Shown: one piece after another, positions 1 through 31,112 of the stretch
Layout: every line of letters begins with the position of its first letter
Numbering within the stretch: the stretch's first letter is position 1
IMG/VR virus record: IMGVR_UViG_3300027763_000168
Location: 1-31,112 of that record
DNA length: 31,112 nt
Strand: one strand, 5' to 3'
Source: a virus
Notes under the pieces: generated by a model
Database searches by the model: none
The model's input: the letters and a program-made list of their open reading frames with translations, nothing else
Told to the model about the DNA's origin: nothing
Position numbers and translations under genes: made by a program

Positions 1-623
1 AGGTCAAGTTCAAAACCCTGCAAATGGCGCACTTGCTGTGTGTAATTGGAGAAGTAGAGTTTGGATTTGCCACCAGAAGAATGCCAGATTTCAATAGACA
101 GGACGTTTGCACCATCGGTGCGGTATGACTTCTCGTCAATGCTTTCCAAAGGAATAGCACCCGTTCCTAGTTTGTATGCTTGTTTGATATCGTCACAACC
201 CAACAATTTGGACTGTAGCGTTTTTGCAACTTGTTCCCAAGATTCACCAGCCGCCATAGCAATAATAGGTTTGTCCCACTTCTTGCCTTTCCAACCTTTA
301 GGATACATGCCTGTTAGGTGGTAAGCAGTCTCATAGGTGGACGCAATGGTCTTTCCGGTACGGTTACCCGCAATCATCCCTCGGCGGGTGAAATGATTGC
401 CAGTTTCAAAAAAGTCAGTCTGATACTTAAATGGCCTAAACCATTTCAAAGCGTTGTACTGCATGTCTTTGGCAATAGTATCTCTTGCCGCCATCATCTT
501 GCGTAGCTGGTCAGAGTCCATTTGGTTGGTAGCCTTTTTGCCACCAGCCAACTTAACAAGATGTTTTAAGGCTCGATCTTTGTAGATCGGTTGGATGTAG
601 TCACTGGCTTCACTTTTTGCCAT
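1..623 (-). CDS. Terminase large subunit, N-terminal part (gene runs off the window)
   Basis: This is the motor ATPase that pumps phage DNA into the prohead. Only the first 207 codons are present; the nuclease domain lies beyond the left edge. A Walker A P-loop AGNRTGKT sits at residues 85-92, preceded by an aromatic-rich stretch (PFKYQTDFF) typical of the adenine-binding region of terminases. The segment IIAMAAGESWEQVAKTL follows as the next core beta strand. The ATG at 623 overlaps the end of the preceding small gene by 14 bases, so the two are translationally coupled. It is the last visible gene of the leftward packaging operon. The ATPase assignment is firm; the exact terminase subfamily is not resolved. 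Confidence 0.93.
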   Translation of the reverse strand, partial: MAKSEASDYIQPIYKDRALKHLVKLAGGKKATNQMDSDQLRKMMAARDTIAKDMQYNALKWFRPFKYQTDFFETGNHFTRRGMIAGNRTGKTIASTYETAYHLTGMYPKGWKGKKWDKPIIAMAAGESWEQVAKTLQSKLLGCDDIKQAYKLGTGAIPLESIDEKSYRTDGANVLSIEIWHSSGGKSKLYFSNYTQQVRHLQGFELD

Positions 624-798
624 ACAGGTCACGCATAGACAAAAGCAAATCAGCGGCAGAGGCTAAATAGTAAACGTCTTGAGGGGGTAGAGTCCGATCT
701 CCTTGAAGATCTTTCTGTAACCACTCAAGAGTCTTACGGGCGCAAACTTCTGCTTGAGCCGATAGCTTCTGACGAAAGACGGAAGATTGATCTTCCAT
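610..798 (-). CDS. Small hypothetical protein upstream of the terminase
   Basis: A 62-residue acidic/amphipathic helical protein (MEDQSSVFRQKLSAQAEVCARK...) of unknown function. The ATG at 798 shares bases with the TAA of the preceding gene (TAATG), which argues for this start over an upstream in-frame GTG at 807. The tail overlaps the terminase start. Its position directly before the large terminase would suit a packaging accessory factor, but no family motif is recognised. Confidence 0.75.
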   Translation of the reverse strand: MEDQSSVFRQKLSAQAEVCARKTLEWLQKDLQGDRTLPPQDVYYLASAADLLLSMRDLYGKK

Positions 799-1439
799 TA
801 CGCCCACGGGTCAACAATGTTCTTAGACGAAATGCTAGTCAGATCACGGTCAATCAAACCCCAGATACCACCGCCTTTTTCGCCAGAGCAATACTGGAAC
901 AGCTTGCGACCACGCTCGGTGAATGTGCCATCAGGGCGCTTCATCAAAGTCTCGCCTGTGCGGGGGTCATTCCATGTGTATTTCTCTGGCACACGCTGAC
1001 CAAACTTGTTCAGACGTTCACCAACAGCTACTTGGAAGACGGGGCCAACAATTTGAAACGTCACCGTGCCATTGTCGTACTTGCGGAAATCAATAGCGAC
1101 CTTCTCATCCGATTGAGGGTTGGATGGGTGGGGCATATTTGTTGCACCAAAATAATGAATTCGCGACTCAATATCTGGCAAGTCAGCAGGGCGTTCAGGA
1201 AGAGGAGGCAGATCGTCCTCAGGAATCAGTTCCTTTTTGTCAATGTAGGGATTGACATCCGTTACATATTCGGAAGGAATCTTTCGGCCTTCAAGGGCGT
1301 TTTTTGCAACTTGGTATTGATCTTCTTTTGGCTTGCCAATAAGGTCTAACGCAATCTGTGTTCTGTCATACACAAACTGCGCTAAATCTTTAGCTGTTGG
1401 AAGATCTTCTTTCAGTGCGTCAATATCATACGTTGCCAT
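798..1439 (-). CDS. Conserved-looking phage protein of unknown function
   Basis: A soluble 213-residue protein with no membrane segment or signal peptide. It has a helical N-terminus (residues 1-50), a Pro-rich acidic linker with PEDDLPPLPERP near residue 75, and a C-terminal half rich in beta-type and Gly/Lys residues ending in NIVDPWA. The start follows an AGGAATAG ribosome site. It lies in the packaging operon between tiny genes and the terminase. The composition looks like a virion or packaging accessory protein; the function is not assigned. Confidence 0.82.
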   Translation of the reverse strand: MATYDIDALKEDLPTAKDLAQFVYDRTQIALDLIGKPKEDQYQVAKNALEGRKIPSEYVTDVNPYIDKKELIPEDDLPPLPERPADLPDIESRIHYFGATNMPHPSNPQSDEKVAIDFRKYDNGTVTFQIVGPVFQVAVGERLNKFGQRVPEKYTWNDPRTGETLMKRPDGTFTERGRKLFQYCSGEKGGGIWGLIDRDLTSISSKNIVDPWA

Positions 1440-1451
1440 GCTATTCCTAAG

Positions 1452-1655
1452 TTATGCAGCGGGTGCTGCGGGTTCTTCAACGGGAGCTTCAGTGGGTGCT
1501 ACAAATTCTGAAGTTTCTTCAATTGTTGGGTAGTCATCACCTATCTGGGGTTTGTGTTCTGCCACATAACCAAAGTCCAGAGGGGTTTCATTGCCTTCAG
1601 CATCCAAGGCAATAATCTTGTTTTCTTCATCACGTTTAAAGTTTGCAATTTTCAT
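1452..1655 (-). CDS. Small acidic hypothetical protein
   Basis: A 67-residue protein whose N-terminal half (MKIANFKRDEENKIIALDAEG) could form a small beta fold and whose C-terminal 25 residues are a Pro/Glu/Ala-rich tail (EAPVEEPAAPAA), probably unstructured. The start has an AAGGAT ribosome site and lies 8 bases after the stop of the preceding tiny basic gene. Function unknown. Confidence 0.75.
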   Translation of the reverse strand: MKIANFKRDEENKIIALDAEGNETPLDFGYVAEHKPQIGDDYPTIEETSEFVAPTEAPVEEPAAPAA

Positions 1656-1663
1656 ATCAATCC

Positions 1664-1813
1664 TTATTTCTTTTTGGCTGTCTTAGCCGAATCTTTAAAA
1701 TCCTTGGCACTAGGTGCGCCCTTTGTGCCAGGCTTACGCATCTTCTCTTTCGAGCCATTGGCGATGCGTTCTTTCTTTGCCGCAATATTTGCGTAGAGTC
1801 CAGGTTTAGCCAT
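1664..1813 (-). CDS. Tiny basic phage protein (49 aa)
   Basis: The reading frame encodes MAKPGLYANIAAKKERIANG followed by a Lys-rich tail ending in TAKKK. About a third of the residues are Lys or Arg, suggesting nucleic-acid or virion binding. A very similar pattern (GLYANI.AK..RI..GS.EKMRKPG..GAP) is, from memory, widespread as an unannotated small protein in marine and freshwater phages. The ATG directly abuts the TAA of the preceding gene. Function unknown. Confidence 0.8.
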   Translation of the reverse strand: MAKPGLYANIAAKKERIANGSKEKMRKPGTKGAPSAKDFKDSAKTAKKK

Positions 1814-2083
1814 TTAACATTTCCAATTCTTGAGTGATGCCTTGGCCCGTTCAGCAGGACCTTTAGCGTTTCTAACTACGCCCTCCATACGGGCACAAAA
1901 TGATGCCTTACGCCCCGCATCCTTTTTGGTCTTGGGGTTAGGCGCTGGCGCTTTTAAGTTGCTACCATTCTTTTTGTTGTATTCAGCACGGCCTTTGGCG
2001 GTCATGCCAGCACCTTTGTCTGTTGGGTTATAGGTCTTACCCTTACCCGTAGTCTTGTGTGCAATAGCTTTATCGTGCGCCAT
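1814..2083 (-). CDS. Small basic Cys-containing phage protein
   Basis: An 89-residue Lys/Gly-rich protein with the core AGMTAKGRAEYNKKNGSNLKAP, the motif KKDAGRKASFCARMEGV near residue 55, and a C-terminus of ASLKNWKC. This layout matches, from memory, a small phage domain catalogued as DUF6321; the family name is not checked. The two conserved Cys residues and high charge suggest metal or nucleic-acid binding, but no activity is known. It is co-transcribed with the adjoining tiny basic gene, with zero spacing. Confidence 0.8.
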   Translation of the reverse strand: MAHDKAIAHKTTGKGKTYNPTDKGAGMTAKGRAEYNKKNGSNLKAPAPNPKTKKDAGRKASFCARMEGVVRNAKGPAERAKASLKNWKC

Positions 2084-2086
2084 ATC

Positions 2087-2320
2087 TCAAACCTTGCTTG
2101 GCAACTTAGGAGTTGTGAAGCTTTTCTTGGCAGCTACATTGATGTTGTTCAAATGGTTATCAGACAAAGGGTTCTGATTGAACGTCTTGCCAACAGCAGT
2201 AGCCAACATTGCGGAATACTTGTGGCTTTCAGCATAGTTTTTCAACTTGTCATTAATGCCTTTAGTTAGACCGCTTGTCATGGCTTTACCGCCAGAAATT
2301 ACTTTACCGTATGCAGACAT
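2087..2320 (-). CDS. Small hypothetical protein
   Basis: A 77-residue protein starting MSAYGKVISGGKAMTSGLTKG. The ATG at 2320 is preferred because AGTGAGG lies at ribosome-site distance; the reading frame continues upstream to a GTG at 2353, but that would overlap the previous gene by 26 bases and lacks a ribosome site. The protein is basic, Gly/Ser/Asn-rich and has no recognised domain. It is part of the packaging operon. Confidence 0.7.
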   Translation of the reverse strand: MSAYGKVISGGKAMTSGLTKGINDKLKNYAESHKYSAMLATAVGKTFNQNPLSDNHLNNINVAAKKSFTTPKLPSKV

Positions 2321-2327
2321 GTTGGCC

Positions 2328-2618
2328 TCACTTGAGATAGTTGTTGCGGTCACTGTTCATGTAACCATCATTCTTGATAGTCCCACAGTAATCAGCATGT
2401 GTGCTGACCATAACTTTTTGTTTGCGACCACCAGTAGCGCCAGCAGAAGTGTTAGCTGTTGCACGGGCATACGCAGGAGCGCCTTGGTTACCCTTAGGTG
2501 TATCAGTGCCATGCTTAGGTCCACAAACAGCAGTTACGCCTGTTGAGTGGCTTGGAGATAGTTTACCAATGTTACCCTTGCGGTTAGGCGCTTGGGCGTA
2601 CAGGAAGTTTGTAGACAT
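2328..2618 (-). CDS. Small hypothetical protein, Gly/Lys-rich
   Basis: A 96-residue low-complexity protein (MSTNFLYAQAPNRKGNIGKL...) rich in Gly, Thr, Lys and Ala, with two Cys residues and no hydrophobic segment. An AAAGG ribosome site precedes the ATG and overlaps a 12-base perfect palindrome at 2625-2636 (CTTTCATGAAAG), which could fold over the ribosome site. Function unknown; possibly a minor virion component given its composition and operon. Confidence 0.72.
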   Translation of the reverse strand: MSTNFLYAQAPNRKGNIGKLSPSHSTGVTAVCGPKHGTDTPKGNQGAPAYARATANTSAGATGGRKQKVMVSTHADYCGTIKNDGYMNSDRNNYLK

Positions 2619-2647
2619 ACTAACCTTTCATGAAAGTATTGCTATTA

Positions 2648-3142
2648 TCACACTTTGCGAAGAGACTGCAAGAAATCATCTAATGCATCATCAGCAGACA
2701 CCTCTTCCTCTTTGTTCACGTTGTTAACGTGTTCAATCGAAATTATAGGCGCTCTTGAGGATTCAAAGGGGGCAAGCTTATCAGCAATCTTAGCCTTGTC
2801 CTTGATATCCAACTCATCAGACTGCATAGCATCAATCAAGACTTCCATTGCCGTCTTGAGTGGGGGTAGACCTTTGGCGGCACGTTCATCATTAAGCTTG
2901 TTAAACAAAGCGCCGTATTCAGTTACTCGGTTAACCACCGACTTAGGCCGACCAAGTGTGAATACCGGAACCTTTGGCTCCTTAGGTTCTTGCTTACCAG
3001 TAGCTAACTTCATTGCCTTTTGTTCAGCTTTCTTTCTCTGATAATAATCACGCTTCTTTTGTTTCTCTTCTTCACTGGTAACATTAGAATCTTGAGGACG
3101 AATATCTCCATATATTGCGTCATTGGGTTTAGGTATTTTCAT
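2648..3142 (-). CDS. Candidate terminase small subunit
   Basis: A 164-residue protein with a highly charged N-terminal coiled stretch (EEEKQKKRDYYQRKKAEQKAM, residues 24-45), a central region with GRPKSVVNRVTEYGALFNKL and a helical C-terminal part AMEVLIDAMQSDELDIKDKAKIADKLAPFESSRAP. The last pattern (a helix, short turn, then DKLAPF..SRAP) resembles the C-terminal helices of many small terminase subunits, and the gene lies upstream of the large subunit. No clear helix-turn-helix is seen at the N-terminus, so the call is tentative. Its ATG overlaps the previous stop (ATGA). Confidence 0.45.
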   Translation of the reverse strand: MKIPKPNDAIYGDIRPQDSNVTSEEEKQKKRDYYQRKKAEQKAMKLATGKQEPKEPKVPVFTLGRPKSVVNRVTEYGALFNKLNDERAAKGLPPLKTAMEVLIDAMQSDELDIKDKAKIADKLAPFESSRAPIISIEHVNNVNKEEEVSADDALDDFLQSLRKV

Positions 3143-3639
3143 TTCATTTCCTTTAATAATTCTGCAGTGCGTCCCCAGGCATATGAGCCATTAACAGTAA
3201 ACCCACGTTTCTTGTGAATCTTCATAAACCCATTATGCTCTGCTCTAATACTTGTTGAGCAGATAACCGGAATACCCCAGCTACTGGCCCACAATATATG
3301 CTGATCAATCATCTCGTTAAGTAACCTTACTCTGGTTCTAACCGGAAGACTTAAATCAAGGTGGTGGAACTTAGCATTGCTGATCTCTTCATTGGCATAT
3401 GTTGTATACCCACCACGGTCAAACCAACAGTACGCAACTAACGTATCCACATCCCTGCAAACAGCAAGAAACTCTCTGCCTTTGTCAAACAGTTGCATAG
3501 TAGCAGTAACCGTTACATGCTTTCTAAAAACGTTCCTGTCCCTCGTCAGTATGCCATCAGCCTCTTGCCCAAAGATAGTGTCTGCCATCTCCACAATGTC
3601 ATCTACGTCATCTAACGGATGTGCCAATCTCCATTCCAT
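3139..3639 (-). CDS. GNAT-fold acetyltransferase-like phage protein
   Basis: A 166-residue protein beginning MEWRLAHPLDD. The ATG at 3639 is chosen because AGGAGA stands six bases upstream; in-frame codons before it have no such site. The sequence has the GNAT order: a helix pair (VDDIVEMADTIFGQ), a beta strand with a catalytic-region bulge (FLAVCRDVDTLVAYCWFDRGG), a long helix (VRLLNEMIDQHILWASSWG) and the closing strand with IHKKRGFTVNGSYAWGR. T7-type internal virion protein A has a comparable fold, so it may be virion-associated rather than an enzyme. It is the first gene of the leftward packaging operon. Confidence 0.62.
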   Translation of the reverse strand: MEWRLAHPLDDVDDIVEMADTIFGQEADGILTRDRNVFRKHVTVTATMQLFDKGREFLAVCRDVDTLVAYCWFDRGGYTTYANEEISNAKFHHLDLSLPVRTRVRLLNEMIDQHILWASSWGIPVICSTSIRAEHNGFMKIHKKRGFTVNGSYAWGRTAELLKEMK

Positions 3640-3915
3640 ACATTCTCCTTGCAATGCCTGAATTGTAGCAACCAAAAAACTTTTAGGTAAAAAAATTTAT
3701 ACAGGGGCGCAAGTACTACATTCCTGCTTACCAATTCTTTGTATAAACCCGTGTATTCTGGCACTTTAACGAGGTTTCAGCATTGTTTGTAATGCTAATG
3801 TTTAGTTCTTTGTGCAGGATGAGTAGTGGGGGGGAAATGTTTTTGAATAAAAAGTGGGGATGGGTGAGCGGGCCCCCTATTTTCCGTCACCTTCCAGACC
3901 TACCCCCTCCTGGTT

Positions 3916-3978
3916 CTAGGGGGGTTATGAGGCGTTCTAGGGGGGTATTGCGCCTGGCTAGGGGGATGGTAGCCATGT
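3916..3978 (+). repeat. Three 21-bp-phased CTAGGGGG repeats (iteron-like)
   Basis: CTAGGGGG begins at 3916, 3937 and 3958, exactly 21 bases apart, so all copies face the same side of the helix (two turns). The first two copies share ten bases (CTAGGGGGGT). An inverted copy, CCCCCTA, lies at 3873-3879, and ACCCCCT at 3902-3908 can pair with the first repeat. The 13 bases after each motif are not conserved. Such phasing is typical of iterons or multi-site operators; which it is cannot be told from sequence. Confidence 0.75.
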
Positions 3979-4026
3979 GGGCCATTCCTCCTCTGTAGAG
4001 GGCTGTAATTTGTGTGTGAGCTAGAC

Positions 4027-4046
4027 CCCGATGATTTTCGGGTTTT
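4027..4046 (+). terminator. Weak rightward terminator-like hairpin
   Basis: CCCGA and TCGGG form a five-base stem around a six-base loop, followed by TTTT and then a pyrimidine-rich stretch. The stem is short, so it may be an attenuator or chance structure. It lies downstream of the G-rich repeat array and before the early promoter candidate. Confidence 0.3.
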
Positions 4047-4317
4047 CTCTGTTTTATGTTCTGTCTCTAGCCGTGCTATGGAAAGCCTATCTCTGTCTGT
4101 CTCTCTCCTCTGTAGAAGAGCTAATCAATGCCTTAGGTTTATCTTTTGTTTTTCTTTTCGTTCACACAATGGAATGTCATTCCCATATGCCTATATCTAT
4201 GCATTTATTGCATTCCTTATATGTTCACTTGAATGATGATCAAGTGCAATCTATCGTTCTAAGGGTAACTACTGATAGGGTTTTGGAGCTATCAATGAAA
4301 TCAACAACTTACAAGAG

Positions 4318-4343
4318 TTGGCACGTTTCTTCCCTGCTATATA
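4318..4343 (+). promoter_or_regulatory. Candidate sigma70 promoter for the rightward early operon
   Basis: TTGGCA (five of six to the -35 consensus) is followed, 14 bases later, by an extended -10 element TGC-TATATA; reading the -10 as TATATG gives a 16-base spacer. It lies about 60 bases before the first early gene, whose ATG has an AAAGGA ribosome site. A second, weaker candidate is TTGAAT-17-TATCGT at 4229-4257. Confidence 0.5.
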
Positions 4344-4403
4344 TGTGAAGGGGTCAATTTTTAGCCCTTCATTGATCAACTCAACTCAACTTAAAGGATC
4401 ACC

Positions 4404-4610
4404 ATGCCAAACTACACTACACAAAAAGCCCTTCGCGCAGCGTTTTGGGAAATTTTTCCTAATCTTTCAAAGCGCAAAATTCCAAACTATTCAAACATAC
4501 TAGGCTCTGATTACTTGGTTGACACTAGGGTCACTTGGTGTGATTGGATCGATTCTCTTGAACGTGATGGTGAAATCACGACAGCCCTCGCAGATCGTGC
4601 CACACTGTAA
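4404..4610 (+). CDS. First early-operon protein, unknown function
   Basis: A 68-residue soluble protein (MPNYTTQKALRAAFWEIFPN...) with basic N-terminal helices and an acidic, Trp-containing C-terminal half (VTWCDWIDSLERDGEITTALADRATL). A strong AAAGGATC ribosome site precedes it. Size, charge pattern and first position after the promoter resemble host-takeover or counter-defence proteins, which is inference only. Confidence 0.75.
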   Translation: MPNYTTQKALRAAFWEIFPNLSKRKIPNYSNILGSDYLVDTRVTWCDWIDSLERDGEITTALADRATL

Positions 4611-4624
4611 ATAAGGGATTAATT

Positions 4625-4885
4625 ATGCTCACACAAGATCAAAAAAACACAATCGGTGGTGATGCTACCTTTGAATTTGAGACAACAATCGGATGCGGAT
4701 CCGGTACTGTGATTGTCACAATGGTTTATGAATACGACTACAGCGGCACATACAATGAAACCATTGATTCAATTCGAAATGCATCAGGATATCCATTGAT
4801 GGATTATCTAGAAGAGGAAACCATTGATGAATTATGCATTCTAGGATGCAAGTTATTAATTGAATCCAAACAAGAGGTATATTAA
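4625..4885 (+). CDS. Small acidic early protein, unknown function
   Basis: An 86-residue acidic protein with a beta-rich middle (TFEFETTIGCGSGTVIVTMVYEYDYSG) and a helical acidic C-terminal part (YLEEETIDELCILGCKLLIESK) carrying two Cys residues. AAGGGA lies upstream of the ATG. No family is recognised. The next gene starts two bases after its stop. Confidence 0.75.
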   Translation: MLTQDQKNTIGGDATFEFETTIGCGSGTVIVTMVYEYDYSGTYNETIDSIRNASGYPLMDYLEEETIDELCILGCKLLIESKQEVY

Positions 4886-4886
4886 T

Positions 4887-4979
4887 ATGAAAAGCTTTAT
4901 CACTGATTTAATTCATGCCACTATATTCGCTGTCATTATCTCTTCACCTATGGTAGCGTATTTCATCATTTATATGTAA
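4887..4979 (+). CDS. Tiny single-pass membrane protein (30 aa)
   Basis: MKSFITDLIHATIFAVIISS continues into a hydrophobic segment ending in YFIIYM; residues 8-29 form one membrane helix that makes up nearly the whole protein. The ATG is two bases after the previous stop and AGAGGT sits about 11 bases upstream, so translation is plausible. Tiny hydrophobic proteins in early phage operons often target the host membrane, but the role here is unknown. Confidence 0.5.
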   Translation: MKSFITDLIHATIFAVIISSPMVAYFIIYM

Positions 4980-4989
4980 ATCTATACTG

Positions 4990-5013
4990 TAAACCCTTAT
5001 TAATAGGGGTTTA
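4990..5013. promoter_or_regulatory. 24-base near-perfect palindrome before the Gp88-like gene
   Basis: TAAACCCTTATT is followed directly by its near-perfect reverse complement AATAGGGGTTTA; 11 of 12 pairs are Watson-Crick and one is a T-G wobble. With no spacer it is more like a protein-binding operator than an RNA hairpin, and no U tract follows. It lies 48 bases before the next gene in the early operon. Confidence 0.55.
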
Positions 5014-5060
5014 TGGCCTAGGTTTCTAGGGTCTTAATATATTCACGAAAAGGAAAGACA

Positions 5061-5819
5061 ATGCAAAATCCATATAAACTCATTCTCAAGTCATTAGGCT
5101 TAGAGTATCGCCCGATACTTGGAGAATCTTCAACTAAAACCATTAAAGGGGAAAAGATAGGATATCTTACGGGTATTGTCTATCTCGTTCCTGATGAGAC
5201 TTTATGCCCTTTAGCCCTTTTAGCGGGCTGTTTCCATGGATGTCTCAATACAGCGGGTAGAGGAGCATTCAATAGCGTACAAAAGGCTAGAAAAGCCAAA
5301 ACCCAATTTTTCTATGACCATCAGCAAGCCTTTTTATTGTCATTGTGCGCCGATGTATGGTCTATCCAAAGAAAAGCCCTTAGATTAGGCTTTAAGCCCC
5401 TTGTAAGACCCAATGGCACAAGTGATATCCCTTATGAGAATCTGATCATATGGGAAAACAAGAATTTGTTTCAGTTGTTTCCTGATGTTATGTTCTATGA
5501 CTATACAAAACATCCTTCACGTTCATTAGAGGGTAAGACGTTAAACAATTATGATTTAACCTATTCCTTTAGTGCTATCACGCCAAAGCCTATCAGTATC
5601 AAGGGTTTATCAAATAGGAATAACTCTAGAGTTGCTGTAGTGTTTCAGAAGCAAAGTGATATCCCTGATTCATTTAGGGGATGGGATGTTATTGATGGGG
5701 ATAACACTGATGTAAGGCATATTGAGCCAAAACAAGTAGTAGTGGCTTTATATGCTAAAGGTAAGGCTAAACACGACATAACGGGTTTCACTCAAATTAA
5801 AGGGGTTCACTATGCATAA
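5061..5819 (+). CDS. Gp88-like phage protein with a Cys cluster
   Basis: A 252-residue protein, the largest early gene. TLCPLALLAGCFHGCLNTAGRG near residues 48-69 gives C49, C57 and C61; the following KARKAKTQFFYDHQQAFL and the later PDVMFYDYTKHPSRSL and YDLTYSFSA blocks match, from memory, the order of motifs in phage Gp88-type proteins (a Cys-rich loop, a YTK strand, and an S-containing strand). That family is widespread and uncharacterised; the Cys triad suggests metal or iron-sulphur binding. An AAAGGAAAG ribosome site precedes the ATG, and its stop overlaps the next gene by eight bases. Confidence 0.7.
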   Translation: MQNPYKLILKSLGLEYRPILGESSTKTIKGEKIGYLTGIVYLVPDETLCPLALLAGCFHGCLNTAGRGAFNSVQKARKAKTQFFYDHQQAFLLSLCADVWSIQRKALRLGFKPLVRPNGTSDIPYENLIIWENKNLFQLFPDVMFYDYTKHPSRSLEGKTLNNYDLTYSFSAITPKPISIKGLSNRNNSRVAVVFQKQSDIPDSFRGWDVIDGDNTDVRHIEPKQVVVALYAKGKAKHDITGFTQIKGVHYA

Positions 5820-6015
5820 TGTTTCATATGATTTTAAAGAAGGTCAATTAATTCGATTGTTTCACGGTGTTCCTGATGAAGCTTGGCATATCTACAAAGC
5901 CCCGACAGAAGAGCTAAGAAAAGCCATCGCTTGGAACGATTCAAACGGTGATTTTGACGAGTTGCAGCGAGTTGATATTCTTGAAATTTTTATCTCTGAT
6001 TTTATTCAATCATAA
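5812..6015 (+). CDS. Small acidic early protein
   Basis: A 67-residue acidic protein (MHNVSYDFKEGQLIRLFHGV...) overlapping the previous stop and probably translationally coupled to it. It is predicted soluble, with an amphipathic C-terminal helix (LQRVDILEIFISDFIQS). No family is recognised. Confidence 0.7.
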   Translation: MHNVSYDFKEGQLIRLFHGVPDEAWHIYKAPTEELRKAIAWNDSNGDFDELQRVDILEIFISDFIQS

Positions 6016-6024
6016 GGTTACACA

Positions 6025-6234
6025 ATGAAAACATCTGAACGATTTGCCTTGAATGAGTGGTTATCTGATTACCCCTTGAATGCCACATTCGATGATGTGC
6101 TGTATTTATTGTTAGATGATGATGACGAAACGGTTACCCCTTGGGAAGTTGTGCAATATCACCCTAGGCATTCAATCGCCGAATTCATTTCAAATACTCA
6201 ATCCCATTTTGCGGCTGTCACTGATGAAAAGTAA
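6025..6234 (+). CDS. Last gene of the early operon, small acidic protein
   Basis: A 69-residue protein with a strongly acidic middle (LLLDDDDETVTPWEV) and a helical N-terminus. Its size and acidity are of the DNA-mimic type, but nothing further supports that role. A terminator follows 32 bases after the stop, marking the end of the operon. Confidence 0.7.
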   Translation: MKTSERFALNEWLSDYPLNATFDDVLYLLLDDDDETVTPWEVVQYHPRHSIAEFISNTQSHFAAVTDEK

Positions 6235-6265
6235 AACAATGTTCTTTTTGTGAGTTAAACCACAT

Positions 6266-6288
6266 AAAGCCCTTAGGGGCTTTTTTTG
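6266..6288 (+). terminator. Intrinsic terminator of the rightward early operon
   Basis: AAAGCCC and GGGCTTT form a stem around a four-base TTAG loop, followed by an uninterrupted run of T. It is a classic rho-independent terminator for the genes ending at 6234. Confidence 0.85.
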
Positions 6289-6290
6289 TT

Positions 6291-6734
6291 TCTAGGCTTT
6301 GGGTCTAGGCTTGAGTACGTCAATTTATAGGCTTCAGGTCTAGGCTTTGTTGTGTCTGTTTCACTGTAGGGGTAACTCTAAGCGGTAGCGTGTCCGATTG
6401 TGTCCAGATAGTGGCAGCAAGGCTATTTATCGGGCTTTTGAGGGCTTTTTATAGGTTTTGGCTATGCTGGTATGCATTTAATCGATTGTCGATTGTGGGT
6501 GGTTCTATGCATTGTTGCGTAAAAACAACTGTATAAAAACACAATGTTGCAAAAAAACCACTGGGGTAAAACACATGAGAACTAGGGTAAACCCTATGTA
6601 GTACTCGTCTGGGGGGGGTAAAAATGGTGTTTTTTTGCGTACAGAAAAGACCCCCCCCCTTAAAAATTTGAGGCCCCTCTTTTTTTTAGCCCATTTGCTT
6701 TCTGTTTTTGCTAGGCTTTTTAAACTTTTGACCC
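6291..6734. other. Gene-free region with CTAGGCTT repeats and G8/C9 tracts
   Basis: No coding frame is credible. CTAGGCTT occurs at 6292, 6305, 6340 and 6711. TCGATTG is tandemly doubled near 6482-6495, and TATGCATT occurs twice about 44 bases apart. TAGGGT-AA-ACCCTA at 6583-6596 is a dyad. Eight G at 6611-6618 and nine C at 6651-6659 can pair as a long GC stem. The region separates two operons that converge on it, so it is flanked by their terminators; a structural, origin or packaging role is possible but unproven. Confidence 0.6.
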
Positions 6735-6760
6735 GAAAAAAAACCTCCCGAAAGAGGTTA
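6735..6760 (-). terminator. Intrinsic terminator of the leftward replication operon
   Basis: On the minus strand AACCTC, a six-base TTTCGG loop and GAGGTT are followed by eight T. It lies about 35 bases beyond the last leftward gene, so it ends that operon. Confidence 0.85.
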
Positions 6761-6792
6761 ATAGCCTTGCAGGGCTAGGAGAGGACCACGGA

Positions 6793-7143
6793 CTAACTCA
6801 GAAATCTTAACTTGTACAAGGTTGAATCTATTCTATCACCTATGCTGTCCAGCAGGTTCTGGATCTCACTGTCTGGTGGCATTACATTGCGATTGTCTAC
6901 AAAATACTCACGCAGTTCTTTTAGCTCTTGTAAGCCATTTTCTGCTGGTGGGTAGTAGTCTGCTGGGTATTGAATGATCTCACCCATTACGCCTTGTGTG
7001 GCCTCCACCAGGGCATCAATCAGTTCAGGCAGTTCAGTGTAGAACTCACCTAATGCAGTGTGATCGGCAAAGCTTTTGGTCTGCCAATGCAAGATGTGAG
7101 TATTTGTAGCTGCGTGTAGCAAGGTTAGTATGAATTCACCCAT
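6793..7143 (-). CDS. Ferritin/Dps-like small phage protein
   Basis: A 116-residue all-helical protein. HILHWQTKSFADHTALGEFYTELPELIDALVE at residues 16-47 has the His/Trp-bearing helix-loop-helix seen in Dps-type ferritins, and in phage proteins catalogued (from memory) as DUF5856. It has about two thirds of the usual Dps length, and the later iron-site residues cannot be assigned. If a genuine family member it could bind DNA or metal. It is the last gene of the leftward operon, with a terminator just after it. Confidence 0.6.
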   Translation of the reverse strand: MGEFILTLLHAATNTHILHWQTKSFADHTALGEFYTELPELIDALVEATQGVMGEIIQYPADYYPPAENGLQELKELREYFVDNRNVMPPDSEIQNLLDSIGDRIDSTLYKLRFLS

Positions 7144-7154
7144 GATTGGCTCCT

Positions 7155-7427
7155 TTAACGTGATTGTAGGCCATCTAGCAGGCGTTGGATAGTGATGTTG
7201 AGGGCATCCATCTCATCCATGTTTTTTATTGCCCACATGCGCTTTTGCCCATGCCAACCAAGTAACGGTCCTTGGTGGCAAGATTTACACAAGGCAATGC
7301 AAGTGAATTGTCTGTGCTGCTTGACATGGTGGGCATCACTGGGTCCAGGCTCATCACATACTGAACAAGGTAATTCTTTGATAAGCGCCAAATGCAATCT
7401 CTCACGGGCGTTTAGCTTGTTGTTCAT
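7155..7427 (-). CDS. HNH/Ref-like putative nuclease
   Basis: A 90-residue Zn-finger nuclease-like protein. C21-x2-C24 and C47-x2-C50-H51 frame a DAHHV motif (H33, H34), followed by QGPLLGWHGQKRMW, the order found in phage HNH proteins of the Ref (P1 recombination enhancement) type. HH would supply the metal/general base. It sits in the recombination and replication operon next to a RusA resolvase. Its ATG overlaps the preceding gene's stop. Confidence 0.7.
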   Translation of the reverse strand: MNNKLNARERLHLALIKELPCSVCDEPGPSDAHHVKQHRQFTCIALCKSCHQGPLLGWHGQKRMWAIKNMDEMDALNITIQRLLDGLQSR

Positions 7428-7750
7428 CCAAGATTTCTCAACTCAGCACGTTTAGAGTATTCCTGCACCTTATAGACCTCGATTCGAGCCAGTGCTGCCT
7501 TCATCATCCACAATAGATTCTCCTCTATTTCAGTAGCCTCTCTGAGGGCCACCAATTGGGCTTTGTAGTTGGCATGGGCATAAGCATAGGCTTCTTTGTG
7601 GCCTAGCGTACCATCTTCTTCATTCATCAACTCAGACTTCACCACTCGCAGGTTGTTCTCTACAAAGGTCCTATCTGCCTTGGCCTTGGCAAATGCTTGT
7701 GAGTTGGCAGTGATGTAGTTAATTGCTTTGTTGGGATCGATTTCATTCAT
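7424..7750 (-). CDS. Alpha-helical hypothetical phage protein
   Basis: A 108-residue, almost wholly helical charged protein with likely coiled-coil stretches (KADRTFVENNLRVVKSELMN and EIEENLLWMMKAALARIEVY). It has ATGA overlaps on both sides, so translation is coupled. Such proteins are often placed beside recombination genes in phages, but no function is recognised. Confidence 0.75.
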   Translation of the reverse strand: MNEIDPNKAINYITANSQAFAKAKADRTFVENNLRVVKSELMNEEDGTLGHKEAYAYAHANYKAQLVALREATEIEENLLWMMKAALARIEVYKVQEYSKRAELRNLG

Positions 7751-8025
7751 AACTCATCCAATTTAGTGTCTATTAATTTCTGTACACCTGCATTCAGGTC
7801 ACCATTGCCCAGGTCAAGCAATAGGCTGTGCTGGATGCGGGTGTGCTTGATGAATACCTTGCTGTCATAGGGCTTCTTAAACCGCTCTCCAGCGCCTTTT
7901 CTGTTGCCGCCCCATGTCCCTATAGGTCTACCCAATCTTCTTGCCCTTGCTGCCCGTCTTTTCTCACGCTCTTCAAGAACAAGCCACTTGGGCTTTTGGT
8001 AGTCAAACGGATCGTCCAGTTCCAT
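7747..8025 (-). CDS. Small basic hypothetical protein
   Basis: A 92-residue protein starting MELDDPFDYQKPKW. The ATG at 8025 is chosen for its GGAGGA ribosome site, rather than an in-frame start 21 codons upstream. Residues 20-45 are very basic (EREKRRAARARRLGRPIG), pointing to nucleic-acid binding, followed by a conserved-looking helical C-terminus. Function unknown. Confidence 0.72.
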   Translation of the reverse strand: MELDDPFDYQKPKWLVLEEREKRRAARARRLGRPIGTWGGNRKGAGERFKKPYDSKVFIKHTRIQHSLLLDLGNGDLNAGVQKLIDTKLDEL

Positions 8026-8329
8026 TGTTCCTCCAGATTGATACAGGCAGATAGCGTTCTGTTGGGTGTGGAGCGTTCTCAGGTACATCTACACACACAT
8101 AAACAGCGGCATAAGTTCCTTTTTTGATCACAGTCCAACGGTCAATATATAAACCGTGTATCAGCTTGACAGTCTTTTGGACACTCTTGTGGCAGTGGTC
8201 GCCAAGGGTTTCTGCTATTTCTTTGATAGTCATGCCGTCTTTTGATGCCAACAACATATTTCGTATTATTTGATGTCTACTTTTTCTCATCGTTTTTCCT
8301 AAAATTTGTCGTTTACGCCAGCCACTCAT
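8003..8329 (-). CDS. Winged-helix DNA-binding protein
   Basis: A 108-residue protein with a helix-turn-helix at about residues 14-62: RHQIIRNMLLASKDGMTIKEIAETLGDHCHKSVQKTVKLIHG, followed by a beta wing (YIDRWTVIKKGTYAAVYVC). A GAGGAG ribosome site supports the start at 8329. Its 3' end overlaps the next gene by 23 bases. It is a plausible transcription regulator or replication-accessory protein of the phage; the target is not known. Confidence 0.7.
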   Translation of the reverse strand: MSGWRKRQILGKTMRKSRHQIIRNMLLASKDGMTIKEIAETLGDHCHKSVQKTVKLIHGLYIDRWTVIKKGTYAAVYVCVDVPENAPHPTERYLPVSIWRNNGTGRSV

Positions 8330-8390
8330 TTTTGCTCCTCAACGGGTAAGGTGGGAAGGGCCAGTTATCAGGCCAATTATTTTTGTCCAT
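8313..8390 (-). CDS. Possible 25-residue peptide
   Basis: The frame encodes MDKNNWPDNWPFPPYPLRSK and a short tail, unusually rich in Trp and Pro. It overlaps both flanking genes and has only a weak ribosome site, so it is listed with low confidence. Confidence 0.25.
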   Translation of the reverse strand: MDKNNWPDNWPFPPYPLRSKNEWLA

Positions 8391-8559
8391 TTTTATTCCA
8401 TTCACGGCAAAATGCCCTGTGTTGAATAGACAGGTCAGGGTGGAACCCTGCTACTGAACACTCTGGGTGGGATGGTGGTAGTTGTGGTGCAAATACAACA
8501 AAGATGCCAACAATGTTGACTATCAGGCCAAACAAAAACAAAGGGAATAGTGTTTTCAT
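8377..8559 (-). CDS. Small membrane or secreted hypothetical protein
   Basis: A 60-residue protein with an N-terminal hydrophobic segment (LFPLFLFGLIVNIVGIFVVF, residues 4-23) and a periplasmic-type tail with two Cys residues (CSVAGFHP and AFCREW), which might form a disulphide. Function unknown. Confidence 0.65.
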   Translation of the reverse strand: MKTLFPLFLFGLIVNIVGIFVVFAPQLPPSHPECSVAGFHPDLSIQHRAFCREWNKNGQK

Positions 8560-8560
8560 A

Positions 8561-8758
8561 TCAATACATCCCTTCCCAAATCATTTCATACAATTTGTCG
8601 CCATTTTGGTCTTTAAGCTCATCAAGCTCATCATCAGTAAGCTCAGTGCCATCTTCATATTCAGCATACGAAAAAAATGCATCACAAAAATCAGGCGCGT
8701 CACGATGGTCAACGCCATCAATTTCTACGCCATGTACTGTTTTACCGTTTAATATCAT
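8561..8758 (-). CDS. Small acidic hypothetical protein
   Basis: A 65-residue, strongly acidic protein (MILNGKTVHGVEIDGVDHRD..., ending in EDGTELTDDELDELKDQNGD then YEMIWEGMY). It has a GGAG ribosome site. It resembles, from memory, common small unannotated proteins of phage replication operons. No activity is assigned. Confidence 0.75.
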   Translation of the reverse strand: MILNGKTVHGVEIDGVDHRDAPDFCDAFFSYAEYEDGTELTDDELDELKDQNGDKLYEMIWEGMY

Positions 8759-8825
8759 TACAAACTCCGTTAGTTGAAGCTCAAGTGTCTTTCATCTTGA
8801 TTGCACTTGATATCAGGACAAACCC

Positions 8826-9251
8826 TTAGATGTCTTCTTTTACCAACACCTCAACCATACCGATAGTGCCGTAGCACTTGGTGCTATGGAGGCTGACCAC
8901 TTGGGTGTCATCGTCATAGACAATGCCATTCATGCTGTCTAAGAAGGCTTTAATGATGTTATCGATGTCTGGCTTCTTACATGGCCTCTCTAAGCCATCT
9001 AAACAGGCCGCAGAGCGTTTTTTAGAGTAAGACTGAGGGATTGGTACTGTAATGTAGATATAGGCCGCTATGGGCGTTTTTAGCGGTTCAGAAGATCCCA
9101 TTGCTTGCGTAGCGGCTTCTGCAATTAGAGTTTCGTAATCACGGGTCTTTGTGGGTGTATATGTTGAGACAAAGTTACCACGCCTGGCAAACTTAGGTCT
9201 ACCCTTGCCTATGGGTGTGCCTTCCACTGTGAACATTACTTGAAAGGTCAT
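8826..9251 (-). CDS. rusA: RusA-family Holliday junction resolvase
   Basis: A 141-residue protein beginning MTFQVMFTVEGTPIGKGRPKF. The start at 9251 is set by ATGA overlap with the upstream gene and a GGGGAT site; a longer in-frame extension overlaps coding sequence. The RusA signature is clear: GKGRPKF (14-21), KPDIDN with D95 and D97, K101, and YDDDTQV with D114/D115, the metal-binding acids and catalytic Lys of the family. It cuts four-way junctions during recombination and before packaging, and sits in the replication operon. Confidence 0.9.
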   Translation of the reverse strand: MTFQVMFTVEGTPIGKGRPKFARRGNFVSTYTPTKTRDYETLIAEAATQAMGSSEPLKTPIAAYIYITVPIPQSYSKKRSAACLDGLERPCKKPDIDNIIKAFLDSMNGIVYDDDTQVVSLHSTKCYGTIGMVEVLVKEDI

Positions 9252-9838
9252 ATTGATCCCCATTGTTGAGCCATCGCATCTGCTATGCCTGGATACGTCA
9301 TACTCCTTAACTTCCATCTATCGGCACTAGGTGGTAACTTGTTTTGACCACTGGCAGTTTGGTTGGCTCTACGAGTCTTGTTGTCTCCTTCCAGCATATT
9401 TGTCGGGGTCAACAAAGGTAAATTCTTTAACCACAAACAGGTCTTTTTGCTTGCATCATGTCCAAACCACCAAGGTTGGATGATTTGGTCAGGTTTTCGT
9501 ATGCGAGAGCTGATGATCGAAACGGGGTTTTCTACTGCTATACGTTCAATTGGGGCATTCATCAGGAGCTTGACAAAGTCTAGGGCATCTTCTGTCAACT
9601 TAGGATCTCGCAATCCTCTTGTTGTCCAGTGCATTCCAGATACTGATAGGTAGGTGCAGGGCGGGTGGGCCACCATCAAATCCCATCCATGATCAATAAT
9701 GTCCATCACATTGCATTGATAGTGGTCACCCAAAGGAGACTCACTGGGTAGCAGGTCACACGATGCTGCATAGTGCCCAGCCCGTATAAATGCATCTCTA
9801 ACTGCTCCAGAATATTCACAAGCAACTAAGACTCTCAT
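9248..9838 (-). CDS. C5-cytosine methyltransferase-like protein
   Basis: A 196-residue protein. VACEYSGAVRDAF matches the SAM-binding motif I area, VAHPPCTYLS carries the PPC catalytic loop (C61) and AVENPVSIIS corresponds to the ENV/ENP motif (E103). It is half the length of bacterial cytosine methylases; the target-recognition domain seems absent, as in similar short phage proteins. It may modify phage DNA or have a degenerate role. It is coupled by ATGA to neighbouring genes. Confidence 0.7.
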   Translation of the reverse strand: MRVLVACEYSGAVRDAFIRAGHYAASCDLLPSESPLGDHYQCNVMDIIDHGWDLMVAHPPCTYLSVSGMHWTTRGLRDPKLTEDALDFVKLLMNAPIERIAVENPVSIISSRIRKPDQIIQPWWFGHDASKKTCLWLKNLPLLTPTNMLEGDNKTRRANQTASGQNKLPPSADRWKLRSMTYPGIADAMAQQWGSI

Positions 9839-10047
9839 TCCAATTCCCCATTCTTTATCATATTCATGTAGTTCCGAACCCGCTCCACTGATCCCTTTGA
9901 GTAACGGCGTTCGATCAATTCAATGCGTTCTTTTGTGAAAATGCGGGTTTTTGTTGTTTCCCATGTTCTGTACAACTCTCTAGCCAATGCTTTCTCTAGT
10001 TGCACCCTGTCCCCCGCATTGCTCACTACCTTCCTGCTGTAACTCAT
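9835..10047 (-). CDS. Small basic hypothetical protein
   Basis: A 70-residue helical, basic protein (MSYSRKVVSNAGDRVQLEKAL...) with a good AGGAGA ribosome site. It begins inside the preceding gene (a 68-base overlap), an unusually long overlap for this genome. It ends with an ATGA link to the methylase gene. Function unknown. Confidence 0.72.
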   Translation of the reverse strand: MSYSRKVVSNAGDRVQLEKALARELYRTWETTKTRIFTKERIELIERRYSKGSVERVRNYMNMIKNGELE

Positions 10048-10150
10048 CCAAGTCTCCTGTCATCATCAATGCCTGTCTAATAATTATCTGTGGATAAGGT
10101 GTTCCTTCTCTCACTTTGTCTAAGATTCTCATTGCCATTTCATGTGTCAT
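9980..10150 (-). CDS. Small helical protein at the end of an overlap pair
   Basis: A 56-residue protein beginning MTHEMAMRILDKVREGTPYP. The ATG at 10150 follows TATGGAG; an in-frame GTG eight codons upstream is less likely. The first 35 residues look like common phage helical proteins, whereas the last 20 (QQEGSEQCGGQGATRESIG) are low-complexity and lie over the next gene, as if the original stop had been lost. Confidence 0.6.
   Translation of the reverse strand: MTHEMAMRILDKVREGTPYPQIIIRQALMMTGDLDELQQEGSEQCGGQGATRESIG
10089..10097 (-). promoter_or_regulatory. DnaA-box match inside a coding region
   Basis: TGTGGATAA is the exact complement of the consensus TTATCCACA. It lies within a coding frame, so on its own it would be ignorable, but another match lies about 190 bases away next to the replication gene. 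Confidence 0.3.
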
Positions 10151-10250
10151 TTCATTTCTCCATAGGTCTACCAAGGGTGGATAGAGAGACTATCCTGACC
10201 TTCTCCAGACTAGCTTGTGTTCTATTGCGACTTATTAAATGTTGAAATAC

Positions 10251-10277
10251 AAAAAAGCCCCAAGTGCGCTTGACGGG
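10251..10277 (-). terminator. Leftward intrinsic terminator
   Basis: On the minus strand CCCGTCAAG, a CGCA loop and CTTGGGG form a stem with one G bulge and one G-U wobble, followed by six T. The wobble pairs only on the minus strand, so it reads leftward. It lies just beyond a folded segment of uncertain nature. Confidence 0.7.
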
Positions 10278-10278
10278 T

Positions 10279-10295
10279 TTATTCACTTATTCACA
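10279..10295 (+). promoter_or_regulatory. Tandem DnaA-box-like sites
   Basis: TTATTCACT (one mismatch) is followed without a gap by TTATTCACA, an exact match to TTATNCACA. They lie about 290 bases beyond the 3' end of the replication-initiator-like gene, a common origin neighbourhood. Confidence 0.35.
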
Positions 10296-10451
10296 AGGCC
10301 TTGTTCCACCGTGTACCTTGTGACATACCAGTCGCTAAACCAACGCTGGTCGCATTTTGCACAGGGGTGTATCTGTGTGCGGTGTTTCCTGACTTGTCAC
10401 CCCATGCAGGGCCAGTAACGTAACGTGAGTCAATCGGAAACCGTAGAAAAC

Positions 10452-10546
10452 AAAAAAGCCGTTTACAACTGCATTCCGGTAGCAACCTTGCCGAATGACC
10501 CTCCCACAGAGAGCATTTGGTAAGGCGGAACGCATGTGTAAACGGC
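10452..10546 (-). ncRNA. Candidate structured RNA ending in a U-tract terminator
   Basis: On the minus strand a 10-base outer stem (10537-10546 with 10458-10467) encloses a 2x2 internal loop, then a 9-base stem (10526-10534 with 10470-10478), a 7-base bulge, and further short stems (CCTT/AAGG, AATG/CATT), giving an 89-base rod followed by six U. A base pair in the second stem is a G-U wobble only on the minus strand and A-C on the plus strand, which supports leftward transcription. It lies 38 bases past the stop of the replication gene; it could be a large terminator or a separate small RNA. Confidence 0.55.
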
Positions 10547-10583
10547 CTAATTTTTGTCACTTGCTACGGCAACGGTTTGAATT

Positions 10584-10946
10584 CTATACCCTATTTCGGA
10601 TCTCTGCCAACCTTTTTTTGATGTCGTCTGGTATCGCAGTGGCTTTACCCCAATCTTGGTGTATTTTTACAAGGGCAGGATCAGCAACCTTAGGCTTGTC
10701 AAAGCTCTCAGGAATCTCAGCACCATCCCATCGCTGTTGGTTAAGGTAGACGATAGGAGCAGGGATAAAAGCCCCGTCTGACTTCCTCCAAGCGTCTGTA
10801 GTAGCCATCCATGTGGTGTGCTTGATGATTTGGTCTGCACAGCCATCGTACAGACCCTTTTTCCACCTTGCCAAGCAAACATTTTTACCGCCCTTGCGGA
10901 CAGATTTGGGCCATGCTGACCAGAATTTCTCAAATGAATCGCTCAT
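10584..10946 (-). CDS. Replication-initiator-like protein (C-terminal domain type)
   Basis: A 120-residue protein whose first 75 residues, FEKFWSAWPKSVRKGGKNV, then CLARWKKGL..., then AFIPAPIVYLNQQRWDGAEI, match the small domain at the C-terminus of many phage replication proteins (F..FW..YPKK..K..A...W ... FIPHP..WLN..RW). It lacks the N-terminal DNA-binding half, so it may act with the tiny partner genes directly upstream. AAGGAAG precedes the ATG. DnaA-like sites and folded sequence follow it, which supports a role at the origin. Confidence 0.6.
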   Translation of the reverse strand: MSDSFEKFWSAWPKSVRKGGKNVCLARWKKGLYDGCADQIIKHTTWMATTDAWRKSDGAFIPAPIVYLNQQRWDGAEIPESFDKPKVADPALVKIHQDWGKATAIPDDIKKRLAEIRNRV

Positions 10947-11098
10947 TTACTTCCTTTGGGTTTGGCTTTCTGATAAAAGGCCAGCACTTTGGGCTTTAAA
11001 TCTCGCACAACAATGTTGTTATGCAATGTTGCTTTTTCCTGCTTGCTAAACAGGGTTGAGGGTTGGGATTGCCAATTAAAGGGGCTGGAAGATTTCAT
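10943..11098 (-). CDS. Small basic protein upstream of the replication gene
   Basis: A 51-residue protein, MKSSSPFNWQSQPSTLFSKQ then a basic C-terminus VRDLKPKVLAFYQKAKPKG. Its stop overlaps the replication gene's start (ATGA). Its start overlaps the previous gene by 23 bases. Sequence resembling the replication gene's partner is plausible but not demonstrated. Confidence 0.6.
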   Translation of the reverse strand: MKSSSPFNWQSQPSTLFSKQEKATLHNNIVVRDLKPKVLAFYQKAKPKGSK

Positions 11099-11270
11099 CT
11101 ATTGACCGTAGTTTTTTGTGGGAAGCAAGCTCAAGTGCGAGAGCCAGAACCGCAATTATGGCGGCATCTAAGTCTTCATGTTGGACTTGTGTTTCAAGCT
11201 GGTCCACTGCTTGGGCAATCAATGTCCATGCAATAGTAGCTTCGATTTGGGTGTGGTGTAGGTGGCTCAT
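11076..11270 (-). CDS. First gene of the leftward replication operon, unknown function
   Basis: A 64-residue helical, acidic and Ala/Leu-rich protein (MSHLHHTQIEATIAWTLIAQ...). The ATG at 11270 has no clear Shine-Dalgarno site, so leaderless or weakly translated expression is possible. It faces a divergent operon across a 120-base control region. Confidence 0.6.
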   Translation of the reverse strand: MSHLHHTQIEATIAWTLIAQAVDQLETQVQHEDLDAAIIAVLALALELASHKKLRSIDEIFQPL

Positions 11271-11297
11271 ATGGTGAGCCTAGCACCAAAAAAAGTG

Positions 11298-11325
11298 TTG
11301 TTCTATAGGTGAAAACCCCTATGTT
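11298..11325 (+). promoter_or_regulatory. Promoter candidate with overlapping dyad operator
   Basis: TTGTTC, a 16-base spacer and TATGTT face rightward toward the recombination operon. The imperfect dyad ATAGGTG-AAAA-CCCCTAT (11305-11322) covers the spacer and -10 element, as an operator would. AAACCCCT (11313-11320) also pairs with AGGGGTTT at 11338-11345. Confidence 0.4.
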
Positions 11326-11390
11326 TTTGTGTAAAAAAGGGGTTTACAGTTCATCTCACTGCACTAACGCAGTACTTAAAGGAATGCAAC

Positions 11391-11570
11391 ATGAATGAAA
11401 TTGAAACAGCATTTAAAACTGAACTGGGTATGAGATTGTCTTTGGACACATGGGACGAGGATGGTGCTTACTTGCACATCTGCCATCGTCATGGCTCATT
11501 GGGCATCCCACTCACCCGTGAAGAAGCGCAGCAACTGTTGGCTAATTTGCAAGAGGTGTTGGAAGCATGA
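11391..11570 (+). CDS. Small hypothetical protein, first gene of the recombination operon
   Basis: A 59-residue acidic protein, MNEIETAFKTELGMRLSLDT then WDEDGAYLHICHRHGSLGIPL and a helical C-terminus. AAAGGA precedes the ATG. Its stop overlaps the next start (ATGA). No family is recognised. Confidence 0.75.
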   Translation: MNEIETAFKTELGMRLSLDTWDEDGAYLHICHRHGSLGIPLTREEAQQLLANLQEVLEA

Positions 11571-11719
11571 ACACCACTGCCCTTCAAATGGCCCGTAGGC
11601 TCTTTGTGGTGCAAGGAGTGCCTACCAGTACCCAACGCCACAATATTCGCTCCTGGGTGCGCTCTGTGCGCTTTCTGGGGTCTAACTGGTTGATCTCTAA
11701 ACCAGTGGAGCGGAAATGA
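11567..11719 (+). CDS. Small basic hypothetical protein
   Basis: A 50-residue basic protein, MNTTALQMARRLFVVQGVPT then QRHNIRSWVRSVRFLGSNWL. It has ATGA overlaps on both sides, so it is part of a coupled operon. The basic helices would suit nucleic-acid binding. Function unknown. Confidence 0.7.
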   Translation: MNTTALQMARRLFVVQGVPTSTQRHNIRSWVRSVRFLGSNWLISKPVERK

Positions 11720-11904
11720 CACAAGAAGCCTTTTACTACCAAGTCCAAATGCAAGAGGAATATGAAATGTCAAAAGTTAAAGATTTTGCTGAACAGTTAC
11801 GGGAAGAAATGATGAACGATGAGGCTTTTCGGGAATTGACTGAAGAGAATCAAAACAAGTTTATCGCTGAAGAAATGAAACTCTATGAAGAGTCAACCAA
11901 ATGA
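11716..11904 (+). CDS. Small acidic helical protein
   Basis: A 62-residue, Glu/Met-rich helical protein (MTQEAFYYQVQMQEEYEMSK...), coupled on both sides. A GTGGAG ribosome site lies within the previous gene. No family is recognised. Confidence 0.72.
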   Translation: MTQEAFYYQVQMQEEYEMSKVKDFAEQLREEMMNDEAFRELTEENQNKFIAEEMKLYEESTK

Positions 11905-11921
11905 GAACCATAGGAGCCGCC

Positions 11922-12077
11922 ATGAAAGTAAAAAGCAAGCAAGATCTGCAAGATGAAATTGAGTACCTGCGAGGCATTGCCTTAGGTCTGTACAAGGTAT
12001 TGCAAAAGACCCCAGAAACCTCCCAATCTAAGGCGGCAATGGATGATTTCACCAAATACATCATGGAGAAACTATGA
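11922..12077 (+). CDS. Small helical hypothetical protein
   Basis: A 51-residue protein starting MKVKSKQDLQDEIEYLRGIA. The ATG at 11922 is favoured by AGGAG seven bases upstream; an in-frame ATG at 11901 overlaps the previous stop and is possible. The coiled-coil-like LQDEIEYLRGIALGLYKVLQK points to an oligomeric protein. Function unknown. Confidence 0.65.
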   Translation: MKVKSKQDLQDEIEYLRGIALGLYKVLQKTPETSQSKAAMDDFTKYIMEKL

Positions 12078-12283
12078 GCATTTTTACCAACCTTTTTAGC
12101 GGTAAAACCTATACCGAATTGGGCAACACCATCATTAATGAAGATGGTAAGAGCTTTATCAAATTGGGATCTACTTGGATTGGCGATGAGGGTGAGTATA
12201 TCCAACGCCAAGGCCAGCACCTGGTGAATATGTCAACAGGCACATCAACAGCATGGGGTGACCCTTTTGGAGAGCATGAATGA
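12074..12283 (+). CDS. Small Gly/Asn-rich hypothetical protein
   Basis: A 69-residue protein (MSIFTNLFSGKTYTELGNTI...) with beta-strand-rich, repeated pattern GNTIINEDGKSFIKLGSTWIGDEGEYIQRQG, and a GDPF tail. From memory a similar small protein recurs in phage recombination operons beside ERF. Coupled by ATGA to the ERF gene. Confidence 0.72.
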   Translation: MSIFTNLFSGKTYTELGNTIINEDGKSFIKLGSTWIGDEGEYIQRQGQHLVNMSTGTSTAWGDPFGEHE

Positions 12284-12915
12284 ACGTCTATCAACGGCTA
12301 AACCTTGCCCGTGAAGCCTTTCATGGCTCCAAGCTCAAGAAAACAGGCCACAACAAGTTTGCCAACTACTACTACTTTGAACTGGGTGACTTTCTCATCC
12401 CTGCACTGCAAATCTTTAACAGTCATGGCTTGGCAGGGATTGTAAGTTTCGGCAAAGAAACAGCAGATATGCGAATAATCAATGTTGACAAGCCAGAAGA
12501 AGTGATTGTCATTGAATCGCCTATGTCTACAGCGGCTTTAAAGGGCTGTCACGAGGTTCAAAACCTTGGGGCGGTACAGACCTACCTGCGAAGGTATTTG
12601 TGGGTAGCTGCCCTCGAAATCGTTGAGCATGATGCGATTGACTCATCTCCCAAAACGGAAGAAGGAATCAAAACAAAAGGACCCTCCCCCATAATTTCTC
12701 CAAGGGGTGGAATTGGCGATGACCTGCCAACAGATATTCAGGAGTTCTTGCAAGAAATGGCATCCTCCGTAACCGAGTTAGTCAAGAATGGTAAGGCTAT
12801 TAATGCTCTTGCCATGATTGACGAACAAGAACTAGAGGCCGATCAAAAGGTTTACCTCTCTAATCAAATGGATGCACCAACACGCTCCGCACTAAAGAAA
12901 GCAAAAAATGGCTGA
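12280..12915 (+). CDS. erf: ERF-family single-strand annealing protein
   Basis: A 211-residue recombinase of the P22 ERF type. The conserved N-terminal core is plain: LNLAREAFHGSKLKKTGHNK, then FANYYYFELGDFL, a GLAGIVSF strand, ESPMSTAALKG, and GAVQTYLRRYLWVAALEIVEHD. This domain forms rings on single-stranded DNA and pairs homologous strands. The C-terminal 80 residues are variable and probably bind partners. A small protein with an acidic tail follows in an overlapping frame, the usual operon arrangement for annealing protein and its partner. Confidence 0.92.
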   Translation: MNVYQRLNLAREAFHGSKLKKTGHNKFANYYYFELGDFLIPALQIFNSHGLAGIVSFGKETADMRIINVDKPEEVIVIESPMSTAALKGCHEVQNLGAVQTYLRRYLWVAALEIVEHDAIDSSPKTEEGIKTKGPSPIISPRGGIGDDLPTDIQEFLQEMASSVTELVKNGKAINALAMIDEQELEADQKVYLSNQMDAPTRSALKKAKNG

Positions 12916-13162
12916 ATTTGACTCAACAAACAGGGGTTCGTTGTTTAAAAACGACAAAAAGGAAGAGGAAAAGCACCCCGACATGAACGGCTCAATCAAT
13001 ATTGAAGGCGTGGAATACTGGATTTCTGGTTGGAAAAAGGTCAGCAAGGCGGGATCAGGCTTCATCAGCTTGTCAGTGCGACCCAAGCAGGAGCAGACCC
13101 GTCAATCTAGCCAGCCAACCAAGAAGGCTAAACCAGACCCATTTGAGGATTTGGACTTCTAA
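12908..13162 (+). CDS. Small protein with SSB-like acidic C-terminal tail
   Basis: An 84-residue protein with a charged N-terminus, a central beta-rich NGSINIEGVEYWISGWKKVS (residues 27-46, similar to DUF736-type phage proteins) and a C-terminal tip DPFEDLDF. The acidic, Phe-ended tail resembles the protein-recruiting tip of bacterial SSB proteins. With the ERF gene overlapping it upstream, a single-stranded DNA-binding or recombination-loader role is plausible; it has not been shown. Confidence 0.65.
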   Translation: MAEFDSTNRGSLFKNDKKEEEKHPDMNGSINIEGVEYWISGWKKVSKAGSGFISLSVRPKQEQTRQSSQPTKKAKPDPFEDLDF

Positions 13163-13330
13163 ATGGACGAGACTATTGCAGTCCTTTTGATTGTGTGGGG
13201 TCTACTCTCTTGGATAACACACGTTGTGACTTGCCTACAGACTGCCTCTTGGGGCTTTCTAGTGGCAGGTGCAATAGTATTCCCAATTGCTTGGGTCCAC
13301 GGTACAGGCATTTGGTTTGGAATATTCTGA
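13163..13330 (+). CDS. Small two-helix membrane protein
   Basis: A 55-residue hydrophobic protein, MDETIAVLLIVWGLLSWITH then WGFLVAGAIVFPIAWVHGTG, with two membrane helices and little else. The ATG directly follows the previous stop. Function unknown. Confidence 0.6.
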   Translation: MDETIAVLLIVWGLLSWITHVVTCLQTASWGFLVAGAIVFPIAWVHGTGIWFGIF

Positions 13331-13364
13331 ATAACCCAGCCCAATCCTGGGGAAAAGGGGGCGC

Positions 13365-13397
13365 TGGCAGACCGTCCTTTTGGGTTAATGTCTGCCA
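13365..13397 (+). promoter_or_regulatory. Inverted repeat before the last gene of the operon
   Basis: TGGCAGAC and GTCTGCCA form an 8-base stem around a 17-base loop in the 70-base gap before the next gene. It may regulate translation of that gene; it lacks a U tract. Confidence 0.4.
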
Positions 13398-13403
13398 CCC
13401 TTA

Positions 13404-13721
13404 ATGAAAGAAAACATGAACCTCAATTCAATACTCAAAAACATGTTCCCAAGAGCAAGGAATGATGACCCTATCACCAGTTATGAGGCATCCGATAAGG
13501 TTGATTTCGCTGGTGACCATATTGATATCATCTTAGATTGCTTGCTAAAGCATGGCCCCCTTGGAAAAGATGGCATAGCTAACAAAACCAACCTCGATGG
13601 CAATCAAATTGCCAGAAGGCTCAGCGAAATGAAGAAACTCAACTTCATCGAGCTAACAGGCAACACCGTAAAATCAAACTCAAATCGCAATGAACGTGAG
13701 TGGCAATTAAAGGAGTTTTAG
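13404..13721 (+). CDS. Winged helix-turn-helix protein
   Basis: A 105-residue DNA-binding-type protein. After MNLNSILKNMFPRARNDDP and TSYEASDKV come a helix (DHIDIILDCLLKHGPLGKD), a recognition helix (GIANKTNLDGNQIARRLSEM) and a wing (KKLNFIELTGNTVKSNSN). The first ATG (13404) has no ribosome site; an in-frame one at 13416 is preceded by GAAAG and may be the true start. It is the last gene of the operon, and its end overlaps the opposing lysozyme gene by 15 bases. Confidence 0.7.
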   Translation: MKENMNLNSILKNMFPRARNDDPITSYEASDKVDFAGDHIDIILDCLLKHGPLGKDGIANKTNLDGNQIARRLSEMKKLNFIELTGNTVKSNSNRNEREWQLKEF

Positions 13722-14216
13722 GCCAGCATCCTCAACTTCAGCTACTCGCTTGGCCCAACCCCTACCAAAGGTTTCCCAAGTTGAGAGGTCTGACAGAAAT
13801 GACAACCTCCGCTTGGAATAATCCTTGATTAGTTGTTCAGGATTAAACGCCCGTACAGCCGCTAAAGTCTTTGGCCCTATACCACCATCAGGCTCTACCC
13901 CAACACAGGCTTGTAGCCACTTTGCGGCCCTTCCACTCCCACTATTGATGGCGGCATCAAACACAACGTAGTCAACCCCGCTTGGCAGGTCATCCCCCTT
14001 AATTTTGTCCCAGTACTTGTTTTTGTACAGCGGTCCAACATCTGCAGGAGTTAGGGCCTTCATTGTTTTGGTGTCTACAGGGTGACCACAATGCTCTTCC
14101 CAGACTGCTTTTGTACAGCCTAAATTTGTTTCTCCCCCAGGATCTTTTGGGTTAAAAACGTATCCTCCCTCGTGGACGAGGACGGCTTTTAATGCTTTAT
14201 CAAAGTTCTGAATCAT
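13707..14216 (-). CDS. GH108 endolysin (lysozyme)
   Basis: A 169-residue muralytic enzyme that cuts host peptidoglycan. VLVHEGGYVFNPKDPGGETN at residues 12-31 carries the family EGGY with catalytic E16 and the DPGG loop. QACVGVEPDGGIGPKTLAAV is the usual C-terminal peptidoglycan-binding-like helix pair found in this family. It has no signal peptide, so it would need the holin for export. It is the last gene of the leftward late operon, overlapping the opposing gene at its 3' end. Confidence 0.9.
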   Translation of the reverse strand: MIQNFDKALKAVLVHEGGYVFNPKDPGGETNLGCTKAVWEEHCGHPVDTKTMKALTPADVGPLYKNKYWDKIKGDDLPSGVDYVVFDAAINSGSGRAAKWLQACVGVEPDGGIGPKTLAAVRAFNPEQLIKDYSKRRLSFLSDLSTWETFGRGWAKRVAEVEDAGLKLL

Positions 14217-14635
14217 TGCTTACACCACGGTTTTTTTGCATCACCAAAATATTCACGAGCTAAATCTTGGTCAATCAGCATCTTGCGAAGGCTTTTGCCG
14301 TCCAAAATGATGTCTCCAAGCACCCGCCCACCATACTTATCCCATTCCAAAAGCGATACTTGTCGCTTGACAGAAGCCTTTACAGCAGCATTAGTAAAGT
14401 CTGATGCGGCATGACCTTTGGCATCCTCTTCAGCACACTTAGCCCTGAACCCTTTTTCAGGGGTATCTACACCAAATATCCGCACTGCAATCTCAGGTTT
14501 GAGCGGTTTAGGTAGGTAGGGGGCTTGAATGACAACAGTATCCCCGTCAATCACACGGTTGATTACCGCATCGTAGACCACTGGCTCACCAAAAACCAGT
14601 ATTGGGCACAACAAAACAAGTGAAATTAGCTTCAT
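14213..14635 (-). CDS. Secreted staphylococcal-nuclease-like protein
   Basis: A 140-residue SNase/thermonuclease with a signal peptide (MKLISLVLLCPILVFG, cleavage likely after G16). The active-site residues align: D32 and D57 (calcium), R52 and E60 from VRIFGVDTPEKG, and R104 in the YGGR motif. It is about the minimal SNase size. It would be exported by the host and act on DNA or RNA outside the cytoplasm. It sits between endolysin and holin genes, overlapping both, so it is expressed late with lysis. Confidence 0.85.
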   Translation of the reverse strand: MKLISLVLLCPILVFGEPVVYDAVINRVIDGDTVVIQAPYLPKPLKPEIAVRIFGVDTPEKGFRAKCAEEDAKGHAASDFTNAAVKASVKRQVSLLEWDKYGGRVLGDIILDGKSLRKMLIDQDLAREYFGDAKKPWCKQ

Positions 14636-15126
14636 TTTGTGGGTGACGATTGGTGGAGAAGGTCATCTTTGGCTTGCGATCCGGCAGAGGAGCCGAAGTA
14701 GAAAGCGATAATTCCTGTCCAAGCAGTACCTAAACTGCCCAGCATAAGCATGAGAGCATCAGAAGTCTTAAAAGTTTCGGTCATCATGCCTACAAGAATC
14801 CCAAAAAACCCAATGGTAACGGCAATAGCCAAAACAGCAGGGATGTAGGAGCGAGTCTCTGCTTGCATCTCACGAGCAGACTTGCGGTCCTCATTGCCCA
14901 GCTTGGCGAAGTCCAAACCCATCTCTTGGGCACGAGCCGCCATGTCAATCTCAGCCTTCTTGAGCATCATTATCTGGTCAGCAGATAACTTGCCCTCGCT
15001 GATAGTGGATTGAACGTCCTTTGGATCAATGCCAATAGCTTTTGACACGGCCTCAATGGCGAGGCCAGCAAGAGGGCCGCCCAACGCCGTAGCGATGGTA
15101 GGCGCAATAGTTTTTAGCCAATCCAT
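14632..15126 (-). CDS. Holin-type membrane protein (3-TM family)
   Basis: A 164-residue protein with a hydrophobic N-terminal helix (GGPLAGLAIEAVSKAIG), a long amphipathic helix with DRKSAREMQAETRS, and two membrane helices (IPAVLAIAVTIGFFGILVGM; MLMLGSLGTAWTGIIAFYF), ending in a charged Ser/Lys tail. This layout matches the holin family of three transmembrane segments seen in phages and gene-transfer agents. It would permeabilise the inner membrane for endolysin release. Located in the lysis cassette. Confidence 0.75.
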   Translation of the reverse strand: MDWLKTIAPTIATALGGPLAGLAIEAVSKAIGIDPKDVQSTISEGKLSADQIMMLKKAEIDMAARAQEMGLDFAKLGNEDRKSAREMQAETRSYIPAVLAIAVTIGFFGILVGMMTETFKTSDALMLMLGSLGTAWTGIIAFYFGSSAGSQAKDDLLHQSSPTK

Positions 15127-15135
15127 AGTTGCTCC

Positions 15136-15285
15136 TTAAAAAGGTAAATAACTCAATGCTTTATCCATTGCTCGTTTAGCCAATGGTTCGGGTAACGCTT
15201 TCACAAAGTCCAAAAACCACCAAACACAGGCCACATAGCAGAACAATTTGAACCACTTTTTGAAGCCATTGACGATCTCATCCAT
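15136..15285 (-). CDS. Small single-pass membrane protein of the lysis region
   Basis: A 49-residue protein, MDEIVNGFKKWFKLFCYVAC then VWWFLDFVKALPEPLAKR. One Trp/Cys/Phe-rich membrane helix covers residues 11-28. The start overlaps the previous gene's stop by eight bases. It could be an accessory holin or pinholin-type peptide, but no activity is known. Confidence 0.6.
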   Translation of the reverse strand: MDEIVNGFKKWFKLFCYVACVWWFLDFVKALPEPLAKRAMDKALSYLPF

Positions 15286-15754
15286 GAGGCCGAATTTGGT
15301 AAATGCCCCACCCAACCATTGCCAACAACACCCCAGCAGTGATTAGGCCAAGGACTAGTTCAATAGCCTGTTGCATTTCTTGTTTCTTCTTGGCGGCGGC
15401 TTCTTTTTCACGTTTGGCAGCTTTGGCAAACTCAGCTTCCATTGCGGCGGCACGAATCTTGATGTTGTTCCACAGGTCCATGTGGTTAGGGTAAAACAGT
15501 TTGTTCTTCAAATCATCCTCAAATTGGCGGTGCTTGGCAAGCGCCATCTCGATCTCCATTGCTTTACCAAGTGCAGAGCCTTTAAACGTGCCATTCTTGG
15601 ACTCGACCACTACTTGTAGGGCATTGGCCTTGGCGTCAAAATAACGGCCCAAGAATGGGCCAAGCGATTCCACATTCTGAGCCGTAGAAGCCGCTTTCTT
15701 TATCAAGTTGACTGCTGAATTCACAGCGTCAAGGGCTTCAAACGGGTCAATCAT
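15278..15754 (-). CDS. C-terminally anchored coiled-coil protein
   Basis: A 158-residue protein with helices (MIDPFEALDAVNSAVNLIKK), a coiled-coil charged region (KAAKREKEAAAKKKQEMQQ) and a membrane helix near the end (LVLGLITAGVLLAMVGWGIY). This is a tail-anchored topology, seen from memory in similar proteins beside lysis genes of many aquatic phages. A role in lysis or internal virion scaffold is possible; unassigned. Confidence 0.65.
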   Translation of the reverse strand: MIDPFEALDAVNSAVNLIKKAASTAQNVESLGPFLGRYFDAKANALQVVVESKNGTFKGSALGKAMEIEMALAKHRQFEDDLKNKLFYPNHMDLWNNIKIRAAAMEAEFAKAAKREKEAAAKKKQEMQQAIELVLGLITAGVLLAMVGWGIYQIRPHG

Positions 15755-15876
15755 TTCTTTTCAACCTTCTTCCATTCAAGGCAATAGACTATCCGATGGT
15801 AAACATCACCCGTCCACCCCCACCGGACACACCTATATTCTGTGCTGATCACCAGCGCCAGAACAACAGCAATCAT
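15751..15876 (-). CDS. Tiny protein of the lysis cassette (41 aa)
   Basis: The frame encodes MIAVVLALVISTEYRCVRWG then WTGDVYHRIVYCLEWKKVEKK. It has a short hydrophobic N-terminus and a Trp/Tyr/Cys-rich basic body; two Cys residues could form a disulphide outside the membrane. It has ATGA overlaps at both ends, so it is part of the coupled run. I recall similar tiny proteins beside phage lysis genes. Function unknown. Confidence 0.65.
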   Translation of the reverse strand: MIAVVLALVISTEYRCVRWGWTGDVYHRIVYCLEWKKVEKK

Positions 15877-16106
15877 TTATCTGCTTTGCCGTCTAACTTA
15901 TCAAATATTTTGCCTAGCATTTCTTTGATCTCACGAATGTCTTCACGGCTGTCATCACGGGTAACGTAGGTTTTTGGGAGTTCCTCACGCAGTTTAGCAA
16001 GGTCTGATTTCAATTCCTTGACAGCATTCCACATCTCACGGGCAAACCAACCAGTTACTGTAAAAGCAATGCCAGCGCCAGTGTTTATAAGAGATTGATA
16101 TTCCAT
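15873..16106 (-). CDS. Single-pass membrane coiled-coil protein (XhlA/spanin-like)
   Basis: A 77-residue protein with one N-terminal membrane helix (TGAGIAFTVTGWFAREMW) followed by charged helices with REELPKTYVTRDDSREDIREIKEMLGKIFDKLD. The N-terminal anchor with periplasmic or cytoplasmic coiled coil resembles XhlA-type and inner-membrane spanin-type lysis proteins. Which side the coil faces is not clear. Overlaps the next gene by ATGA. Confidence 0.6.
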   Translation of the reverse strand: MEYQSLINTGAGIAFTVTGWFAREMWNAVKELKSDLAKLREELPKTYVTRDDSREDIREIKEMLGKIFDKLDGKADK

Positions 16107-16109
16107 GAT

Positions 16110-17474
16110 TTACCTAAAAGAAGGAGGAGCAATGCCGCCACTAATTGTAGGGGCCATTTGCCGTCTACGAGCAAGCTCTTCTTGCTCACCAGCGTTTGTT
16201 GATCCAGGTGTCATTAAGGCCAATGGCAAAGCCAAACGGGGAGCTATGTTACCCACTATTTGATTAGCAACACCCATTCCAAAATCTGACCAATCACCAG
16301 ACTTTTTAGCTTTCTTATATTCTTGGCCTAGTCCAAGGATACCTAACGCATTGCCAGCCACATTTAGCATAGCTCCCATGCTTGCTCCACCTTTAATGTA
16401 ATCAGGGATGTTTTCTGGTTTACCAAAAGCCCCACCAGTTTTTGCGCCTTCTGGATTTGGTTTAACAGGATATCGGGTTGCCGCATATTCCGATTGAACT
16501 TGGTTATATGGCACATTCTTTTTGCCATATTGTTGTTCCCAACGAGCCGCCGCTTCCTCTGGACCAACTTGACTTGCAAACCAGTTATACCCACCAGGAC
16601 CAATTTCACCTTTTTTTGGTTTGTATTGTGGTTTCATTCCTTTAGGAGGGGCAACAGGTGTTGGTTGGTCAACTAAATTAGCAACAGTTTGTTTAATAGC
16701 TTGATCAACATTGCCCCCAGTAGCCACTGTTTGGCCTATGCTTGGGGCCATAGGAGGAGCCGCAGGAGGTTGAACAGGTGCTGTTGTACCACCTGTTAAA
16801 GCATTCATTGGATTAACACCACTAGGAATACCAGCAGGAGCATTAGAAATAGCACCGGATAAAGAATTCTTGTAGTTATTACTAAGAATTTCTGCATCCT
16901 TAATATTAGTAACTTTGACGCCAAAATGATTTTCCACATCAGACAACGGTACACCAAACTTTGCTTGAGCTTCAACTGCTAGTTGAGATGGCCCAATAGG
17001 TTGCTCAACAGGCTTAAAAACAGCAGTTTCTTCTGGCGTAGCAAAAGTAGGTTCAATTCTTTGCGTTGGCCCTTTGCCCGTTAAAGGCTTTCCTTCTAAA
17101 GATTCAATAGGTTTTTTACCACCTAATAATCTTGCCGCTCCATATGCAGTTGCAACACCCAAAGCACCAATTCCTAAAGGCTTCCAATTACTTGAAATCT
17201 GGTCAACAAGTTCGTGAATAGCTGATGGAGCTTCTGGTTTTACCATTTGCTCTTGAAGTTTTTTATTAGCAGCGCCAACTTTTTCAACCAAAGGAAATGC
17301 GTCAATTTTCTTTGCTACAGGTCCTCCTTTTGTTAAGCCATCAACTTTGCCAACAGAAGGAGGAATTGCTGGTCCAGTTAAAGGAATAGCTTGCATTGGT
17401 GCTTGTTGCGGAGCGCCATTAAACATTAGGCCTTGAGCCTCTTCCCTTGAAAATTCTTTAACGTCATCTGCCAT
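16110..17474 (-). CDS. Internal virion / ejection-type protein
   Basis: A 454-residue protein, largely Ala/Pro/Gly-rich and low in complexity, with hydrophobic helices (PLGIGALGVATAYGAARLLG, near residues 97-116; ASMGAMLNVAGNALGILGLG near 370-389; APRLALPLALMT near 420). The middle is disordered-looking (Pro/Gln/Gly linkers) with a short structured piece (YNWFASQVGPEEAAARWEQQ). The composition and place between tail and lysis genes match membrane-active proteins ejected with phage DNA. Family not named. Confidence 0.6.
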   Translation of the reverse strand: MADDVKEFSREEAQGLMFNGAPQQAPMQAIPLTGPAIPPSVGKVDGLTKGGPVAKKIDAFPLVEKVGAANKKLQEQMVKPEAPSAIHELVDQISSNWKPLGIGALGVATAYGAARLLGGKKPIESLEGKPLTGKGPTQRIEPTFATPEETAVFKPVEQPIGPSQLAVEAQAKFGVPLSDVENHFGVKVTNIKDAEILSNNYKNSLSGAISNAPAGIPSGVNPMNALTGGTTAPVQPPAAPPMAPSIGQTVATGGNVDQAIKQTVANLVDQPTPVAPPKGMKPQYKPKKGEIGPGGYNWFASQVGPEEAAARWEQQYGKKNVPYNQVQSEYAATRYPVKPNPEGAKTGGAFGKPENIPDYIKGGASMGAMLNVAGNALGILGLGQEYKKAKKSGDWSDFGMGVANQIVGNIAPRLALPLALMTPGSTNAGEQEELARRRQMAPTISGGIAPPSFR

Positions 17475-17476
17475 TA

Positions 17477-18934
17477 TTAATCTCCTGGTGATGTGCCAAT
17501 TTCATTGCGATTATTAACCATTAAAGACCCTTTAGGAGGCATCACAGAACGGCCTTGAATGTGAGATTGCATTTTGTATTTATAAGTATTGTTGATTGCA
17601 TCAAAAACTTTTGATTTTTGAAATTCATCAGACAATTTATCTAAATCAAATTGCTTGCCAGTTTTAGCGGCTTCACGTTGAGCGGTATAAAGTTGTTTAG
17701 ACCATGCAGCCATCAAAGCATTGTTGCGTTGCTGATCAACACGGTTGGCAATCATTGCCTCTGCGCCACCTGCCAATGGATCTGTAGAGGCTACATCTTT
17801 CCATGTTGGAGGCTTAACATGAGCAGGGATGTTTTTGTAAGATTCATCATTAGCAGAATTCAAAGATTGCAAACGCAAAAATGAACCAAACTGTTCTGGC
17901 CTAATTACGCCTTGCAACTCTTGCAAAATTGCAGTTTGTAATGTTTGTTGCTCTTGCAACATGGCATTGGAAGAATTGGTGGCAGTAGACCCTTCTCGTC
18001 CAGACACGCCGCCTTGGGTAGTTGCAGAACCACTTGCGCCAATAGCAGCACCCAGTTTCCCAGTTGTAGGCGGTACACCTTCACCACCACCAGCGCCACC
18101 AACATTTGCGCCAACAGTATTGCCAGCAGTTTGTGAACCACCAGCATTTACATTCAAGCCAGTTTCATTGGTTTTGCCTTGTGTACTACCAATCTGATTT
18201 AGGCGACTAACATAACCGTAAAGCTTTTGGCGGCGTTCTGGCGGCAAAGTTGCAATATGATCAAGAACACCTTTAAGGCCACCAGCAAGCTTTAATTGCT
18301 CATCAATGTTGTGATTAGCGCCACCAGCAGTACGAGCGGCGTTGTAGGCATCATTAGTTGCAAGTTGCAACTGGCTAGTTAAACCATTGTTGGCAATTTC
18401 TGCATTGTATTTGCCATTTACCCAAGGCAAGGTTTTAAGTGATTTGTCATCAGTTAAAGTAAAAATACCACCCTTGGTTTCAAGTTCTTTGATTTGAGAT
18501 GGTGTTAATTCTTTACCGCTGCTGTCTTTAACGCGACCAGTAATACCACGATCATTTTTTTCACGGAAATACTGGTTGTTGTTGATGTCTCGTGCTTCTT
18601 CCTCAACTACACCACCACCGTTGTACCACTTCAAAGCCTCGTTATAGTTGCGGCTTAAAAGGTTGGCAACTACTTTACCCCATTGAGGTTGTTGATTTGG
18701 GTGATAACTTTTTGATTCAGAATCATGTGCGCTGATATTTTGTGCCAATTGGACACGAGCCTCTGGACTATTTGCCGCCACTGGCAATGCTTTAACAATA
18801 TTTATAAATCGTTCTGGATAATCTAGTGTGACATTGGCAATAGCATTTGGTCCAGGACCAGCAGGAGTAACTTTTTCCACCATTGTTGGTGGCACAACAG
18901 GTGCATCTGTTCTTTCTGGGGCAATAGCTTCCAT
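17477..18934 (-). CDS. Internal virion-type protein
   Basis: A 485-residue soluble protein with a Pro-rich N-terminus, a structured region (RFINIVKALPVAANSPEARV... WGKVVANLLSRNYNEALKWY), a Gly/Ala/Thr/Ser-rich low-complexity linker (roughly residues 250-330), and a helical C-terminal part (EAMIANRVDQQRNNALMAAW). No catalytic motif is visible. Helical with flexible linkers, it resembles ejection-complex proteins; no homologue is recognised. Confidence 0.58.
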   Translation of the reverse strand: MEAIAPERTDAPVVPPTMVEKVTPAGPGPNAIANVTLDYPERFINIVKALPVAANSPEARVQLAQNISAHDSESKSYHPNQQPQWGKVVANLLSRNYNEALKWYNGGGVVEEEARDINNNQYFREKNDRGITGRVKDSSGKELTPSQIKELETKGGIFTLTDDKSLKTLPWVNGKYNAEIANNGLTSQLQLATNDAYNAARTAGGANHNIDEQLKLAGGLKGVLDHIATLPPERRQKLYGYVSRLNQIGSTQGKTNETGLNVNAGGSQTAGNTVGANVGGAGGGEGVPPTTGKLGAAIGASGSATTQGGVSGREGSTATNSSNAMLQEQQTLQTAILQELQGVIRPEQFGSFLRLQSLNSANDESYKNIPAHVKPPTWKDVASTDPLAGGAEAMIANRVDQQRNNALMAAWSKQLYTAQREAAKTGKQFDLDKLSDEFQKSKVFDAINNTYKYKMQSHIQGRSVMPPKGSLMVNNRNEIGTSPGD

Positions 18935-18945
18935 TTTGTTACCTT

Positions 18946-19272
18946 TTAATCAAGACCGTGGAAGTAGTCATAACCCATGTTAAACACAGACGTTTGGGGC
19001 TGACCAACAGGTTGAGTGGGATTACGAAGCATCCCCACTGCTTTAGTAAAATTGCCTTGTGATGCTTGTTGAAAAGCATCAGGAATAGCGGCTAATTTAT
19101 CTTTTGTCGAAGCAAGACGTTGGTCCATATATCCTTGCATATCTTCTGGAGGAGGAACTCCCATAGATGGTTGCCCGCCTTGAATTTCTCCAGTTTTTCG
19201 GTCTAAACCAGCATATTGCGCCCAATCACCGTAATCAGGCGGGGCAAATTGAAAAGATCCATAATTAGCCAT
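18946..19272 (-). CDS. Small Gln/Pro/Gly-rich virion-type protein
   Basis: A 108-residue protein, MANYGSFQFAPPDYGDWAQY then a helix (GYMDQRLASTKDKLAAIPDA) and an aromatic tail (FNMGYDYFHGLD). It is placed between two ejection-type proteins and shares their composition, so a minor virion component is likely. Function unknown. Confidence 0.6.
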   Translation of the reverse strand: MANYGSFQFAPPDYGDWAQYAGLDRKTGEIQGGQPSMGVPPPEDMQGYMDQRLASTKDKLAAIPDAFQQASQGNFTKAVGMLRNPTQPVGQPQTSVFNMGYDYFHGLD

Positions 19273-19280
19273 GATTTGCC

Positions 19281-20231
19281 TTAAATTTTAACGCCAAAGC
19301 CTTTGCCAGAGGTGTTTGAACCTTGAGTTCCAGCAAAGTTAGGAGTGGTAGAAGCTTGAGGCGTACCATAAATTACAGAAGCATATTTACTGTACACATC
19401 TTGAGGCGTACCTGCATAGTTAATTTGAGCGGCAGCGGCTTGATTAGCCGCATTCATACCCGCTTGACCTGCCCCAGTTAAAGACCCAGAAATACCTGCG
19501 GCTTGGCCTAAAGCGCCTTGACCAGCCCCCAACAAAGCTTGTTGGTAACCAGCCGATTGATTTGTGGCATTTTGACCAGCACTTAACAACGCCTGACTTG
19601 CCGCAGCACGATTTGTTTCAATACCTTGTTGAGTTTGAGCGGCAACAGTACCTAATCGTTGATTGCTCAATGACCTCAAGTTAGCTTCAGCCAATGCCGC
19701 CCGAGAGGATCCAAGGCCACCAGCAGCGCCATAACCAGCATTCTGGCCCGCCATTGCTTCACGGGTTTGTTCCATAGCAGGTTGCAATGCTGCAGTAACT
19801 TGTTGTCTCTGATACTCAGGCGAAAACAACCCTGCCAATTTTGAAGCGCCTTCTGCACCTAAAATTTGACCAACATTTTTTTGATATTCAGCCGCATTTC
19901 CCAACCCAGCGGCAGCACCACCAGTTAATTGTTCACCCAAAGAACCTTGGTAACCCGCAATATGGCCTTGATTTGCTAAGCCAAGGCCATAAGCTTGGGT
20001 TCCTGCCGCTTGCTGAAGGCCACCTGTTTGTTGGGCAACATTAACCGCATTAGCCGCCGCCGCATTGGCGTTTGGCATAACTTGGTTCATTACATCTTTA
20101 GCGCCACCTAGAGTTTGACCATAGGCTGGAAAAGCTGTGTCTGTTAAAAACCCAGTTTGTGCTTTAAGAAGATCTTTTTGCTCTTGCGTTACAACAGGAG
20201 CAGAACTGCCAGATGATTTTCCGAATCCCAT
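19281..20231 (-). CDS. Ala/Gly/Gln-rich internal virion or DNA-ejection protein
   Basis: A 316-residue protein, almost all small residues with Gln/Asn (AGNAAEYQKNVGQILGAEGA; ATNQSAGYQQALLGAGQGAL). Long amphipathic helices with AxxxAG repeats are typical of phage DNA-transfer proteins. It has two structured ends: an N-terminal SSAPVVTQEQKDLLKAQTGF and a C-terminal PQDVYSKYASVIYG. The first ATG overlaps the previous stop (TAATG). The assignment rests on composition and location. Confidence 0.6.
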   Translation of the reverse strand: MGFGKSSGSSAPVVTQEQKDLLKAQTGFLTDTAFPAYGQTLGGAKDVMNQVMPNANAAAANAVNVAQQTGGLQQAAGTQAYGLGLANQGHIAGYQGSLGEQLTGGAAAGLGNAAEYQKNVGQILGAEGASKLAGLFSPEYQRQQVTAALQPAMEQTREAMAGQNAGYGAAGGLGSSRAALAEANLRSLSNQRLGTVAAQTQQGIETNRAAASQALLSAGQNATNQSAGYQQALLGAGQGALGQAAGISGSLTGAGQAGMNAANQAAAAQINYAGTPQDVYSKYASVIYGTPQASTTPNFAGTQGSNTSGKGFGVKI

Positions 20232-20659
20232 TATCTTGCTCCTTTAGATTTGCCGCCAATAGACCTTGGCTGAGACATACCCGTATTATCTCTTGAATTG
20301 ATAGTATTTGGGTAAGCATTAGGTTGACCCATTGCTGGTTGCCCACCTTGACCAGGGAAAGTAATAGCGCCCTGTGCCCCTTGGCCTTTGCCTTGTGACA
20401 TTTGGCCTTGCATCTTTTGCGTTTGGCCTACCATTGAATCAACCCCAGAAGCACCTACAGGAGTATCTACATTAGGCGCACCCATAGGCATATCCATCTG
20501 CTGAACAGGTTGCTGTGGGAATCTCCTCATCATTTCTTGTTGGGCATCCATACGAGGCTGGTTAGGCGACATCTGGGCATCAGGGTTAGGCAAGCCTTGT
20601 CCTTTCCCTTGTTGGGCAGATGAGTAAGGGTTTTGGACAGAAGCTGATTGCATTCCCAT
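20231..20659 (-). CDS. Low-complexity Gln/Met/Gly/Pro-rich protein
   Basis: A 142-residue disordered protein with repeats of the type QQEMMRRFPQQP, QMDMPMGAP, GKGQG. No stable fold is expected. It is translationally coupled to the ejection-type gene after it. A scaffold, linker or minor ejection role is plausible; unassigned. Confidence 0.55.
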   Translation of the reverse strand: MGMQSASVQNPYSSAQQGKGQGLPNPDAQMSPNQPRMDAQQEMMRRFPQQPVQQMDMPMGAPNVDTPVGASGVDSMVGQTQKMQGQMSQGKGQGAQGAITFPGQGGQPAMGQPNAYPNTINSRDNTGMSQPRSIGGKSKGAR

Positions 20660-20674
20660 GATTTTTCCTTAAAA

Positions 20675-22975
20675 CTAGCCGCAAAGATAGATGCAAGCCA
20701 CTTGCTGAACATCTGTTGGCGATGAAAACGTCACCGCTTCACGGCTACGGGCAACAGTAATTGACCTTATTATGTCATCGCTTTGCTTCATGCCCTTACC
20801 AGGTATAGAAGATGTAACAATCAAATCACCTACGACAAGATTGCCATTTTCACCACACACATTAATTAAGCCTTCACCCAAAGCATTGACAAGCACCAAG
20901 GTGTTTTCTTCAAGCACTGGCTCATATTCTGGTTTGGTTATGGTAACAACTCTAATTTGCTCTACACCATGCTCAATATATGGCTCATCAATTGTAGTCT
21001 GCATATACGGGGGAACAGAACCTTCAGCCATATTGGTAAACACACCAATTGCACCTTTCATTTGAGGCGCATTAGAAAGGGCAATAAACGACAAGACATC
21101 GTTGACGTTTGGCTTTAGGTAAATAGAGGTGTCGTAGTAAATATCACCAGCAACAGGAGTTATTGTGTTTGGCAATAAGCAAAGGTGCATCCCTGTGAAT
21201 GGAGTAAATCCAACCGTAGAAACACCAGCACCAAGAACATATAACCCGTTTGTTGGACCGCCAACAATAATGCCCCGATCATCCGTAGTTCCGGTTGTGG
21301 ACATAATCTTGGCGGCGTAATTTGTGGACCCGTCAAGATAAACCATTCGGGCATATCCAACTGTATAAGCATCAGGGTTAGCCTCGCTTGCAGAACCCCC
21401 ATAGCTCCCTCGTCTTTGCATAAAGGCGGCTTGTTGCCAACCGCCACTAGTCCCGCCAATAGTTGTGCCCAGAATTGTGTAATATGGGCTGATTGAATCA
21501 GTACCAAATGTATTGCCAAACAAGGCAGTTGAAGCATTTACCCCAAGTGCAGCAAATGCAACATTATTTACACCAGATGTGGCAAGGGCTGCTGTACCAG
21601 CATTTGTACTTCTAAAAAATCCGCAAGTAGCAATACCGTAAAGAGTTGTTCCATTACCAAACCCAAATGTATTTCCACTTTGCGTAGTGGATGTACCTTC
21701 TTGAAGGTTGTTTACAGCAACAATGTTGCCATTCAATGTAAGTTGAGAACCGTTATACGAGATGTTGTTTGTAGAATCACCAACAGCAAATGTCCCACTA
21801 TTATTGATTACAGCACCAGCACCAGACATTGATGTCCCGCTAATTGCAGGAGATGAGCCAGATTGCAGTGTCCCACGAGCGCCTAGATTATTCAAAATCA
21901 TTGTCCCAGTGGATCTGGATATGTAATATCCTGCAGTTCCCCAAGTGCCAGGCGAGGCAAATGTTGGGGGATTTGATCCATTCCAGTTATCAGACCTGAT
22001 ATCTTGGAACACACTTGCAGCTATTGGACCCGTCCACCGTGTGGTGTTTGGTCCTACACCATTAATTGTTAATGTAGACGAGCCGTTATATTCACCTTGG
22101 ATATACCAAAGGACTTCACCAACAGATACTGTAGGGGTGGTTAATATCCATCCAGTAGGGGCAACAGGGCCTGATGTTGGAGTTGTAAATGTTGGTGTAG
22201 CAGAAGCTTGGCTTTGTGACCGATAAGCCGCTAGAAAGCTGTTTCCATTGGCTCCAGTTGGTCCATTTGCCCCGTTATAACCAACAGAACGAATAGGATA
22301 AGCAACATTAGTCCAATCCAATGTTGCTGTATTAATGCCACCAGTTTGAACAATGGTAATGGCAATTGCCCACAGATAACTACCAGGTGTTGTATTGGAC
22401 GGAACTTCAATAGACCAACCCGCAGGTGCTGTATAAGTTCCTGTAGACCAAGTATATGTTGTGGTTGTGCTTGGCCTAGTAGGCGGTGTAGATGTTGCAG
22501 TCCACTGATAGATAATAGGCGTTGCAGTAATAACAACACTTATAGCGTCAAGATCAATAGGAGTACCTGAATCTTGCAACCAAGCATAAGCAGGAGCAAC
22601 AGTGCCAACAGCAAAATCTATTTGCCGACCACCATTTACTTTGTAAAACAGGAACTTGGTTGTACCAAACCCACCAGTTACTTTGCTCCAAATATAGTCA
22701 ACAGGGTTAGTTGATTCTACAGTGTCATTACTATTTCTAATTCCATAATACTGACGGTTTGTTGGTGTGTTACTAAAATTAACAGACCCATCAAAACTAT
22801 CGGCATATTTGACAGCAATATATTTGTACAGAAACCCCACAGTTTGACCTGTAGGGCCTGAAATCTGACCCGATACAGAATCTGCTGAATAGGTTGTGTT
22901 GAAGTTGCTAAGCAGGTAATTAACTGCCTCAGAGACTTCTGAAGATGTCGGGTTACCGTCAAGAAGGAAGGGCAT
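20675..22975 (-). CDS. Receptor-binding tail fibre / tail-tip protein
   Basis: A 766-residue fibrous protein. The N-terminal part (residues 1-240) contains phage-type beta-rich domains, a GPTGANG collagen-like hinge near 240, then repeats of Ser/Thr/Gly/Asn-rich beta strands. A trimeric tip with GDIYYDTSIYL follows at about 630, and a C-terminal region ends EENTLVLVNALGEGLINVCG, GDLIVTSSIPGKGMKQSDD and CIYLCG. The last block looks like the C-terminal domain seen, from memory, on many long fibre proteins, sometimes a self-cleaving chaperone. It probably contacts the host surface. Confidence 0.75.
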   Translation of the reverse strand: MPFLLDGNPTSSEVSEAVNYLLSNFNTTYSADSVSGQISGPTGQTVGFLYKYIAVKYADSFDGSVNFSNTPTNRQYYGIRNSNDTVESTNPVDYIWSKVTGGFGTTKFLFYKVNGGRQIDFAVGTVAPAYAWLQDSGTPIDLDAISVVITATPIIYQWTATSTPPTRPSTTTTYTWSTGTYTAPAGWSIEVPSNTTPGSYLWAIAITIVQTGGINTATLDWTNVAYPIRSVGYNGANGPTGANGNSFLAAYRSQSQASATPTFTTPTSGPVAPTGWILTTPTVSVGEVLWYIQGEYNGSSTLTINGVGPNTTRWTGPIAASVFQDIRSDNWNGSNPPTFASPGTWGTAGYYISRSTGTMILNNLGARGTLQSGSSPAISGTSMSGAGAVINNSGTFAVGDSTNNISYNGSQLTLNGNIVAVNNLQEGTSTTQSGNTFGFGNGTTLYGIATCGFFRSTNAGTAALATSGVNNVAFAALGVNASTALFGNTFGTDSISPYYTILGTTIGGTSGGWQQAAFMQRRGSYGGSASEANPDAYTVGYARMVYLDGSTNYAAKIMSTTGTTDDRGIIVGGPTNGLYVLGAGVSTVGFTPFTGMHLCLLPNTITPVAGDIYYDTSIYLKPNVNDVLSFIALSNAPQMKGAIGVFTNMAEGSVPPYMQTTIDEPYIEHGVEQIRVVTITKPEYEPVLEENTLVLVNALGEGLINVCGENGNLVVGDLIVTSSIPGKGMKQSDDIIRSITVARSREAVTFSSPTDVQQVACIYLCG

Positions 22976-24603
22976 TAGAAAGCATCCTCAACAACAGTTG
23001 CTTGCCAATTAAGTGCAGTCAGATTCCATGCGTCTGTAGCGTCATTTGACTCTACCTTGACGGACACTGTACGTACATTGTTCTGCTGAGTGGTTACCCA
23101 AGGATTATCTGTAATGATGCTCACACGGCCTGTCTGACCATATGTGGTTGGCTGGGCAGTAGAGTTAGCGCCCCCAAGAGTAATGTCAATTGTGCCCGTA
23201 CCTGCGATTTCAGGCAAAACACGGTGAATATAGATTTTGGACGAGTAAGGAACAGGCCCTTGACTACCCTGTAAAACCATGTTGTTGCGCTCAAACAACG
23301 TAGGAATTGCTGCGCTATTGATAAACGAGTTACCTATTCCTGTTTGGATTAACTTACTAGAAGCACCAGCAGGAGCGTAAGTTACTGTGCGAGAGGCAAA
23401 CTTAAACACGCCGCCCGTGTAAATAGGAGCCTCTGCCCCCATACAGGCATTAGCAATGTCTTTAGGGGCATTCCAGATCTGCAAGTCATAACGATATGAC
23501 AGCATCTTGTTGCACCAGCCAGAAGATGTCAAGTCGGGGTAGTAAATCTCAATCTGGTTCTTTTGAGTATTGTTGATCATAAAAATACGATCAGAATATG
23601 TTGTAGACAGATTATTGTAGAAATAATCCCTGACCCGTTGGTTGCCTAGCGGAGCAAAGTCTGAACCATTGAAAACCCAAATGTCACGGCTGTCCACACC
23701 ATATACGTTGGTATCAGTATTAGACCAGCAGTTATTGTTAATAAGACCACGGCCCTGATTAAACAGTCGCACACCAAAAATAGGCGCTGTGCTGTTTTGA
23801 TAAGCAATTGGACTGAAAACAACTGTGTCCCAGTAGGAGCAGACATAGAAATTGCCACCAAGGAAGAAGCCATCAACAATAGGACCACGCACAGGAATTT
23901 CCTGCTCGTTAGCCACGTTAGACAAGGTAGGAACCCAAGTAGCGGGGACACCTGTATTAGCAAAAGCTTGTGACCACCGAACAGTTGTTGGGTAGTTAAT
24001 TGTCAAGCCAGAAGAGGTGTAGTCCTTGGTAATATTACCTGCAATCAGGATGTTGCCTACGTTTGGAGAGCAAAAGTTCCTGACAAACCCAGCCCGTGTA
24101 GCCGATACACCAATATCGTAATTCCACACATAGTTGTCTGGAGCGGCATCGTATTTGTATATCTCTGTTGCTGTAGGCAACAAATACATGGGAGCAGACA
24201 AACCATCATTGATAAAGAAAACACTTCCTACCCAAGAGGTAGTAATGTTGATGTCTGCTGTATAGCCTGTAAGAAAAACAGAAGGATTTGCACCCACGCC
24301 TGGGGTAATGTTGGAAATACCTGCAGAAGTAATTAGATACCAGCGACCTTGATTTGAACTGTCCCTTGTGGCAACAATGTAAACCCATTGCGTTTCACTG
24401 CGAAACCCGCCATCCATAAAGATAGGCAAATTGGGAATAGTACTTAAGATCTCTTGTTCACCATAGATTTTCTTAATGCCACGCACATCAGCCTCAACAT
24501 TACGCCCACTGTTGTATTCGTTTGGCCCTAATGCATTGCTTGGCACATCTGGTGTGAAGCTCATTTGGGGAAACGGGGTTCGTAATCTTTGGTAATCGCT
24601 CAT
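22975..24603 (-). CDS. P22 gp10-like beta-propeller tail-hub / head-completion protein
   Basis: A 542-residue beta-rich protein. Repeated strand motifs (WVYIVATRDSSNQGRWYLIT; NYVWNYDIGVSATRAGFVRN; CMGAEAPIYTGGVFKF) fit propeller blades with exposed aromatic residues. The N-terminus (MSDYQRLRTPFPQMSFTPDV) and the pattern of blades are as in packaged-DNA stabilisation proteins and tail nozzle proteins. TAATG overlap couples it to the receptor-type fibre gene. It probably joins head to tail or forms the tail nozzle. Confidence 0.65.
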   Translation of the reverse strand: MSDYQRLRTPFPQMSFTPDVPSNALGPNEYNSGRNVEADVRGIKKIYGEQEILSTIPNLPIFMDGGFRSETQWVYIVATRDSSNQGRWYLITSAGISNITPGVGANPSVFLTGYTADINITTSWVGSVFFINDGLSAPMYLLPTATEIYKYDAAPDNYVWNYDIGVSATRAGFVRNFCSPNVGNILIAGNITKDYTSSGLTINYPTTVRWSQAFANTGVPATWVPTLSNVANEQEIPVRGPIVDGFFLGGNFYVCSYWDTVVFSPIAYQNSTAPIFGVRLFNQGRGLINNNCWSNTDTNVYGVDSRDIWVFNGSDFAPLGNQRVRDYFYNNLSTTYSDRIFMINNTQKNQIEIYYPDLTSSGWCNKMLSYRYDLQIWNAPKDIANACMGAEAPIYTGGVFKFASRTVTYAPAGASSKLIQTGIGNSFINSAAIPTLFERNNMVLQGSQGPVPYSSKIYIHRVLPEIAGTGTIDITLGGANSTAQPTTYGQTGRVSIITDNPWVTTQQNNVRTVSVKVESNDATDAWNLTALNWQATVVEDAF

Positions 24604-24604
24604 G

Positions 24605-25669
24605 TTATTCCACCGTAGTAGGCTCCAACATCTGTTCTAAATTGCGAATAAGTCGGGTGTCTGTAGGGTTGAATTCTAAAGCTTTTTTACATAATTCGAC
24701 AGCTTCTTCTTTTAGCCCAAGATGCCAAGCAGCAATACTACCCAAGTCCCAAGGCTTTTCACCCCAAACTAAAGGGTCCATTGTGTACACAAGCTCTTTA
24801 TTGGTAATTGCAAGGGCTGATTTGGCGGCTGAATAAGACTCAATCCACATACTGTTGCGGTAACAGAACATAGACAGGTCAACCCAAGTCTCACGGGTGT
24901 TGGGTGCTTCAGCAACTGCCAAGCGATACCACTTCAATGCGTCCCAACCCCGACCTAATTCCTCGTGCGACTTGCCCAACAAACGCATGGCATAGGCCCG
25001 TTCATTTTGCCAAGTAGCCTGTGGCATAGCCAAGTAGGCATTTAGAGCTTTTACGGCCTCTTCCCAGCGGCTGTAAAAGGTCAATTCCCTTGCATGGTAG
25101 AACCGATTGCGGGGGCATAGTGGATCTTCTTGGATGGCAAGGTCCAACAGGGGCATATATTGCCCACGGGATTTGGTTGGATCTGGATGGTGGCTAACCA
25201 AAAGCATGTCTGTTTGGGCATAGACTTCTGTAATCCTGCCGTCAGGACGGGGATACTCATGTACAGGGTGATGCCAGTGATACCCGTGACGGTGGTGGAT
25301 TTTCTCGTAAAAGAAAGAAATCCCAGAACCCCAATCAAACTTGTACCGCAAACGGGTGGTTTCTGCTGTCCAAACACGCTCTATCTCTTCACGCCAACCA
25401 GGCTCCATGACCTCATCTAGGTCTAGGCTGATACAGACATCAAAGTCTCTTGGAATAAGCGATAGGGCGGCATCTCTGGCCTTGTCAAACCTCCAAGGGC
25501 TGATGCAGATGTCATGTACCCTTGCGCCACACTCCAAAGCCAATTTAACCGTGTCATCAGTGCTTCCGGTATCTGCTATCAGGATTAGGTCAGCATCCTT
25601 GGCAGAGTCACAAAAGCGATGAACAAACTCTTGTTCGTTCTTACTAATGGCGTAAACGGCTATCTTCAT
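24605..25669 (-). CDS. GT2 glycosyltransferase with TPR-like helical domain
   Basis: A 354-residue protein. The first 180 residues are a GT-A domain: [35 protein letters not shown] (the classic D-G-S-x-D-x-T), then LDLDE with the metal-binding D83 and D85. The region [18 protein letters not shown] is His-rich, as in related phage and bacterial enzymes. Residues 190-350 are TPR-type helix pairs ([50 protein letters not shown]). It transfers a sugar to an unknown acceptor; it may decorate the virion or alter host surface. Confidence 0.88.
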
Positions 25670-25833
25670 GCTGGAGTATCTGCTGGTTCAGGTGTGTTGC
25701 CTTCAGCAAGCCATGCAAGGTAGGCTTGGTAATCTGTGTTTGCTTGGTCAAAAGGAATACATGCGTTATCCGTTGTACGAATGACAGCATTTGCTTGTCT
25801 GCCCAAAACTAAATCAATAAAAAATTTGTACAT
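25666..25833 (-). CDS. Short tail-associated or chaperone-like protein
   Basis: A 55-residue acidic protein, [20 protein letters not shown] then [20 protein letters not shown] and a Pro-rich end. The last block ([19 protein letters not shown]) is recurrent in short phage tail-associated and XkdW-type proteins. It overlaps the glycosyltransferase start and directly follows a fibre gene, fitting a fibre-assembly partner. Confidence 0.6.
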
Positions 25834-27048
25834 TTATAGCTCCGAGGTTGCTGTCCAAGAGGTTTGAACTGCTTGAGTGGTGGAGGTTGTGTAGAAATAA
25901 AACCCATCAATTGCGCTGCCGCCTTGAGTGGTTGCAGCCGCACCGTCTACTTTTGTAAGAGTTGGAGCGGCTCTTTTTGTAACCTTAAATTGCGCTTGCA
26001 TTCCAAAATAAGTTGTTACAGCATTGGGTGTTGCCGCCCCAAAAAATGCACCACTGTATTCATAATACCGCTGGCAAAGTATCAACTCACGCCCATAGTC
26101 ACGAAAGTCAAAGCTGGTTGCTATTGAACCCTTTTCAAGCTGGACGCCTGTGATGTAGAAGGTAGCTCCGTTTGTGCCGACAACAGAAGTTGCGCCTGTG
26201 GCTGAACGAATATCAGAACCAGTCCATGCGCCAGCAGTACCGCTATATGTTGAACCCATACCAACACTTAACCACAAACGCAAACCAATTCCATTTGTTG
26301 CGCCAACCCATGTGCCAGAAGTATCCCCTGCAATGGTGACTGTTTTTTGTTCCCAAGTGTTTGCGGAACTGATTGTGTAACTAAATGCATAAGAACGATT
26401 TTGTGCGTTGTTTTGCAACCCCCCGCCAAATGTTCCAGTTAAGCTGGAACGAACCCAAAATGAAAAAGTAATTGTTTGTGCATTTGCTGTTCCCCAATTT
26501 AAATCGTAGAAATTAAAGCCCTCGATATATTGCCCAATGAAAAACAAATCTGTTGACCCAATGGAGTACGCAGAACTTGAAGTAACGCCAAGATAATTGG
26601 CAAACCCTACTGGTGGAGTTACAGAACCAGCATTTTGCTGAACAGTAAATTTTGAAGTTACAGACCCATATGCAAACCATCTATCAAGCGTGTATTGAAC
26701 CGAAGTGTTTTGCGTAACACTCGCCCCCGCATTCCTTTGGTCAATCACCATTGCACCATTGATGATGCGGTTTTTGAATCCAAAGGTGTTGGGTGCGCTT
26801 ACATAACCAGTTGTGGTCAGATTACCTGTAACAGTTTGATTCCCAGTAACAGTTTGATTCCCAGTAACAGTTTGATTGCCTGTAGTGCTGACAGCACCAG
26901 CAAAGGTAACACTTTGGTCAGTTCCAATGGTTACAGCCGTTGTATTGGCTCCTGTCTGAAGGACTAAAATACCCGAAGAGTCAGCACTTGACTTCAGGCC
27001 AGCCGTTCCACTGACCGTGCCGTTATCTGCACTGATGATTGTTGCCAT
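25834..27048 (-). CDS. Tail fibre protein with carbohydrate-binding-type domain
   Basis: A 404-residue protein. The N-terminal 70 residues are a virion anchor, followed by a triple tandem of NQTVTG (residues 58-75), a hinge, and from about residue 95 a beta-jelly-roll type domain (GAMVIDQRNAGASV; LDRWFAYGSVTSKFTVQQNA; FSFWVRSSLTGTF; LQLEKGSIATSF class). The domain is similar to carbohydrate-binding modules of phage fibres. It starts with MATIISADNGTVSGTAG. Confidence 0.75.
   Translation of the reverse strand: MATIISADNGTVSGTAGLKSSADSSGILVLQTGANTTAVTIGTDQSVTFAGAVSTTGNQTVTGNQTVTGNQTVTGNLTTTGYVSAPNTFGFKNRIINGAMVIDQRNAGASVTQNTSVQYTLDRWFAYGSVTSKFTVQQNAGSVTPPVGFANYLGVTSSSAYSIGSTDLFFIGQYIEGFNFYDLNWGTANAQTITFSFWVRSSLTGTFGGGLQNNAQNRSYAFSYTISSANTWEQKTVTIAGDTSGTWVGATNGIGLRLWLSVGMGSTYSGTAGAWTGSDIRSATGATSVVGTNGATFYITGVQLEKGSIATSFDFRDYGRELILCQRYYEYSGAFFGAATPNAVTTYFGMQAQFKVTKRAAPTLTKVDGAAATTQGGSAIDGFYFYTTSTTQAVQTSWTATSEL
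26825..26878 (-). repeat. Three near-identical 18-bp coding repeats
   Basis: Three consecutive 18-base units (CCAGTAACAGTTTGATTC or one to two variants) encode NQTVTG three times in the fibre. In-frame repeats of this kind are prone to gain or loss by slippage, changing shaft length. Confidence 0.8.
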
Positions 27049-27560
27049 TATTGAACTCCAACGTAATCAGGATTGTTAGGCCAAGTAACATTACCCATCA
27101 CTACCTCAAGGGCTGGCATATCAGCCGCCGCCATGATTGCAGTTACAGAATCAGCCGCCGTTGTACGGATGGATTGTCTCCAAGTATTCCACGCTGGATC
27201 AATCGGTGTGCTTGTCTCAGTAGCCTTGACCACCATCCAATCGTTAGGGAGCAACAGACTGTAGGCCGTAGCATTGATCTGTGACTTGCAATTAGCCTTG
27301 GTTTGATCCAAGTCCTTGGGGGTGCTTGTGTAAGTGACTACAACCTGACCGTCAACCAAGGCTGGCGCATTCTGCGTTACCCAGTAATAGGTATCTGACG
27401 GTGCTTGACCGTAGATCACATCGACCATGCCGATGGCAGTCTTTTCTTCAGGAGTACTGAGGTTGCACCAGTTGGCAGGGTACTGCACATCATCAAGCGT
27501 GAATGCTGTGCCCTCTGGTACAAGTTGAACGATGGTGTTGTTTTGGACGATTGCAAACAT
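27048..27560 (-). CDS. Tail fibre assembly-like / minor tail protein
   Basis: A 170-residue acidic-to-neutral protein (MFAIVQNNTIVQLVPEGTAF...). It has an N-terminal beta domain with VQYPANWCNLSTPEE and IYGQAPSDTYYWVTQNA, then helices (DQTKANCKSQINATAYSLLL; WNTWRQSIRTTAADSVTAIM) as in phage tail-fibre chaperone families. The Cys residues and the pattern P.DW...R resemble those families from memory. TAATG overlap with the fibre gene supports a partner role. Confidence 0.6.
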   Translation of the reverse strand: MFAIVQNNTIVQLVPEGTAFTLDDVQYPANWCNLSTPEEKTAIGMVDVIYGQAPSDTYYWVTQNAPALVDGQVVVTYTSTPKDLDQTKANCKSQINATAYSLLLPNDWMVVKATETSTPIDPAWNTWRQSIRTTAADSVTAIMAAADMPALEVVMGNVTWPNNPDYVGVQ

Positions 27561-27569
27561 GATTTTTCC

Positions 27570-30029
27570 TTAACGGGCCAAACTATTTTGGAACGGATTC
27601 TCTGCGAAAGCGGCGTAAATTACGGTTTGAGAAGGGTTAATTGAACCCGCAGAACTTCCACGAATTTTAAAACCGTTAGATAAAAAATCTAAATAATTTG
27701 CTGATTGTGTGCTTTCTGTGTCAACTGTATCTGCCCGTAAATTGTTTTGGGTGACGTTGTATGTATCACGGGATGAGTCATATATAAGCCAATCATATCC
27801 AGCGGTGCTAGAAACCTTGAGCATCAAATACCGTGGTCTGAACCCAAGGTACACAAACGGCCCATCTGTAGACCCGTTTCCTGTGTAGCTACCAAATGCG
27901 CTGAAGCCTTTGATTGCGGCAAAGCAATAGGCGACATAAGTTCCTGTGTTTGTATTTAATAATGACGAACCAGCATCAATAGTTAGTGTAGAACTTGATG
28001 GCGATATAAAGGTGCTACCATAATTTGCTTGACCATCAGTTGAATTTAAAAATAGGTAGTAAGAAGTGCTAGTCAGTCCTGTGTGATAAGTTGCCCAATT
28101 AGCAGTACTATTTCTTCTTTTAATTATTACCATACTAGGAGAAACACCCAAACCATGCCCAACAGTTGTTGTTCCACTTCCACCTACACCTGTATAAGTA
28201 ACAACACTACACCCGCTGGTCGTATTGGCGCTTACAGATGATGTGATAGAGCCATTGGTGTTGGATACAGCAGTGCCGCCACCTTTCCATTGCCAGCCAA
28301 TGTAGGTAACACCAGAGCCATTAAAACTATCAAAGGTTGGGTCTGTTCCATCAACAACTGTAAAGCCATTAGAATTTATAGCACTTAAATTGCCGTACAA
28401 ACCACGCCAAGTTGCATCATAATATGCTTCATCATTTGTGTTGTTTTGAACAAGAATATTGTTAATGCCTCTTACTGAATCAATAGAATAATTGTTTTGA
28501 GTAGTGCTTCTTGATTTAACCCAAACCCAATCAGGTTGAAATGATGTACTACCAACTGTATTAGCTACAGCCAATGTACCGCCATTACCCGTATAAGTTG
28601 TAGCCGCCATGTAAGCCGCACCGTTTGGAACTGTGCTTGCTGGCAGGTTGTATGTGTTCAGCGCAACAAAGCCGCTTGGTGGGGTGTAGGTAAATGGGCG
28701 TTGACCGAAGTTGATAATTCCAACATCGCCTGTGTTGTAACCGTAACCATACGGAATAACAGGGCCAGTAATCCCTGTAAAATCAGGTGTAGTTCCACTT
28801 GCGGGATTTCCACCAGCTATCCAAGTATTATTTTTGCTAAACCACATTTTTCCAGCATCAATGTCAATAGCAATACCCCATATATCGCCGCCTGTATAAG
28901 TACTAATTACCGTAAATGACGTATTATTGTTTTTATATATATTGCTACTTGATCCACTTGTAACAAGTTCCCATCCATAAGTATTGTTACCAGGTTCAAC
29001 GGTTGCTACCATAGTCAAATTATTTGACACGCCACAACCTAAATTACCCCCGCCGCCAGTACTATTTACTGTTGTAAATTCCCAATAATATTTTCCGGTT
29101 GTAATAGCAATAGATGACAAAACATTTCGGGGCGTACTTCCAGAACCAGTCCATTTTAAATTCCCGTCAGCCATTGTCATGCCCGTAGAAACGGCATTTA
29201 ACACAGCATAATTAGCCGCAGTTGCACTTGTCAGTGTCGGCACATCAGTCATCGAGTCGTATGTCGATCCCGCAGTCAGGCTAATGTTGTTGGTTACCCA
29301 GTAATTAGCATTGCCTGAGAAGTCTTTGCCCAAACCTGCATTGGATGCGGTAGTCAGCGCAGAGTTGTCTGTGAAGGGCAGGTAGAACCCGTTTGTGCCG
29401 TATGTGCCCGTGTATCGTGCGGGTTGCCATACGCCTGTGGTGTTGTTGGTTGAGCCAAACGATGATGGGGTCAGGGCTTGACCGTCAATGAAGTTGACTT
29501 CAGTAAAATATCCATCAAGGTAAAATCCAGTGGGCAAAGCAACCCTGCCAATGGAATGAGCAGTAGCGGTATTAACAATAGAACTGTAATTTAATGACGG
29601 ATCAACACTGGTGCTAAAAGAAGTTACTTGCGTTCCATTGACATAAATTTTGACACGGTTTGCCGCTGTTGCTTGCGTTGAATCAAATGCCAAAACAAGA
29701 TGATACCAAGCAGATGGATCACGAAAAACTTGTGTGGTAACTCTGCGCCATTGTTGGGTTGTTGCAACTTCTCCGCAGTCCAACTCATTGTTTGACCCAC
29801 TGTTGTTAAATATCATGAACATGTAAGATGTTGATCCGTCAACACCAAAAATGCCCATTGTTGCCGAACTGATTGCCCCCCGTTTAACCCACCCACTCCA
29901 AGTCCATGTTGTACGGTTTGAAGCACTTGCTGGCGTCCTACTCAAATACGCACTTGCGCTAGAGCGAAACCGCAATGAACGGGTTAGGTTGTAACCCGAT
30001 GGGCCAGATGATTTGGTTGCACTAAACAT
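27570..30029 (-). CDS. Large tail fibre with lectin-like LamG and SPRY-like domains
   Basis: An 819-residue fibre. Residues 20-230 form a concanavalin-like LamG domain (RTTWTWSGWVKRGA; WYHLVLAFDSTQ; VKIYVNGTQVTSF; DGYFTEVNFIDGQALTPSSF). Residues 300-430 form a SPRY-like domain (GKYYWEFTTV; YGWELVTSGSSSNIYKNN; IWGIAIDIDAGKMWFSKNN). The remainder holds repeated fibre domains with DWVWVKSRSTTQNNYSIDSV and TTTVGHGLGVSPSMVIIKRR (DUF7483-type, from memory). Such modules bind surface sugars. Its start overlaps the end of the next fibre gene. Confidence 0.8.
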   Translation of the reverse strand: MFSATKSSGPSGYNLTRSLRFRSSASAYLSRTPASASNRTTWTWSGWVKRGAISSATMGIFGVDGSTSYMFMIFNNSGSNNELDCGEVATTQQWRRVTTQVFRDPSAWYHLVLAFDSTQATAANRVKIYVNGTQVTSFSTSVDPSLNYSSIVNTATAHSIGRVALPTGFYLDGYFTEVNFIDGQALTPSSFGSTNNTTGVWQPARYTGTYGTNGFYLPFTDNSALTTASNAGLGKDFSGNANYWVTNNISLTAGSTYDSMTDVPTLTSATAANYAVLNAVSTGMTMADGNLKWTGSGSTPRNVLSSIAITTGKYYWEFTTVNSTGGGGNLGCGVSNNLTMVATVEPGNNTYGWELVTSGSSSNIYKNNNTSFTVISTYTGGDIWGIAIDIDAGKMWFSKNNTWIAGGNPASGTTPDFTGITGPVIPYGYGYNTGDVGIINFGQRPFTYTPPSGFVALNTYNLPASTVPNGAAYMAATTYTGNGGTLAVANTVGSTSFQPDWVWVKSRSTTQNNYSIDSVRGINNILVQNNTNDEAYYDATWRGLYGNLSAINSNGFTVVDGTDPTFDSFNGSGVTYIGWQWKGGGTAVSNTNGSITSSVSANTTSGCSVVTYTGVGGSGTTTVGHGLGVSPSMVIIKRRNSTANWATYHTGLTSTSYYLFLNSTDGQANYGSTFISPSSSTLTIDAGSSLLNTNTGTYVAYCFAAIKGFSAFGSYTGNGSTDGPFVYLGFRPRYLMLKVSSTAGYDWLIYDSSRDTYNVTQNNLRADTVDTESTQSANYLDFLSNGFKIRGSSAGSINPSQTVIYAAFAENPFQNSLAR

Positions 30030-30520
30030 TAGTAGTTCTGCCCAAAGACGCTGCCGTAGGTGTTTGTGCCATCTTGCACAAAGTTAAACACATCAAACTT
30101 GCCTGTAGCACTGGTTGCAGTAGGAGTTGTACCAGCCGCCCATTTTAGTGTTGTACCACCCGCCCAAGATAATGCGTCAGCAGCAGCGTAACTCACAATC
30201 ACCGTAAAACTCTTGCCAGACACACTGGCTGGCAAAGTAATTGTAGTACTGCCGCTTGTGGTTATCTTTTGAATCGTACCGTTGCTTAACGCCACGGTTA
30301 AGCTACCAGTAGCTGAGTACAAGGTTTCTGTATAGTTGGTTATCGTAGGCGCTGTCAGCGTTGAGCTTGCAATGGTTGAGCTAAAAGCAGGTGCGCTTGA
30401 ACCGTTGGACACAAGAAGCTGACCAGATGTACCCGCTGACGTAAAGTTTAGGGTTGTGCCGTTACCTATCGCTACCGCACCAGCAGTAGGGGTTACGTTG
30501 CCGTCAATGATAATCGCCAT
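30029..30520 (-). CDS. Small fibre-like virion protein
   Basis: A 163-residue Ser/Thr/Gly/Ala-rich protein starting MAIIIDGNVTPTAGAVAIGN and ending SVFGQNY, with the repeat-like pattern TLTAPTITNYTETLYSATGS and KITTSGSTTITLPASVSGKSF (a beta-helix or pentapeptide-type fibre piece). From memory this layout recurs in short phage fibre or decoration proteins. Confidence 0.7.
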   Translation of the reverse strand: MAIIIDGNVTPTAGAVAIGNGTTLNFTSAGTSGQLLVSNGSSAPAFSSTIASSTLTAPTITNYTETLYSATGSLTVALSNGTIQKITTSGSTTITLPASVSGKSFTVIVSYAAADALSWAGGTTLKWAAGTTPTATSATGKFDVFNFVQDGTNTYGSVFGQNY

Positions 30521-30529
30521 TTTTAATCC

Positions 30530-31112
30530 TTAAATAACATAATACCGTTGACCAGAAGCAACTGTCAGCGTTGCACCCGCTGCAACAGTGATTGGCCCAA
30601 GTGCCATGCCGTTTGTCCCAGTATTGATTGTATAACTTGATGATACTGTTGTGCCATTTACCACAATACCATTTGTTGAAACCATCTCTTTGGCTTGTAA
30701 TTCACCCGTAGATGGGGTATACAGATAATAAGCATTACCCGTATAGACCGTTGAAGCAGTACCACTTGTTGCAGCAGAGAACAATGGGTATACCGCAGTT
30801 GCGGTAGCAGTGTCGTTGCTAATAGTGATTGTTGTACCGCCAACAGCCGCCCATGATGTGTTTGTGCCATCAGTGGTCAGGTATTTGCCTGTGTTGGTTG
30901 TTTGGCTAGGAGCAAGTGCATTAAATGCCGTATTTGCCGTAGTTTGACCTGTACCGCCATTTAAAACAGGCAATGCTGTACCACTGTAAGTCAGAGCCAA
31001 TGTTCCTGACGTAGTAATCGGGCTTCCGCTTACAGTAAATATGGTTGGGGCAGACAAAGCAACCGAAGTAACAGTGCCTGGGCCTGTGGGTCCAGTAGGT
31101 CCAGTAGCTCCC
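30530..31112 (-). CDS. Tail fibre C-terminal part (gene starts outside the window)
   Basis: The visible 194 codons open with collagen-like GPTGPTGPG triplets, followed by a fibre shaft with GGTGQTTANTAFNALAPSQT and NTSWAAVGGTTITISN, then a C-terminal IVVNGTTVSSSYTINTGTNG and VASGQRYYVI. The start lies beyond the right edge; an internal TTG at 31057 is not the true start. It is the first visible gene of the leftward tail-fibre and late operon. Confidence 0.8.
   Translation of the reverse strand, partial: GATGPTGPTGPGTVTSVALSAPTIFTVSGSPITTSGTLALTYSGTALPVLNGGTGQTTANTAFNALAPSQTTNTGKYLTTDGTNTSWAAVGGTTITISNDTATATAVYPLFSAATSGTASTVYTGNAYYLYTPSTGELQAKEMVSTNGIVVNGTTVSSSYTINTGTNGMALGPITVAAGATLTVASGQRYYVI

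Follow-up and report, generated by a model that had tools for sequence, protein, structure and literature searches.

What process is served by three short G-rich blocks, spaced exactly 21 bp apart, between two gene modules of an uncultured freshwater virus? The window, meaning the whole stretch of 31,112 bases analysed, contains exactly three copies of CTAGGGGG, all on the plus strand, which start at 3916, 3937, and 3958. As described in the initial annotation, the array is accompanied by an inverted CCCCCTA (3873–3879), located 37 bp ahead of the first CTAGGGGG, and an inverted ACCCCCT (3902–3908). A repeat search of the window also pairs 3898–3908 with 3960–3970 in inverted orientation. In the reading that we favor, with a probability of about 0.65, positions 3840–4047 form the end of a podovirus genome of the LUZ24/phiEco32 type and serve as its packaging site, with the repeats inside the terminal repeat. 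This reading draws on an element that tracks the terminase genes, sits immediately ahead of their operon, and has matching GGGCCC boundaries on its two sides, an arrangement like that of LUZ24, tf, and phiEco32. The repeats are probably docking sites for genome cutting and packing rather than a replication origin.

The phased triple is not a product of chance. Among 2000 dinucleotide-preserving shuffles of 3676–4403, none contained any 8-mer tripled at an equal spacing of 10–60 bp. Other phased 8-mers of the window probably derive from a short repeated peptide, GNQTVT (26800–27000), in a minus-strand tail-fibre-like ORF at 25834–27048. A coding repeat, for which 21 bp would correspond to seven codons, is also ruled out. 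A 71-codon ORF (3783–3998) overlaps the array, but no reading frame can be conserved across relatives that differ by indels of 11, 3, and 1 bp. The region is intergenic.

The array is flanked by a minus-strand gene at 3139–3675 and a plus-strand gene at 4404–4610. The region forms the junction of two divergent modules, a minus-strand terminase operon and plus-strand genes starting at 4404, with the CTAGGGGG repeats about 240 bp upstream of the operon's first gene. Counting from the region, the operon sequentially encodes a 178-residue GNAT-like protein, a 164-residue candidate small terminase, several other proteins, and the large terminase:

3139–3675, minus strand: 178-residue GNAT-like acetyltransferase, first gene of the terminase operon (AlphaFold model; Foldseek GNAT matches, best E 4.4e-4)
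2648–3142, minus strand: 164-residue candidate small terminase, assigned by position only, upstream of the large terminase
3–632, minus strand: N-terminal part of the large terminase (PHROG 2 large terminase, E 2.7e-6); the contig ends inside the gene

A full-length homolog of the large terminase in relative L055 matches PHROG 2 at 3.4e-24, as well as Pfam Terminase_6N. The model of the 164-residue protein is all-helical and of low confidence, and fold and profile comparison gave no significant homolog of known function.

Relatives were collected from IMG/VR. A scan for the phased pair yielded 7 contigs with the same array, a search with the 178-residue protein yielded 80 loci, and a core-pattern search yielded 73 stretches. 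About 75 relatives carry a core of about 80 bp in the same intergenic place, composed of an A-tract, GGGAATGGGTGAGTGGGCCCCCC, and then TTCCAGYCCTACCCCC. The core consensus consists of GAAAAGTTTTTGTAGAAATTTTGGGAATGGGTGAGTGGGCCCCCCT, about 12–15 variable bases, and TTCCAGYCCTACCCCC, and is present in nearly all relatives whose contig reaches far enough. The following elements, unstranded unless a strand is given, are distinguished in the window:

3840–3869: outer half of the left boundary, A/T-tract TTTTTGAATAAAAAGT plus GGGGATGGGTGAGC, near-invariant in about 75 relatives
3870–3879: left GGGCCC centre and C-tract GGGCCCCCTA, invariant or nearly so in relatives
3892–3907: TTCCAGACCTACCCCC, on the inner side of the conserved left core and in inverted orientation to the G blocks
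3916–3923, plus strand: CTAGGGGG block 1; most of 14 close relatives keep TTCTAGGGGGGT here
3937–3944, plus strand: CTAGGGGG block 2, 21 bp after block 1; TTCTAGGGGGGT invariant in the 14 close relatives
3958–3965, plus strand: CTAGGGGG block 3, 21 bp after block 2; about half of the close relatives have a degenerate copy, with the GGGGTAGTAGC part kept
4023–4047: right boundary element AGACCCCGATGATTTTCGGGTTTTC, motif present in 58 of 75 relatives
3873–4025: predicted direct terminal repeat of about 153 bp, from the distance between the two GGGCCC-type centres

The whole element spans about 3840 to 4047, so the region initially delimited at 3829–3978 takes in only part of it. The core is single-copy per record in almost every relative. 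One 45-kb contig contains it twice, 42,031 bp apart, which is about one genome length. The left cut is predicted near 3872/3873, and 3840–3869, on the terminase side of this predicted cut, is a candidate recognition site for the small terminase.

A motif search finds GGGGCCCGATCACTTTTGGGGTTTT to the right of the core in most relatives. When scored with leave-one-out models, 58 of 75 relatives have a right boundary motif that exceeds the 99th percentile of shuffles; in the other 17 it is not found at this threshold. The left–right distance in the 58 relatives is 86–261 bp, with a median of 146 bp. In the window it is 154 bp in motif register and 153 bp by hand, and a direct repeat, TGGGTGAGCGGGCCCCCTAT and TGTGTGAGCTAGACCCCGAT, recurs 152 bp apart. 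Both boundaries share a GGGCCC-type centre in 58 of 75 relatives. The window's own right core is imperfect (AGACCCC), and the right cut is predicted near 4025/4026. The outer hexamer of the right boundary is identical to the reverse complement of the left one at 3.05 of 6 positions, compared with 1.50 in the control and 1.10 in direct orientation. Given this better fit to the reverse complement, the left and right boundaries are roughly inverted sites that bracket the array.

The core follows the terminase module. Among the loci retrieved by the early-side protein, a true core is present only where this terminase module is also present; where the early genes are conserved but the terminase is different, the core is gone. 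Locus L136 shares 88% identity with the window over 130 bp of the leader and 84% over the early gene, yet it is without the core and displays a different C/G-tract region and different neighbouring genes on the terminase side. These patterns assign the element to the packaging module and not to the early genes.

The different terminase-side region of L136 (1080–1330) possesses C- and G-tracts of its own, TTGGGGGGTCTACAG, CCCCCCGCCACCGCCCCCC, and CCTGGGGGGGGTAAACCC, and may be the corresponding packaging end in another module. The leader sequence CTATCGTTCTAAGGGTAACTACTGATAG (4253–4283), which has near-palindromic ends and precedes the early genes, lies in the stretch that is 88% identical in L136, where the terminase side is unrelated. 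It appears to be another conserved control element. In a DNA search of GenBank phages the region is unmatched, and the core and neighbouring proteins are matched in one relative only, MW202484. A single core-pattern match in bacterial genomes was judged to be due to chance, as no module protein matches there and the rest of the core is missing.

In an alignment of the 14 close relatives, the TTCTAGGGGGGT and GGGGTAGTAGC blocks are conserved and the spacers vary. Blocks 1 and 2 are 21 bp apart in the window and in close relatives L002, L003, L009, L026, L034, and L039, whereas the L001 spacings are 31 bp and then 21 bp. In a sister clade, blocks 1 and 2 are separated by 30–32 bp, and the next spacing is mostly 20–21 bp; over the whole alignment, blocks 2 and 3, where present, are mostly 20–22 bp apart. 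The boundary-to-boundary distance is about 153 bp in the window's clade versus about 161–165 bp in this sister clade. The sister-clade spacing is thus longer by about one helical turn, which would fit helical phasing, on few independent events. Over the spacings of all relatives there is no clear 10.5-bp preference (vector length 0.34–0.36 at every period from 10 to 11), so phasing is claimed for the close clade only. The constant 21-bp spacing with variable spacers that the initial annotation anticipated is seen in close relatives, but not in the sister clade; in distant relatives the spacing is unconserved.

Conserved blocks, unconserved spacers, and an alternative spacing about one helical turn longer support a predicted array of protein sites phased on one face of the DNA. 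The cooperative one-face binding proposed at the outset gains from the same pattern; its attribution to replication iterons or a multi-operator promoter is not supported, since the element tracks the terminase genes. Among distant relatives, about one fifth to one quarter lack any G5 run at this place. The G array cannot be essential for packaging across the group, because many relatives are without it; it supplements, in some clades only, a boundary pair of wider occurrence.

The CTAG of the right boundary (GCTAGACCCC; 4021–4024) is located 105 bp, or exactly 5 × 21 bp, from the CTAG of block 1 (3916). By hand count, the CTAG–CTAG distance is also 105–106 bp in L039 and L009. The distance may reflect shared ancestry only.

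Genome ends are known for several phages with a related large terminase. A tblastn search with the full-length large-terminase homolog retrieved 399 phage records, in which the best isolates have E values of about 1e-60 to 1e-54 and 29–32% identity. The matches include LUZ24-like Pseudomonas phages and Escherichia and Salmonella podoviruses. LUZ24 has annotated terminal repeats of 184 bp, both ends of which read GGGGAATATCCC; its terminase genes are at the right end on the minus strand and its early genes at the left end. The region in the window likewise lies between the terminase operon and the early genes, in a divergent layout. In phage tf the repeats are 186 bp long and their ends have been mapped, GATATCcc being the recognition core proposed for each end (PMC3517423). 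Phage Delta, which is close to PaP3, is reported to have a 182-bp terminal repeat and no cos (PMC8540360). The phiEco32 repeat is 193 bp, and both of its ends read GCT/AG.

Like LUZ24, tf, and phiEco32, the window has one short core at both predicted cut sites, 100–200 bp apart, here of the GGGCCC type. It also shares with LUZ24-like phages a related large terminase, the palindromic nature of the core, a C-tract at the repeat start, and G5 tracts near the right end of the repeat. Paired G5 tracts occur just before the right cut core in LUZ24, tf, and UFV-P2, in the last as GACTAGGGGGAATATCCC, which suggests that genome ends of this type repeatedly include such tracts. However, the window differs from LUZ24-like phages in its GGGCCC core, where theirs is AATATC or GATATC, in its three-block 21-bp array, and in a predicted repeat that at 153 bp is shorter than those of LUZ24, tf, and Delta, its ends being predicted and not mapped. 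The large terminase of phiEco32 is also related, but its core is different and it has no G array. The pac regions of SPP1 and SF6 resemble the window in having direct repeats near the small terminase gene, which is here a candidate only, and a model of DNA wrapped on the small-terminase ring has been described for them (PMC4737164). In contrast to the packaging predicted here, theirs is headful, and their repeats span promoters and the gene start. Individual repeats in SPP1 and SF6 had little effect on binding by the DNA-binding domain (PMC4737164).

Were the region a cos site, the terminase would make one staggered cut, at the left GGGCCC; the A-tract would be the small-terminase site, like that of HK97, and the G tracts would have an accessory role. 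Such a site would account for a left core that is far better conserved than the right boundary. In the core consensus, the A/T-tract lies about 15–30 bp from the GGGCCC on the terminase side, the cut position being assumed, similar to the HK97 small-terminase site and its cut, and the cut region is GC-rich in both (PMC11331095). Six contigs also end inside the left core, with ragged ends. We nevertheless consider a cos site unlikely, because a second, matching boundary is present and the nearest phages whose ends are known carry direct terminal repeats. The HK97 cos is a single cut with a 3′ overhang and no second boundary, its terminase proteins are not detectably related, and Delta did not bear out the cos claim made for its close relative PaP3. 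Phased direct repeats beside an A/T-rich stretch would suit an origin of replication, in which a phage initiator binds the repeats in the manner of iterons. Such an origin is very unlikely, given that the core goes with the terminase module rather than with replication genes, and is absent where the terminase differs; moreover, many relatives lack the repeats, and no clear skew switch is seen here beyond the effect of the divergent genes.

The location between divergent transcription units, along with one weak promoter-like match on the minus strand (3691–3662), recalls an operator or promoter region controlling the terminase and early operons, with the blocks binding a phage regulator. Promoter matches are no more numerous than in shuffles, the core stays constant where the early genes vary, and the boundary pair is left unexplained, all of which makes this reading highly improbable, although such a function could be an added role of the region. 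A structured RNA formed by pairing of the complementary C and G tracts is barely credible: folding is no better than in shuffles on either strand, only one pair is found, with a single compensatory sequence in the core, and there is no Rfam match.

Contig ends concentrate in the region. Of the contigs retrieved with the 178-residue protein, 34 end in the 6 kb upstream of the first gene of the operon, 16 of them within the nearest 800 bp. Two contigs break off in the right boundary, immediately ahead of TATC. As proof of termini, the ends are suggestive but confounded, and several full-length contigs are circular overlaps. The ends could be assembly breaks at sequence common to co-occurring strains.

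At a terminase-cut genome terminus, the terminase complex would recognize the two inverted boundary elements in concatemeric DNA. The left boundary would comprise the A-tract plus GTGAnnGGG/CCC and the right boundary GGG/CCCnnTCAC plus TTTTGGGGTTTT, the slash denoting the predicted cut. The large terminase would cut at both GGGCCC centres, and about 153 bp (3873–4025) would then be repeated directly at the two ends of each virion genome. A ring-shaped small terminase may bind the A-tract and the G side of each boundary, by comparison with HK97 (PMC11331095). The three CTAGGGGG blocks would lie inside the repeat, in mutual helical phase and opposed to ACCTACCCCC. Most likely, the small terminase or a partner protein would assemble on them along one DNA face and position the cuts, and the phased blocks and the opposed CCTACCCCC would aid this assembly. 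The protein bound at the array is probably the small terminase.

The blocks might even act as a helically phased ruler, in which a small-terminase assembly spans both inverted boundaries on one face and sets the length of the duplicated end. This extension is doubtful; if it were true, the repeat length would shift by whole helical turns, as between the two clades compared above. The choice of two cut sites in phages with short terminal repeats is poorly known. The conserved two-part signature would make genome ends in this uncultured freshwater group predictable from sequence alone, and an array in which sister clades differ in spacing by about one helical turn offers a direct test of how packaging proteins assemble at a genome end.

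Two further proteins of the window were noted. A 90-residue minus-strand protein (7155–7427) contains a CxxC pair and HH residues, has the look of a small HNH nuclease, and falls in PHROG 1588, of unknown function. A 252-residue protein (5061–5819) belongs to Pfam family GP88 and is widespread in IMG/VR contigs with unrelated terminases.
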